From Hyaloraphidium curvatum (taxonomy: Eukaryota > Monoblepharomycota > Hyaloraphidiomycetes > Hyaloraphidiales > Hyaloraphidiaceae): 64,000 bases of DNA. Within the stretch, counting starts at the first letter, position 1. The number at the start of each line of letters is the position of its first letter. Of the stretch, positions 1 to 64,000 are shown piece by piece. Location: positions 248,001-312,000 of the forward strand of contig JAIVFI010000035.1 in NCBI GenBank assembly GCA_025558095.1, in the 5' to 3' direction. The notes beneath the pieces were generated by a model that saw only the letters and a program-made list of their open reading frames with translations, did not search any database and was not told the origin of the DNA. The translations under genes were made by a program, and so were the position numbers.

Positions 1-1457
1 AACGCGAACACATCGGATTTCACAGTGGTGCGTCCATTTCCTGACCGTGCCAGCTCCGGAGCAAGATGAGAGACTGTGCCTCCACGGAACCGGGCACCGG
101 ATGTTCGCAAGGAAATGTTGTCCGTTACACGGGCCATGCCGAAATCAATGAGCATTGCTCGGTCTCCAGAGACGAGGCAGTTTCCAGCTTTGATGTCACC
201 ATGGATTATTCCCCTGCGATGTAGGAAGGACACGGCCAGGGCAAAGCCATGAAGAAGCCGGAGAGCATCCGTCAGATACGTGCCAGATTTTCGACTAAAC
301 CACAGCCAGGAATGGAGATCGGGTGAGCAGCCCTTGATCTTTGGCACCATCGGGGACACGACAAGCCACTCCGAGTCAAGTGGGACGTACCCAATCAGGG
401 GGAAAAGGTTCGCGTAGCCCGGCTCGTTCACGTTGTCTCTTTGAAGAAGGCTGGCCAGAATGTTCACCTCTTTCTCAATCAAATTTCGATGGTGCCGCTC
501 GATATCCGGCCCGTTCCTTTTGTTTATCGGGATCACTTTGACCGCGACAGATTCCCCACGGTACGTTCCCTTGTAGACTTTGGAATGACCACCGCCGCCA
601 AGCTGATTGCTGGCTGTGGCAACGTACACAACGTCCTTGAGAGCAATCCTGTAGTGCTCAGCACCGATTCCAAAGTACGTTCGATATTTTGCAATGATGG
701 CGGATCCAGTGGGGGAACACAGAACATAGGGCACAATGCCGCTGGAGTCCGGTCGATAAGGATCAGTCCGTTCGTGGATTCGCAGGAACTGGTGGATGAG
801 AATCCGGAATCGCTGTGCATCTCGCTCCGGAAGCGATCCTTCGCGCTGACATAGATAAAAGAACGGCGTCCGACCATCGTTGTCAGTGAGGTTCAGCCTA
901 GGCGCATTTTCCGCTGACATTTCCGGGTGGTTGACAATTGAATCAATCACGTCGGAGTGTCCGAAGCAGCACGCCAAAGACAGACCACTCTTCCCAGACC
1001 TCTCCTCGACGGCGTTGAAGTCGATGTATCCCTCATATCTGCAGAGCAATTTATCGACGAGCTCCACAGCCCCATCGCGACATGCCAGCAGCCACATTGT
1101 CATTCCGTCAATATCCGCCCGGTTCAGGCCCAAACTCTCCTGAGTGGCATCGAGCATTCCCACTAGAGCTTCAATGTAGCCGTGCTTGTACGCTAGAAGA
1201 ATTGCCGTGTCTCCGGTCGGTGTGGTTGCACCGAGGATCCGTTCCGCATTTTGGCGCGAAGCGAGGCGATCCACGAGCTCACGCGAGAACTGGGCATCGT
1301 CCGCTTCGCAGCTCAAATGAAGTCCGGTAAGACCAGATGCCTGCTCGCGAACATTGGCGTCGAAGGTGGGTTGGCGCAGAAAGTCGTTGACCGTGGCTCG
1401 GTTCCCAGTCCGGCACGCAGTGAACCACGCTCCAAGCAGAGCCGAATAAGCAGCCAT
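1..1457 (-). CDS. Ankyrin-repeat protein kinase, 3' end outside window
   Basis: One open frame runs from an ATG at 1457 to the left edge without a stop (485 codons visible). The first ~230 residues have ankyrin-like spacing, with motifs such as TPTGDTAILLAYKHGYIEALV and SGLSLACCFGHSDVID. The kinase domain starts near residue 285. It has a glycine loop GGGGHSKVYKG, a VAVKV lysine, a catalytic loop HGDIKAGN in place of the usual HRDLKxxN, the metal-binding IDFG, and an activation-segment end HLAPEL. Arginine of HRD is therefore glycine, as in non-RD kinases. It probably phosphorylates Ser/Thr in a pathway read by the ankyrin part; the substrate is unknown. No intron is needed in the visible part. 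Confidence 0.85.
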   Translation of the reverse strand, partial: MAAYSALLGAWFTACRTGNRATVNDFLRQPTFDANVREQASGLTGLHLSCEADDAQFSRELVDRLASRQNAERILGATTPTGDTAILLAYKHGYIEALVGMLDATQESLGLNRADIDGMTMWLLACRDGAVELVDKLLCRYEGYIDFNAVEERSGKSGLSLACCFGHSDVIDSIVNHPEMSAENAPRLNLTDNDGRTPFFYLCQREGSLPERDAQRFRILIHQFLRIHERTDPYRPDSSGIVPYVLCSPTGSAIIAKYRTYFGIGAEHYRIALKDVVYVATASNQLGGGGHSKVYKGTYRGESVAVKVIPINKRNGPDIERHHRNLIEKEVNILASLLQRDNVNEPGYANLFPLIGYVPLDSEWLVVSPMVPKIKGCSPDLHSWLWFSRKSGTYLTDALRLLHGFALAVSFLHRRGIIHGDIKAGNCLVSGDRAMLIDFGMARVTDNISLRTSGARFRGGTVSHLAPELARSGNGRTTVKSDVFA

Positions 1458-1825
1458 CGTGCACGATTAGGCTAAACGGAAGCCGGCGGCGCAGCAATGC
1501 GCTCTCATGCAATGCTGGTTCTTCAGGCGTGGGGGGGCACCGGAGTCGTCGACGCGGCGTGGCGCCGTCTCGACAAGAGATCGTTGATCAGTTCACATCA
1601 TGCACCATCAACCATGTTCGTTGTGGCAGCTGGCTTTTCCATGCGGGACATTTGCAGCTATCCAATACACGGAAGAATAGTGGTGGATGCAGGGGCCCGA
1701 CTTGAGTGCGTTCTGGCTTATTGAGTCGCAGTGCAAGTGGCATTCTTGAGGAAAGACCCGTAGCTATAGCAGACGTAGACTCGCATACGATCGGGCTGGA
1801 CAGTCATCTCCTCCTGAAGTGCACC
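1458..1825. other. Intergenic spacer, nothing recognised
   Basis: This 368-bp stretch separates the start of the ankyrin kinase from the end of the DPP3-like gene. Short open frames are present on both strands but have no recognisable protein or start context. It presumably holds the promoter of the kinase and the 3' untranslated region of its neighbour. Confidence 0.5.
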
Positions 1826-4234
1826 TTACACATTCCGCTCGATCCAGCTCTGGATCAGCCCTTCGGGCGTCTCCGGGTAGTCCCGCCACTCCACGGTCCC
1901 ATCCGGCTTCAGGAACGAGTTGCCCTGCACGAACTGCTTCCGCGGCTGCTTGCGCGAGAGGACAATGTCCCGCCACGCGAGCATGCTGTCAGGCACGGCG
2001 GTGTGGTCGCGGTAGAACGCCGAGCCGTTCTCGAAGTCGGCCGTCATCTTGTAGATGTGCAGCTTCTGCAGAAAGGCGCCGATGGCCGCCTTGCCGACCG
2101 TGAGGATCTTGCTCCGGTCCAGGTGTACGACCAGGTTGGGGCCGTCCTCGTCTGAAGTCTCCTCGATCGTGACGAACCCGTCGCCGGCGCGCATGAAGCA
2201 CTGGAGGATCGCGTAACGAGCTTGCATGTGCGCTTGCCTGGATAAAACAATCAATCAGTGTCTTTGACGAGTGCAACAACCGTCGAAGTCCTTACCCATG
2301 CTTCTTCGCCTTCGGCTCGTAGAATTCGAGCGCGAGCAGCCCTGCCCGCGCCATCTGCAGCCAGGCCACGTAGCGCACGTCGTCGATCTCGGCCGGATCC
2401 GTGTGCCCGAAGAGCGAAACAACGTCGTCGAAGCAGCTGGGGTGCGCATGATGTTGTGAGATAAGACTCCAGGGGGATCGGCGCTGGAAACCCACCAAAG
2501 GAACATAGCCACGGCTTCGGCACGGCACTCTTCGTAAGTCGAGCTGATCGAAGTGAAAACAGAGTTCCAAGTCTGCCCCAGGGTGTACCAGGATGCGATC
2601 GGTTTGCCGGTCACGGGCGAGATCGGCAGGTGATCCTTGTTGAAGTTGTATACCCCGGCTGCCGTTTCCATCTGGACGCGGCCGCTTCCATGACCTGCGG
2701 AAGATCAACATCAATTGAAATCGGGACGCTACTACTGCGGCGCTGCAGTCCATACCGATGAGCTCGTGGCAAGCGACTTGGACTTCGAAAGCGGGTCCCC
2801 TGTACTTCTGGAACAACGCGAGGTCTTCCGGAGTAAGAAAAGTGACCTGCAACACTTTTGTTGAGTAGAGACTAGGAGTTTGTTCAGGTCGACCGCACCT
2901 TTTCGTTCGGGGACTTGGCACTCAGGACGTTCGAGAGCGACACGTTCTTGAACCCGAGCTCCTGGCGGATGTGGTCTTGGTTGGGGATGTTTATGCCGGC
3001 CGGCACGCCTCCGGTAGCGAAGGAGATAACCTCGAGAGCAGTGAAGTCTGCGTGCGGGAGGGGAGGGAGGCGGGGCCGATGGGGGGTCGGGGTTGGTTGG
3101 TCGGGGCAATCTTAGTCCCGTCAGCCAAGCGAATCGATACCACACACCTGGAGGGTTGAATTTCTCCTTCTCGAACTCAGGGCCCCAGGGAAGGAGTGAC
3201 AGGAAGTGCGGAGCTCGCTTGACCATCTCGGCGAATACCCTGCTCCGCTCCTTATTGACGACGGCAACGAAACCCTCCCATTCGGCACGAATTCCGGCAG
3301 GATCCCTGTACGTTTCTATGAAGGAAGCGTTTGACTCGACCGTAGGGCCCTGGTCCTTGACCCAGGACTTCTGCGATTCGTCGAAGAGCTTCACATCGCC
3401 CGTCTTGAAGTATTCCACGTACTGCCGCAACATCGTTGCCTGCGTTTCGTTGGCAGCATAGGCAACGGCTTCCGCGAGATGCTTCATGGACGCCTCCAGC
3501 TCCCGCTGGTGGTCTCCGTAAACCAGCTTGATCGTACGGCCGCCTGCCGTCTTAATCTCGCGCGACGGCTGCACCTCGGCGGAAGCGATCCTCAATTGGT
3601 AGTTGCCAGCTTCGTCCAGGAAGAGCCTCGTGTTCAGGGCAGATATGTCGTTGGCCTCGAGCGCCTTTTGGACGGCCTCGATGTCCTCCTTCGTGATCCG
3701 CGGGTCGTAGAAGTTGGAAACATGACCTTCGTCTGGAAATCCGAGATGCAGCTGGGTTTCCTTGGCTCCGACAGCGTAAATCGCGTCCTTCAGCTTCGCA
3801 AAGAGCTCATTTGCCGCATCCGACTTGCTCGCCGCCACGATTGCCCCAAAGTCGTCGACAGAGAGGCGCGGCACAAACTTCGTGTCGCCGAAAGACTTGT
3901 AGTCCCCCAGATTGGCCAGGAAGAGCGCGACGTAATCCAGAAACTGCTTCCAAGCAACGTCGGTGACGCCACTGGCATTTCGCAGTCCTTCAAAGTCCGG
4001 TTGGGGCCCGAAGATGCCGAGCACGAGGTCATAGATTCCTTCCGCTTCCGACGAGACCTGACGGAGGCAGATCCGCGACCCTGCGAAGCTGGCTCGCGAG
4101 ATGTGATGCGCGTACAGCTGTTCTTTCGGCGAGAGCGAGCGGAAGTGCTCCGCACATTCGAGGCGGCATATCGGGATGTTCTCGTCCGCGAGGTAGAGCG
4201 CCGAGATTGACGACGCGTCCGTCACGTTCCGCAT
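1826..4234 (-). CDS. DPP3: Dipeptidyl peptidase III (peptidase family M49)
   Basis: Six exons, 3148-4234, 2899-3047, 2757-2846, 2496-2695, 2296-2436 and 1826-2237, give 692 residues, close to the family length. The zinc-binding motif HELIGH is rebuilt across the 61-bp intron 2696-2756 at residues ~438-443 and is followed by GSG. The second zinc/catalytic motif EECRAEA lies near residue 495. Other family blocks include [38 protein letters not shown] and PAGINIPN. The enzyme removes dipeptides from the N terminus of small peptides in the cytosol. All introns are GT-AG and 52-100 bp. The ATG at 4234 matches the usual N-terminal position. It diverges from the TFIIIC gene across 101 bp. Confidence 0.96.
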
Positions 4235-4335
4235 CGCGAAAGCTTTGGTGGAAGACGTGCCCTCGCCCTGCTATTAGCTTCCGTGATCGCGGTGCAGATC
4301 GCGGTGCCACTGCTTGTTGAAGTGGTCAACACACC
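4235..4335. promoter_or_regulatory. Shared divergent promoter region (DPP3 / TFIIIC subunit)
   Basis: Only 101 bp separate the start codons of two oppositely transcribed genes, so both promoters must overlap here. No TATA element is evident. This is inferred from gene layout, not from a recognised motif. Confidence 0.55.
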
Positions 4336-5218
4336 ATGGCGGACCCGGACGTGGACTGGGAGGGCGACCTGTCAGAAGGCGAGGAGGAAGAATTGGATGA
4401 CGACGAATGGGAGGAGGAGGTGGGACGCGTCGCGACGCGTCCGCATCGCGTCTCACCAGGCGGAACCGCGGTCCCGCCCGGCTCCTCCGCAGACCACCTA
4501 CGTCGTCCTGGACCTAGGCCCGAACTTCGCGGAAGGAAACCTTCTCGAGGAAGCCATTGCGCGCAACGGCACATACCAGCTCGTGGGCCTCGACAGGGCG
4601 AACCCGTTCCTGCGCATCGGCACCGCCTACTTCAAGGGCGAACGCGTGGAGACTATCGGCACGGACCTTGTTTTCGCGGCAGAGAATCATCCGGGGCCTG
4701 CATCGGCACCCGCGGCAGGTGCTCAGAGGCAGAGCCAGGGCTGGAGAAGGATCACCTCTCGGCCTCCCGTGCCACCACCGGGTTCCTTCCAGCCTCCGCC
4801 CCCGCAGCAAAGAAAGGAGCCGACGCTGGTGTGCAAAACGACGAAGCGAATCATGTTTCAGCAGGTGAAGCTGAGTCTGAAGGGGGAGGAGGCCGGGGAA
4901 GCTGCGGCTTCCGGCGAGGCGCCTCAGGCCAACGGGCCGGAGGTCGAACCGGTGGCATCCGCGCCGAACCCATCGGAGCCCGGCATTCCTGCCGAGAATG
5001 ACGAGGCTGCTGGATCCGCTCCTGAAGAGCGTCTCGGCGAGGAGGACGTGGTCATGGCGGATGCGGCAGATGCCGATCGCCCGCCGCCAGCGGCGCCGGC
5101 TTCTGACCACGCCGCGATGGACGAGGATCTCGCCGAAGGAACCGCTTCCGCCGCGGATACGCCGACGGCGTCATCCAAAGGGACCCCTGCAACCAAAAGA
5201 GGTCGGAGGCGCAAATAG
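4336..5218 (+). CDS. RNA polymerase III factor TFIIIC, small tau-55/Sfc7-type subunit
   Basis: Exons 4336-4419 and 4493-5218 (intron 73 bp) encode 269 residues. The acidic N terminus (DWEGDLSEGEEEELDDDEWEEE-like) precedes the TFIIIC subunit-6 domain, with TTYVVLDLGPNF, YQLVGLDRANPFLRIGTAYF and KGERVETIGTDLVF at about residues 29-95. The rest is an Ala/Pro/Glu-rich tail ending in the basic RGRRRK. In yeast and mammals this subunit is part of the tau-A half of TFIIIC, which binds the A box of tRNA genes. The start ATG sits in a good context (CACCATGG). The assignment rests on the domain; the tail is not conserved. Confidence 0.85.
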
Positions 5219-5221
5219 AGT

Positions 5222-8173
5222 CTATTGCGGTTCCTGCCATACCTCGCAGACCTTCGAGAACGGTTTCCGCGCGGCCATCTCGTCCGCAGCCCTGCGGAAC
5301 TCCGCCATCAGCGTGATGCACGACATGTCGTTGACGTTCCGAGTAGTGTTGTGCTCAATGAAAGGGTCCTCCGTGACCCACGCGTCACCGCGAAACCGGT
5401 CCCTCGATCGCTCAATGAAGGCCCCGTCACGCAGGGATACGGCAAGTTTGCGCCGGTTGAAGCGGGAATAGGTGTCAAAGAAGCCGTGGAGCAGCGCGGT
5501 CAGGGTCTCCTCGTTTTCGGACTTGTAGGCCACCATGCTGAGCTCCGCCTCGAGCGGAACGAGCTGCTGCGTCATGGCGGGCGGCGCGTACGTCGGGCCC
5601 TTGCCCGCCGGTAGCACCACGGGGGTCGGGGAAAACTCGAGCAGGTCGCGGAACGTGACGTCGACTGTCGTGGCTTCCGGCCTTGGTTGCGGCATCGGCT
5701 TCGATCCGGGGCGCTTCGTCCTCGGCGTTTTGGTGCTGCCGGGCAGCACCGTTGTGCAAAACTGGCGCGGCCGGTCCGTAACCTGTTGCAGGCAGGGCAC
5801 CACTCCCCGCATGACGAGGAACGTGAGCCCCATAAGCACGAACGAATAGGAAGACAGCCAGCCGCCGGAAGGGTTGTTGACCCTGCGGCACTTGCTCCAC
5901 TTCTTGATCGCCATGAGGAACGGGCGCACCCGGGGGTCGAGGAGGCAGTACGTCCGCAGGAGCCGCGTGTTGTACAGGGCGATGGAGTTGTTGACGTTGA
6001 TGTCCGCAGCGACCTCGATGCCATCGTAGGAAACGAATTTGATCTTGACGATGGGGATCCTCGCGTGCGCAATTGGGAGCACCTCGGCAAAACCACACCG
6101 CCGGAGGATATTGGCGAGCGCGTACATGCTCAGCCAGGGCCCTTGGGAGTCCACGCCGTGCTTTTCCGTGACGATGCAGAGGTCCAGGTCGTCGTCGCGC
6201 GTCCCGAGGCCGTTCGAAGTCGATCTGGCAGCACAGAATCAGCACAGGCAAACGTGGAAAGGTCGGTCAACGAACCCAAAGGCAAACACGCGGATTCCAT
6301 CTCCCCAATGCAGGTTGATCTGCTTCTGAATTTTGTCGATGACGACTTGCCTGACCCTCAGATCCGCGTAGCCCGGCAGCTTCTTGCTGACCTCCCAATA
6401 TATCTCCCTCGAACACTCCAAAAGATACTCGTACGGCAAGGGCAAGCTCGCAGGTGCGGCAGCCGCGACGGGGGATTCTGCCTCCCCGTTGGGCAGCGAG
6501 ATGACGGAGCGAACGTTCCCATCTGCGGCTTGCGTGTACGACAGCGAAACGAGTCCTGCTTCGTCCAGGATGCGACAGAGCTGTTCCCACCCGCCGACTA
6601 GCTGCAGCAGTCCGTCGACAAAGGGGCCCGAAACAGAACTGCCACGCTTCTTGCTCGCTGCGATGGCATCTGCGACGGCGATTGAACCGCCCGACTCGTT
6701 CAGCAGGTTCATCAGGAACTTGAAGACCCTCGCAAACGCGGGGATGGTCCCCAGCGGGTGTCCCAGAATGTCCCCATCGTCCATACCGGAACCTTCATCG
6801 AACGATGCCAGCCTCGCCACAACGAACTGCGGAACGTCGATGCCGTGCACCCGGTCGCAGATTAGGAAGTCCGGTTGCTCCAGCAGAAAGTTCAACAGAC
6901 CATGCCGGGGGAAAGGCACATCGCCAGAGGCAGGAAAGGGCGGGAGCACCAGCACGGCGAGCTCTTCCAACCCAAGCACCAGGCGCCCATTGTCCAGGAA
7001 CGCTGCATTTATCTTCGCCATCAACGTCTTTCCGTCCTGTTCATCCCCGGCATCCCCGCTGTTGCTTTCGCCCCCAAGCGTGACGTACTTTGGCCGACCC
7101 TGCCTCGGGTTCCACGACCTCCTCGTCGCCTCGTCGACCACGAACACGTCCTTCCAGATGCCGCACGCGGTGGTGGCCGTGACTCCGGCGTCCAAGTTCT
7201 GCTTCCAAAACCCAAACAGACCCGGGAATCCGTGCTGCAGCTCCGTGTCCAGCCGCGACGAGCCCAGGCAGCCACCGGCCTCCCAAACGGTCCTGAAGGC
7301 GGCGGATGCCAGCGAATTGCCCGCCTTGCCGCGCCGATTGGCGTCACCAACACTGCTGAGCGACGCAATGGGCGGGAGCGAGTCTGGCCCGTACGAGGAG
7401 CCCTGAGGGTCCTCCAACGGCGCCATGCCGACCCGAAAGAGCGCGAGGTCGAGCTCCGTCGCCAGCTCCTGCGAAGCCGGAACGGGGCCCTCCCCCATCT
7501 GCTTCACATTAAAGATGCCTTTGGCCTCCTGCAGCAACGCCAAAAGTTTCTTTCGGTCGCCGCTGTAGTCGACCGTCCACAGCAGCTTTACGAGGTGGCC
7601 CCTGCCGCCCGTCCGAATCAGGTGCAAGAGGCAGGCAAACAGGTGCCAGATCTCCACCGGCGCGTTGGCGACCGACTTGGAGCACTTGCCCCGCACCGCC
7701 GGCTTCCGGATGGCGCGGAACCAGAGCTCCACCGCGCCGCGATCCCGGTCGGGGTAGGAAAAGGTGGTCGGCGAGGGCAACGGCTCCAACGAGTCGTCCG
7801 TGAGCGTCGGCGACGGCAGCGCGACGGCGCTGGGCTTCGCCGGGCGATCCTTTGACGCCCCGGAGCGGGATGCGGGCTTGGCCGCCGGGGGTGCCTTAGC
7901 CTCGCGGCGCGGGGCCTGGCCAGGGGACATCGGGCTGGGCAGCACGCCCGCTCCATCCCCCTGCCGCTGTCCGCCATCCGCAATGCCGAGCGCCGACAGC
8001 TGCTGCACCGGCGGATCCGCGGCGTCGTCCTCGATTTGCCTCTTTACCACCACGACGATGCCCGGCGCCACAACCCGCTCCTTGACAATCACCCGCGAGG
8101 GACGAGCCGCAGGGCGCGCAGCGTCGCCGTTTTGCTTCGGCACGGATGCCGATGAATTTGCTGCCGGCTCCAT
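5222..8173 (-). CDS. Cid1/TUT-family non-canonical nucleotidyltransferase
   Basis: Exons 6276-8173 and 5222-6224 give 966 residues. The 51-bp intron 6225-6275 splits the glycine signature, which reads VFAFGSTSNGLGTRDDDLDLC after joining. Two catalytic aspartates are in DDDLDL (~residue 643) and a third is likely in VAADINVNN. A PAP-associated block follows (RPFLMAIKKWSK, WLSSYSFVLMGLTFL, LLHGFFDTYSRF). These enzymes add uridines or adenines to RNA 3' ends. The N-terminal ~590 residues are Pro/Ala-rich and then globular with no family I recognise. The start is the first ATG upstream of the conserved composition; an in-frame ATG further upstream would enter the neighbouring promoter. It overlaps nothing and ends 3 bp from the TFIIIC stop, so the two genes are tail to tail. 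Confidence 0.88.
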
Positions 8174-8408
8174 CCTGGGCGACCCTGGCCGTGACGCGTC
8201 GCCAATGATGTTTTGATTGACTCTCAGTCGCAGCAACTCGAGTAGGCCGCCGGCACGCGGCGCATTTCGTCGGGCCGCTGCTTTACAACTTATTCCGAGA
8301 TTCAGAGCCATAAAGACGAGCGAGGAGGCACATCCGAACACGTGCGCCAGCCTGTTCCGAGGTTGTGGACCGTCCCTCTCCCCAAGTCTCCCGTCTCCCA
8401 GAGCGGCG
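8174..8408. promoter_or_regulatory. Divergent promoter region (nucleotidyltransferase / thioesterase)
   Basis: The two start codons are 235 bp apart and the genes point away from each other. The region should hold both promoters and 5' leaders. No specific element was recognised. Confidence 0.45.
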
Positions 8409-9561
8409 ATGGAGGCTTGGTTCTCCAGCGCTATTTCTCTCCCTTCGTCATCCATCATCTTCGACACGGACAGTCCCGGCTCCCATTCGGACCCCTTCCT
8501 CCTCTCGTCGTGCTCAGGCCCAGACCGCCTCACGAGGCTCGTCGTCGCCCGCTCCCCCGACGGCGTGCACGCGTTCGCCGCCTTCCACACCGGCAGGCTG
8601 ATGACCGGCCCCGCCGGCACGCTGCAGGGCGGGATGCAGGAGTGCCTCCTGGCGACGGCGATGGCGTTCGCGGCGCGCGAGAGGGGCACGGGCGGGTTCG
8701 GGAAGCTCGAAAGGAGCGAGGTGGGGTACAAGGCCAGGGTGGCCGTGCCCGGGTACTACCGGATCTCGGGGCGGCTGAAGCAGGCGAGGAAGGAGGGGCG
8801 GGGGTTGGTGCTGGAGCTCGAGGGGGCGATCGAGGAACCGAAGGGGGACGGATGGGCGGTTCTCGCCACAGGGAAGGCGACGAGAGTATTTGCTGATGGC
8901 GTATCGGTCTCAAGTAATCCATCGAGGGAGCGAGCCGCGATCGGGCCAAGCAGGATATCTAGGCCAATGTGGGCGGAGGTGGAGGCGCTGCTGGCGGGCC
9001 GCGAGGAGCGATCCCTGGTTGCGGAAGGAGATGCCGAACTCGGCAGGTTTCCGAGCTGGGTCGGAAGCGAGGTGAGCACTTTACATGTCCCCGGTCTGTT
9101 TGCATCTGCTGAGGATGGATTCGCAGACAAGCGGATTCCCCTGGCGGACGTGCTTCGGCCCCGGGCGCATATCCCGTATCGCTGCCGTCCTCGACAAGGC
9201 GGAGCAGGCACTGTCTGGCGCCCTGTTTTTCGACCGGGGCACCGAGGGCGCCGAAGCCGGAGGCGGCCTGGTCTCGGCCTCTGCTCTATTTGCGATTCTG
9301 GATTATCTGGCCGTGGAAACGAGCATTCGAGTGCTCAGAGCTTCTGGAAGGACCGGGACTGCGGTGACGGCGAACATGGCACTTGGGTACTTGGAGCTGC
9401 CGCGGGTTCCGGGATTGGTGCACTTCAGGAACCGCGTCGACCGCGTCGAGGGTCGCAAGATCTTCCTTGCGATCGAGGCGCGGGACTCGCCGGGGGGGAA
9501 GCCCTACGCCAGGGGGACAGCGCTGTTTGTATCGGTCCCTGGAGGACCCCCTAAGCTATAG
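8409..9561 (+). CDS. Tandem hotdog-fold acyl-CoA thioesterase-like protein
   Basis: Exons 8409-9071 and 9127-9561 (55-bp phase-0 intron) encode 365 residues. The first half has a hotdog-like helix block, GRLMTGPAGTLQGGMQECLL, and ends with a strand, GWAVLATGKATRVF. The second half repeats the layout with GALFFDRG, GGLVSASALFAILDYLAVE, a strand TANMALGYLELPRV, and a closing DSPGGKPYARGTALFV. Two hotdog domains in one chain is a common thioesterase architecture. Substrate and cell compartment are not evident, and I see no targeting signal. The intron was chosen because it is GT-AG and joins the two frames in phase. Confidence in the fold is moderate. Confidence 0.65.
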
Positions 9562-9917
9562 ATCTCTGCGGTTTGACCCCGGATGTGGATTCTTCGATAG
9601 CTAGCGGGATGCTCGGCACAGTTTTGGAGACGGTGCAGTGGGAGCTGGGGGTTGTGGGGCTCGTCGTTCTCGAAGGTACCGGAAGCTTCAAGTGGCGTCA
9701 AGCGGCACGTGAATGAGGTCACGCGCAACCCCCGGATCCCCGGACACCCCATCGCCAGCCGCCGCCAGGCCGTGCCGCCCGGGCTTTCCGCTTGCAAAGA
9801 AGCGCATTAACGCGCCGAGTGCCGGGCGCGCCTGCATTCGTGCTCCTTCGAGCCCCGGACCAGGGGGAGATAGCGGACCCTGACGCGGTCACCCTCGGCC
9901 CCCCGCCTCTCCCCGCC
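9562..9917. other. Intergenic region, no gene recognised
   Basis: An open frame of the downstream gene extends to 9792, but its first 42 codons contain no convincing upstream start. The ATG at 9918 lies in the better context. Otherwise nothing is recognisable. Confidence 0.4.
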
Positions 9918-11273
9918 ATGGCCTGCGCTCCGCCGCGCAGCCGCTTTGGCGGCAACTCGCTGCTCGCCGCCGCGCTCGACAACCCGCTGCTGCTCTTCTC
10001 GCTGCGGCGGCGCGTCACCGACGCGGGGTTCTCTCACCTGTTGGCAATCCTCGCGGCCGCAAAGAGCGCCGTCGCAGCGCGCGACGCCGGCCTGCGCGTC
10101 GTGCAGTTCGGCGCCACGACACCCGACGGCCGCCGCGTGACCCGGCTCTACGTGCAGCTGCCCGCCCACGCAAAGGGCGCGCCGCGCCTGATCCCGATCG
10201 CCGGCGCGCCGCTGAAGGACGTCGCAAAGGCAGCGGCGGCTGCCCCCGCGCAGCATGCCGCGGCCGTCGTCACAAAGACGCTGGGCGAGCCCAGCATGCC
10301 GGCCACCGTGGCCAAGGCCGCCGCCGAAACCGCACAGATCCTCAAGGACCCGCTCGGCCAGGTGGTCAAGGAGGTCAAGGAGAACCTGCCGACGGTCGAG
10401 GCCGTTGCAAAGGCCGAGGATCTGGGCGTCAAGGCCGCAAAGAACCTCGTGGAACGGGCAAAGGTGCGTCGCGCTGCTGTGCTGCCCTCCGAGGGGCTTC
10501 TCACCGGAACCTCTCCGCAGATCGGAGTCGATCTGATCCAGAATGCCGCCGCCGCGACCCCGGACCTAGCCGTCCCCGCCGCATCGACCGCTCCGTTCGC
10601 CGACGCCTTTGCCGACCTTGCGATCCAGCACGCCCTGGCTGTCGACGCCGCCCGCGCCAAGCAGCGCCGCGCCGCCGTGTGGAAAACCACCGGCGCCGTG
10701 CTCGCCGCCGTCTCGCTTGCCGCCGCTGCGGCTGGCGCCGCCTATCTCTACCGCCAGGGCCGGCTCGACCGCGACTCGCTCGCCGAGCTCCTCCGCGCGC
10801 ACCTCCCCGAGCGCCTCAACCCGGACTCTCTCGCCGCCGTCTGGCGCACCTACTTCCCCGGCTCGCAGCCCGCGGCCCCGCCCTCCGACGCCGCACCTTC
10901 CGACGCCCACGCCGAGGACCTCTTCCCGGACGACCCCTGGGTCTCTGGGGAGGAGCCCTCCATGTCCCTCCTCGACTCGGTCAGCGAGGACGACGTCGAC
11001 ACGTGCGACGCCGGCGTCAAGAAGCTCATGCTCCGCGACGACGAGGCGTCGGTCGCCGCCAGCCCCGCGTCCGCGAGCCCGGCGTTCGGCGCCGCGCACG
11101 CGGACCTGAGCATGTCGGCCATCTCGGAGAGCTCGGCCGAGGGGGGGAGGAGCGCGGACGAGTGGGTGGTGGTGCAGCAGGGCGAGGAGGCGCAGGAGCA
11201 TGGGTTGCCTGTCCCGGCCGTTGGGGAGGGTCACCTGGAGATGGCCGAGGTGGCTACGGATGCCCGTCTCTGA
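9918..11273 (+). CDS. Orphan alanine-rich single-pass membrane protein
   Basis: This 451-residue protein has no intron and no family I recognise. The N-terminal ~95 residues look globular, with NSLLAAALDNPLLLFSLRRR and RVVQFGATTPDGRRVTRLYV. An Ala/Lys-rich amphipathic helical stretch follows (residues ~110-200). One transmembrane helix is at about 256-277 (TTGAVLAAVSLAAAAAGAAY), flanked by a basic AKQRRAAVWK segment. The C-terminal 170 residues are acidic and serine-rich and contain DEWVVV, a W-x-x-V sequence behind acidic residues that resembles an Atg8-interacting motif. The start ATG is in a CCGCCATGG context. A mitochondrial or ER tail-type topology is possible but unproven. Confidence 0.6.
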   Translation: MACAPPRSRFGGNSLLAAALDNPLLLFSLRRRVTDAGFSHLLAILAAAKSAVAARDAGLRVVQFGATTPDGRRVTRLYVQLPAHAKGAPRLIPIAGAPLKDVAKAAAAAPAQHAAAVVTKTLGEPSMPATVAKAAAETAQILKDPLGQVVKEVKENLPTVEAVAKAEDLGVKAAKNLVERAKVRRAAVLPSEGLLTGTSPQIGVDLIQNAAAATPDLAVPAASTAPFADAFADLAIQHALAVDAARAKQRRAAVWKTTGAVLAAVSLAAAAAGAAYLYRQGRLDRDSLAELLRAHLPERLNPDSLAAVWRTYFPGSQPAAPPSDAAPSDAHAEDLFPDDPWVSGEEPSMSLLDSVSEDDVDTCDAGVKKLMLRDDEASVAASPASASPAFGAAHADLSMSAISESSAEGGRSADEWVVVQQGEEAQEHGLPVPAVGEGHLEMAEVATDARL

Positions 11274-11370
11274 AACGACAAGAATCTGAAATCTGAAGCA
11301 AGAACAACAAGCGGAACAACGGGGGTGGAATGGTATCTTGACTCTTTCACAATCTGAAGTCTGGTACAGC

Positions 11371-11376
11371 AATAAA
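11371..11376 (+). promoter_or_regulatory. Probable poly(A) signal AATAAA
   Basis: A canonical AATAAA lies 97 bp past the stop codon of the orphan membrane protein and just before the convergent neighbour ends. It is the only such hexamer on this strand in the gap. Confidence 0.45.
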
Positions 11377-11437
11377 AGTGTGTAGACAGAACTGGTATTC
11401 TGCGTTTGCATTCCTTTTCGCCCATCTTCCTTCCGCA

Positions 11438-12289
11438 TCATTCCTTCCCGAAGATCAGCTCCTTCGCCACGGGATCGCCCTTTGCGCGGATCTCGGCCGC
11501 GTTCGTGATCTCGAACGTGAACCGCATCGGCCTCGCATCAATGTCCTCGCCCTCCATCTCCAGCCGCCCCATGAAGTAGTACGACCCCGGCGTCTGCCCC
11601 GCCTCGACCGGCCTCATGAACAGCACGACCTGGTCCGCGCGCTGCCGCAGCCGCGCGATGACGGGCGTGTCCTCGTCCATCCGGTCCGAGGCAAAGTAGT
11701 CGATCAGCACCCGGCCGCCGTCCCGCTGGAACTTGTTCTCGAAGGCGCCCTTGGATCCGTCCACGGGCACGTTGACGAAGAGCACGATCGCGTTGGTGAA
11801 CTCGGCAATCCCGGAGTATTTGTTGAACTTAATCGCAGGCCTCGAGGGACAAAGCGCACGGAAGCACGACTCTTTGTACGCCCCACGGCGAGGGACCTCG
11901 GCCCCAAGGCACGACAGGACGAGCGCATCGACGTCCGCGGGCAAGCTCTTCGACGAGAGCGGGTCCGGAGCCGCGGGCTCCTTGGCCGGCGCGGCCTTCT
12001 TCTTCCTCGCGGGTTCCCGCGGTTCCCTCGGCTCCGGCGGGTCCGAGTACGCGAGGATCGGGTCGTCCGAATCGTCCAGGCTCTTCTTGACGAGCCTAGT
12101 GCTCCAGCGCCGCGTGGGCTCGTTTTCCTCCTCGCTCGCCTGCTCGCGCCGGCGTTTCTTGGGCGCGGGGGAGGGGGCGGGGGACGGGGGTTCCGCCACG
12201 AGGGCGAGGCCGGCGTCGGCCAGGCCGAGGGTGCGGAGGACCTCCTGGTTCCGCCGGACGCGTGCGGCGCGCTGCTCTTCGTAGGACAT
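11438..12289 (-). CDS. Conserved-type hypothetical protein with basic middle region
   Basis: A 283-residue intronless frame starts at MSYEEQRAARVRRNQEVLRT, a short charged helix resembling the ENIxRNxxFLxSLGL start of several fungal nuclear proteins. The middle is basic and rich in Lys/Arg/Pro, with KKRRREQ and RKKKAAP as likely nuclear-localisation sequences. The last ~130 residues look folded: YSGIAEFTNAIVLFVNV, RVLIDYFASDRMDEDTPVI, and QVVLFMRPVEAG followed by SYYFMGRLE. I do not recognise this domain, though the pattern of a strand, an aromatic-rich turn and DTPVI recalls DNA-binding PUA-like modules. An in-frame ATG exists at 12385, but the region upstream of 12289 looks non-coding. Confidence 0.6.
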   Translation of the reverse strand: MSYEEQRAARVRRNQEVLRTLGLADAGLALVAEPPSPAPSPAPKKRRREQASEEENEPTRRWSTRLVKKSLDDSDDPILAYSDPPEPREPREPARKKKAAPAKEPAAPDPLSSKSLPADVDALVLSCLGAEVPRRGAYKESCFRALCPSRPAIKFNKYSGIAEFTNAIVLFVNVPVDGSKGAFENKFQRDGGRVLIDYFASDRMDEDTPVIARLRQRADQVVLFMRPVEAGQTPGSYYFMGRLEMEGEDIDARPMRFTFEITNAAEIRAKGDPVAKELIFGKE

Positions 12290-12401
12290 CGCGCCGCTGT
12301 CGAGGATCGGAAAAGGGGACGCGGGTTTCGACGATTGACGATCGTGAACACGACCATCTGCTGGTGCACTGCTTCCAAGTAGCACTAGCTGATGAGGCGG
12401 A

Positions 12402-12545
12402 TCGGTCTCAAATCCTGAGCGCTAGTGTATCCGATGCCACAACGGGCCTCAGCTTCCGGGCTCCTTGGGCTGTGGTGCCGATCCGCCTCGGTCTTCACAT
12501 CCTGAGCGCTACTGCATCGGATGCCGCCTCAGGCCTCAGCTTCCC
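12402..12545 (-). repeat. In-frame tandem duplication of GNAT gene tail, period 87 bp
   Basis: A segment at about 12488-12545, which encodes the last codons and TGA of the GNAT gene, is repeated at 12402-12460 with roughly 80% identity. The offset is exactly 87 bp (29 codons). Both copies keep the same frame and end in TGA (12495-12497 and 12408-12410). Between the two stops the frame is open. Thus the second copy is a translatable tail only if the first stop is bypassed. Confidence 0.75.
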
Positions 12546-13361
12546 GAAGCGAGCAAACCATCGCCAATCCAGCTTTCTTAGCGCCGCCTCGATGCTCCAC
12601 AGAACAAGTAGGTTGTTGTTGGGCTGTCGGAACATGCCCGCCGGCGGTTCCACGAATCCCAGCGACTTGTACAGGTTCGTGGCCTCGATGTTTGCGGCGC
12701 CCCCGGCGACATGAAGCACGACGTGCCGTTTGCCATCCCGCAAGTATGAGATAAGCAGGACCGCAACAAATAGGATGCGCGCGTAGCCCTTCCGATAGTG
12801 CGCCGGATGCGTCCCAATAAGTTCAACTTTAATCCACCCCTCATACGGGCTGGCTGAAACGGGTGCCGAGTTCCAGTCGAACGAATGCTCGAAAGTCACG
12901 CCCTGCTTGGACCGCACAACGAGCTCGAGCTGGCTTCCGTTCGGATCGGCCGGCATCTCCGATTCATGTTCAACGTCAGGTTCTCCGTCCAACGAGGAAT
13001 CTTCGATCATCCGTGGGCAATCGGCCACGGAACGGACCCATGACTCCAACTCCCCCCTGTCCAGATCGCGCCAGAAGACCAGCGCCACGATCGGGTGGCC
13101 GATTCGGGGCAGTGTCCGCGTCCGATCCCTCAGAGTCAGGAGGTGGAGCGAACCATCGTACGCGTCTTCTATGAAAGCGTCCCGAACCGCGTCCTCCAGA
13201 GACGGCAGGGGCAAGACCACATGGCCGGAACGGAACGCTATCCGTGCCGATTCGGGCGATTCAAGGCATAGCTCCAAGTCCTTGCCGACAGCGAATGCGG
13301 CTATCGCATTCGTCCATCGCCGAGCAATGGCTAGCCGTTCGTCGTTCTCGGAAGGTCCCAT
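12495..13361 (-). CDS. GNAT-family N-acetyltransferase
   Basis: The 288-residue protein carries a C-terminal GNAT fold at about residues 165-262. Motif A is WIKVELIGTHPAHYRKGYARILFVAVLL, with the acetyl-CoA loop around HYRKGYAR. Motif B includes NIEATNLYKSLGFVEPP. The N-terminal half is of unknown function. Substrate is not deducible. I use the ATG at 13361; the longer open frame starts at a GTG, which would be unusual in a eukaryote. It diverges from the RQC2 gene across 104 bp. The 3' end is tandemly duplicated (see 12402-12545). Confidence 0.75.
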   Translation of the reverse strand: MGPSENDERLAIARRWTNAIAAFAVGKDLELCLESPESARIAFRSGHVVLPLPSLEDAVRDAFIEDAYDGSLHLLTLRDRTRTLPRIGHPIVALVFWRDLDRGELESWVRSVADCPRMIEDSSLDGEPDVEHESEMPADPNGSQLELVVRSKQGVTFEHSFDWNSAPVSASPYEGWIKVELIGTHPAHYRKGYARILFVAVLLISYLRDGKRHVVLHVAGGAANIEATNLYKSLGFVEPPAGMFRQPNNNLLVLWSIEAALRKLDWRWFARFGKLRPEAASDAVALRM

Positions 13362-13465
13362 CTCATCTGTCCGCGGGCCTGTTGCTGGCCCGTTGTTGTC
13401 CTTTGTTGACGACTCAGACGTAACTCCGCGCTTCCCCACTCACCCTACTTCCTCCTCGTCTCGAA
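13362..13465. promoter_or_regulatory. Divergent promoter region (GNAT / RQC2)
   Basis: Start codons of oppositely oriented genes are 104 bp apart, so promoter elements are shared or overlapping. No motif was recognised. Confidence 0.5.
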
Positions 13466-16400
13466 ATGAAGCAGCGGCTCACGTCACTCGATGTCGCTGC
13501 TATCGTGCAGTCGCTTCGCCCGGTGCTCATCGGCTCGCGCTTGGTCAATGTCTACGACGGGCCGACGGCGAAAGTCTTCCTGCTGAAGTTCGGAAAGAGC
13601 GGCAAATCTGCGGAACAGGGACAGCGAAAGGCGGGCTCGGACGACGATGCAGACAGCGAGGACGAAGGGACCGGGTCGGAAGCGTCGAAGAGGTTCATCC
13701 TCGTCGAATCCGGGACGCGACTGCACACCGTCAGCGGGCGGACGCCCGCGGCACCGTCGCAACAGCCATCGGGTTTCGCCATGAAACTGAGGAAGCATCT
13801 TCGGAAGCGGCGCGTGACGGACATTTTCGTCCGGGGTTTCGACAGGACTGTTCAAATCCAATTCGGAGACGGGGCTGGCATCTGTAGGTCGAAACACTTG
13901 CCAAGGGAGGTCCAGAGCTGATACCGGATCCTCAAGGCCATCTCATCATTGAGCTCTATGCCGGTGGTAACATCATTCTTACCGAGTCCCCCGAACGGCG
14001 CATGCTGGCTTTGCTCAGGAGGGTCGATGTCGAATCCGAAGGCGGCGCCCGATACGCGGTCGGCGAACCTTACCCGGAGCATCTGGCACGGCAATTCAAC
14101 CCGGCAACTAAGGAATCTATTCTTGCTGCTCTTCGCGAGGGCCCCGTAGGCAAAGCCCAACGGAAGAAGAAGGACAGCAACGGCCTCAGAAGTGCCCTCC
14201 AAGCTGCATTTGCCGCAGAGTACACGCCTGCTTTGGTCGATCACGCGATCGTTCTTTCTGGTATCTCCGGCCAGCTCCCGTTGCCCCTGAACGACCCAAC
14301 GGCGATCGTCGGTCCCCTGTTGGAGGGCTTCGCAGAGGCCGCCAAGATCGTTGATGTGTGCCGCTCGGAGCCGAGCAAAGGATATGTCATTCTCCAGGAC
14401 ATTGGCGGCTTTGGCGACGCCGCCAACGCTACCTCGTCGGCAGCACAGGGAGACGGGAAGATGCTGGACTTCCACCCAGTCCGTCTCGCACAGCACATGC
14501 CTCCGTTCCTGCCCGAAGCATGTGTCGTGGAACATCCCACTTTCGACGCAGGTACTGAACATAGCAGTCATCGATTCTGTATTGGCACTGACCTCTCGTC
14601 CAACAAGCGCTCGAGGCCTACTTTTCGAAGGCGGACGTTCAAAAGGAAGAGGCACGCATTCGTCAGGCCGAGGTCGCGGCGATGCGGAAGCTGGATGGCT
14701 TGAGGTCCACCCATTCTTCGCAGTTGTCGGCGTTGGAACAGCAGCGGGAGACCAATTTCGCCATCGGATCCGCGATACTTGAGAATGCTGCGATCCTGGA
14801 TTCCCTTCTGGACTCTGTGAATCGATTGCTGGCCCAGGGCATGGACTGGAAGGATCTTGAGCGCACGGTCGAGGCCGAGAAGAGCCGCGGCAACCCCGTG
14901 GCGCTGCTCGTTCGGAAGTGGGCACTCGAGCGGGGCGAGATTACCGTTGGCCTTCCGGGCTCGGGTGCGGACCTTCCCTCAGAGAGCAGCGAGGACTCGC
15001 AATCTTCGGACACGGAGAGCGACGATGATGGTGCAATGGAAGGCAGCACTGCTGCATCGAAGCGGGGAAAGCCTGCGCGCGCTCCCCCGGCTGAGCTGGT
15101 GTTTGCGCTCTCATTGCATCTCACCGCGCACGCCAATGCCACGTCGTTCTTCTCGAGCGCACGGAACGCCACGGCCAAGCACTCGCGCGCCCTGGATTCT
15201 TCCACCGCTGCCCTCAAGAAAGCCGAAAAGCGCGTGGAAGAGGACCTTCAAACGGCGAAGAAGAAGGCCGTTGCCGCCATGGCCGCGGCCGTGCATCCGA
15301 AGCGCCCCGCCTTGTTCTTTGAAAAGTTCCACTGGTTCGTTTCCAGCGAGGACTACATCGTTCTGAGCGGCAAGGACGCCGCCCAGAATGAACTACTCCT
15401 CACCAAGCACCTGAAAACGGGCGACATGCTGGTGCATGCAGACGTACCTGGTGCCCCCATCACGGTGGTGAAGAACACGCGTGTTCCCGGGCCAGGCGAC
15501 GCAGAACCTGGCAGAATCCCTTTGCAGACGCTGCACGAGGCCGGCATCGCTTGTCTCATGCGGACTCCATCGGCTTGGACTTCAAAGCTGGTCGTGTCGG
15601 CCTTTGCTCTGGCGCCCAGCCAAGTGACCAAATCCGCAGTCGACGGAACCATCTTGCCAAACGGAGAGTACCGTGTCATCAAAGGGGGAAAGGAGTGGCT
15701 CCCTCCCTCGCAGGTTGCATTCGGTTTCGGCATTCTTTGGATGGTCGACGGAGATTCACACACGGGAGAGCGGCGGCCAGAACTCAAGGCCGCGGATGCC
15801 GTACCTCATTCGCCGCCTGGTCGTGACGTTGAGCCGGCTTCTCCCGGCGAGGAGGATTACGGTGGAGCTCCTCCTGAAAACAGTATCCGGACATCGGAAG
15901 CCGGAGCGGAGAGTGCCGAACCGGAAGCGTCCTCGGACTCGGCGTCGTCGGATTCTGAGTCGGATTTCGAGTTCCCCGACACGCACCTCGTTATTCCATC
16001 GGTGCCCCCTCCTGCGCCTCCGGAAAGCGGACGCAATGCAGACAGATACAACCTTTCTATGGTCGCGTCAAGCTCCGAACAGTCTGCGGTGCTGCAGTCC
16101 CTCCTGGCAGACGGAGAGCCCTCGAAAGGGAAGAAGCGGCTGTCGGCGAAAGAGCGCCGAGAGCTCAAGAAAGGCCCTTCGGCACCGACTTCTGATGGTG
16201 CCGAACCGGAACGCGATGACGGCAGTCCGACCATGGCGCAAAGCGGTGAGGGCCCCACCACCGCACCGCCGTCGAGATCGAGGAAGTCGAAGAAGCAGCT
16301 GCTAAAGGAATGGGAGGAGGAAGAACGAAGTGCGGCACGCAGCAAAGCGAGTCGCGGCTCGGTCAGCAAGGCTGCCGAAAGCGCATCTCAAGCAAAGGGC

Positions 16401-17147
16401 AAGGGTTCCAAAGGAAAGCAGGAGGAGAAGTTGGGAACCCGCCAGGCACCGCAGAAAGATCAGCTCGGCAAGAACAAAGCACGAACGGCGCCATTGGGTG
16501 GCACGCGCCTTGAACGGGTGCAGCGGGGCGAAAACGATGGACCAGGGCCGCAAGCTAGAGCAGATTCGCAAGAAGCGAAGGATGCGAACGGTGTCGAACG
16601 CAGCCTAGAGCGAGGCCACGACGAGCTTGTCGGAAGCCTCGGCACGGATGCAACGACCAGCGAGTCGCCGCAGCCTCCGGCGAAAGATGCGCGACCAGAG
16701 ACCGTGCCTGCAGCGGATGAACCGACGGTCGTGAAGGAGCACGGCAATCCAGACCGCGAGAGCGTGCCGGTTAGGGAGGCCGACTCGCGGGATGCAGCGC
16801 CGAGAACTTCGAGCAAAGCTCAGAGGAACGCGTACGAGTTCCTTGACCGCCTCACAGCCAACCCTTTGCCGGACGACGTCATCCTGCATGCGATCCCTGT
16901 GTGCGCTCCGTGGCCAGTAGTCCGCAATTGGACCTACCGCACGAAGCTCTTGCCCGGGCCGCTGAAGCGGGGCAAGGCGTTTGCGGCGGCAATCAAGATC
17001 ATGACGGCCATCGCGACGCGCCAGGAGGAACGTGAGGCACTCGATCGCATCGGCGAGGACGAGGGCGTAGCAGGCATGATGGCGTCGGTGAAGATCGTGG
17101 CTCCTGAGGGCGTTGCACGAAGCAAAGGGTCGAGCTCGAAACGTTGA
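13466..17147 (+). CDS. RQC2: Ribosome quality-control factor Rqc2/NEMF (NFACT family)
   Basis: Exons 13466-13883, 13937-14551 and 14608-17147 give 1190 residues. The NFACT-N part keeps the aspartate in LTSLDVAAIV and the Asp-Arg pair in RGFDRTVQIQFG that are needed for C-terminal tailing. Joins HLIIELYAGGNIILT and FDAALEAYFSK match NEMF in length. An NFACT-R block is near residue 581 (HWFVSSEDYIVLSGKDAAQN, DMLVHADVPGAP) and the C-terminal block CAPWPVVRNWTYRTKLLPG near 1103. Between them are coiled coils and long acidic, low-complexity insertions. The protein binds stalled 60S subunits and recruits tRNA to extend nascent chains. Both introns (53 and 56 bp) end in AAG rather than CAG or TAG. 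Confidence 0.95.
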
Positions 17148-17242
17148 TCTGATGGTACCACAAATCGGACAATGAACTCTGATCAACAAAGCCGCCAGTA
17201 CATCACAAACTCGGTCCGCATCATACCACAGCCGCTTTGACT

Positions 17243-18475
17243 TCAAAGGGCCAGCACAAACTCCGTCCTTCCCACGTCCCGCTGCCCCGCCCAATCCAGA
17301 TCCCATCCGACGCCGAAGCGCTCGCCAAAGGGCAGGAAGAGAGGAATGGAGGAGGGGGTCGTGTAGATCGGTGCCAGGTCGACCATAAACTCGATCTCCT
17401 GGTCCCATGCTTCACGGGCCGGAGGAGAGAAAGGCAGCCCTTCGTCGGACCCCTGGCTTGCCCCGTCCGCGCCGCCTCCGACGTGCGTGGCCACGTTCAA
17501 ACCGGTCGCAGGAGCAGAGGGTCCCAAAGCAGATCTCGGATGGCTGTCATAGTAGACGAATCCGTTGTTGGGGATCACTATCGTCGACGGGCCCACATTG
17601 CGCACGACCTCGATCTCCCGGATTCGAACACGGCCTCGGGGACCAAAAGGCGCGGATGCGTCCAATCCCGGCGTGCCTGAAAAGATCTCGCCATCAATAC
17701 GCGTGATCGAAGGCGGCACGTCGCGGCGGTTCCCGGCAGGATAGATGATGAAGCCCTCGAAGGACCTCCCATCTTCGCGAAAGCGAGTGATAAGGAGGTC
17801 GCCCCGGTAGAAGCTGACTTCCGGAGCCGTGGCGCCAGGTAGCGGCTGATTCAGTGCCGCAGTGCCTGTCAGGCTCTGTGCGACAGCAGCCGAAGTGTCA
17901 AAGTCCGCCTCGACTAGCACGCCGACCTCCCATTGCTCAAAACACCCAGAGAACAGGAGCCTTCCGGGGAAAAGAGACCACAGCAGCGGGTCACGCTGGC
18001 GCGTGAGGCGAGGGAAGCTGTGCGCCGGCGTCTGCGCGGAGCGGCAGTCCGACAGCCCGAGAAGGACCCTCGCAAGCCTGTTCTCGAGCGCGAATCGGTA
18101 CCAAGAGATTGAACCCGCACGCTCACGGTCCTGTCTGTTGTTCGACGACAGAGAAAGGCGCTCGACTCCGTCCGCAGCACCAGCCGACGCGGGCACCCGT
18201 CGCGAGGACGCGACCGCGGAACGCCTGGGCGGCAGGACGACCGGTTCGGCGCCTTCGGGCAGACCAGTCGCTCGGGCCAACAGTCCTTTCCACAGAGAGT
18301 CCAATCTGGAGGCCCGGCACCAGTTCCTGCAGACAAGAGCCGCGACCGATAGGATCTGTTCTGGGGGAAGCTCCAGGAAGACGAGAGGCAAGATGTCCGA
18401 GCTGCTGAGCGGGTGGAGCTCTCTCTCCATGCTTCCTCGAGCCGCAAAGCCGCTCGGAACAATTTGGGCCGCCAT
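17243..18475 (-). CDS. F-box protein
   Basis: An intronless frame of 410 residues. An F-box lies near the N terminus: ILPLVFLELPPEQILSVAAL followed by VCRNWCRASRLDSLWKGLLA. This should bind Skp1 in an SCF ubiquitin ligase. The remaining ~330 residues have no recognised substrate-binding repeat but look beta-rich, with WEVGVLVEADFD, SFYRGDLLITRF, STIVIPNNGFVYYDSHP and FGVGWDLDWAG. The last segments recall SPRY-like strands, which is speculation. Several in-frame ATGs exist (18577, 18475, 18430); 18475 is a compromise, since the F-box starts shortly after 18430. Confidence 0.75.
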   Translation of the reverse strand: MAAQIVPSGFAARGSMERELHPLSSSDILPLVFLELPPEQILSVAALVCRNWCRASRLDSLWKGLLARATGLPEGAEPVVLPPRRSAVASSRRVPASAGAADGVERLSLSSNNRQDRERAGSISWYRFALENRLARVLLGLSDCRSAQTPAHSFPRLTRQRDPLLWSLFPGRLLFSGCFEQWEVGVLVEADFDTSAAVAQSLTGTAALNQPLPGATAPEVSFYRGDLLITRFREDGRSFEGFIIYPAGNRRDVPPSITRIDGEIFSGTPGLDASAPFGPRGRVRIREIEVVRNVGPSTIVIPNNGFVYYDSHPRSALGPSAPATGLNVATHVGGGADGASQGSDEGLPFSPPAREAWDQEIEFMVDLAPIYTTPSSIPLFLPFGERFGVGWDLDWAGQRDVGRTEFVLAL

Positions 18476-18762
18476 GCGGCTTGAGCAAGCGCCGAACTGC
18501 TCAGCAGGGCGGGAGACGTTGCGTGGTGTTGCCTCAAACGGGTGTCCGTTCAAGTGAGCCGAAGATCGAACCGTCATTTCAATCGCAGTGAATTCACAAG
18601 GCTCGTATACGAGTTAGGTGGGACCGGGCACCTTCTCTGCCTTCGCAGCGCGTTCATTATTGACGAAATTGCCTCGCCCGGGCAGCATCGCAAGCGGCAA
18701 CCGGCCTTCTCGGGTGGATCTCCTTTTCTCTGCCCCACTACGAACCCGTCGACCCGCACACC

Positions 18763-19605
18763 ATGCCGGCCCAACGCGACTCCAATCTCCTTCTCCGCAA
18801 TGCCATGCTCGTTCTCCTTCTCCTCGCGCCCGTTGCGGTGTCCGCTGCGTCGTGTTCGTGGAGCGTGGACGCGCCGGCTGCAGTCGTCGGGGCCGGGAAA
18901 TGGACCAGCATCGCCTGGAACGTCAAAATCGGTAGTGGCGACCTCACAAAGCCGTGTCCTGAAACAATGACGATTCGCTTGATGGTCGGTCATGCTTCTG
19001 CCAAAGCCCCGCGTCGGGATCTTGCAGTCACCAGAACTGACCACCCGATCGCTTCCCGTTTCATCCAGGACGCGACGAAATCCATGTGGGTGCTGCTCTG
19101 CTCTCTACAGTCGATAGCGGTGATTGACGACCAGACTTTTCAGCATTGTCCCCGTGCTCGTAACCGAGCTTGCGACCGTCGACCTGCACTACCCCGGCTC
19201 GTCCGTCAGCGTTTGGATCCCCGACGGCATCGCCAGCTCGCACATGTACATCATCCAAATGGGCGATGATGTCTCGCGCACCTTCCGGTTCGTTTGACAG
19301 GCGATCGGAAGGAAACCATCTGATTTCAACGCAGGTACTCTTCTCCGTTCGCGATCGTCGCGCCGACCAAGACCACGAGCTCCGAAACGCAAGACGCATC
19401 ATTCATTAGCACGACGAGCAGCGCAATTGTGCAGAGGGTCTCAACCCCGGCGATCTCCGGCACCCTCGCCATGGCTCCGGCCATGTCGTCCACCCCCGGC
19501 GCTGACGCGCGGCTCGCCGCATCTGCTTCGGAAGCCGGGAAGAGCGCATGGACCAAGCAAGTCGCCATGCTCCTCGCGGCAGCGATACTCGCGGCGGTCT
19601 TCTGA
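18763..19605 (+). CDS. KRE9/KNH1-like GPI-type cell-wall protein
   Basis: A signal peptide (NAMLVLLLLAPVAVSAASC) is followed by a KRE9/KNH-type beta domain: WTSIAWNV, TMTIRLM, GSSVSVWIPDGIAS and HMYIIQMGDD. A Ser/Thr/Ala-rich stalk and a C-terminal hydrophobic tail (KQVAMLLAAAILAAVF) follow, as in GPI-anchored wall proteins. The best-fitting exons are 18763-18984, 19069-19085, 19144-19287 and 19335-19605 (217 residues). The second exon is only 17 nt. An alternative keeps 18763-19085 as one exon (245 residues), also in frame. In yeast this family acts in beta-1,6-glucan assembly at the wall. The GPI omega site was not located. Confidence 0.7.
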
Positions 19606-19957
19606 AGTAAGATCTGCGCCACCCGACGAGCTGTCAATTGACATGCCGCAGAGAACCCCCGCAGAGTCTCACGTAGAATGATATCGACACGAGACAATAG
19701 ACACGGACAGAGCGAAGAGTAATTCGCAGCTTCTGGACATGGACAGAGAGAACTCGCAGCGCGGAATCGGACGTTTAGATGTAGCTGATGAAGTATGATT
19801 GAATGCCCCCGGTTACATCATGAAATCCTCCCTTTGTCATGTCAGCTCGCCGCCATCTTCCTCCCATTCCCCATGTCAAGCTCGCCGCCATCCTCCACCC
19901 TTTGCACTAGATCGCTGATCGTCCGCGGAGTCCATCGCGGGCGATCATGAAAACCGC
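19606..19957. other. Convergent 3' spacer
   Basis: 352 bp between two convergent genes. It includes a near-repeat, CATGTCAGCTCGCCGCCATC then CATGTCAAGCTCGCCGCCAT, about 33 bp apart at 19836-19890. No gene is recognised. Confidence 0.4.
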
Positions 19958-21082
19958 TCAGCAGCATCCACCCCTGGGCCCGCAAGCGCCACGGGGCCCG
20001 CAAGGCCCGCGAGCACCGCGAGGGCCGTATCCGCGGAACTGCGGGGGCGGGCCGAAGAGCATGTCGGCGAAGCCGAACGCAGGCGCGGGGCCGAAAAAGG
20101 CCGGCGGCGGGGGCGGAGCCGCGAAGAAGGGTCCGAAGGGGGCGAAGAAGGGCGGGGGGCCATGGCGGAAGCGCCTCTGACCGTGGTGGTGGTGAGGGCC
20201 GCGGCGGGGTGCCTCGCCGAGATCGTTGAACTCGTGGGCGGCGGCGGTCTTGTCGTCGCCGGCGGTCTTGTGGATCTCCTCGCGCTTGGGGAAGCAGGCC
20301 GAGCAGAGATCGTAGTCGGGGCATGTGGCGCACTTGTAGCGGTTGCCGGTGATCGGGGTGGTGTTGCAGCCGTCGCAGACGACCCCGAACCAAGGGCGAG
20401 CGCGGTGCTGGTGCTGGTGCTCGTGCTGCGGCGCCTCGGTGGCGGCCTCCACGGCCTTCTGCACTTCGGCAGCAACGGTGGTCGCGAGGTTGACGAAGGC
20501 GTTCACGATGTTGCCGAGCGGATCTTCGTCCTCGGAAGTCTGCTCGGCCGGCTGCTCCGTCTGCTGCTCGGCGGGCTGGTCCTCCGCGGTGTAGGCGGGC
20601 AGCACCTCGGGCTCATCAGTGTCCTTGACCTCGTGGGCCTCCTGCTCCTTGGTGGTCTCCGGGGCCGGCGCGGGCTCGGCGGGGGCCGCGGCCTCGCTGG
20701 CGGGCACGTCCACGGCGTCAACCTTGGCGGGCTCCTCGGGCGCGGGCTCCTCGGCAGCCGGGGGGGCCTCGGGCTCGGCGGCGGCCGGCACCTCGGGGTA
20801 GATCTTGGACCAGGCCGAGTCGGCGGCCTCCCCGACGACGATGTCGAAACGCAGCGTCTTGGGCGCCGCGGTGGCTAAGTCGCGCAGCTCCTCAGTCGAG
20901 GAAATGGAAATGTCGTCTCCGTCGTCGTCAGTGTAGCGCACCGTGAGACGCTGATCGTCCGGAACTCCGTAAAGAACGCGGAGGCGGGCCTCGACGCTTT
21001 CCCAGGTCGCCGCGGCCGTATCGACCGAGACGCGGCGAAGAACGCCGTTGAGCGAGGTCTTGATGGTGATGACGTTGGCCAT
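19958..21082 (-). CDS. PB1 and ZZ zinc-finger protein, SQSTM1/NBR1-like
   Basis: The 374-residue intronless protein begins with a PB1 domain (residues 1-85: VITIKTSLNGVLRRVSVD, LYGVPDDQRLTVRYTDDDGD). The acidic OPCA stretch TVRYTDDDGDDISISSTEEL should pair with basic PB1 partners. A Pro/Ala/Glu-rich linker follows. A ZZ finger at about residues 229-280 has ordered cysteines CDGCNTTPITGNRYKCATCP, then DYDLCSACFPKREEIH. The C terminus is rich in His, Phe, Pro and Gly. PB1 plus ZZ is the layout of p62/SQSTM1 and NBR1 autophagy receptors, but no UBA domain and no clear Atg8-interacting motif were seen. Start at the ATG directly before the PB1 strand. Confidence 0.82.
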   Translation of the reverse strand: MANVITIKTSLNGVLRRVSVDTAAATWESVEARLRVLYGVPDDQRLTVRYTDDDGDDISISSTEELRDLATAAPKTLRFDIVVGEAADSAWSKIYPEVPAAAEPEAPPAAEEPAPEEPAKVDAVDVPASEAAAPAEPAPAPETTKEQEAHEVKDTDEPEVLPAYTAEDQPAEQQTEQPAEQTSEDEDPLGNIVNAFVNLATTVAAEVQKAVEAATEAPQHEHQHQHRARPWFGVVCDGCNTTPITGNRYKCATCPDYDLCSACFPKREEIHKTAGDDKTAAAHEFNDLGEAPRRGPHHHHGQRRFRHGPPPFFAPFGPFFAAPPPPPAFFGPAPAFGFADMLFGPPPQFRGYGPRGARGPCGPRGACGPRGGCC

Positions 21083-21545
21083 TGGCAGAGTTTCGGTGAT
21101 GAGAAGCAGGTGCGGGGAGGCAGATTCGGAGGCCCTTTTGTACCCCGCCCGCCGGAGACGTAAGCGCGCTTGCGTGTCCCAATCAGCGCTCACCAAACAG
21201 TCGACTGCGTTCGAAACGAATCCGCCAGCTTCGAAAAGATTCCACGGCGTGATGGCGGGCTGGCACGCCGCAGTTGCCTGCTGCTTGAATCCCGCGTTCA
21301 TGCAGCGTTGGGCCGAGAATGCCAGCCGGAGTGCTGCGGTTGGGACCGCGGGTGCGGTTGCATCGTTCCCATGGCGACCCCTGGAACCTCGCCGGCGCCG
21401 CAGAGAGCCTTCAGAATAGTCTATGTTCACTTCGGAAGAGATCCTAATCGGTTTGGACGCGCAAATGCTCGGCGGTCCCACTCCGTCCCCGAATCGGTAG
21501 CGGAACACCGCTGGGTGCATCGTCTCCGTCCCAAGTTTCCACCTT
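21083..21545. other. Intergenic region upstream of the PB1-ZZ gene
   Basis: 463 bp holding the 3' end of the aminotransferase gene and the promoter side of the PB1-ZZ gene, both on the minus strand. No coding signal was found. Confidence 0.4.
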
Positions 21546-22977
21546 TCACAGCTTCGCCTTATAGCCAAATTCCTTTGCCACGGCGTCCATGCCCGCGGCC
21601 GAAGCTTGCAGTGCCCGGTCGATGTCCTGGACAAGTTCCTGGTCAGATCTGGCCAACGACCTGTATGAAGCACCTCACCTGCTCGGTGTGGTGAACCGAG
21701 ACAAACATCGTGTGCGTCGGGTGGAAGTAGGCCCCGTTCTTCATCGCCACGCGGCTCCAGAGCATGCCGCGCTTCCATTCGCCGAACTTGTCGTCTTTGA
21801 ACAGCACCAGCGGCATCTGCGGCGGTCCGCTCTGGGAGATCGGGATGCCGCGCTCGTCCGCCTGCTTCTGGATCCCGTCCCGCAGCCGTTGGCCCATGCG
21901 CCGCATGTACTCGGGGCCGTCCAGCGCCTTGAGCTTGCGGAGGGTGGCAAGACATGCTGCAATGCCGATCGACTCGCACCAGAAGCTCCCCGTCACTGGT
22001 AACAAGCACCAAGCCTTAGCTGAAGTCGAAACGGACAGCAAAGGCGGAAATGCCCACCGTAGACGCTGGCGGCACCCTGCCTGAACTTGTCGTTGCCGGT
22101 CACGAACCCCATGGGGTACCCGTTGGCCACAGCCTTGCTCCACGCCGACAGATCCGGCCGGACGCCGACGAGCTCCCAGGAGCCCCCGAGGTGGAGCCGC
22201 ATCCCGGCGCGAACATCGTCGACAATGAGGGCAGCGCCGGCTTCGTCGCAAAGGGCGCGGCAGCGCTTTGCAAACTCGGGCGTCGGCATCGTGTGATCTT
22301 TCCCGAGGTCGTGCTGGAACGCGCTGACGAGGATGCCGGCCAGATCGCCCTTGGCCTTTGCGGCAGCTTCCTCGAGGGAGGCGATGTTGTTCCACTCAAA
22401 GGTTATGATGTGGGCGCGGTCCTCGGCCGTGACTCCAACCAACGACGGGCTGACCCATGGCACGGCCCCGTGATATGCACCCTTGGCAACCAGAACCTTC
22501 CGCTTCTTTGTCTGCGCTCGCGCGATCGTAACGCAGGTCGTCGTCGCGTCCGTTCCGTTCTTGAGGAAAATGCACCAGTCCGCGTGAGGCACGAGGTCGA
22601 CAATGTACTCGGACAGCTCGACCAGCAGTGGTGACGGTCCGGTCATGACCGGCCCCAGGGTACGAGCCTCGTCCACCGCCTTCTCCACGTCCGGGTCGTT
22701 GGGTCCGAGCACAACCGGACCGTACGCACACTGTAGTATTCGACGGGATTAGCTTGCTTGATCCCTCGGGAGACACCGGACCGACCATCAGATCGATGTA
22801 TTCCTTGCCGTCCACGTCGTAGAGTTTCGCGCCCTCGGCACGGGTGAACCACTGCGGGAATCCCCCCATTCCTCCTCCGTAGCGGGTGACATTCAGGTGG
22901 CCCCAGAGCATGCCAGGAACGACCTTGGCCGCCCGCTCCCGCAGCGCGGCATCCTTGGCGCCGATATCAAGCGACAT
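21546..22977 (-). CDS. Class III PLP aminotransferase, glutamate-1-semialdehyde aminomutase-like
   Basis: Exons 22786-22977, 22058-22730, 21679-21995 and 21546-21638 give 424 residues. Family blocks are YDVDGKEYIDLM joined to CAYGPVVLG, the cofactor-phosphate region FLKNGTDATTTCVTIAR, ILVSAFQHDLG, the aspartate block ALIVDDVRAGMRLH, the PLP lysine in SAWSKAVANGYPMGFV (~residue 262), and TGSFWCESIGIAA after an intron. The enzyme class moves amino groups on glutamate-1-semialdehyde or related substrates; a non-photosynthetic host would use it for something other than chlorophyll, so the true substrate is uncertain. The last intron, 21639-21678, is only 40 bp. It diverges from the glycosyltransferase across 135 bp. 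Confidence 0.9.
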
Positions 22978-23112
22978 TCCGTTCAGTCCTGCTGACGAAG
23001 AAGCGAATGTCCCCCGAATCCAAATTGGTCTGGGAAGTTGGCGTCGATCGCTTGAGATCGATTGATCCGCGACGGCGCGGCGCCGACCGAAGACTCACTC
23101 GCTCCGCGTCGA

Positions 23113-24258
23113 ATGAGGCGTCGGAGTGCAGTTAAATGGATCGCAGTTTTTGCTCTCTTGGTCTTGACGCGGACAGGTCTTGGCGGGAATGACGTGCCGG
23201 GAGCCCGGGAACCGCGAGCACTTCGCCCCGCTCTGCAGCTCAGCAACTACACGTGGGCAAGCATCTCGCAGCTGCATTCGGGAGGAGTTTGGCCGCCCGA
23301 GCTGGATTGGCTGCGGAGTTTTGCAGAGGAAAAGCAGCTGGCGCTTGCTGTTGCCATTCTTCTCCTTGCGGACAAGGACTACCATACTGGAGGGGCGGGG
23401 TACGTCGATGCCGTCCGACTGCTCATCGAAAAGCTCGCGGACGACGACGTGACCGGCGTGCGGACACCGAATGTGGACGTGGTCGTTCTGTGCTCCCAGA
23501 ACGTGTCGGAAGTTTCTAAGCAGAGTTTAGCGGCATCGTTTCGGCGACACAGCGGGTTCCCCCGTGTTTCCTTCCGAGAACTTCCTGCATTCGATCTCGG
23601 TATCTCGCCGGATGGTTCGAGTTCTTGGAAGCAACGCTGGAATCTGGCATTTAGCAAACTCCTGGCCTTCTCCCCTGCAACCTTCGACAAACCCTACCAT
23701 TTCGTGTTTGCCCTGGATGCCGACGTGCTGCTTGTGAATCGGCCCTTGGATTCTGTGTTTGATGCAGCAGTGAACGCGCTCGACCGACGCTTAGCAAGCT
23801 GCTTCTCCAGATCCCAAAGCAATCTGACGGAGTGTCTCGCGCGCACGTACCCGTTCGCATCGCAGCGGCATAGCCCATGGGAACGAACATGGAAAGACGG
23901 ACGGCCTCGGCTACGCCCGATCTTTAAAGCCTCGGCTTTCATGATCTCGCCATCCGCTTTCCATTTCGATGGACTGAAGGCAACTGCACACAGAGACTGG
24001 AAGAGTTGGAAAGCTTCTCGGCAGGAGCATGGTTTGCTAAACCACTATTTTCAAAGCTTTGGCGACGCTGATGGTGCGTCTTTGTCGTGGTCTCCCCTCC
24101 ACGACGACCCTTGTTTCTTCCTGAACGTCGGACCGCGAAGCGCAGCCCTTCGAGAATCTTGCCCCTCCCCAACTCTCCTGCATGGCCATCTCTGGGAACA
24201 AACTCATCCATGGCACGATATCTGGCGGCAAACCAATAACAATGATAGAATCCAGTAG
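23113..24258 (+). CDS. Type II membrane glycosyltransferase-like protein (GT-A fold)
   Basis: A 381-residue intronless protein. Residues 1-25 form a basic N terminus plus a membrane anchor (MRRRSAVKWIAVFALLVLTR), as in Golgi glycosyltransferases. The catalytic-type region has NVDVVVLCSQNVSE, a donor-binding DxD motif in HFVFALDADVLLVNRPLDS (~residue 205), and FKASAFMISPSAFHFDGLK. A late histidine block reads LLHGHLWEQTHPWHDIW. The order resembles families such as GT8 or GT77-like enzymes, but I cannot fix the family. The ATG at 23113 was chosen over upstream TTG. Donor sugar and acceptor are unknown. Confidence 0.7.
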   Translation: MRRRSAVKWIAVFALLVLTRTGLGGNDVPGAREPRALRPALQLSNYTWASISQLHSGGVWPPELDWLRSFAEEKQLALAVAILLLADKDYHTGGAGYVDAVRLLIEKLADDDVTGVRTPNVDVVVLCSQNVSEVSKQSLAASFRRHSGFPRVSFRELPAFDLGISPDGSSSWKQRWNLAFSKLLAFSPATFDKPYHFVFALDADVLLVNRPLDSVFDAAVNALDRRLASCFSRSQSNLTECLARTYPFASQRHSPWERTWKDGRPRLRPIFKASAFMISPSAFHFDGLKATAHRDWKSWKASRQEHGLLNHYFQSFGDADGASLSWSPLHDDPCFFLNVGPRSAALRESCPSPTLLHGHLWEQTHPWHDIWRQTNNNDRIQ

Positions 24259-24265
24259 TAACTAG

Positions 24266-25894
24266 TTATGCATCGTCAGAGCCAGTTTCGTCCGCAGTCT
24301 CCTCCTTTTCGTCCGATGCTTTCTCCCCAGTCTCTCCGGCATCTTCGACTTCTGCTTCGGACGTAGCAGCCAAGGGCTTCGCGTCTGATTCCCTGTCCGT
24401 CGTGGTTTCGGTCGCTGCTTCCCCGGTTGCAGAGGGAGTTCCGTCCCCGTCGGAGTCCTTCTTGGAGGGAGCAGAGCCTTTCGCCGACGTGCTGCCTGCA
24501 TCCTCATCGGCTTCGTCGGTAGACTCGGGCCTGTCTGCCGCAGCCGCTTTGTCGGCCTCCGCCGCCGACACCTTTGCCGCCGCCTTGGCTGACTGCATTT
24601 CCCTTTCGTCCTTTTCCTCGTCAGAACCCCCCTCCTTAAAATCGGCAGTGGCAGGCTTTAGAACCGTAGCCGTTGCCGATGCCTCGGCCTTGCCAAGCGA
24701 GGAGGAAGCCTTCTGCGACAAGTCCTCGGTGGCAGTGGCAAACACCGTTTTGGCCAAGGAAAGAGCCGTCTTTGTCGGGGCGAGCAAATCCGAGCTCTTC
24801 TCTGCCGATTTGTCGCCCTGCTCCGTGCGCGCATCCTCCGCGGCGTCATCAGTGGCGGCAGACGGCTTCTTGATTTCCTTGATCGCGCCCTCGGCTGCTT
24901 CCACCTCGGTCTCCGACGTGCCAGTCTCCTTCATTTCGTCGCTCGCGTTGTCAAGAGACTTGGCACCGTCCGTAAGCGACGCTTTCTTGCTGTCGTTCCG
25001 TGCAGTGCCTTCTGCTTCCTCCTTGTCGGTCTCCGGCTTGCCGACCTCCTTCTTTTCATCGCTCTCACTGTCGATAGACTCTGTGGCACCCGTGGGCAAC
25101 ACCTTCTTGCCTTCCTTCGGAGCAGTGACGTCGGTTTCCGGTTTATGATCTTCTTCGCCGGCAGCGGGCTTTGCCGTCTTTTCCGCCTTGTCCTTTGCCG
25201 CCTCCGTAACAACATCTCCATCCTCAGTCGAGGTAGTACTCGCAACAGCGGTCTGCAGGGCCTTTGTGGTTGCCGTAGTGCTCGGCGAGGTGTCCTCGAC
25301 GGTATCGGTTGCGGCGGGCTTCTGCTCGGTAGCAGCAGCTTCCTCCTCGAGCTCGGCCTCCTGTTTCGGTTTCTTCAAATCCTGCGTGGCAGTGCCGCTG
25401 CTTTCGACGCTGAGCTCCGAGTCCTCCTGCTTCGATGTGGTCGCGGCCGGCGGGGTGTCTTCGTCCTCCTCGTCCGGCTTCTCGAGAACGTCCTGCTTCG
25501 CCGAACCCTCATCACTATTGTTATCCTCGTCGTCGTCGGGATCGTCGCCGTCGTCCTTTGGCCGTTCCCGGTCGCTGGCCACGGCCCCCGTCGCCTCCTT
25601 CAGCTCGTCCGAGTCCGCGCCGGCGAGGTTGGCCCTATCCGCCCCCGAATCCGGGCGCTCGTTGTCATCATCCTCGTCATCTTCGGCGTCGTCGTCCTCC
25701 ACCAGGGGTTGCTGAGCGGCGCCCTTCAGGCCCTCAAAGTCTGAGCGTTCGTCCGAGTACCCTCCGAGGCTGAAGGCCGACAGAGCCTTCTCGGAGATGC
25801 TCCCGGGGCCGGGAATGCGATAGACAGAGAAGCTGAGCGCCACAAGGAGCAGCGCTAGCGGGATAAGGAAGGGCAAGCGACAGCAGAAGAGCAT
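24266..25894 (-). CDS. Membrane-anchored acidic low-complexity protein
   Basis: The 542-residue protein starts with a cysteine-containing hydrophobic helix (LFCCRLPFLIPLALLLVALS) that acts as signal anchor or single transmembrane segment. The rest is almost entirely Glu, Asp, Lys, Ala, Ser and Thr, predicted disordered, without cysteines. Related blocks recur, for example TESIDSESDEKKEVGKPETD and AKSLDNASDEMKETGTSETE, about 40 residues apart, showing growth by internal duplication. No domain is recognised. It lies tail to tail with the glycosyltransferase, with 7 bp between stops. Function unknown; a lumenal or cell-surface spacer is one possibility. Confidence 0.65.
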   Translation of the reverse strand: MLFCCRLPFLIPLALLLVALSFSVYRIPGPGSISEKALSAFSLGGYSDERSDFEGLKGAAQQPLVEDDDAEDDEDDDNERPDSGADRANLAGADSDELKEATGAVASDRERPKDDGDDPDDDEDNNSDEGSAKQDVLEKPDEEDEDTPPAATTSKQEDSELSVESSGTATQDLKKPKQEAELEEEAAATEQKPAATDTVEDTSPSTTATTKALQTAVASTTSTEDGDVVTEAAKDKAEKTAKPAAGEEDHKPETDVTAPKEGKKVLPTGATESIDSESDEKKEVGKPETDKEEAEGTARNDSKKASLTDGAKSLDNASDEMKETGTSETEVEAAEGAIKEIKKPSAATDDAAEDARTEQGDKSAEKSSDLLAPTKTALSLAKTVFATATEDLSQKASSSLGKAEASATATVLKPATADFKEGGSDEEKDEREMQSAKAAAKVSAAEADKAAAADRPESTDEADEDAGSTSAKGSAPSKKDSDGDGTPSATGEAATETTTDRESDAKPLAATSEAEVEDAGETGEKASDEKEETADETGSDDA

Positions 25895-26133
25895 CTTGCT
25901 GTCCGTTGTTTTTGGGACGACCCCTGCGACCGCCGCCCGATCACCGCGGATCGACTTCACCCGCCCTCGTGCCAGTCCGACCGGACAGGCACCAAAGGGA
26001 GCGCGCACGCAACGGAGAGCAACGGAGAAAGCACTTCCCATATTACATGGACAGAAATCTACCTGCAACGGGCAACGAAACCTCCTGATCTCTCCGCCCC
26101 ATTCTTGAGCCCAATCCCCAGGTGTTGCCGAAC

Positions 26134-27834
26134 TCAAGTATGGCCAAACTCCTTCAGGCGGAACTCGATGGCGCAATGCACTTTGCCCTCGGTCCAGTTC
26201 ACTGCACCCGTGTCGGGGTCCTTATGTGCCGAGCACATGATCAGGCGCATGTCCTGCCCTTCGCAGTAGCGCTTCATGTTGAGCGTGATCCCGAGTGACA
26301 GATCGTAAGTGTTCAGGTCAATGAAGGGCGCAAAGATCTCGAAGCAGTAGACTTGGTCCTTGAGGAAAACGACGTCCGGGTTCTGGAGGTTCCTCGGCGT
26401 CCTGAAGTATCGTCGGCGCTCGCCGCCGCTCGTGGTGCTGACCGGGGCGCCATCTGTAATGCAATTGGTTAGTAAACGGGGGCCGAGCGCGCCTGGCAGT
26501 GTTTCAGACCTTCGAACCCGCAGTCCTCCCACCAAACCTCCGTATCCTCCGCCAGTTCGTCGTCGGGGTGCGGAGGCGTCAGCGGCCAAGGTCCAAGGAC
26601 GTCCGAATTCAAGTCACGGCACGGACGGGCCACGAGGCCGTCCTCGTTCAGCTCCTTCTTGGCATCGGCGGCAGATATTTTGGAGCCCCGCCGAGACCTC
26701 TTGTCGCCGTCGCTGCTGCCCACACTGCTCTTTCGGCGGTGCTTTGGGGCCTGCTTCGACTGCTGTGGAACAGAGTGGAGGGTGCCGACGGTCCCCGTGG
26801 AAGCATGGGAGTTTCGGTTCACGACGGTGTGCTCCGACTCGACGCTTTTCCGATCCGTGTGCTTATCCGATTCGGCCGCCTTCCGCGCCGGCCAGGGGTG
26901 CTGTGCCCGCTCCGCGCGAATGACGTTCATCGCAGAGGCAACAGGGCTGAAGAAATAAGGCTTGTCCGACCAGGCGTAAACGAGGGAGGGATCAATCAGA
27001 GTTGCGACCCTGCCGGAGGCACACGATTAGCTGGGGTGCCGAACGCGGGGCATCATGAAGACACATACTTCCAGATGAGCCAGAAACCGCTTGGCTGGAG
27101 GACGAAAACAATGTCCATCAGTCTACGGTGAGGAGAAGCATGGGCCCCCCAACCAACCTGGACAGCCTTGCTATCGAAAGCTCCGCCAAAGTACAAGTCC
27201 GCCGCCGGCGTGTCCTCCTTGAACCTCCCCTGGATCAGCAAGGCAAAACGCCGTCGGCGATTTGGCTTTAGGAAGTACTGGAGGCCGAGAAGAGATAGGA
27301 GCCCGAGCGGAGGCACGAGGAGGAAAGGGAGCCGCGTGAGCCAAGAAAACACCCCACGGCAACCGCAGCAGGTCCGCGCAAACGCTACGCATCCGAATCG
27401 GTACACGGATCGGCCGGCACCACCGACGGCCACCGCAATCAAAGAAAATCACCTCCGGCGTCCTGGCGTTCTTCGGCCCGTAGTCCTTTATCCGCACGAG
27501 CACCCTGCCAACAAAGTGGTCGTTCTCAATCTCCATCGGTTGTGCGGGATCGTTGACGGTCGCTGGGACGAAGTGGTTGTGGTCCGTGTCCGGGGCGATC
27601 CAGACGTGCATGGCTGCAGAACACGGCGTCAGGCGCCGGTCCTCCCCGATGGTCCGCCAAGGCAAACTCACGCTGCGACGTCGGATGTCCCGGGCGGGAG
27701 GCTGCCGAGCGCAAGGTGTTCAGGAAATCGGAAGCGAAGTGCCGACAACCGGGGGACGCACCAGACGCTGCCTCCGCATCGTTCCCCGACGACAAACCTA
27801 GCGACTTGAAAGCGGAACTAAGATAGGATGACAT
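26134..27834 (-). CDS. Fungal DUF1769-family protein
   Basis: Exons 27672-27834, 27453-27613, 27069-27277, 26510-27009 and 26134-26453 encode 450 residues. DUF1769 signatures appear in order: IENDHFVGRVLVRIKDYG, RRRRFALLIQGRFKEDTP, AADLYFGGAFDS, then DPSLVYAWSDKPYFFSPVAS, and near the C terminus RRRYFRTPRNLQNPDVVFLK with YCFEIFAPFIDLNTYDLSLG. A basic, Ser-rich disordered segment lies between the last two blocks. The family occurs in fungi and its function is unknown. Introns are 58, 175, 59 and 56 bp; the 175-bp one is long for this window, so a small exon inside it cannot be excluded. The start has ATG in frame with no upstream alternative. Confidence 0.82.
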
Positions 27835-28003
27835 CGTTGGCGCCGTTCGCGCCCGGACGCGTCAAATCGGCGGGGTTTCTGCGACCTTCGGCTCGTCTCC
27901 CGCCGGCCCAACTGCCAACTGCGGCTCACGAGCCCCGACCGATCAGGTGATCGCACATGCTTCGTGCCGTCCCGCAACTGGTCCAAATAAACCGATGCTT
28001 CGA

Positions 28004-28009
28004 TTTATT
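28004..28009 (-). promoter_or_regulatory. Probable poly(A) signal AATAAA
   Basis: The hexamer lies 33 nt downstream of the stop codon of the spliced APH-kinase gene, supporting the terminal exon chosen for that gene. Confidence 0.5.
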
Positions 28010-28041
28010 CATCCAAGGCGACGTCCCGATGACACAGTAGC

Positions 28042-29563
28042 CTACAGCTTGGTCGCCCGGAGCTCCCCGAAGCGCGCGATCAGGTCCAGCGTAGCCTGGT
28101 TGGACAGGTGCCACGTTTCGGCCACCTCCTTGGCCCGGGGCGAAGCATTCTGTTTCTGGAAATAACGCGCGGCTATAGAAACGTCAGGATGGAGTCTGGC
28201 AAGGCCGGAAAGTGCGCGAGCCCACCGATGCCCTGGGCAATGATCGCCGACCGGAAGTTGGAGAAGGCGATGCAGAACTCGAAGCCGGGGATAGGCCAGG
28301 GGCGGCCGACGGCCTCGCAGTAGATCTTTTGCGACTCCTCCAGAGTGGGGATGCCCGGGGCGGCCTTGAATCCGGGCCGGTAGTAGGGGATGAGCAGGTA
28401 GGCGAGGTCGCTGAGCGGGTGGCCGATCGTCGCGAGCTCCCTGTGAAGCAAGACAAAGTCAGCGATATACCGACGCCATAGCGCCATAGCGCAAGGCGAC
28501 ATACCAGTCCAAGACGGCGATGATCTTGGGCTCGTTGGGGTCAAACATGATGTCTAAAGCGGCGATCAGAGAGGGTCTGGCAAGCGATGCCAAGCGCAAC
28601 ACCGACTGTGGGGGAAAAAGTCGCCGTGGAAGATCGTGGCCTCGTCCGTGACCATGTTGCGCTCGAACCACGCAACCTGCTCGTCCAGACCCACAGCGTC
28701 GCCGACCTCGCGGCCGTCGTCGAGGTTCTTGACGCGGGCCTGCTGCCGGCTCAGGCGGGCCCAGTTCTGGATGTTGCGCTGGTAGTAGCCTGGCCACAGG
28801 CACGTCAGCACGTTTGGCGGGACCACGGCCCGCGCCGCAATCACCAGAGTCCTTGCCGAAGCCCTGAAGGCCGATCTTCTTGTAATCGACCTTGTGGAGC
28901 TTCGCCAGCGTCTGGAGCATCTCGACCCACATGGCGCGCCGCTCCGCGGCGTCCTTTGCCGCCGGCAGGGCGGCCGAGGCGTCGTTGATCCGCCCGGGGC
29001 CGCGGAACTCCATCTTTGCGGGAACTGCTCAGCATCACCGTCGATGACAAGGCCGAGCGGGAACACCCACGACGTAAAAGTCGGTGCCGACGATGGCGGG
29101 GTCCTGGCAGAGCACGTAAGGCTTGGGGGACGGGAAGTCGATCCCGCTGTTGGCCAGAGCGTTCAGGATGCGGTACTCGCGATCGACCTGGAAAACAAGC
29201 GACCGTTAATCACCGCCATTGCCATCGTTCCGGAGGTACTCACCTGGTGGGCGGTGGGAGAGACAATCTTCCCCGGCGGCTTCTTCCTCATCACGTAGCG
29301 TTTGCCGTTGCCGTCGACCATGACGTAGGTGGGGTTCGACTGGCCCAGACCGAACTGCCCGAGGCTTCACGCCGCGGTAACGGGAGAGGAAAGGGTAACG
29401 TGAGCCCGTGACGTGCCGGCCCCCGCGGTGCGGCCCACATCATGGGACCCTTGAAGCCGGGGATGTTCTGGAGGCAGTAGGCCTCGAGCTTGGCCTCGTC
29501 CAGCTTCATGACCACCGGCCCGGCCCCGGGGGTGGCCTTCATGACTTCGGCTGGCGACGGCAT
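28042..29563 (-). CDS. APH/choline-kinase-like phosphotransferase, ACAD10/ACAD11 N-terminal type
   Basis: Eight exons (29439-29563, 29244-29364, 29071-29187, 28845-29013, 28607-28789, 28505-28553, 28226-28440, 28042-28172) give 369 residues. ACAD11-like blocks are QFGLGQSNPTYVMV, YVMRKKPPGKIV, AHQVDREYRILNAL, VGTDFYVMEF, the catalytic HGDFFPHNIMFDP (~residue 229) and metal-binding VLDWELATIGHPLSDLAYLL.  The C-terminal join restores IAQGIAARYFQKQNAS, matching ACAD11. In animals this kinase domain precedes an acyl-CoA dehydrogenase and phosphorylates 4-hydroxy fatty acyl-CoA. Here it stands alone. Two introns (29365-29438, 29014-29070) end in AAG. It diverges from the HAD gene at 29925. Confidence 0.88.
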
Positions 29564-29924
29564 GTTGCCTCCGGATTCTCCACTGGATTCCCGTCCGAGG
29601 CGCGACGAAGGCGAAGCTTCCGTCAAATTTCTTTCTTCGAAGTTTTGAGCCCGCGATTAGGCCTCCCAGGAGGTGCCGAAGAGGGGGAAGATGCGATGGT
29701 CGGGTGTTTTGCGGAGCCGAAGTCCGGCCGCACAGACGCCCCTCGCCACCCGCTCAGCTGATTTAACGGGAAGGATTCTGGAGCTCAGACAGACGGAGGA
29801 AGCGCATCGGAGCTAGTTCTCTGCCCTCGTTTCTCCCGCGGACTCGGGAGCTCTCCGCCGTCGACCTTCTCCCACCCTCCCCAATCTCCCGCGGCGGACC
29901 CTCTCCCACCCTTTCCCGCCCGCA
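29564..29924. promoter_or_regulatory. Divergent promoter region (APH kinase / HAD phosphatase)
   Basis: 361 bp separate the start codons of two genes whose products correspond to neighbouring domains of one animal protein. The layout suggests co-regulation. No specific motif was recognised. Confidence 0.5.
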
Positions 29925-30913
29925 ATGTCCCCCCATCCCAAGTACAAAGCGGTCCTCTTTGACCTCGGCGGCGTGGTTCTCGGTTCCCCCGTCGGCGGCA
30001 TCTATGTGGGCCCCTCTGCCTCCCTCCCTTTCCCTGCTGGCCTCACCGCGCCCCCGGGAACCAGGAATACGAGCGCAAAGTCGGCCTCCCCGCCGTCATC
30101 AACTTCTGCATCTTCTCCAAGGGCAAGGACGGCGCGTTCCAGAAGCTGGAGCGCGGGGAGCTCAAGGTCGGCGCCAAGTTCTACAAGCTGTTCGAGGAGG
30201 ACATCGCGGACCCGGAGAACGTGGTCAAGTTCAAGGAGTACTTGAAGGCGCGGGGTAGGCCGATCCCGGCCAATCTGCCGGACAGGATCGTGATCAACGG
30301 CGAGGGTGGGTCGCTGTCCGCCGTCCCGCGCGAGACGGGCTGACGTCCGGGCCAGAGATGTGGAAGACGATGATGGGCAACTCGGCCACGGCCAACGAGG
30401 ACATGATCAAGTGCATCCACCGCCTCCGCGCCGCGGGCTTCCGCGTCGGCGCGCTGACCAACAACTTCAAGGACGAGCCCGAGGCCGCCAAGTCGGACCC
30501 GTCGCTGCTCACCCACCGCGAAAAGGCGGAGCCGCGGCACAAGATGTCGGACGGCCTGGCGTTCGACCTGCCGTCGATCTTCGACAAGTTCGTCGAGAGC
30601 AGCGTGATCGGGCACCGCAAGCCGGAGCCCAAGGCGTTCGCCATCGCCTGCGACGAACTGGGCGTGCGGCCCGAGGAGGTGGTGTTTTTGGACGACATCG
30701 GGACCAACTTGAAGGGGGCCAAGCAGGTCGGCATGACCACCATTTGTGGGTCCTTGGAATGCTACCTTTCCCTTTCCTTGCCGGTGACGCTGACGGCCGC
30801 CGCCCCCAGTGGTTGGCCTGAACCAGCAGCGCCAGGCGATCCAGGAGCTCGAGGGCATCCTCGGCGTCCCGCTGCTGGACGACAGCGTGGCCAAGGCCGG
30901 CGGCAAGCTCTAG
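29925..30913 (+). CDS. HAD-superfamily hydrolase, ACAD10 N-terminal/epoxide-hydrolase phosphatase type
   Basis: Exons 29925-30005, 30065-30305, 30356-30745 and 30810-30913 encode 271 residues. HAD motif I is AVLFDLGGVV; the nucleophile Asp is present but the usual second Asp is Gly, as in ACAD10 and relatives. Motif II is GALTNNFKDE, motif III the lysine in GHRKPEPKAFAIACDELG, and motif IV VVFLDDIGTNLKGAKQVGM. The end, QAIQELEGILGVPL, matches the ACAD10 HAD domain closely. In animals that protein uses kinase plus phosphatase activity to dispose of 4-hydroxy acids. The pairing with the divergent APH kinase gene supports the same job here. All introns are GT-AG, 50-64 bp. Confidence 0.9.
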
Positions 30914-31032
30914 ACGGGTATCTCTGTAGACCTCCCTCCACTACACCGCGCCCCAGCTCTCTCGCTAAAAGAACGAAACTGCTACTTCCTTTCCTTTTCC
31001 GCCCTCGAAAACCCGCTCCCGTGAACGAGCTC

Positions 31033-32712
31033 TCACAACCCGAGGTCCACGCCCACGACTGGCACCTCCCCCCCGCCCTCGGGGCTCCCCGCCTCCTCCG
31101 TCCCGAGGTAAACCATCTCCCCCCCGTACTCCCTCGCAATGCAGTCGTACTCCACCGTCGGGTCCTCGAGCAGCCACAGGCACCTCCCCACGTCCCCCTG
31201 CCCGATCGCCCACGCCGTCGGGCCCCCGCCCGACCCCACGCTCGCGCCCCGCGCCAGGGCGCGGGCGTTTGCCCGCGGTCCGAAATCCAGCCTCCCCGAG
31301 GCGAACGCCCGCCCGCGCCCGCCGAGCCCGCTCCGCCCGTGGGGGAACCGGTCGGCGTCGGCGTGCAGCGTGCCGGACCACTGCGCGCGCGCGGCGTCGG
31401 GGAGGGAGCGCGTGCTGGCGTCAAAGTCGTCGCCCGCGGCAAAGTTCGGGGGGGAGGCGGCGAGAGCCCAGGCGTCGAACTGGCCCTCCAGGCTGGCCAG
31501 CGACGAGGCCGAGGCGTCGGCGCCCGAGATGTCCCACGGGGCTTGGTCGCCCCGCGCCTGCGCCGCGAGCAGCGCCAGCAGCCCGTCCGCGGGGGCGTTC
31601 CCGCGATCGCGCCGCTTCTTCCTCGCCTTGTCCGACTTTTTCCGCGCGGGGATCTTGAGCGAGCGCGACGACAGCGTCCACTGAGCGTCCTCGTCGCTGC
31701 TCCCGCCCGACCTCCGAGGGCCCTGCCGCGACGCCCCCGCGATGGAAGGGAGCGCGAGGTTGACCACCTCGTCCTCGCTGGCCTCGCGGTAGTACCTGCA
31801 CGGCCTTTCCCCGGCGTACGGGGGCCCGATGATGTCCAGCACGAGGACGCCGTCCGAGACGGCGCGGAAAGAGTGCAGCGTGGCCGAGTGGGGGGACGAC
31901 GAGTCGATCTCCTGGAGCGAGGCGGGGTGGGTGTGGGGGATGTCGGCGTCCAGGGTGATCTGCGCGGGCTGCGCGAAGGTGCTGGCGGTGAGGGGCTGCG
32001 GCGGCGGGTGCGAGAGGAGGCGGTACGAGGTGACGTGGAGCGTGCCGTACACCACTTTGCTGGAGGCCGGGGGGGTATCTCGATCAGCGGGGAGCAGAAT
32101 CGCCACCGGTGAGGAGACCCACCTAAAGACGTTCATCTCCGGGTGGTCGTGTATCGGCATGCTGGCGCCGGCGCGGAGGGCAAACACGCAGATGGTGAAG
32201 AGGTCGCTCTCGAACACGCCGTAGTACTCGACGTTTGCGACCATCTCCAGCGGGCGCAGGTGGCGCGGCTCGACGCGGTGGATCAGGTGTGCCAGCCTGC
32301 GCGACAGGTCTGCGCGCTGCGGCGCCTCGCGGGGCGTGGTGAAGAGGGCGTGTGCGTGCAGCGCGATGTCGTGGACCAGCGACGGCCGCAGCGGGCGGTC
32401 GACGTGGAGCGGGGCCGGCGAGCCGTGCGGCGGCGACGATGTGTCGGGAGGGGGCGAGGGCGGAGCGGGGGGTGGCGGAATCCAAAGTGGTACCGGGAGG
32501 GAGTGCGCCGGGGCCGGCGGGTCCCATTCGGCATGGGGCGGAGAAGGATCGAATGCGCCTCTCGCGGCGTCGAGCGACAGCGCGGCGGCGGCGGGCGGCG
32601 GGGGGCCGGGCGGGCTTCCTGCGGCCACCGCCGATCCCGCCCAGGGGGCCTCGCTGGGGGGCCCGCCGAGCGCCGCGGGGAGGGCGCCGGCGGGCAGCGG
32701 CGAGACGAGCAT
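31033..32712 (-). CDS. ADO: 2-aminoethanethiol dioxygenase-like protein (PCO/ADO family) with long C-terminal extension
   Basis: Exons 32123-32712 and 31033-32059 give 538 residues. The cupin core reads VEYYGVFESDLFTICVFAL, then iron-binding HDHPEMNVF joined across a 63-bp intron to SKVVYGTLHV. A third histidine is in ATLHSF and the family end block is VLVLDIIGPPYAGERPCRYY. The family oxidises cysteamine or N-terminal cysteines of proteins with oxygen, acting as an oxygen sensor in animals and plants. About 250 residues follow the core, rich in Arg, Gly, Ala and Ser, with no known domain. The N terminus is Pro/Ala-rich and its start is uncertain: the frame is open to 33462, and 32712 is the nearest plausible ATG. 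Confidence 0.85.
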   Translation of the reverse strand: MLVSPLPAGALPAALGGPPSEAPWAGSAVAAGSPPGPPPPAAAALSLDAARGAFDPSPPHAEWDPPAPAHSLPVPLWIPPPPAPPSPPPDTSSPPHGSPAPLHVDRPLRPSLVHDIALHAHALFTTPREAPQRADLSRRLAHLIHRVEPRHLRPLEMVANVEYYGVFESDLFTICVFALRAGASMPIHDHPEMNVFRWVSSPVAILLPADRDTPPASSKVVYGTLHVTSYRLLSHPPPQPLTASTFAQPAQITLDADIPHTHPASLQEIDSSSPHSATLHSFRAVSDGVLVLDIIGPPYAGERPCRYYREASEDEVVNLALPSIAGASRQGPRRSGGSSDEDAQWTLSSRSLKIPARKKSDKARKKRRDRGNAPADGLLALLAAQARGDQAPWDISGADASASSLASLEGQFDAWALAASPPNFAAGDDFDASTRSLPDAARAQWSGTLHADADRFPHGRSGLGGRGRAFASGRLDFGPRANARALARGASVGSGGGPTAWAIGQGDVGRCLWLLEDPTVEYDCIAREYGGEMVYLGTEEAGSPEGGGEVPVVGVDLGL

Positions 32713-33502
32713 GGCTGCGGCGGCGGGCGGCGGGCCCCGGAAGGGCGCCGCGGCCGGCGGAGGGGGCCCGAGCAGGCCGCCCAGAGGGGTCGGCGGCGTC
32801 GCGGCCGGTGGCGGCACGGCCTCCCCAAAGTGCCCGCCCCACGTCCGCGCCCCGCTCGCCGCCGCCGGCCGCTGCCACGTGGACCCCGCTGGTGGCGCCA
32901 GCGTGGCAGGCTGAGAACGGCACAGGTTTGGAGTCGCGCGGGGCACGTTGACGCAACGAAAGGCTGTGCGATGAGCAATCGTCCTTGTCCCTGTTGACGG
33001 ATGGGGTGCGAGAAGCCTCGGATGGGACCACGGCAACTTGCTAGAACACGTCAGGGATGCGACGCGCACACTTTCGGGCGGAGTTCCGGTTGGAGCCGGT
33101 GGATGCTGAGGGACCCGAGAGGCGGTCCAGATGCGGGCGGCGGTCGGAGTGGCGGCAACCCCCTTTGTGAGCAGAATAGGCGCTCGGGAGGCCGGTTCGA
33201 CCCGGATGGAGTTCGGTACGGCCATGATGGAGGTCGGCCGGGTCCCGAATCCTCGTTGCGGAGCAATCGACAGGTGGTGTTGCGTCGGATCCAGTTTCGG
33301 GTGTTGGGAGGGGCTGGTGGATATTTTGAGTTTCCCTCGGCCACGCTCCAACTTCCGAGTGACTAACCGGACGAAGGGTCTCGAACTCCGCCTCCTCCTC
33401 GCCCGAAAAGACACCGCCGGCGCGAGCGTCGGTCGCTCGCGGTCTCGCCCGCGCCCGGACACCGCCGGGGCACCCCCCGTTGGGGCGCAAACCCGTCCCG
33501 AA
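32713..33502. other. Long divergent intergenic region (ADO / bZIP)
   Basis: 790 bp between divergent genes. Upstream ATGs occur on the plus strand before the bZIP start (for example 33103, opening an 88-codon frame), but without transcript data they cannot be called leader ORFs. The minus-strand frame of the ADO gene stays open through most of this region, so part of it may be N-terminal coding sequence. Confidence 0.4.
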
Positions 33503-34844
33503 ATGTGCTACCCCCCGAAGAGCGCCGCCGGCGCCGCCGTGCGCCCCGCGCCCGGCCCGCACCGCCCGGCCTCGCTGTTCACCACAAAGGCCGCCATCTC
33601 CGCCGCGCTGGAGAGCAGGGAGGCCGCGCGCCACGCCGCGCCCTACGCCGCCTATGCCGCCGCCCCCCTGCCGGTCTCGCCGCAGAACTCGGTCGAGACC
33701 GACTGGTCGAGCCCCACGCTGAACGACTCGTTCGACATGCCCGCCGCGCTGGACACCGCCGCTCAGGTGGGCACCCCGGGGGGCCCGCCCTCCCAACCCC
33801 CTAACCCCGCCACCGCCACCAGCCCCTGCCGCACGAGTTCCTCGCCGCCTTCCACTCCAGCTTCCCCGGCTTCTACGACGAGAAGAACGTCGCCGCCATC
33901 AACCACGCCCTGTTCGAGAACGTCGGCCTCTTCTCCCCCGAGCTGCTCGACGCCGCCTCGCCCTTCCTGCACCCCCCGGCCTACCCGCCCCTCGTCGACG
34001 CCGAGCCCGCGCAGCCCCCCGCCGCCCCCTTCTTCCCCGCCATCCCCGCCTACCCCGCCGCATCCGCCAAGTACGAGCCCGCGGTCAAGTACGAGTTCGA
34101 CTACCCCGCCACTGCCCCCCCCGCATCCGCCGACCCCGCCACCCTCCCCGCCTACCCCACCCTGACCCTCAAGCGCTCCGCGGACCTCACCTCGGCCGAC
34201 GGCGCCTCGACCCTCTCGGACTCGGAGGAGGCCGACGCCAGCGACGAGGACTACCGCCCCCGCGCGAAAAAGGCGCGGTCCGACGGCGCCTCGGCAAGCG
34301 GAAAGAAGCAGCGCGCGAGGCCGGCGCAGGCCGACGACATCCTGCTCAAGACGGACCCGGAGACGCTGAGCAGGCTGCTGGTGCCGGTGCGCAAGAGGAG
34401 GCAGCCCAAGCCGCTGGACCCCAACCTGCCCATCGAGGTGAGCGTCGGTCGACGGTCGTGCATGGGGGTGCGCGCGGGTGCATCGCCGTGCAGAGCAAAT
34501 GCACCTGCGACATTGCGGATGCGCGGGGGATGCGACCGGGACGCCGGAGATGCGCTGGAGTGCGGTTCGGGCCCGCTGTGCACGGTTATGCGCCACTCCG
34601 CACACCACCCCAAAGTCAGACGCTGACCACCCCCTCGCCACCACAGGTCGTTGAGAAGCGCATCAAAAACACCGAGGCCGCGCGCCGCTCGCGCCTCCGC
34701 AAGACGCTCAAGATGGACCAGCTCGAGCAGCGCGTCACGGAGCTCGAGGCCGAGCGCGGCGAGCTCGTGCGGCGCCTCGAGGAGGCCGAGAGGGAGCGGG
34801 ACGAGTGGAGGCAGCGGTGCGCGCAGGTCGCGTGGAAGCGGTGA
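33503..34844 (+). CDS. GCN4/CPC1-type bZIP transcription factor
   Basis: Exons 33503-33766, 33823-34437 and 34647-34844 encode 358 residues. The C-terminal bZIP has the basic region EKRIKNTEAARRSRLRKTLK and then a leucine zipper (MDQLEQRVTELEAERGEL, VRRLEEAERERDEW). The long middle is Pro/Ala-rich with acidic-aromatic patches such as SFPGFYDEKNV and NVGLFSPELLDAASPF that look like activation segments. NTEAARRSR is the GCN4-class DNA-reading signature, which binds TGACTCA-type sites and drives amino-acid biosynthesis genes in fungi. The second intron is 209 bp, long for this window, and sits directly before the bZIP exon. Confidence 0.9.
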
Positions 34845-35006
34845 GGGCCCGCCCCCCGGGCCGGGGGATAGACGTAGAACATGTATGCGGGGCCGCAATA
34901 GGCCCGCGCGTGGTCGCTTCTTTGCCCTGTGCGGCGTGTTGGAGAACACGATTCTTCGGTATGCACCCGCCCGCTCTACTACAATCCGGACCCGCGGCGT
35001 CAAAAG

Positions 35007-35491
35007 TCACTGAATGATGCGCTCGGAAGTCAGCCCATCCGCCGAGCACGTCCCGCCGACGATGTTGACGCAATCCGTGGGATCGCACAGGCACTGCCCG
35101 TCCAGCGGGGCAAACGTGCCGCCCCGGCACGCCATCCCCCTCCCCGTGCACGTGTTCCTGCACGCGTCCGCCGGGTAGTCCGCGCAGTCCCCCGCGATGC
35201 ATACCCGCCCGGGCCCCGAGCGGGCCCCGAGCACATGTCCTGCCGGCACATGCACGCGGCGCCGTCGGCCGAGCACGCGCCGCCCTTGATGATGACGCAC
35301 GCCGAGTCGTCGCACGTGCAGGTGCCGTCGAGCGCGGGCAAGGAGCCGCCCTTGCAGGCGAAACCGGGGGCGGTGCAGGTGTTGCTGCATGCGTCCGCGG
35401 GGTAGGTGGTCGCGGCCGCAGCTCATGCCGTGGGCGTCGTGCTCGCCCGGAGCGTCCGCGAGGTGCTGCAGGAGGTCGTCGCGGACGACGA
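35007..35491 (-). pseudogene. Decayed cysteine-rich C-terminal extension of the GloVer protein
   Basis: Immediately after the TAG stop of the GloVer gene (35492-35494) the same frame resumes with the Ser/Thr linker seen inside that gene (SSSATTSCSTSRT), then a TGA, then two cysteine-rich repeats. The repeats share ADACxNTCT, ACxGGxxxxLDGxCxCD and GGxCSADG. The first and second repeat are out of frame because of an 11-bp tandem duplication (35211-35232); without one copy the frame is continuous. Two stops and one frameshift argue for a relic. A 40-bp intron could remove the first stop but not restore the rest. The final stop is at 35007-35009. Confidence 0.7.
35211..35232 (-). repeat. 11-bp perfect tandem duplication causing a frameshift
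   Basis: Two adjacent copies of GGGCCCCGAGC (plus strand) lie between the two cysteine-rich repeats. Eleven is not a multiple of three, and the frame changes exactly here. Confidence 0.85.
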
Positions 35492-38327
35492 CTAGGCTCC
35501 CGTACCACCAAAGCTCAGGGCAAACACCGTCCCGCTCCAGCCGTCCGGCCCTCCCGAAGTCAGACCGTACACCTTGCCGTCGGCGGCCAGCACCAGATCG
35601 CCCTCGGGAGCACCGCCCGGCAGGACGGCGCCCCCGGATGCGGGCACCGATCCGTCGGCCGAAAACGTGACGACGGTCTCGAAGCCCGATCCGTCCGGCC
35701 GCAGGCGGAAGACACGGCCCGGGAGCGAGGCGGTGCCCGGATCGGGGGCACCGCCGTACAACCATCCGCCGACCAGGAGGAGCGAGGTCGGGGATGCGTC
35801 GCCACCGGCCCCTCGGAGATCCGCCAGAACGCTGAGTGCGCCGTCCGTGCCCAGCTTCCAGACCGTCCCGCCGCCGAACCGCCCGCCGCCCGAGGTCGTC
35901 CCGACCAGCGAGCCGTCATCGAGCCGCAGCGGGCGCGCATAGGGCCACTGTCCAGTGGTCGAGCTGAAGTGGGCGAGGGTGGATAGGAGGCCGGCCGGGG
36001 TAATGCGGAAGACGGTGCCCCCGTCGTGCTGGCCGCCCGCGTGCGTGGTGCCGTAGAAAAAGCCGTCCGAGCCGAGCGTGAGCCCGGCAAAGGGGTTCCC
36101 GCCCTTGGTCGACGACGTGGAGCTCTCAAAGACCGTCAGCACGGTGATGTTGCCGGCCTTGGTTGCCCGGAAGACCGTGCCGAGGTTGTCGGCCGAGTTT
36201 ACCCCGTACATCAGGGTGGTGCCGTAGAAGTGCCCGTCTGAGCCGCGCACCAGCTGGCCCTGCGGGCGGATGCCGGTGGCTGCGTCGAACGACGCCAGCA
36301 GTGTCGCGGCACCCGCCGAGGAGATGCGTACAAAAGCGCCAAAGTCCGACCTGCCGCCGCTCGAGGCCGCCAGGTAGAGGAAACCGTCGGGATCAAACAC
36401 GGGCGCCGCGCGGGGCACCGATCCGTTTGCGGCGCCCGTCAGCGAGGCGAGCAGCGTCGGCTGCCCGTCCCTCAGCGCCCAAAGTGCGCCGAGGTTCGAT
36501 GCCCCCCCTAAAAGCGAGGCGCCGTGGATGACGCCCGAAGCGCCCTCGACGAGGCCCTGCGGCTGCACGAACGCGGCACTCAATCGCGCGACAAGCGTCG
36601 GTGAAGGCGGGCTGGACGTTCCCGACGCCGTGCTGAAAGTGCGCGTGAGGCTGGAGCTCGTCCAGCTTCGGCTGCTTGTCCGCGGAGGGCTCGAGCTCGT
36701 CCGGCTTGTGGAGCTTGTTCGCGTTGCGGTGGAGCTGGTGTAGGACGTGCTGCTGGTGCGGATGCGGCTGGATGTCGTGACGCTCGTGCTGCTCGTGGTG
36801 GTCCTGCTCGAACTAGTCCTGCTCGTGCTGCTCGTCGCCGTCCGACTGGAGCTGGTGCGGCTCGAGGTGCTCGACGGCGTCCGCGACGTCGTGGTCTTCG
36901 TGCTCGTGAGGAGGGTCCGCGAGGTGCTGCTGGAGCTGGGCGCCGACGACGACGGTTGGCCGGCGCCGGCACCGGCAAAGCTCAAGGCAAACACCGTCCC
37001 GTTCCAACCGTCTGGCCCTCCCGAAGTCAGACCGTACACCTTGCCGTCGGCGGCCAGCACCAGATCGCCCTCGGGAGCACCGCCCGGCAGGACGGCGCCC
37101 CCGGATGCGGGCACCGATCCGTCGGCCGAAAACGTGACGACGGTCTCGAAGCCCGATCCGTCCGGCCGCAGGCGGAAGACGCGGCCCGGAAGCGAGGCGG
37201 TGCCCGGATCGGGGGCACCGCCGTACAACCACCCGTCGACCAGGAGGAGCGAGGTCGGGGATGCGTCGCCACCGCCCCCGCGGAGATCCGCCAGGACGCG
37301 GAGTGCACCGTCCGTGCCCAGCTTCCACACGGACCCGCCGCCGAAGCGCCCGCCTCCCGACGTGGTTCCGACCAGCGAGCCGTCATCGAGCCGCAGCGGG
37401 CGCGCATAGGGCCATTGTCCCGTTGACGAGTTGAAGTGGGCCAGAGTCGAGAGAAGGCCGGCCGGGGTGATGCGAAAAACAGTGCCGCCATCGTGCTGGC
37501 CGCCCGCGTAGGTGGTCCCGTAGAAGAAGCCGTCGGAAGCGAGCGTGAGCCCGGCGTAGAGATTGCCGCCCTTGGTCGACGACGTGGAGCTCTCAAAGAC
37601 CGTCAGCACGGTGATGTTGCCGGCCTTGGTTGCCCGGAAGACCGTGCCGAGGTTGTCGGCCGAGTTTACCCCGTACATCAGGGTGGTGCCGTAGAAGTGC
37701 CCGTCTGAGCCGCGCACCAGCTGGCCCTGCGGGCGGATGCCGGTGGCTGCGTCGAACGACGCCAGCAGTGTCGCGGCACCCGCCGAGGAGACGCGGACGA
37801 GGGCGCCATAGTCCGATCTGCCGCCGCTCGATGCCGCGAGGTAGAAGAAGCCGTCGGGATCGAGCACGGGGGCGGCGCGGGGCATCGACCCGTTTGCGGC
37901 GCCCGCCAGCGAGGCCAGCAGCGCCGGCACCCCGTCCTTCAGCGACCACAGCGCGCCGAGGTTCGACGCGCCGCCGTACAGCGAGGCGCCGTGGATGACG
38001 CCGGCTGGACCCTCGACGATGCCGTGCGGCTGCGCGAAGGCGGCGCCCAATTGCGCGACGAGCGTCGGCGACGGCGCGCGTGCCGTTGTGGACGCCGTGC
38101 TGCTGCTCGTGGTGCAGGCGCCCCACACCGTCACCGTGCGAGTCGGCGAGACGGTGACCGTCGCCGTGATCGTCGACGTGAACGACGCGCTGCACGTCGA
38201 CTGCGGGGGGCGATTCGGCGATCGGTGAGAGCTGAAGGGCGCGCGCGGACGGCACACCCACCGCGGGCTGCGCGGCCGCCAAGGCCGGCAGGAGCGCCGC
38301 CGCCGCGCCGATCAGCGCCAGTCGCAT
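35492..38327 (-). CDS. Secreted GloVer-repeat protein with duplicated repeat domain
   Basis: Exon 38262-38327 encodes a signal peptide (MRLALIGAAAALLPALAAAQ); after a 61-bp intron, 35492-38200 completes 924 residues. Two ~375-residue domains (about 65-440 and 546-924) are built from GloVer-type repeats, e.g. DGHFYGTTLMYG, NLGTVFRATKAGNITVLTVF and DGSLVGTTSGGGRFGGG. They are separated by a ~100-residue Ser/Thr-Arg linker of SSTSRTSSSRTTTSST type, probably glycosylated. GloVer repeats are best known in bacterial extracellular proteins (Gloeobacter, Verrucomicrobia), so ancient transfer is possible. Likely a beta-propeller-like surface protein; no anchor remains. A cysteine-rich tail downstream has been lost (35007-35491). 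Confidence 0.82.
36101..37791. repeat. Direct repeat inside the GloVer gene, period 1467 bp, with identical tracts
   Basis: The two domains align at an offset of 1467 bp. By eye, 36101-36324 and 37568-37791 are identical over 224 bp, while flanking parts differ at many positions (for example around 36090 against 37557). A second near-identical tract is 35554-35700 against 37021-37167. Patchy perfect identity in an otherwise diverged duplication suggests recent gene conversion. Confidence 0.7.
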
Positions 38328-38950
38328 GGTGTCTGTGTGCTGGCCGGCCCGGATGGCCCGTCCGCGGCCCGCAAGTGCGTCCTTCGGCGGGAGAGCGGCA
38401 TCAAGCGGCGGCTGGAGAAAAGCTGACGCCGCCTGAATGGGCGGATCGGCTGCCTGGACACATCCCATCCCGCCGCGCTCAATATTGGCTCGGCATTGAT
38501 TCGGAAAAGATTCCATCAACGAGGAAATGTTAGATGCGAGGCGCGCACCGAGCCGCGCGGAGGATTGGCACAGTGGCCACCCACCGAACCGACTTCGCCC
38601 CGTCGAGGCTACGTCTGGCATCTGCTTCATCACTTGCACAAGGAGATTCGAAGTCCGGCGTTTGGCGCCCAGAGCTGGAGGAAGGCGGAGCGATTATCTC
38701 TGGAAACAACATGGAGAGCACCGCCTCAAAAGAAGTCCCAAGTCCGTGTGGAGCATAGTCTCTTCTTCGGAGCACGTATCTAACTTTCCATTTTTCGCAC
38801 ACCTTCTGCTGATTGGTGTCGCATGGGATTTTGGGACCCATCCAGCCCCTAAACCCGGCCCCAACCCGCCTCCGCCACAGTCGGAGTCATTCCAGCATTC
38901 ATTCACGAATCTCTATGGACAAACGAACAGTATGCCTACGAACATTTCCG
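38328..38950. other. Divergent intergenic region between two secreted-protein genes
   Basis: 623 bp. Nothing recognised beyond an in-frame upstream ATG at 38915 that could extend the signal peptide of the following gene by 12 residues. Confidence 0.4.
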
Positions 38951-41374
38951 ATGCGCTCGGCCCGCGGGACCCGCACGGCCGTCGGCCTCTTTCTCGCCCT
39001 CGGGCTCCTCGCCTCGTTCCCGCGGCCCGCGCGGCCGAGTTCCTACTCCGGACCCCCCTCATGGTCATATAACAACCTTACGGACCTCGCAACGGGACGC
39101 CTCGGTTGCGCCAAGAAGCCGACTACTCATTGCTGCTGCGGCACGCCCTGCGGCTCGTCGTACTCCGTCTGCCCCGAGCCGTGTGGCTCGGCAGGATCTT
39201 CCGTCGGCTTCCCTTACGCCTGCGGAGTCGCGGACAACGGGCTGCCAGCCTCCCAGTCGCGGTACTACGTCAATCTGGTGCTTGAGGGCGTGCCGGGCCG
39301 GTGCACCCTGCGGCAGCAGGAGTGGCTCGCCGTCGAGTCGCCGATGGTCCGCGGCGGCACATGGGGTAACACCCAGTGCGAGGTGAAAGCCGACTGCCCG
39401 TGGGCGGAGCTCGGCACCGCGTACGGTGATGCCCTGAACCTGACGAAGGAGGAGGTGTGGGCTGGCAGCGGGCAAGACAACGCCACTGTGGGCAGGATAG
39501 CCCTCCGTCCGACGACCGGGGCGGGCATCGACTCGATCTCGCTCTGGTGCCCCGTGGCGATGGGCTGCCCAGGCTTCCTCTTTGGTCTGGCCACAGAGGG
39601 GGTCGCAGCTCCCTCCCGCGTTCCCGACCCCTCCGGGACCGAGTACGCATTCCTGCCCAGTGCAAACGTGCTTGTCAAGGTGGACAGCAAGGGGGACGTG
39701 GGCTGCCTTGCAAGCTCGTGGGGCGACCGCTCCTGCTTACAGCTTACCACGGCCTGCTACATGTTCCTCAACAAAACCCGCATCGGCGGCCGCGGACTGC
39801 CCTACCTGTCCTGCGCCGACATTCCTGCGGCCGACCGCACGGCTCCCGATCACTTCTGCACGCGCGGCCGCGAGCTCCTCGATCGGCTCAAGCCCCCTCA
39901 AGTCGGCCCCGGAGCGCGGCTCCTGGGCTTGAACTGCACTTACGCAGGTGCCCCCGATCCTTCCGTCGACCCCACCGGCGCCGGACCCTGGACCGTCGCC
40001 AGCGTCGCCGTTGCGCGCCGCCACGACGACGGCTCTGTCTCGGTCTTGACTGGGCCCGAGGGAATGATGCAATTCGGCCTGGAACCGCCATGGTGCGCAG
40101 CCAACGCCGCAGCGACCGCACCCTCTCGGGCGGCCTCGGCAAAGATAGGTTTCGGCTCCCACATGAGCAACTTCGGGTACATCCTCGCGGCGCTGGCAGA
40201 GGAGCGGGACAAGGGCGAGTGGATGTGCATCGAGGGCTGCCCCGGCTCGGGCGAGTACTTCCGCGGGCGGCGCTTTTTCAACTATGCCGCCATCGAGCAG
40301 CTCCCGGGCGGCGGCATCTACGGTGTGCCCTATCCGTACGGATCCCCGCGCATTTACTCGGACTCGGCGTGCAGCGCAGCCAATCAATCGTCGGACATGT
40401 CAAAGGACCTGTACATGTGCCGGCCCGGGGCGAGCACTACGGTTGTCCAAGACCAGGACCGCAGGAACCCTTGGGATCCCTGGTGTGTGCGGATGCTCGG
40501 CGCCGTATTCGACCCGCACGCTGAGGGCTGCGCGACGACCGCCGGCCCGAACGCCCCGAAGGAGGCGTGCGTGGCGAGCCCGGCCGACAAGGGAAACCGA
40601 GTGCGGGTGCAGCCAGTGAACGTCACGCTGCAGGACGGGACGACGGTGGCGGTGCCCAGGTGCCAGGGGCCTGACGGGACGAGGTGCACCTGGTTCGCGG
40701 ACAAGGACTGCACGTTCCTTGCAAAGGACGAGCCGAGTCCTGAGTATTTGACGACGGGATACGTCTGCGGGCGGGACGAAGGGGGTTGGTGCAGGCTGGC
40801 AGCGGAGGCACTCAGGCTCGTTCCCAGCTCAACGACCACCGTACCACCTGAGGCGACCACGGCACTACCTGCGACGACAATGGTGCCACCTGCGACCTCC
40901 TCGAGCACCCTTACGCCCGCCGCGCCCACCTCGACAACCACGGTCCCGCCTGCGACCCCTTCAGGCACCTCTGTCGCGACCTACACCCCCCGCCCGTGGA
41001 TCTGCGTGAGGAGCTGCGCCGATCGAGGGAATGCGGTCCTCGTCCGCATCTCCGCGGACGGTGGGCACGCGCAGTGCAAGGGGCCCGACGGCCTGCGTTG
41101 CTCCTGGTTCCTCGGTTCATCGAGCTGCGGGGTGCTTGCGCCGGGGGAGCCCTCGCCGGACCCGTCGGGGGAAACGGGCAAGACTTGCACGGCCGAGGAG
41201 GAGGGCGCGGCGGGGAGCTGGTGCAACGCGGCGAGGGCGGCGCTCAGCGGGGGTGCGGTGCGGGCGCAGTGCTCAACGGGGACAATTCTTGCTTCGGGGG
41301 TTGCGTCGGGGCGCAGGGCAGCGCGATGGGGCGTCAACGCCGCAGCCTTCGCTGTTCGCTTCCTGCTCGTGTGA
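38951..41374 (+). CDS. Large secreted cysteine-rich protein with duplicated C-terminal module
   Basis: An intronless 807-residue protein with a signal peptide (RTAVGLFLALGLLASFPRPA). The body of ~550 residues has many cysteines (THCCCGTPCGSSYSVCPEPC) and N-glycosylation sites; I do not recognise a family. Two related ~75-residue modules follow, one with GNRVRVQ, RCQGPDGTRCTWF and EPSPEY, the other with GNAVLVR, QCKGPDGLRCSWF and EPSPDP. They are joined by a Thr/Pro linker of STTTVPPATPSGT type. The hydrophobic end (NAAAFAVRFLLV) may be a weak membrane or GPI signal. Likely wall or surface protein. It belongs to the secreted-protein island at 35-47.5 kb. Confidence 0.65.
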   Translation: MRSARGTRTAVGLFLALGLLASFPRPARPSSYSGPPSWSYNNLTDLATGRLGCAKKPTTHCCCGTPCGSSYSVCPEPCGSAGSSVGFPYACGVADNGLPASQSRYYVNLVLEGVPGRCTLRQQEWLAVESPMVRGGTWGNTQCEVKADCPWAELGTAYGDALNLTKEEVWAGSGQDNATVGRIALRPTTGAGIDSISLWCPVAMGCPGFLFGLATEGVAAPSRVPDPSGTEYAFLPSANVLVKVDSKGDVGCLASSWGDRSCLQLTTACYMFLNKTRIGGRGLPYLSCADIPAADRTAPDHFCTRGRELLDRLKPPQVGPGARLLGLNCTYAGAPDPSVDPTGAGPWTVASVAVARRHDDGSVSVLTGPEGMMQFGLEPPWCAANAAATAPSRAASAKIGFGSHMSNFGYILAALAEERDKGEWMCIEGCPGSGEYFRGRRFFNYAAIEQLPGGGIYGVPYPYGSPRIYSDSACSAANQSSDMSKDLYMCRPGASTTVVQDQDRRNPWDPWCVRMLGAVFDPHAEGCATTAGPNAPKEACVASPADKGNRVRVQPVNVTLQDGTTVAVPRCQGPDGTRCTWFADKDCTFLAKDEPSPEYLTTGYVCGRDEGGWCRLAAEALRLVPSSTTTVPPEATTALPATTMVPPATSSSTLTPAAPTSTTTVPPATPSGTSVATYTPRPWICVRSCADRGNAVLVRISADGGHAQCKGPDGLRCSWFLGSSSCGVLAPGEPSPDPSGETGKTCTAEEEGAAGSWCNAARAALSGGAVRAQCSTGTILASGVASGRRAARWGVNAAAFAVRFLLV

Positions 41375-41909
41375 TCGGCCTGTCAATATGCAAGAACCGC
41401 ATCTCCGCGGAACCAAAGTGAATTATGTCGCAATCAGGGAGATCGGCAGGGTGGCCCGATGCGAAATCGATACCTTCGCGCCGAGTTGCGTCATTGACGA
41501 CCCCCTGGCTGCCGCGCCTCCGATTGCACGATGTTTTGTACCCTGTGCATCGCTTCGGACAACAAATACACCGCGGAGAAGGACGAGTTGGAAGCCTTTC
41601 GGTGACATCGAGGTTTTATTGGGTTGCGGCGGGCGCTAACTCGCCTGCGGGAGAAATTTCGAGGGCACGCTCTGGTTGCAAGTGGAGGCCCGGACTTGCC
41701 CGAGAGAAAATCGTGGCGGGGCCCAGCGGTCCAGTCTCTTCTCCGCCCCATTCTGTGCAGGCTTGGCACCCGCGGTGTTTGTGCTCCCGCGGGAGAACCT
41801 TGAGGGCCCGGCAGAAATCCAAGGATGCTGTGATGGAAGCGAGTCCAGGCCACTCCGCCACAAGGAGTCAGCCCAAAAGGAGAACCCGCCCGCGGCGAGG
41901 CGCGCAGCA
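41375..41909. other. Intergenic region, nothing recognised
   Basis: 535 bp between two same-strand secreted-protein genes. The downstream frame is open from 41676 but lacks a suitable start before 41910. Confidence 0.4.
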
Positions 41910-44900
41910 ATGCGAACGATGAAGCTCCCCACCCTGCTCCTCCTCGCGCTGGCGGTGGCGCTCTGCGTGCTCGCGCCGGGCGGCGCCGCGGCCCGCGCGC
42001 CCCCGCAGCCGGTCGCCGTCGCGAACCTCTCCGCCACGGGCTGCCCGCCCTCGCAGCCGGCCCAGCTGCTGTGCGGGCCCGGCTCGGCCGTGCAGATCGC
42101 GTCGGTCTCGTACGGCCGCACGATCGCCGCCATGCCCGGCCTCGCGGTGTCTTGCCCCGCCGGCGTCACCAACAACGTCACCGGCTGCGTCCTGGCCCCA
42201 GCGGACCAGGCCGCCGCCACGCTGCTCGCGGCGCAGAGCTGCGACGGCAAGCAGTCGTGCTCCCTCGACGGTGCGGACATTGCGAGGCTGTTCGCCGACC
42301 CGTGCCCCGGCATCTCCAAAATCCTCTTCGCCGAATACGCCTGCCTGGTCGCCGCCGTGCAGCCGGTCAAGACGCCCACCGCACCGCCCGCAGGTGACCT
42401 GTATGCACGCTACCCGGCCGCCTCGGCCGCCCCCAGGTGCCCCAGCTTCGCCGCCGCCGTGTCGGACGCCTCTGCGGACGCCGTGCAGTGGCAGGTGCTC
42501 GCCCAGGGCCAGCAGCCCGGGCTCGCCGTCTCGGTCACGCTGGTCGATTCCGACCTGTCCAAGCTTGATGGCATCCTGAAGACCGCCACGGGCGGCGCCG
42601 TCGGCCTCGACAACGTCGCATTCCTGAACCTGACCGCGGTCAACGTGCTCGTGCCCCCCGACACCACCATCGTCATTGGCAAGAGCAACCCGGGCTTCAC
42701 CACCGTCTCCATCCGCGCCCTCAACATCATCGGTAGCCCGTCGTCCACCATCGACGTGCACTCCGCGGGGCCGGACGCCTCGGGCCGCTTCGGCCCGGAC
42801 GTCTCCATCTCGGCGAGCAACATCTTCGGGGCCCTGCAGGTCCGCCAAAACGGACTCACGGCACTCCACCCCAAGGTGGCGACGGCAAGTATGGGCGGCG
42901 TCACTTGTGGGTGCATGAAGCACCGCAGATCCTAAGCATGAACTGACCTGGTGCACGCATTCCCAGTTACTCTCTTCGACTCGACGGACAGGGCCGAGTA
43001 CCTGACCGCGTGCGGCCAAGCCGCGGCACCGAACAACGGCAATCCTCTCATTACCCCACCCCCGTGCTCGACGGCCGGCGGGCCTACCGACACCGAGTTT
43101 GCGCCGCTGTGCGTCACGGCGAACCCCGAATGCACAGCCTACATCTATGGGCACAACTCGCAGAACGTGCTGGTCAAGGAGGCCTGCCTCTCTTGGAAAG
43201 CGACCGTCCAGGTGTCGAGCTACTACGGTGCCGCGCTCCTCGGCGGCTCGCAGAAGGACGGCAACCCGCTCAACCTACAAGACGACCGCATCGTCTACCC
43301 GGGCTACGCACCTCCATCCAACACGGTCAACGCGCCTACGTTCCCGGCCAAGGGCGGTGTCTACGGCACGAGCATCACCTCGGCCGGCCGTTTCCTCGCC
43401 GCCGACGGCGCTCCGGGCTCGGCGGCGGCGCAGGCCACGTGGAACTCGGGCAGCAACCCGCAAGGCGTCTTTTCGACCGCCGACTACACCATCTCGCTCG
43501 ATGCGCACCCCGCGAGCAACTACGAATCCGCCCAGGTGGCGGCCCAGCAGACCGTGCCGGCGGACTACTCGGGCTTGCTCGGGCTCCAGGGTGGCTGGGC
43601 GCAGTCGCCGCCGGCGCCGTGGGTGACGGACCAGTGGACGGCGGCGATCAAGTCCGCCTGCCCGGCGCAGAACATCTTTGGGATCACGGTGAACCTCCCC
43701 GCCTACCTGAACGGCACCGTCACACGCGTTCCCGCGGCCGCCTCGGGCTCTTCCTACTCCGGCCCGGACCCCCTGGTCCTCCGCCTGGCCGGCGACTGCC
43801 TCGACGAGATCGCCATGGATCGGCGCTTTGCCGAGGCCAAGGCCTTTGCCGCCGACGTCGTGCGCAGCCTGCCTGCGCAGGGGGCGCAGGCCAAGGGCCC
43901 CGCGGCCTACGCCTCCCGCATTCTCGGCACCCTGCGTTCGCTCCGCAACGACGCCTCCTCCCCGCTGACCCGCGACGTGCCCTTCCTCTCCGCGGGCCTG
44001 CTGTCGGCCTACGAGGCTGACGGCCTGCGCGAGCTCGTGGCGGCGGAGCAGAACCTGGACAAATGGGTGGCGCAGAAGGGCAGCCTGGCCGAGGCGGCCA
44101 ACGGGCTGCAGGCCGGCGCGGACCAGATCGCCTACGCGGTTACGGTGGCGTCGGGCGTGCTCGAGGCCGACAAGGCCAACCTGGAGGATGCGATGAAGCT
44201 CGCGGACCGGTACAACGAGAGCTTCAACGAGGCGATCGAGTTCATGACGGAGGCCAAGGAGGCATTCGACGAGGGACTCCAGGCGTGGAAGCGGGAGGAG
44301 ATCGCGTTCTCGATCATCGAGATAATCGGAGCTCTGGTCACGGCGGTCGTTACCGACGGTATCGGTGGTGTCGCCCTCTTTGCGGAGCTCAAGGAAATGG
44401 GCAACACCGTCAGCGAAGTCGGGTCGCTCGTTAAGACCATCGAGATCATTTCCCGGGTGATCGAGCTCGTAAAGACCATTGTGGAGGTGAGCGTCGGCGT
44501 CAGCTTCTTCAGTGCCGACTCCTGACCTGGCACGCCCCGACGTTTCCCCCACGGACATCTCACAGATGATCAAAAACGAAGAGTTTGACAACACCCGCCT
44601 CGTCCAGGTCACCACGCAGAGCGCCTTCTCCGTCTCGACCGAGGCAGTGGAACAGGCGAGGAACAACAGCGATTCGGTTGTGTCGCTCTCCGTGGGCGCC
44701 CTCGCCTTCCAGAACCTGCACGACCAGGCCACGACCTTCATCCAGCCGGCCATCAACGCCAACGTGGAAGGGGCGACCAACTACTCCTACTCGCTCCAGA
44801 AGCTCGCCAATACCGGGATCGCCCACTTGAACGCGCAGATCCAGCTCATCAACGCGCAGGGCCAGGTCATCACGGACGTGGTGAACCTCCAGGCGGCGGC

Positions 44901-45783
44901 GGCCAGCGCCGCCAACATCGACACCCTCCTTTCCCGCACCCAGGGCGCCGAATCTGGCTTCCCGCAGGCCTACTTCGACGCCCGCATGTCGCTCATCGAG
45001 GGCAAGCTTCGCGCCCTGGAAGCCTTCCACAAGATAATGCACGCATACTCGTTCGCGTACACGGGAGACCACCTGATGGAGAAACTCGGGCTTCTGCCCA
45101 GCCTGTCGGACTCGGCCGACACGCTCAATGCCGCCCTGCTCGGCGCCCTCACTCACATCGGGACCATCTTTGACGAGTCGTCGTGCTTCTGCAACGCCTC
45201 GTGGATCATCCCTGACACGCAGTTTGCCGGCAACCTGTCGTCGTCGAACGGCACAGCCTGGATGGACCTCACCGACGTGCTCAACCCGAACATGTACAAC
45301 TTCTTCGGCGGCTTCGACAACGTACATATCTACCAGCTCAACCTGAAGCCGTATGGGATCCGCCTCGCGAACGCCAACGGGGTTCAGAACCCTACGCTGC
45401 ACCTCGAGATCATCCCCGTGGGCAGCTTTGTCAACACCTTCTCGCACAGCGGCGTGTGGTACCAGCGCGAGTACAACGCCAAGCCGCTGGCCTTCAACCC
45501 CGTGATCGAGCCGCTGAACGACTGGAGCGTCATCACGCCGGGCTCCCTCGCGGGCTACTCGCAGGCCCTGGTGTACATGCCCACGCCCTACACGCGTTTC
45601 CTCGTGCGTCCACGGACCGACGCCATGGTTGCAGAATGGGACTGGAGCGGCGTGTGGGGCGCGCAGATCGAGATGTGGGGGAGCTTCAGGCCGACCAGCT
45701 CGCTGAGCGCGGGCGTGGCGGCAGGGAAGATGGGATCGTGCACCTGCCCCTCGCCGTCGTCGTTCAAGGGGACCGGGTCGTGA
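41910..45783 (+). CDS. Secreted SUEL-type lectin protein with helical C-terminal half
   Basis: Exons 41910-42906, 42967-44486 and 44566-45783 encode 1244 residues; the first donor could also be 42888/42889. A signal peptide (LPTLLLLALAVALCVLAPGG) is followed at residues ~40-150 by a galactose/rhamnose-binding SUEL lectin: LLCGPGSAVQIASVSYGRT, SCDGKQSCSL and DPCPGISKILFAEYACL. The middle is Gly/Ser-rich beta sequence. Residues ~700-850 are long helices with hydrophobic stretches (FSIIEIIGALVTAVVTDGIG, ELVKTIVEVSVG region), and the C-terminal 400 residues are helical then beta. Lectin plus hydrophobic helices could mean adhesion or membrane insertion; neither is shown. The domain order is not one I know. 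Confidence 0.72.
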
Positions 45784-46030
45784 TCGCACAGTAGGATGTG
45801 GGATGTATTCACTTGGACATGTGAGTCTCTATGTCTATTTGTTCCCCATCCGTTCCGCGGATGCGCGACCTGGAGACTTCCATTGGGCCGGACTCCGTCC
45901 CTCAAAGAGACACTTGATTCTGTCTGTTTTCTGGGCACTTGAAGTGCGGGGCATCTCCCGGGAGCCCGGTGCTAAGCCACGCGGCGCTGCTGACGGGGAT
46001 CGAACGAGAAACTCGCGACTGACGGGCGCG

Positions 46031-47511
46031 ATGGGTGCGGCGCTCCGGCTCTCCATCGTGGTGCTCCTGGCGGCCGTCTGCATCGCGATGAGGGGCGCGG
46101 CGGCCGCGCCGAGCCCGTCGCCGGACTGCGCGTGGGTCGAGGCCCTTTTGCGGGCCAGCGGGACCGTCGTGCCGTGGACCACGGGCGTCTGCTGCGACTG
46201 GGGCAACGCCGGCCGTATCTCGTGCAACTCGAACGGCAGGATCACGTGGCTCGCGCCGCCGCCGCTGGAGAGGCCGACGGCGTTCCCGGCCATCTCGTCG
46301 CTCACCGACGTCGAGGTCATCTGGCTTGAGGGCCAACAGCTCACGTGGGTGCCGCGCTCCGCCCCAAACATCGATGGCAATTGACGCAAATGACCTTGGT
46401 ACCGCGCAGCGGCCCGATCCCGGACCTCTCGGCGCTAGTGGCGCTCAAGGAGCTGCACCTCGCGCGCAACGACCTCAGCGGCGGGTTCCCGGACCTTTCG
46501 AAGAACACTTACCTCCAAATTGTGGAGCTTCGGCTCAATCCCAGGCTAGGGGGCCCACTCCCGGCCTCGCTGACCGGCCTGACCTCGCTGGGCGCGATTG
46601 ACATCTCCAACTGCTCTTTCACCGGACCCCTCCCGGCCTTTGCGCGCTCCATGCAGGGCATCTTTGTCGACGGCAACCGGATCACGGGCTCCATCCCGGA
46701 CTTTAGGGTCAGCTACCCCAACATAGTCAGTTTTATGGCGGTGGATAACTTGATGACGGGCACCATCCCGTACCTGTCGGGCCTGAGGAACCTCAAATGG
46801 TTCATGATCTCGGGCAACCCCGTTGAGGGAGCTATTCCGGACCTGTCGGATCTGCCGGCACTATGGTACTTTCATTCTGCGCGGACTAGCCTGTCGGGGC
46901 CCATCCCCACCCTGCCGAGGGTCGGGGGTCTTTGGATCCTTCAGCTGAACGGCAACCCGGGGATCACCGGCGGCCTGGAGCCGCTAGCGACGCAGCGTGC
47001 TCTGTTTGACGTGAACCTGGCGGGAACGTCTGTCGCGGGCCGGCTCGACGGGGTGCTGAACCTGGGCAAGATTTTTACGTGCGAGATGCCGGCAACGGTC
47101 ACCTACTGCAACGCATCCGCGGTGCCGCCGGCCTGTAGGGAGCACGGGGCCGTGCTCGAGCCGGGATGCGGGACGACTTCGACCGGCCGTCCGACGACGA
47201 GGGCAGGGGTGCCGACGACTGCGGTGGGAGGCCTGATAACGACCCGCGCTGTGGTTCCTGAAACGACCCGTGCGCTTGTTCCTACAACCCATGCTGCGGT
47301 GCCCACAACCCACGCGGCGGTTCCAACAACCCGTGCGGCGCTTCCTACGACGGCCGTTGCACTGCAGAAAACGACGGCGCCGGCGAGGCGGCCCACGACC
47401 TCCAAGAGGAGAGCGACGTCGGCAAAGAGGCGGACGACATCCAGGAAGCGCTCTTCCACCCGGAAACGGACAACCTCGCGGAAGCGGACGACGACGAAGC
47501 GAAGAACGTGA
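46031..47511 (+). CDS. Secreted leucine-rich-repeat protein with Thr-rich and Lys/Arg-rich tail
   Basis: Exons 46031-46344 and 46410-47511 give 471 residues. A signal peptide (LRLSIVVLLAAVCIAMRGAA) precedes a plant-type LRR cap (WTTGVCCDWGNAGRISCNSN) and about eight LRRs with the LxGxIPxLS pattern. The 65-bp intron interrupts a repeat, which joins as WLEGQQLTGPIPDLSAL. A closing cysteine region (FTCEMPATVTYCN) is followed by Thr repeats (PTTHAAVPTTHAAVPTTRAA) and a strongly basic end (SRKRTTTKRRT). Plant-type LRRs outside plants are found in several protists and early fungi and usually bind proteins or glycans. The basic tail could hold the protein to acidic wall polymers; this is inference. 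Confidence 0.85.
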
Positions 47512-48058
47512 AGCGCCGCTGTTGGGCTTGGAGGATCTTGCCCGCATCGCACTGTTGTGGCCAAATGTTACATGAGCAGCTCGATGTGGAGAAGATCGAT
47601 TAGAGATGGTCGCAATTCTTGCTTTTGCCCTCCCAGTTCCCCACGGATTCAGAACTAGGAAGCGCGTCCTTATCCCGTGCCCAGGGCAGAACAATCCTGC
47701 GCTAGGGTCATGACGGCCGAGTCTTTGTTCTCCTTCTCTCCGCTAGCATCGCCTACCAGCCCGTTCATCCTTTTCTCGTTGTTATCGCCCAAGTGAGTCC
47801 TCTGCCATTTTGTAGAGTGTAAGTCGGGCAGACTCGGAACGTGATGTGACGGAACCTCACCGAACCTCATCCAGCCACTGAGATTTCCGGGCCAAGAGGC
47901 GGCGGAAATTCGGAGCCAACTTTCGTGACGTTGTCGCTCGGAGAGGGAACTGCACCCGCTCGCGGCTCCAAAAGAGCTGAGGCCTGTGCCGTCAAGCTCC
48001 ACGACTGTGACTCCTCGGCCGGTTCAAGGCCGCTTGCCCGCATCCAATCCCGACCTGC
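47512..48058. other. Intergenic region, nothing recognised
   Basis: 547 bp without supportable coding sequence on either strand. Presumably the LRR 3' region and the promoter of the zinc-ribbon gene. Confidence 0.4.
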
Positions 48059-48454
48059 ATGACTTTCTGCATTCAATGTGGCCACCAACATGTGGCCGGA
48101 GCCAGATTCTGCGCCCAGTGTGGCACGGCGGCTCCGGTCACTGAGCTGCAAGCCTATCCGGCAGTGGCTCCGCCACAGCCTTCCGCGGCCCAGCATCCTC
48201 CCGGCCACCCTGCTCATACGGCGGCCCAAACTCCTCAGACGGGGATCCAAAAGCAATGCCCACGCTGTCAGGGGGCCGGACTGGTGCCAGCAGATTACAA
48301 CTCAACGCTCAAGTATGACCCCGCAACGGGCCAGGATAGGCCTGTAGAATGCGGCTGCTGCATATCCGCTTGCATGCCGTGCTACATGTTTTGCATAAAG
48401 GAGCAGTGCCAAGTTTGCCGCGGCAGCGGTTTCGTCACCGTTCAAGGGGCCTGA
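48059..48454 (+). CDS. Small double zinc-ribbon protein
   Basis: The 131-residue protein begins with a zinc ribbon (FCIQCGHQHVAGARFCAQCG, CxxCG pairs at residues 4-7 and 18-21). After a Pro/Ala/Gln spacer it has a DnaJ-like CxxCxGxG element (CPRCQGAGLV), a cysteine cluster ECGCCISACMPCYMFC, and a second CQVCRGSGFV. The pattern suggests two or more zinc sites. The central CCxxxCxxCxxxC block is partly hydrophobic and might be palmitoylated or membrane-associated. No intron. Function unknown; LITAF-like or Brain-I3-like proteins are remote comparisons. Confidence 0.65.
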   Translation: MTFCIQCGHQHVAGARFCAQCGTAAPVTELQAYPAVAPPQPSAAQHPPGHPAHTAAQTPQTGIQKQCPRCQGAGLVPADYNSTLKYDPATGQDRPVECGCCISACMPCYMFCIKEQCQVCRGSGFVTVQGA

Positions 48455-48649
48455 CCGGCCATCCTCTGCTGGACGATGGCCTTAAATATCTATATTGAAT
48501 ACGAATGCTATGTGCGCACACATAGTGGGGAAGTAGACGATGTAAACGGCAAGAAGCAAGAAGGCGTGGAAAGGTTTCGGGCGGAGTCCGTCGAGTCCGC
48601 GAGCGCCTCTTGGCGTCACGCAAACGTCCCCCAGCTCTCCATCCCTCAA

Positions 48650-49317
48650 ATGGCCGACAGCGTCCCCTCCCTCGACGCTCCAGCGGGCGAGGCAGCAAAA
48701 GAGCTCCCTCCGCTGCCGCCGACTCCGGACCTGCCGTCGCCCGACGTGGAAACGCTCGCCCAATGGTCGGCCGAAACGGAATCCGCGCTCATAGCGCTTT
48801 ACGGCCCTCCCGACCCCCCGGAGGCCGAGGACGTCTGCCAGCTGCGTGCCGAGATCGTGCTTCTGCAGGAGGAAAACAGGGCGCTCCGCGGTAGGCCGTC
48901 CGCAACGGGCCCGACATCGGTGACTCAAACTCCGACCTCCCGCCAAGCCGCGCTCCGCACGTCCAGGGAGGCCTTCGAGATGGAGCGCCAGGAGCTCATA
49001 GTGGGTCTTTCTATGCCGCCTTGCGTACTGCGGCTGATTCGTAGCAGTCCGAGATCGCGGAGTTGAAAGCCCGCTTGGAAGCGGCACGGCCCTCACCCGC
49101 CCGATCGGAGAGCCCCAGGGAGACGCTCAGGACCCTCGAGGGGATCTTTGGGCACTATCCGCCTCTCCAGCACGCCAATGATCTCGTCAGCCCGGCATCG
49201 GCGGTCACGGTGGTCGAGGAATGGTGGAACCCGAACCCTGGCTTGGCGCAGGAGGACGACGGGGCCGAATGGGAGGTGGTGCTCAGCTCGTCGATGGAGG
49301 CAGCGGCCAGGGAGTGA
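48650..49317 (+). CDS. Small coiled-coil protein with acidic C-terminal W-x-x-V motif
   Basis: Exons 48650-49000 and 49048-49317 (47-bp phase-0 intron) encode 206 residues. A Pro-rich start leads to coiled-coil segments (CQLRAEIVLLQEENRALRG; ERQELI joined to SEIAELKARLEA). Near the end, GAEWEVVLSSS follows an acidic EDD stretch and resembles an Atg8-interacting motif. An in-frame ATG at 48476 would add 58 residues of poor composition; 48650 has the better local fit. No family recognised. Confidence 0.6.
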
Positions 49318-49434
49318 AACGGATGAGCTTAGTTTTTGTTTGAATTGAGGGTCGCTCTGCGGCCATCGCTGGTATTCGCACTCAAAGGACAAATGTCCAC
49401 TAGCTCAAGAAGAAGAAGATCCTTGCTGTCCCCG

Positions 49435-50326
49435 CTACTTGCCCTCCTCAGCGACCGGCGGCTTCCAATCCGGCGGCGTCTTGACGATCTGCTCAACGTC
49501 GTAAGAAACCGCGTGGCAAAGCGCGCTGCGGTACCCACGATCGTCGGGCAGGGCACGTGGTGGATGACGTGGTCCGACACGCTGCCGAGGAGCGTGCGAC
49601 GGACCGCGCCCATCCCGCGGGATCCCATGATCAACGCGTCGGCGGAGAGCTCGGCGCACTTGCGCGTGATCTCGTCGCGAGGGTCGCCTGTCGTGAAAAT
49701 GTGAGCATGACCGGTTTGCCGCCCTTTGACGGACCCACCCCTCATGGCAATCGCCTTGCACGAGATCTGCGGCAGGTTCGTGGTGAGATTGGGACGCTTC
49801 GGCCGGTTTCGAGGTGGCCCACTTTCCGCTTCTTGATCTGCCCGGCGTAGGACTGGAGTAGCTGGTGCGAAACCGCGCGGTGCTGCTCCTCGACCTGGCT
49901 GAGGTAGTCGGTAAAGTCCATGTCTTGTCGATGGAACGAAAAACGAGTCGAATGTTGGGGCAAAGGCGTGGAAGGAGGGACGCGTCAATTTGACGCCCCA
50001 GACAGATGCCCGGAAACACACACAGGAAGCTCCGTACGGGCCGGGAAGACTCGGCGTCGGTCGGACGTTGATGAGCACGACGAGGTCGCTCTCGGGCCTG
50101 TCCAAAGGCGGTTGAAGGGGGTCGAGGAAGAGTCGCCAGAACAACCCTACCGGATGAAGTTGTCGAGAGCCCAGGTGAAGGCATATTGCGAATGAGCCGA
50201 CGCGTCGACAGAAACGACGACCACGCGGGTAATGCTGCCCCCGCCGGTCGCGTGGTCGTCGGTGTGGATGACGCTCTCCTGCGGCGCCGGCTCCGCGGGA
50301 GGGGCCAAAGTCTGCGCTCCGCTCAT
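49435..50326 (-). CDS. Universal stress protein (UspA family)
   Basis: Six exons (50151-50326, 50024-50097, 49823-49923, 49739-49766, 49539-49687, 49435-49488) add up to 193 residues. Blocks in order: RVVVVSVDASAHSQYAFTWA, DLVVLINVRP, a helical insert (DYLSQVEEQHRAVSHQLLQS), then MRGDPRDEITRKCAELSADA, and the ATP-binding GSRGMGAVRRTLLGSVSDHV with PCPTIIV. The G-x2-G-x9-GS spacing indicates the nucleotide-binding subclass. The exon 49739-49766 is only 28 bp. Intron 49924-50023 ends in AAG; the others end in CAG. USPs respond to stress and energy state; no specific pathway is indicated. Confidence 0.92.
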
Positions 50327-51347
50327 TTCGACCGGAAAGTCCGCCGACTGGTGGGTGTTGGAAAGTATCGGGAAAGGCCGGCTGACTGGCAGGGCACTGA
50401 GTTGCTCGGAGATGTGGGAGCGGGATTGCAAGAATCCGGAGTTGGAGATGTGGCGGCAGGCCGAGTGACTCGACAACGACGAAGGAGCGAGGGATCCAAC
50501 TCCCTTCGAACCAGGATCGCAGGATGGCCGAGAGAGCGCTCTTCTTTCAGAGTAGTCGTGCTAAAGCTTGCATCCGTCGTCTGGAAAGTTGAGTTGGAAT
50601 GGCCGTTGCAATGTCAGCAACACTCTCGCAGCTCCAATGCAATAATCAAAAAAGGGTTCTTCGAGGAGATTCTGCCAGAGCGCAAAGCAAGAAATCATAT
50701 ATGACGTCCCGAGGCGCCGGTTGATGGGCTGTCGGGACTGGCCGGAGATTGTGGGCCAGCGACGGACAGCACTTCAGTCGGGGTCTTGCGACCCGAGCGA
50801 CGGCGCAATTTCCATCTTGGGCGATTCATTGGCACGATTTCGGAGGCACTTGGAGGTGATGGTGCCTGGGGGCGGCCAGATCGCGTTTTCTTCAAGGAGG
50901 GATCAAGCGGACCAGAGAGGGCGTGGGGCCGCGGGGCCAAAGAGGGCGCGATCGGTCTAATGGAACCAGATAGAGGTCATCTGCGCCGTCGGATGGCCAC
51001 GATCGAGGTCATTTGGGAGTGACCTCGCGAGGGGGATGTGGGTCCTTCCCTGAGCGCGACGCGGCTCAGGGACCGAAGACCACCGCGCCGGCCTCCCCAT
51101 CCCGCGGCCACCACCGGTCCGCCCCGTCCCGCCGCGGCCTTTGCGGCGAACGAGGTGCGGCGCGCCCTTCTGCAGCGGCGGCGCGGCGCGCGCGGCCCCT
51201 CTGCGGCCAGTGCTCACGCGATCCCCCCGCAGCGGCCCCGCTCCCCCGCGAATCACGGGCGCCGCCCCCTGAGAGGTGCGCGGCGGCGTGCGGCGGACCG
51301 GCTGAGCAGCGCGCTGACGGCGCGCCCCGCAGGCCCCCGGATCCACG
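50327..51347. other. Divergent intergenic region (USP / repeat-membrane protein)
   Basis: About 1 kb between divergent genes. The right half (51050-51340) is very GC-rich and poor in distinct features. No gene or repeat was recognised. Confidence 0.4.
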
Positions 51348-54300
51348 ATGAGCGCGGGCACCAACACGACGTGCAGCTGCCACTGCGACGGCTGCAACGT
51401 CGTCGGCTGCTACAAGGACTACATCGCGGGCTACTTCGTCATCACGTGGGCCGTTCGCACCCCCGGCACGCCATCCGCTGACCCCGTCCGCAGCAACAAC
51501 CGCACCTGCGTGCCGCAGACATGCATCAACATCTTCCCCAACCTGTGCTCGTCGGCCTTCCCGGTGCAGGCCATCGTCGAGGGCACGCAGACCCAGCCCA
51601 ACTCGGCGGCAATCGCCGGCGGCGTCATCGGCGGCCTGTTTGCGGCGCTGCTGCTGGGCCTGCTGCTCTACTGGTGCTTCCGCAAGAAGGTCAAGCAGAA
51701 GACCGCCATCGTCGAGATGGCCAAGGCGCCGACCATTGAGGGCGTACGTTCCTGCAGTGTGTGCCGCGCGGATTCGCCTGACCCGTCACTGCAGGCCGTC
51801 GTCGAGGCCAAGAACGTCCCCGCCGGCGCCGCCGTCGTGCCCGTGGCCTCCAACAAGAGCGGCAGCGCCGTCGTCGCCGTGCCCTCTGGCAAGTCGGTCA
51901 CGGCCACTGCGTCGAACAAGAGCAACACTGTCAAGTGGCCCGCGACGACTGTGGGAGTGCCGGTTTGTGTTGTTGGTGTGGTTGGCCCCCTCCCCCTTCT
52001 CATGCACCCCAACCCCCCCAGGACGTCGAACTCAAGGCTCCGCAGATCGAGATGCCGGAACTGCCGAAAATCGACATGCCCACAGTGGAGGTGCCTCAAG
52101 TCGAGCCGGTTCGCGTGGCGCTGCCCGCTGTAGCCGCTGGAGCCGCCGTCGGCGCCGCCGCGGTCAAGGTTTCGGCGCCCAAGGCCGAGACCGTCGCCAT
52201 GCCGACTGTGGAAATTCCCGACATGCCCAAGGTCGAGCTTCCGGGCATGACCTCCGCCACCATCGCCCCGCCGACCGTCCAGGCACCGGTCGTGACTCAG
52301 CCGACCGTTAGTGCACCCACCGTGGCCGCCGCGACCATGGCGACCGTTGCGATGCCGACTGTTGTGCTGCCGACTGTCGAAAAGGCCAGGCTGGCGAGCG
52401 CCGAGGCCCCCAAGGTCGAAGCTGCGGCCATCGCCGCCCCGAAGGTTGGACGCTCGGCCGCCGCACCCCGTGCCCTACTCATCCAGCGTCTCTCTTTCTC
52501 GTCCAGGTCGAGCTCCCGGTCGTCGAGGTCCCGACCATCGCCAAGGTGGACGCGTCCGTTTCGGCGCCCAAGGTGGGCCGATTTTTGCCCGCCCCGTGGC
52601 CCGATCTAACTTTATCTTCCCCCACTTCTTTGCAAGGTGGATCTCCCGACCGTCGCTGCACCTCAAATCGAAGTTCCTACGATCTCTGCGCCGAAGGTGG
52701 GCCGTTTGGTTGGCTGCTGCCTTGCCCGACCTGACGACAGCCTTTCCCACTGTTTTCAGGTCGATCTCCCGACGGTTACCGCACCGAAAATTGACGTTCC
52801 GGTTGTGTCTGCTCCTACGGTGCGTCGGTCCGGTTGGATTGTTGCCGGGCACCACCTGACCGCCCCCCTGCCAGGTTGCCCTCCCTACTGTCGCCGCCGC
52901 TGCCGCCATCAGCCAACCCCAGGTGGATCTTCCCTCAGTGGAACTCCCGAAGGTGTCTGCGCCCACTCTGGAGGCGCCGACGATCGCCATGCCGGAAATC
53001 AGCGTCCCGAAGGTGGGGTGGGGGCAAGGGACCGCCTGGAGACGACTCTAACGCCGCCAAAACAGGTCGACGTGCCCTCCGTGAGCGCTCCCGACGTCAG
53101 CCTGCCCTCTGTCACTGCACCCAAGGTTTCTGCGCCCGCCGTTTCGGCTCCGGTTGTCGAGCTCCCGAAGGTATGTTGGAGGCGTCCGGGGGGCACTTGG
53201 AATCCGGCTCATTTCCGGGCTTGCAGGTCGAACTTCCCAGCGTGGAAGCTCCCAAGATTGCCGCCGCCACCATTGCGGCACCCACGGTGCGTTTGCGTGC
53301 CTGCGCGGGGTGTTTGCCCGCGGCTCACTCGGACACCCGACTTCAGGTCGCGGTCCCCAAGGTCGACGCGCCGTCGATCCAAGCTCCCTCTGTGGAATTG
53401 CCGGAGATGCCCAAGGTCGAGCTCCCGAGCGTATCAGCTGCCGCCTCGGTGCCCAAGGTCGAGGCGTCCATCTCGGCGCCCAAGGTCGACGTGGAGGTTC
53501 CCAAAGTCAGCGTCGCCGCCCCCAAGATCGAGGCTCCAGTCGTGGACCTACCTGACGTCGGAGCCACCGTCGCGATGCCCACCGTGGCCATGCCAACCGT
53601 CAGCGCACCGACGATGTCTCAGGCGACGATCTCTGCCCCCAGCGTGTCGGCCTCGGCCGCCGGAGCCACCGTGGGTGCCTCGCAACCGCCTTCCCGGGCC
53701 AGGAACTGACCATCTTTCTTCAAAATCAGGTCGCAATGCCGACCGTGGAGCTTCCGCGTGTCGAATTGCCGTCGGTTTCGTCGGCCTCGGTCAGCGCCCC
53801 GTCGGTGACCGTTCCCGCCGTCACGGCACCGTCTGTCAGCGTCAGCAGCAGCGCGAGCGGCATTTCCGCACCCGTCGTCGAGCTCCCCGTTGTGGAAACC
53901 CCGGCCGTCACGGCTCCGGCGGTCACGGTCAAGACGTCGAAGCTGCCGACGGTGAACGAGAGGCCTTCCGGTTAGTATCGACATAGAGCTTTGTCGGGCG
54001 GGCGGGCCTATGTATGCCTTGGGTTTTTAATCGTAATCTCTTGCCGAACGCCTCACAGGCGCGAGGGTCGCAGCCGGGGCCGCAGGGGCGGTGAGTGCGC
54101 CGCCGCCTCGCACCGTCTGTCCGGCTCTGATGTGTCCGCCCCAGTCCGCCGTCAGGAACGCGGCCGCGCAGATCGACTCGTCGGGCAGCAACCAGCCGCT
54201 GGTGCCCAAGGCGAACGAAAAGACGACCGTCGTGCCCAAGGAGACCAAGTTTGCGCGCGAGCGGCTGTTTGCGGCGCCGGCCGACGTGGCCGCCGCGCAG

Positions 54301-54840
54301 GCCAAGGCCAAGGCGGCGCTCGGGCCGGGCACGGCGATCGACGAGGCGCTCGCGATCGTGCAGGCGGCTGCGCTCAAGCCGACGGACCTCGCCGGGTCGG
54401 TGCGCGACGAGCCGACCGCCTTTGGAAGCAAGACGGCGCCCGGACCCGGCACGGGGGGAGGAGGCGCCGCCGCCGACGGCAGCTACCTCCTGCACGTCTG
54501 CCTGCCGCCCGTCGCCGGCGTCTCGGACACGGAGAACGTCGTCATGGTCGGCGGCGCGCCCGAGCTCGGCGCGTGGGACGTGGCCGACGGCGTGCAGCTG
54601 GCCAAGCGGCCCGACGGGACCTGGCAGGCGATCGTCGAGGTCGGGGATGCCAAGGGGGCCGCCGAGTACAAGTACGCGATCCTGGACGACAAGGACGGGA
54701 TGGTCAGGTGGGAGGAGGGGCCGAACAGGAAGGTCGAGTGGTGCGTTGGCTTGGGTAGGGGGCGAGATTTCGGCGCTGATTTGGGTGGCAGGGACCACGC
54801 CGAGTTCCAGAAGAACATTGCGCCGTTGATCAAGAAGTGA
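51348..54840 (+). CDS. Single-pass membrane protein with Pro/Val mini-exon repeats and C-terminal CBM20
   Basis: Fourteen exons: 51348-51743, 51795-51950, 52022-52444, 52507-52572, 52637-52696, 52760-52819, 52875-53012, 53066-53170, 53227-53286, 53347-53670, 53730-53970, 54059-54090, 54145-54740, 54792-54840 (901 residues). Residues 1-86 are cysteine-rich (CSCHCDGCNVVGC) and probably outside; residues 87-108 form a membrane helix (GGVIGGLFAALLLGLLLYWC) with basic RKKVKQK inside. Residues ~185-676 repeat units such as VDLPTVAAPQIEVPTISAPK, like periaxin/AHNAK. Introns 1-10 are all phase 0, so exons are modular. The last domain (~799-887) is a starch-binding CBM20: VVMVGGAPELGAWDVADGVQ and YKYAILDDKDGMVRWEEG. 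It may tether glycogen or starch to a membrane; inference. Confidence 0.75.
52507..53286 (+). repeat. Array of tandem repeat mini-exons, each in phase 0
   Basis: Six consecutive exons of 66, 60, 60, 138, 105 and 60 bp begin with a GTN-GAN/GCN-CTN-CCN-like codon run (V-D/E/A-L/V-P) and five end in AAG or ACG just before GT. Intervening introns are 53-64 bp. Introns 52573-52636 and 52697-52759 resemble each other at both ends (GTGGGCCG start, GCCCGA followed by a CTAAC or CTGAC branch-like site), consistent with exon-plus-intron duplication. Confidence 0.7.
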
Positions 54841-55286
54841 TTTTTCGGCGAAAGAGAGAAGGAGAGGGATGGGCATTGGGAGACTAGAGAATGGAGCGTG
54901 TTTGATTCGAAGGGCGCAACAGAGGTTTTGGCGCGTGACGTGCTAAACGGGGTTTTTGCAAGTCGGAGATCCGGATTTTCGTAGCACCGCGACCCGCAGG
55001 GGGCGCACGATTCGGCCGAAACCGCGTCCGCTCGCTCCGCCGCGATGCAGGCGTGCTCGGGAGGATGCCATCACGGACATCCGCCGGGCGGCACGGGGCA
55101 CGGGAGCGCGGGGGCGTCGCCTCGGGCCGGAAGTGACCCGAACCGGGCGGGGAGCGGAACGCCGACACCGGGACAGGAAGGGAGCCAGAATCAGGGCGTC
55201 ATCGACAGTGCGTTGAACGGGACGTCGTGAAGAGCAAGCTGACGTCATTTCCGGCAGTTCCCAGCGATTCGGATCATGAGCTGTCG
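54841..55286. other. Intergenic region, possibly including an unfound first exon
   Basis: 446 bp. The frame of the next gene is open from 55227, before its first ATG, and an ATG-started frame occurs at 55045-55230. An upstream exon for the next gene is possible but no splice pair could be fixed. Confidence 0.35.
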
Positions 55287-56009
55287 ATGCAGGGCGTCGA
55301 GTTCTCGGGCCCCGGGCGCAGGATCTCTGCCGGAAAGGGAGTCAAAAGCTTCTGGAAAGACCCACCTTTCAATGAGGATTCGGACGAGGAGATGGCCGAC
55401 GGGGACGGGCTTCCGAAGGGCGGGAGGAACAGATCGCCGTCGCCGGACCTCTCGCTCAAGCGCCGCAAGCCGGGCCCGGTCGGAACGCCTTTGCTACCGA
55501 CGCCGATGACGAACCTCACCAACTGGAAGCCGTCGCCGGGATCGCCGACGCCGGGCGCTTCGACCCTGCTGAACCCGTTCGACGGCGAGCTGGGCGACCT
55601 CGACTCGGACGAAGAGGGCGACGTGCAGCAAGGAAAAGGTGAGGAAAATGTCGCTGGAGACTGCCACGACTTTTGCCGAAAAGCGCCGAATCAGGTTTTG
55701 CGGACGGACTCGCTTCGGGATCGGGATCTGCGCAGGGCGCCACGGACCTCGGATCGGGATCTGCGCCGGTCGAGCAGGTCAAGAAGAAGCGCAGTAAGTT
55801 CCTTTGGGTTCATTTCCGCATCAAGCTGCTCATTTGGCTGCAACAGGCCCGACCTTTTGGCTTTCCTCTGCATCGCAGGGGCCGCGAATTGGCCCGCACG
55901 CCGCCGTCTCTTTCCCACTTTGGCTCAATCTGGCTCGGACGGCGTCCGCACATTTGCACACTATCGGGGCGTCGCCATTTCCCGATTTGAATCATCGACG
56001 CGATCGTAG
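55287..56009 (+). CDS. Orphan acidic-then-basic protein, probably nuclear
   Basis: Exons 55287-55638, 55695-55793 and 55879-56009 give about 193 residues. It has acidic patches (NEDSDEEMADGD, DGELGDLDSDEEGD), Ser/Pro sites (RSPSPDLS, PSPGSPTPGAS) and basic runs (SLKRRKPG, VKKKRR across the second intron) that look like a nuclear-localisation signal. The second donor is a consensus GTAAGT. No family recognised. The start is uncertain; coding-like sequence continues upstream of 55287 to at least 55227, so a first exon is probably missing. Low confidence in the gene ends. Confidence 0.45.
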   Translation: MQGVEFSGPGRRISAGKGVKSFWKDPPFNEDSDEEMADGDGLPKGGRNRSPSPDLSLKRRKPGPVGTPLLPTPMTNLTNWKPSPGSPTPGASTLLNPFDGELGDLDSDEEGDVQQGKGEENVAGDCHDFCRKAPNQVLRTDSLRDRDLRRAPRTSDRDLRRSSRSRRSAVSSFGFISASSCSFGCNRPDLLAFLCIAGAANWPARRRLFPTLAQSGSDGVRTFAHYRGVAISRFESSTRS

Positions 56010-56410
56010 AAATCTTTCGAGTCGAGAATGTGGGCTTCATTTGACGAAAACTGTGCCATTTTGTCGCTGGCCCCCAGGGAGACTTTTGCAGCAGATTTCG
56101 GACGACCTTTTCCGCGGAACTGGCGATCCTGCTCGTTGCGCCTCGGAAAAATCAAGGAAATAGGGCAAGGCAACGAATCCGTTGCCTCGAAGGCACTTTG
56201 GCAGACTCTATACAGACCCCTCTCGCGCCGCGTCCCGGCCACGCCCAACGAGTCGGGACAATCAAGTTCCAACACTCGATTCGGAGCTCCGAGGCAATCG
56301 CCGTTCATTTCCTTCCAATTCCCGCACAGCACAACGGGCATTCAATTCAATGCCAATAGACGAATCAATCCGCACCGCCCAGCCAACACAGCACCCCCTC
56401 CCGACGGACG
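56010..56410. other. Convergent 3' spacer
   Basis: 401 bp between the ends of two convergent genes, lower in GC than its surroundings. Nothing recognised. Confidence 0.4.
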
Positions 56411-57948
56411 TCAAATCCTCTCCAACCACATCTTCATGTGCTCGTCCATCTTGAGCTCCTCGATCCCCTTCCTCCGCTCCCTCTCCTCCGCCGTCTCCCT
56501 CCCCCGCTTCAGCTCCGCCTCGGCGACCAGGGGCACCTTGCGCGCGATCCCTTTCGGGATGGTCAGGTTGTACGTCCGGATGCGGGCGTTGATCTCGGCC
56601 ACGCGCCGGGAGATGTGCGCGGGGGCGACGGCGTCGTACGAGGAGGATTTGGTGTGCGAGGAGAGGGAGGAGCGGTAGATGGATTTCAGGTCGCGGCGGA
56701 GGGCCGAGATCTCGGCGTCGATCTCGAGGGAGGTCTCGATGAAGGGCGGCTTGAGGCCCTGCGCCTTGACGGCTTTCTGCAAGCGGGGCGCCAAAGTCAG
56801 CCCCGGATCGCACGGCGCGCCTTGTGCGGCAACCCACGTTCAAATGGTACTCGACGTTGTCCAGGAACGGGTTGCGCGCCGCCGGGTCGTTGTCCAGATA
56901 GTGCAGCCTCTCGCCCTTCCCCTGCAGGTCGTCGAACTGCCCCTCCCTCCTCGCCTGCTCGATCCTCTCCTCCACGATCGACTGCCACCCGAACGATCCC
57001 GCCGGCCTGACGGTCCAGTAGTCCTGCCACAGCACCTCGGTCGGCTGCTTGTACCGCTCCGCGTCCTGCAGCGCGTGGGAGAGGCGCACGCGCGAGGCGG
57101 CCCTGTCGCGGGAGGCGGGCGAGCGCGCACCGGGGAGGGCGGGGGAGGAGAGGAACTTGCGCGAGGCGACGGGGGTGCGGGCGAGCTGGGTGGGGTTGAG
57201 CTTGGCGTCGGGGCGTCTGCACCACCGGAGGTAGTAAGCCACAGAGAAGGACCTCGGATCGGAGCCCGGGAACGCACTCTGCCTGCGCCTCCTTGATCAG
57301 GAACGTCCGCAGCTTGGCCTCGGAGATGGGCGGGAGCGCCTCGTCCGGCCGCACCTGCCCCTCCCCTGCCTGGGAACCCGGAACAGCCAACGCCGCCCCC
57401 GCGCCCTTGTTCGGCGCCAGCCCGAAGCTCTCGGGAAACTCCCTGACCAGCTTCTCGATCTTGCTCGCCGTCGCGTAGGCTTTCATCGCCGCCGCGGCCG
57501 GCGACACGAACGGCCTCTCCGCGCGCCTCCTCGTCCCTCCTTCCCCCTCCGACGCGCCGTCGGCCGCGATGGGCTGCTCCGGAGCGCACACGATCCGCGG
57601 CGGGGGCGGCGCCGGCTCGCCGTCCGGGTACAGGAGGGCCTTGAGGGAGGCACGGAACTTTGCGACAAAGGTCGCGTCGTCGGCGGCCTTTCCGGGCGCG
57701 CCGACGTCGGCAAAGTCCGCCTCGTCCTCGGGCCGCGCGTCGGCGGGAGTTCGGCGCGGGGCCGAGTCCGACAGCACGACCTGCGGGCGCGGCGCGGCGT
57801 GCCTCGGGCCGTCCTTTGGTTCCTTGGCCGGGAACAATAGCCCGCCGACGAACGCGCGGCGCAGGAACGGCGCGGGCGGCGGGCGCAGGCAGCGGCGCGG
57901 GCGCGCGGCCCTCGCTCCGGCCGCGCCCGCCGCTCCCGGGGGCAGCAT
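56411..57948 (-). CDS. DUF1992-family (DNAJC28-like) protein, probably mitochondrial
   Basis: Exons 57253-57948, 56838-57185 and 56411-56776 give 469 residues. The DUF1992 core is IVEERIEQARREGQFDDLQG, KGERLHYL, ARNPFLDNVEYHLN joined across a 61-bp intron to KAVKAQGLKPPFIE. A preceding VRLSHALQDAERYK block is typical of fungal members. No J domain is present, as in other fungal homologues. The Arg/Ala-rich N terminus (ARAARPRRCLRPPPAPFLRR) fits a mitochondrial presequence. The first intron is uncertain: the donor could be at 57252 or 57273, both weak and in frame. It diverges from haspin across 151 bp. Molecular function unknown. Confidence 0.78.
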
Positions 57949-58099
57949 CGCGGCGAGTGGGGGACGGAGATCTGGCTGCCTTTGATGGGGCCGCCGATTT
58001 CAAGCAGTCCTCTGATACTATTTCCGAATTTCTGATGCGTCGACGGCTGCCTGCCTAACTCTCCAACAGCGGACCACCCAACACAGTTCCCGAATTACG
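57949..58099. promoter_or_regulatory. Divergent promoter region (DUF1992 / haspin)
   Basis: 151 bp between start codons of oppositely oriented genes. No specific motif recognised; inferred from layout. Confidence 0.45.
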
Positions 58100-61084
58100 A
58101 TGCCCGCGGTGTACGGCAAGAAGAAGGGCGGCGCGCGGGCGGCGCAGCAGGCGGCGTGGCGCGACGTGTCGCTCGAGGAGGACGGCGGGGGCGGGCCGGC
58201 CAAGGAGAACGCGGGCGGCGCGAATGCGGGGCGGGAGGCGCCCGCGGGCAGAGGGCGCGCGGGCAGCTCTGCTCGGAGGGAGCGGTCGCCGGACGCCGCG
58301 GACCCGCCGGACAGCGCGGACTCGCCGGGATCCGCGGCGTCGCCGGAGGGGTCGCCGGAGGGGTCGCCCGCGCTGCCCGCGCCGCCCCGCCCCGCGCCCC
58401 GCCCCGCGCCCGCCCGCCGCGGCAAGCGCAACATGCCGTACCGCTCGGCGCGCGCAGTCGGGGCCGCCGCGGACACCAGCGCGTCCACCGACGGCGCGCT
58501 GCACGACAGCTCGTTCGAGCTCTCGGCGCCAGACGCCTCGGACGACTCGTTCCACGGGGCCGCCGCCGAGCCCGCCGGCCGCAGGAGGGCGCCGCCGGAG
58601 CAGAGCAGGCTGAGAGAGCAGGGGCGCCCCAGGCAGGGCACCGCGGACTCCAAACCGAGGGGCGGCGCCGCCAAGCGGGGCAGGGGCGCGCAGAAGGGCA
58701 ACCCCGCCCCGTCGCGAGGGCCAATCGGCACGGGGAGGCCCAACCCGGCTGCCCGCCTGCGCCGCGCACCGGCCTCGGACAGCGACCAGGAGGACCTGAT
58801 CGCGGGCATCGCCAGCGCGAGGCCGCCCGCCTCGCTGCGCACCTCCCCGATCCTGAAGGCGCGGCACGCGCTGGAGCCGGATCAGGACTCGGAACCGCAA
58901 CCCGAACCGAGTGCGGCTGCCGACGTCCCCGACATGCCCGACGACCCGTCGGAAGCGGACGCCTCCCTCCCCGCGCCGCAGAACCGGCATGCCATGATCA
59001 CCTCCACCCCGGCCGTCGGCCTGGTCGGCGACCGCCGCCTCGGCATCGCCGCGCCCTTCCCCAACCTGTCGCCCATTGCGCCGCTCTCGCCGATGGGCGG
59101 CGCCGCCGACGGCGACCTCCTGAGGTCGCTCGCGTCCTTTTCGCTCGACGGCGCCTCGGGCTCGGCCGGCGAGTCGGTGTCGGGCGCATTCGTGCGCACT
59201 CTGGCCGAGTCCTGCGCATCGGAGCGTCCGAAACATGCGTCCGGCGGTCGAACGAGGGAGTCGATCGCCACCGTCTCCTCGGACCCGCCCGCCGACGGCC
59301 CGTTCGGCGTCGCCGAGGTCGTCCCCGCCCCCCCGGACTCCGACTCCCCCCCTCCGCAGGTCCGCGGCCGCCGCCGCCCCTTGCCCGCCCCCCGCCCCGC
59401 CTCGCCCGCCGATACCACCGCCAGCCTCCCCCCCGCCGCACCCCGCCCCGATCCGCCGACGGTGTACAAGACCACCCTCGCGCGCCGCTTCGAGAACAAG
59501 CTGGCCACCACCGCCCGCCGCCGGCGCAGCTCCGTCGCGAGCAGCGCCGCCCTGGGCCGGTCCACCCGCAGGGTGGTCCCGCTGTCCGCTGGGGACGCGA
59601 GCGTGGAGGAGAGCTTCGCGACGTTCCTAACCGCCACGGAGGACGAGGAGGACGAGGAGGAGAGGGCGCTCAGGGCCGTCGGGCTGCAGCAGCTGCTCGA
59701 GGCGTGCGGGCAGGAGGAAGTGCTGTCGTTCGAGGAGGGGTTGGTTTGGGAGGATGCTGATGGGCAGGAGTGGGTCGACTGCGCGATCGGGAAACTGCAC
59801 GCAGCTGACGCTGTCCACCGCACGTCCAGGCACGACCTCAGACACTCGCTGGCCAAGATTGCCGAGGCCACCTACTCCGAGGTCTTTTCCTGCCCCCTCC
59901 CCGGCGCCGGCGGCCGGCGGCGCGGGGCGGCCCCCGATCGGGAACGCCTGGTGGTCAAGATCCTCCCCTTCTGCGCCTTCGAGGGCGCCGACGTCGACCC
60001 CGATACGGGCGAGCGCGTGCTCGTGAACGGATGCGGGCAGCTCGAGCCGTCAGCGGTGTGGACCGAGATCGCGTGCACCTCGCGGCTGGCTTCCGTGGGG
60101 TCGGGGCTCTTCGGCGGGTTCCACCGCGCGAGGGTGGTCAGAGGGTGCTACCCGATGGAGCTCGTCCGCGAGTGGAACCGCTGGGACTCTGCGCGCGCGC
60201 GCGAAGGGCTGCCCGGGTCGGACAACTGGGAGCCGGACTACTTCCCAGACGGGCAGCACTACCTCCTCCTCTTCCTGCCCTACGGCGGGCTGGACCTCGA
60301 GGCGTTCCCCGTGCCGTCGTGGCGCGCGGCGCATTCGGCCTTCTGGCAGGTGTGCCTCGCGCTGGCGGCCGCGGAGAAGGAGGCGCGGTTCGAGCACCGC
60401 GATCTGCACGTGGGCAACGTGCTCGTGCTCGAGGACGGAGAAGTGAAGGCGGGGACGGGCACGGCGCCCGAGGTGTTTTGGCGGGACGACGCCGCGGGGC
60501 GGACGTGGCGCCTCCGGCACCACGCCGTGCGCGCGGTGGTGATCGACTACACCCTGGCGCGGTTCGAGGGCGGCGGCAGGCTGTTCTACAACCCGCTCGA
60601 CGACGAGGAGCTCTTCCGCGGGCAGGGGGACAGGCAGTACGACGTCTACAGGGCGATGCGGGAGGCGACGGGGGGGGAGTGGAGGCTTTTCTGGCCGAGG
60701 ACGAACGTGCTGGTGGGTTCATCGGCAGCCTAACCGCCGAATGTGCGGCTGACGCCGACCTGTGCGTGCGGGCAGTGGCTCGAGTACATCCTGCACAAGC
60801 TCGTGCACGGAAAGACGGTGCCGCGGCGCGAGGCCGCCCCGGCGGAGCAGGCGCAGGCAAAGGGGTCCAAGGGCCGGGGCAAGGCGGCCCGCGGGAAGAA
60901 GCCGGCGCCCGCGGAAGATGCGGACGAGCCCGCGGATGCGGGGTTCAGGGAGCGGCTGGTTTCCCTGCTCGGGGAGGGCGCCGGGCCGGGGGTGCTCTCG
61001 TGCGCGAGCGCATCGGAGGTGCTCTCCCGGTTCGGCACGGCCTGGGAGGCCGCGGACGTGCTCGAGTTGGAACAGGATCCTTGA
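58100..61084 (+). CDS. HASPIN: Haspin-like histone H3 kinase
   Basis: Exons 58100-60712 and 60776-61084 (63-bp intron) give 973 residues. The N-terminal ~570 residues are disordered, with many Ser, Pro and Arg. The divergent kinase domain (~580-973) has an ATP loop [11 protein letters not shown], the lysine in RLVVKILPF, the catalytic [17 protein letters not shown] and, in place of [13 protein letters not shown], all hallmarks of haspin. Haspin-specific ends are QYDVYRAM and, across the intron, [16 protein letters not shown]. The enzyme phosphorylates histone H3 threonine 3 to place the chromosomal passenger complex in mitosis. The kinase tail carries a Lys/Ala/Gly-rich insertion ([14 protein letters not shown]). 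Confidence 0.93.
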
Positions 61085-61136
61085 GGCGATGGAATGCGGG
61101 TGGTATAGAGTCGGGTCATTTACACGCCGGGGCCGG

Positions 61137-62151
61137 CTACGGTGCCTCCTGCTGCTGCACCTCGACCTTTTCGTCCTTGAGCAGCTGGTCGATCTCCTCG
61201 GGGGTGAAGTTGTGGAAATGCGGCTTCTTGGTGGCGGGGTTGAGGGACAGTGTTGCGAATTCCACTGTGTGTCGGGGGGCGGGTCAGCGGTCCACCACGA
61301 GAAGGCAGATCTGGCAAAGAGCAGCCCACGTTTGTCGCTGGAAATGGTCGTCGAGTCCATGGTCTTTGCCAGGACCTTGACCGCCAGGCTCATTGCCTCC
61401 TTCAGCGTGAGCTCGTCCTTGTAGTCCTGCTTCAGGATGCTCTGCGCGTTGGCCGAGTTGGCGCCGATGCAGTTGGCCTTCCACCCGGCGTAGTTGCCCG
61501 ACGGATCCGAGATGTACAGCTGGAAGCCAAAGTGGTTGTCGTAGCCCCCGTAGATGAAGGACACGCCGTACGGCCGCAGACCTGGGCGTTCCGGCGCGTC
61601 GGCGGCAAGTCCACCGGCAGCGGGTTGGGGAGCCCACCTCCGAACTGCGTGTACCCCTGCTTCTGGTCACATAACCGCTGCACCAGCTGCTCCGCCGGGA
61701 TGTCCTCCTGGTACGTGAACAGATACCGCTGGGCCGCGACGCGCGCCGACTGGACCAGCGTGTTGGCGTCGGCGGTGATGCCGGCGACGGCGCACGCCAT
61801 GTTGCTGGAAACGCGTCCCAGAAACAGGCAGGAACAGACAGGCACGAGGAGGCGTTAGAGGGACAGGGAGGCGCGAAGGGGTGCGACGCGCCCCACTTGT
61901 TCAGCACGTAGATCTTCTCGGCGCCGATGTTCTGCTCCAGCAGCTTGCTCGTGACCTTCTTCTCCGCGGCGAGCACGACGCCGTCGGCGGCCAGGATGCC
62001 GAGCGCCGTGCCGGCGTGCGAGATCGCCTCCATCGCGTACTCGACCTGGTACAGCCGGCCTGCGCGCGCGTGAGCCGCGTCGGCCGCGGGCTGCGCGGCA
62101 CCCACCTTCCGGCGAGAAGATCGTCGTCCGCGAGTCGTACCGACGCGCCAT
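61137..62151 (-). CDS. PSMA4: 20S proteasome subunit alpha type-4 (alpha-3 position)
   Basis: Exons 62106-62151, 61897-62059, 61638-61804, 61330-61581 and 61137-61264 give 251 residues, family length. The N terminus [20 protein letters not shown] with [17 protein letters not shown] is the alpha-subunit gate signature. Further blocks are [52 protein letters not shown] and [20 protein letters not shown], all specific to alpha-4. The C terminus lacks the long Lys/Glu tail of animal PSMA4. The first intron is 46 bp. It shares a 127-bp divergent promoter space with GMP reductase. Confidence 0.96.
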
Positions 62152-62278
62152 GGCTGCGGCGGGACGCGGGACGGGAGGTCTCGAAGGGTGACCGCGTCTC
62201 GCAAGCGGATGATGGGGCGGAGCCGTCGCGGACAAAACACCGTTCCCCGAGTTCGCGAGCAGGTCGTTTTGGGCCACG
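62152..62278. promoter_or_regulatory. Divergent promoter region (PSMA4 / GMPR)
   Basis: Two housekeeping genes start 127 bp apart in opposite directions. No known proteasome-associated control element was recognised. Confidence 0.5.
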
Positions 62279-63731
62279 ATGCGTATCGAAACCGAAGTAA
62301 AGGTGAGAACGAACTCGTCCGACCCCGCCCCGACGGCGCCGGGCGGCCGGGGAGGCTCCGCGGTGACTCCGTTGTCCCGGGTCTCTAATGTCCCCACTTC
62401 GCCTTCGGCCAGCTCGACTTCAAGGATGTACTCATCCGGCCGAAGCGCTCGACATTAAAGAGCCGGGCAGAGGTGTCGCTGCAGCGGGAGTACCGTTTCA
62501 GGAACTCGGGGCTCAACTGGGAAGGCGTGGGTGGCATCCCCCCGGCCGCTCTCGGTCCCGCTGACGGGGCCGACGCCGCAGATCCCGGTCATTGCCGCCA
62601 ACATGGACACCACCGGCACGCTGGCGATGGCCGAGGTCCTGGCCCAGCACGACCTCCTGACCGCCATCGCCAAGCAGTACGAGGAGGACGACTTTGCCAA
62701 GCTCAAGCCCGAGGTCGCCAAGCACGTGGCTATCAGCTCCGGGACCAGCGACTACGACTTTGAGCGCATGTCGCGCTGCGTCAGGGCCAACCCCGACGTG
62801 CCCTTCCTGTGCCTGGACGTCGCCAACGGCTACTCGGAGCACTTTGTCGACTACGTCCGCAAGGTCAGGGAGACCTTCGAGGACAAGACCATCATCGCGG
62901 GCAACGTCGTGACGGGCGAGATGTGCGAGGAGCTGCTGCTCAGCGGCGCGGACATTGTGAAGGTCGGGATCGGGCCGGGATCGGTTTGCACGACCAGGAT
63001 GAAGACCGGTGTCGGTTACCCGCAATTGTCCGCTGTCATCGAGTGCGCCGATGCCGCGCACGGGCTCAAGGGCCACATCATCTCGGACGGCGGCTGCACC
63101 GTTCCCGTGAGCTCAAATCCTCGGCAGGTAGCTTCGCCGGCCTCACACCTCACACCTTCCAGGGCGACGTCGCCAAGGCCTTTGGCGCCGGCGCGGACTT
63201 TGTCATGCTGGGCGGCATGCTGGCCGGCCACGACGAGAGCGGCGGCGAGCTCGTGGAAAAGGACGGCAAGCAGTACAAGCTCTTTTACGGGATGTCGAGC
63301 GAGACCGCCATGAACAAGTACGCGGGCGGCGTCGCTCAGTACCGCGCGGCCGAGGGTAAGACAGTCACGGTACCGTACCGCGGGCCCGTCGAGCGGACGG
63401 TGCAGGACATCTTGGGCGGCGTGAGGTCGGCGTGCACGTACGTCGGCGCGGCCAGCCTGAAGGAGCTCAGCAAGCGGACGACCTTCATCCGGGTCTCGCA
63501 GCAGGTTTGTCGCATCTTCCCATTGCTTGGACCTGTAGCTCACCTTGCCCCGTTCAGCTCAACCAGGTGTTCAGCGGCAGCGAGATCGCCCCCCCCGCCG
63601 CCCCGGACCGGCGGCCTTCGCAGATCAACGGCACCTCGCCCGGCCGCGATGCCAACCTGACGCACGACGACTCCTTGGGCCCGCCGCGGCACCAGAACGC
63701 CAACGGAAGGGCGAGCCCCCACCTGCCGTGA
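62279..63731 (+). CDS. GMPR: GMP reductase
   Basis: Exons 62279-62302, 62413-62526, 62582-63106, 63163-63504 and 63558-63731 encode 392 residues. The first exon is only 24 bp and gives MRIETEVK, joining to [18 protein letters not shown] as in animal GMPR. Catalytic and binding motifs are [31 protein letters not shown] with the nucleophilic Cys, [26 protein letters not shown] and [16 protein letters not shown]. It converts GMP to IMP with NADPH, linking guanine to adenine nucleotides. About 45 residues extend beyond the usual C terminus, rich in Pro, Asn and Arg. Introns are 53-110 bp. Confidence 0.97.
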
Positions 63732-63871
63732 TCGAAAAAGAACCGTGTCGCTGGCGACCTGTATCATAGACAAACGAAAAAGGACGCGTGCAGTGTGTAT
63801 TCTCTGCTTTCTGCAAATGCCATCGGATTTCATCCAGCAACTGCCACATCAACCCTCTACTTCAAATGCAT

Positions 63872-64000
63872 TCAGCCAAACAGCTTGAAAGCAGGGTCGG
63901 CGGGCACAGCGGCCTTTGGCGCGACCGCCACCGTGGCCTGCTGGTGCTTGGCCAGACCCCCGAAGAGGTTGGCAAACAGCTCGTTCTTGAGCCCGTCCTC
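63872..64000 (-). CDS. C-terminal end of an unidentified protein, 5' part outside window
   Basis: The last 42 codons before a TGA at 63872-63874 are open to the right edge: LKNELFANLFGGLAKHQQAT, then a Val/Ala/Pro stretch and FKLFG at the end. Codon use resembles the neighbours. The short NLFGGL and KLFG elements are not enough to name a family. It converges with the GMPR gene, with 140 bp between stops. Confidence 0.5.
   Translation of the reverse strand, partial: EDGLKNELFANLFGGLAKHQQATVAVAPKAAVPADPAFKLFG

Follow-up and report, generated by a model that had tools for sequence, protein, structure and literature searches.

A predicted membrane-anchored protein of Hyaloraphidium curvatum with an exon-built Pro/Val stalk and a C-terminal CBM20 domain

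The window analysed here, a stretch of 64,000 nucleotides, lies on contig C35 of the Hyaloraphidium curvatum genome, which was searched over 31.9 Mb in 55 contigs. Rebuilding exons from GT-AG sites and reading frame gave a gene at 51348-54840 (+), whose 15 exons would encode 889 amino acids from an ATG at 51348 (context CCACG-ATG, with A at -3) to a stop codon at 54838-54840. The order of parts in the predicted protein was confirmed as a Cys-rich N-terminus, a membrane helix, a basic stretch, a Pro/Val stalk and a C-terminal CBM20 domain (Table 1). Antisense ORFs overlapping the gene were rejected, being typical of GC-rich DNA.

Table 1. Predicted features of the gene, in positions of the window
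Feature	Position	Strand	Basis
N-terminal segment, residues 1-70, predicted luminal/extracellular, spans intron 1	51348..51605	+	sequence analysis
Exon 1: start codon and first half of Cys-rich N-terminal segment	51348..51445	+	gene model
Intron 1 (48 nt)	51446-51493	+	gene model; frame holds spliced or retained
Exon 2: remaining N-terminal segment, transmembrane helix, juxtamembrane basic stretch	51494..51743	+	gene model
Transmembrane helix, residues ~71-95, then basic RKKVKQK	51606..51680	+	Kyte-Doolittle 2.42
Exon 3: linker, residues 117-172	51795..51962	+	gene model
Stalk region, exons 4-12, residues 173-664	52022..53970	+	gene model, repeat analysis
Stalk exons 4-7	52022-52444, 52507-52572, 52637-52696, 52760-52819	+	
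Three mini-exon and intron units (exons 5-7, introns 5-7), possible tandem duplicates	52507..52874	+	
Stalk exons 8-12	52875-53012, 53066-53170, 53227-53286, 53347-53670, 53730-53970	+	
Intron 12 (88 nt, GTTAGT..CACAG, phase 1), joins stalk to CBM20 part	53971..54058	+	gene model
Exon 13 (32 nt)	54059..54090	+	gene model
Exon 14: Ala/Lys linker with two predicted helices, then CBM20	54145..54740	+	gene model, structure model
CBM20 starch/glycogen-binding domain, residues 803-874, last codon finished in exon 15	54526..54740	+	Pfam, PDB matches, fold
Exon 15: C-terminus and stop codon	54792..54840	+	gene model

All 14 introns are GT-AG and 48-88 nt long. The frame is preserved although eight of them are not multiples of three and would shift it if retained, and an in-frame stop is present in introns 8, 11 and 12. 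Phase 0 is found in 11 introns (2-11 and 13), while introns 1 and 14 are of phase 2. An earlier, sequence-only reading of this DNA had counted 14 exons, probably by missing the 48-nt intron 1; the ten phase-0 introns that it described are introns 2-11, with intron 13 of the same phase. Its size range of 60-324 bp for the repeat exons fits exons 5-12 (60-324 nt) but not exon 4, which also encodes repeat and measures 423 nt. By eye, the introns resemble those of this genome's glycogen synthase gene in being short and in their GTGGGT/GTGAGT-like starts, and a CTRAY branch-like motif can be seen in nine of them (none in introns 3, 4, 9, 10 and 12). A crude scan for splice sites and branch motifs was given little weight since its pattern showed no overall enrichment (367 hits against 560 in block shuffles); among its 5' sites GTGGGT stood out (20 found, 3.7 expected), with weaker excesses of GTCGGC (11, 5.1 expected) and GTGAGT (6, 1.6 expected).

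The N-terminal segment contains eight Cys residues and N-glycosylation sequons at residues 6 and 35, and only a single Cys (794) is found C-terminal of the helix. The single membrane helix of the sequence-only reading stood up well, with a Kyte-Doolittle maximum of 2.42 at residue 73 against 1.83 for the next best windows, which fall in Ala/Val-rich repeat. There is no Lys or Arg in the 15 residues before the helix (56-70) and there are five in the seven residues after it. Because of this charge asymmetry (the positive-inside rule), we infer that the C-terminal part including the CBM20 is cytosolic. No signal peptide was seen in residues 1-70, and the N-terminus would therefore need to cross the membrane as a 70-residue N-tail; candidate upstream exons that could supply a signal peptide through the 3' site at 51332 were only weakly hydrophobic (best 10-residue mean 1.49). 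When the ectodomain was used to search the genome for paralogues, 17 matches were obtained at E <= 1, two of which were the gene itself, and the other 15 were weak (4.9e-4 to 0.47) and mostly confined to the helix region. Of these loci, L008, L010 and L030 were drawn on, and L030 reads as a surface protein. The probable location is the ER, or perhaps the plasma membrane, which would fit too given the length of the helix, the ectodomain and the resemblance to L030 in the helix region. Pfam matches to TM_ErbB1 (19.8 bits, cut-off 27.1) and Syndecan (13.5 bits, cut-off 25.2) were below threshold and were rejected.

The stalk, described earlier as a Pro/Val repeat of about 490 residues, was recovered as 492 residues rich in Val (19%), Ala (18%) and Pro (16%) and without any aromatic residue. 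Its unit is the pentad P-x-[VI]-x-[ALV]. Of 77 spacings between successive Pro residues, 51 equal five residues, compared with a mean of 6.2 and a maximum of 17 in 5000 shuffles, and a chance origin of the repeat was rejected on this basis. The third pentad position is Val or Ile in 50 of the 51, and the longest uninterrupted run spans 16 Pro residues. A Pfam match to Extensin_1 (44.4 bits) was under the cut-off of 105 and was rejected. AHNAK carries a repeat that resembles the Pro/Val stalk, and in periaxin a PEVK-rich region is described as being spanned by a pentapeptide motif and is likened to an entropic chain (PMC7072810). The likeness to both is one of repeat composition and period; the pentad here is a different one and is accompanied by a membrane anchor and a CBM20, and no PDZ domain was found among the four Pfam matches of the whole protein at E <= 0.1.

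Within the stalk, eight of the nine exons start on a V-x-[LVM]-P unit (29 such units in 492 positions; p = 4.6e-10 by a hypergeometric test that ignores splice-site preference), the start of exon 4 (D-VELKAP) being the sole exception. Since a Val codon starting with GT provides a favourable splice context in its own right when it follows AAG or ACG, this register may reflect proto-splice sites in addition to exon duplication; the spliced stalk coding sequence holds 19 phase-0 AG/GT positions, eight of which are V-x-[LVM]-P units. Measured against shuffles, two neighbouring pairs, 5/6 (z=4.5) and 6/7 (z=3.8), show the greatest likeness of all 91 intron pairs. Identities of whole exon-plus-intron units, compared without a control set, were 85/120 (5/6) and 84/113 (6/7) aligned bases for neighbours and 80/101 (5/7) and 83/110 (5/10) for non-neighbours. 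The likeness of the introns hints at a tandem duplication of units 5-7, each an exon with its intron, but since the non-neighbours are equally or more alike over the whole unit, this is put forward only as a possible origin.

The stalk is joined to the CBM20 part by intron 12, which is the weakest splice site of the model and the weakest link of the single-protein reading. It is the longest of the introns (the other 13 measure 48-64 nt), and its unusual 5' site was seen 0 times against 0.85 expected in the branch-motif scan. These features, together with the missing CTRAY motif, would suit two adjacent genes, namely a membrane protein with a cytosolic Pro/Val tail that ends at 53975 and a small cytosolic CBM20 protein that starts from an ATG at 54130. 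Retention of intron 12 does lead to an immediate stop (53973-53975), and the frame of exon 14 has that ATG downstream of a stop at 54034. However, the ATG sits within a well-formed intron 13 (GTGAGT..CTGATG..CCCCAG), its context is poor (CTCTG-ATG), and only about 150 nt between it and the upstream stop would have to accommodate both promoter and leader. Since the connection to the CBM20 depends on intron 12, we enumerated the in-frame alternatives (5' sites from 53850-53973, 3' sites from 54030-54174) and obtained 20 junctions, of which 53971-54058 is the shortest and the closest to the other introns in size. We therefore regard two genes as unlikely, and as less likely than a single gene with all exons probably in one transcript.

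The C-terminal domain is a CBM20. Pfam CBM_20 (PF00686) matched at 3.2e-12 (46.5 bits against a cut-off of 23.3; 48.3 bits with exon 14 alone), and starch-binding domains led the fold matches; the sequence-only reading had called the domain CBM20-like. In sequence comparison with the PDB, the best match was a glucoamylase starch-binding domain (6.1e-7) and the next in kind a cyclodextrin glucanotransferase; the CBM20 of STBD1 (8x8k) gave E = 0.0013 and laforin 0.67. By pairwise scores, three glucoamylase sequences and one cyclodextrin glucanotransferase outscore STBD1 against this CBM20. Residues W819, K851, W864 and N869, which we take to be those of CBM20 binding site 1, are identical to the aligned residues of glucoamylase CBM20. 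The Trp of the LGxW motif, W819, is present in the aligned STBD1 chain too and presumably corresponds to STBD1 W293 and laforin W32, the residue reported as needed for binding (PMC4076837). A structure model of exon 14 (198 residues) was built from an alignment of 13 sequences, comprising 11 bacterial relatives, a 4-alpha-glucanotransferase of the same genome and the query protein. Its pLDDT reached 85-97 in blocks over the CBM20, with a whole-model average of 65.6 and a pTM of 0.48; the region before the CBM20 was poorly modelled, with two helices (residues 721-733 and 740-751) of low to middling confidence. At E <= 0.001, 17 PDB structures matched in the fold search, and isolated starch-binding domains reached target-normalised TM-scores of up to 0.71. 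The 17 included glucoamylases, alpha- and beta-amylases, 4rkk (laforin), an amylase CBM20 and the CBM20 of human GDE5. The protein shares its CBM20 with glucoamylases and the 4-alpha-glucanotransferase but those are enzymes, whereas no catalytic domain was among the Pfam matches of the whole protein. CBM20 domains are found also in enzymes acting outside the cell, which is a point counter to tethering. For the present domain, glycogen is the presumed ligand.

The genome contains a glycogen synthase of the Glycogen_syn family (a family also matched in two of 14 control genomes, both prokaryotes), seven matches to the GT8 family from a search for glycogenin, assigned at the family level, and ATG8. 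CBM20 domains were located in at least two places by a six-frame, exon-by-exon search, one in the gene described here and the other preceding the 4-alpha-glucanotransferase domain. The Fungal_trans family, which we take to be fungal, gave 74 matches, 73 of them over the cut-off, and none in the 14 control genomes; a flagellar family gave none in this genome, but none in the control genomes either. In protein searches, the C-terminal 250 residues found one relative, the metagenome protein P0001, which has two CBM20 stretches and a PP2C domain. The stalk-less query, scored on residues 173-407 or on the CBM20 part (32 candidates), found none. Scoring took in the candidates sharing most words, 7993 for the C-terminal 250 residues and 7999 for the stalk-less query scored on residues 173-407. 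Among the candidates scored, no homologue of the same architecture was found, and the gene model is therefore without support from conservation.

The layout of the protein is not without precedent. The sequence-only reading knew of no described protein with this order, yet STBD1 (genethonin-1) has the same architecture: a hydrophobic segment at its N-terminus anchors it in the membrane and is followed by a linker and, at the C-terminus, a CBM20. It is oriented towards the cytosol and collects glycogen at the ER (PMC5358331, PMC4076837, PMC7648618). Its anchor comprises the first 24-25 residues and is described as a signal-anchor of predicted type III (PMC5358331), and a review classes STBD1 among peripheral membrane proteins, held in place by the same N-terminal segment (PMC12785236). 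The middle region contains a putative leucine zipper and is less conserved (PMC5358331). The protein of H. curvatum is alike in the order of its parts and, by the charge rule, in a C-terminal side that would be cytosolic. It differs in that a 70-residue Cys-rich segment precedes the helix, whereas the anchor of STBD1 is at the extreme N-terminus. Furthermore, it has the long pentad stalk, it lacks both a linker AIM (residues 96-802 gave no match) and a Gly2 for N-myristoylation (it starts MSAG), and its CBM20 is nearer to that of glucoamylases than to that of STBD1. We thus describe it as a CBM20 protein and do not claim STBD1 membership, since it departs from STBD1 in anchor position, AIM, Gly2 and closest CBM20. 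Relative to STBD1, the long pentad stalk and the ectodomain would be new, while the anchor-linker-CBM20 layout is already known. The literature matches listed (titles and abstract starts) included neither a description of a long pentad stalk and ectodomain in such an order nor a fungal membrane-anchored CBM20 protein, the latter being weak evidence of absence. Other CBM20 proteins proposed to link starch to membrane remodelling or to a matrix, such as Cre09.g394510 (CBM20 and t-SNARE) and SAGA1/2 of the Chlamydomonas pyrenoid (PMC10473226), differ in acting on chloroplast starch and in their partner domains.

We consider it moderately likely that this is a single-pass fungal membrane protein that acts like mammalian STBD1, its cytosolic CBM20 holding glycogen near a membrane. 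The CBM20 would bind glycogen particles through its conserved carbohydrate-binding surface and so keep them within reach of the ER, or perhaps of the plasma membrane, and the pentad stalk would serve as a flexible spacer that sets this reach. An anchor and a CBM20 are enough for glycogen clustering in the case of STBD1, which in myoblasts is reported to gather glycogen even when the AIM is mutated, but no longer does so when the CBM20 Trp is (PMC7648618). The tether for storage glucan proposed in the sequence-only reading is the best reading for the helix, stalk and CBM20, which are supported; tethering itself and the flexibility of the stalk are what these parts suggest.

The same parts could be read in terms of autophagy, with the CBM20 binding glycogen and a short motif binding ATG8, which is present in the genome. 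STBD1 has been described as a glycophagy receptor (PMC11546884, PMC12785236), as has S. cerevisiae Atg45 (PMC11546884), a fungal glycogen-directed adaptor that is comparable in role. Atg45 is suggested to be restricted to Saccharomycetaceae and C. albicans, and glycogen is reported to be a neutral autophagy cargo in Komagataella (PMC11546884). However, no extended LIR-type motif lies between helix and CBM20 (residues 96-802), the one extended pattern match (833, GTWQAI) falls within the CBM20, and the five places that fit the core [WFY]xx[LIV] pattern belong to the ectodomain, helix or CBM20, so that we think such a receptor quite improbable. The protein could also be a scaffold, with a CBM20 that serves chiefly to bring in the enzymes of glycogen metabolism and less to bind the polysaccharide. 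There is some precedent for this, in that interaction of STBD1 with glycogen synthase, debranching enzyme and laforin requires its CBM20 Trp, and glycogen is suggested not to be needed as a bridge (PMC4076837), but the polysaccharide-binding residues are retained in the present protein and we give this reading little credence. Least likely of all, and scarcely to be expected, is a cell-surface protein that captures environmental starch with an external CBM20: such domains are common in secreted amylases, a glucoamylase domain heads the sequence matches in the PDB and the weak helix-region matches include the surface-protein-like L030, but the basic residues directly follow the helix, the sequons and eight Cys lie on its N-terminal side with a single Cys after it, and no signal peptide was seen.

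Returning to the membrane-glycogen tether, we tentatively raise the further possibility, itself doubtful, that the protein is an independently assembled fungal counterpart of STBD1 in which the exon-encoded pentads form a ruler whose length can change as exons are duplicated, lost or skipped in frame. Since the stalk exons are of phase 0 and in register, units could be gained or lost without a frame shift, and if the ruler reading is true, alternative splicing could tune the distance between membrane and glycogen. In the sources drawn on here, membrane-bound glycogen tethers are described from mammals, and the positioning of glycogen in fungal cells seems largely open. A fungal protein with the layout of STBD1 would suggest that this way of holding glycogen evolved repeatedly or goes back further than assumed, and the exon-built stalk turns the length of the tether into a testable variable.

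The Usp-match ORF adjoins the gene under study, and the two are divergent. Elsewhere in the same genome (G000), two loci, L010 and L008, carry long ORFs with Pro-rich repeats of other kinds, with units such as ELKAPELPSIDAKLPELKAPEIPSISAALPDV and also LPEADFGKIKAAFDGIGTPDFKLPDL, and additional matches lie at 564-567 kb of contig C24. The repeats of L010 and L008 recall those of AHNAK type, here in a fungal genome.

Coordinates of neighbouring and related features (L, loci of G000; C, its contigs)
Feature	Location	Strand	Content
Usp-match ORF	window 49329-50546	-	universal stress protein match (Usp, 1.5e-14)
Haspin-like kinase match	window 58016-60733	+	2.2e-41; downstream of studied gene
L010	C24:513.7-516 kb		long ORF, Pro-rich repeats unlike those of studied gene
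L008	C20:26.4-28.6 kb		long ORF, Pro-rich repeats unlike those of studied gene
L001	C8:483189-483443		CBM20, then 4-alpha-glucanotransferase domain (Glyco_hydro_77)

Since Fungal_trans matches at C25:4796 and C25:28295, and likewise at C10:42653 and C51:10831, are identical in score and length within each pair, recent duplications or redundant contig pieces are suggested.

In the metagenome relative P0001 (608 aa), a PP2C-type phosphatase domain and two CBM20 stretches share a single polypeptide, and judging from this pairing the protein could be a glucan-directed phosphatase. The domain order of L001, a second CBM20 locus in G000, is DPE2-like. This arrangement is best known in plants and amoebae, and its presence in a fungal genome is surprising.
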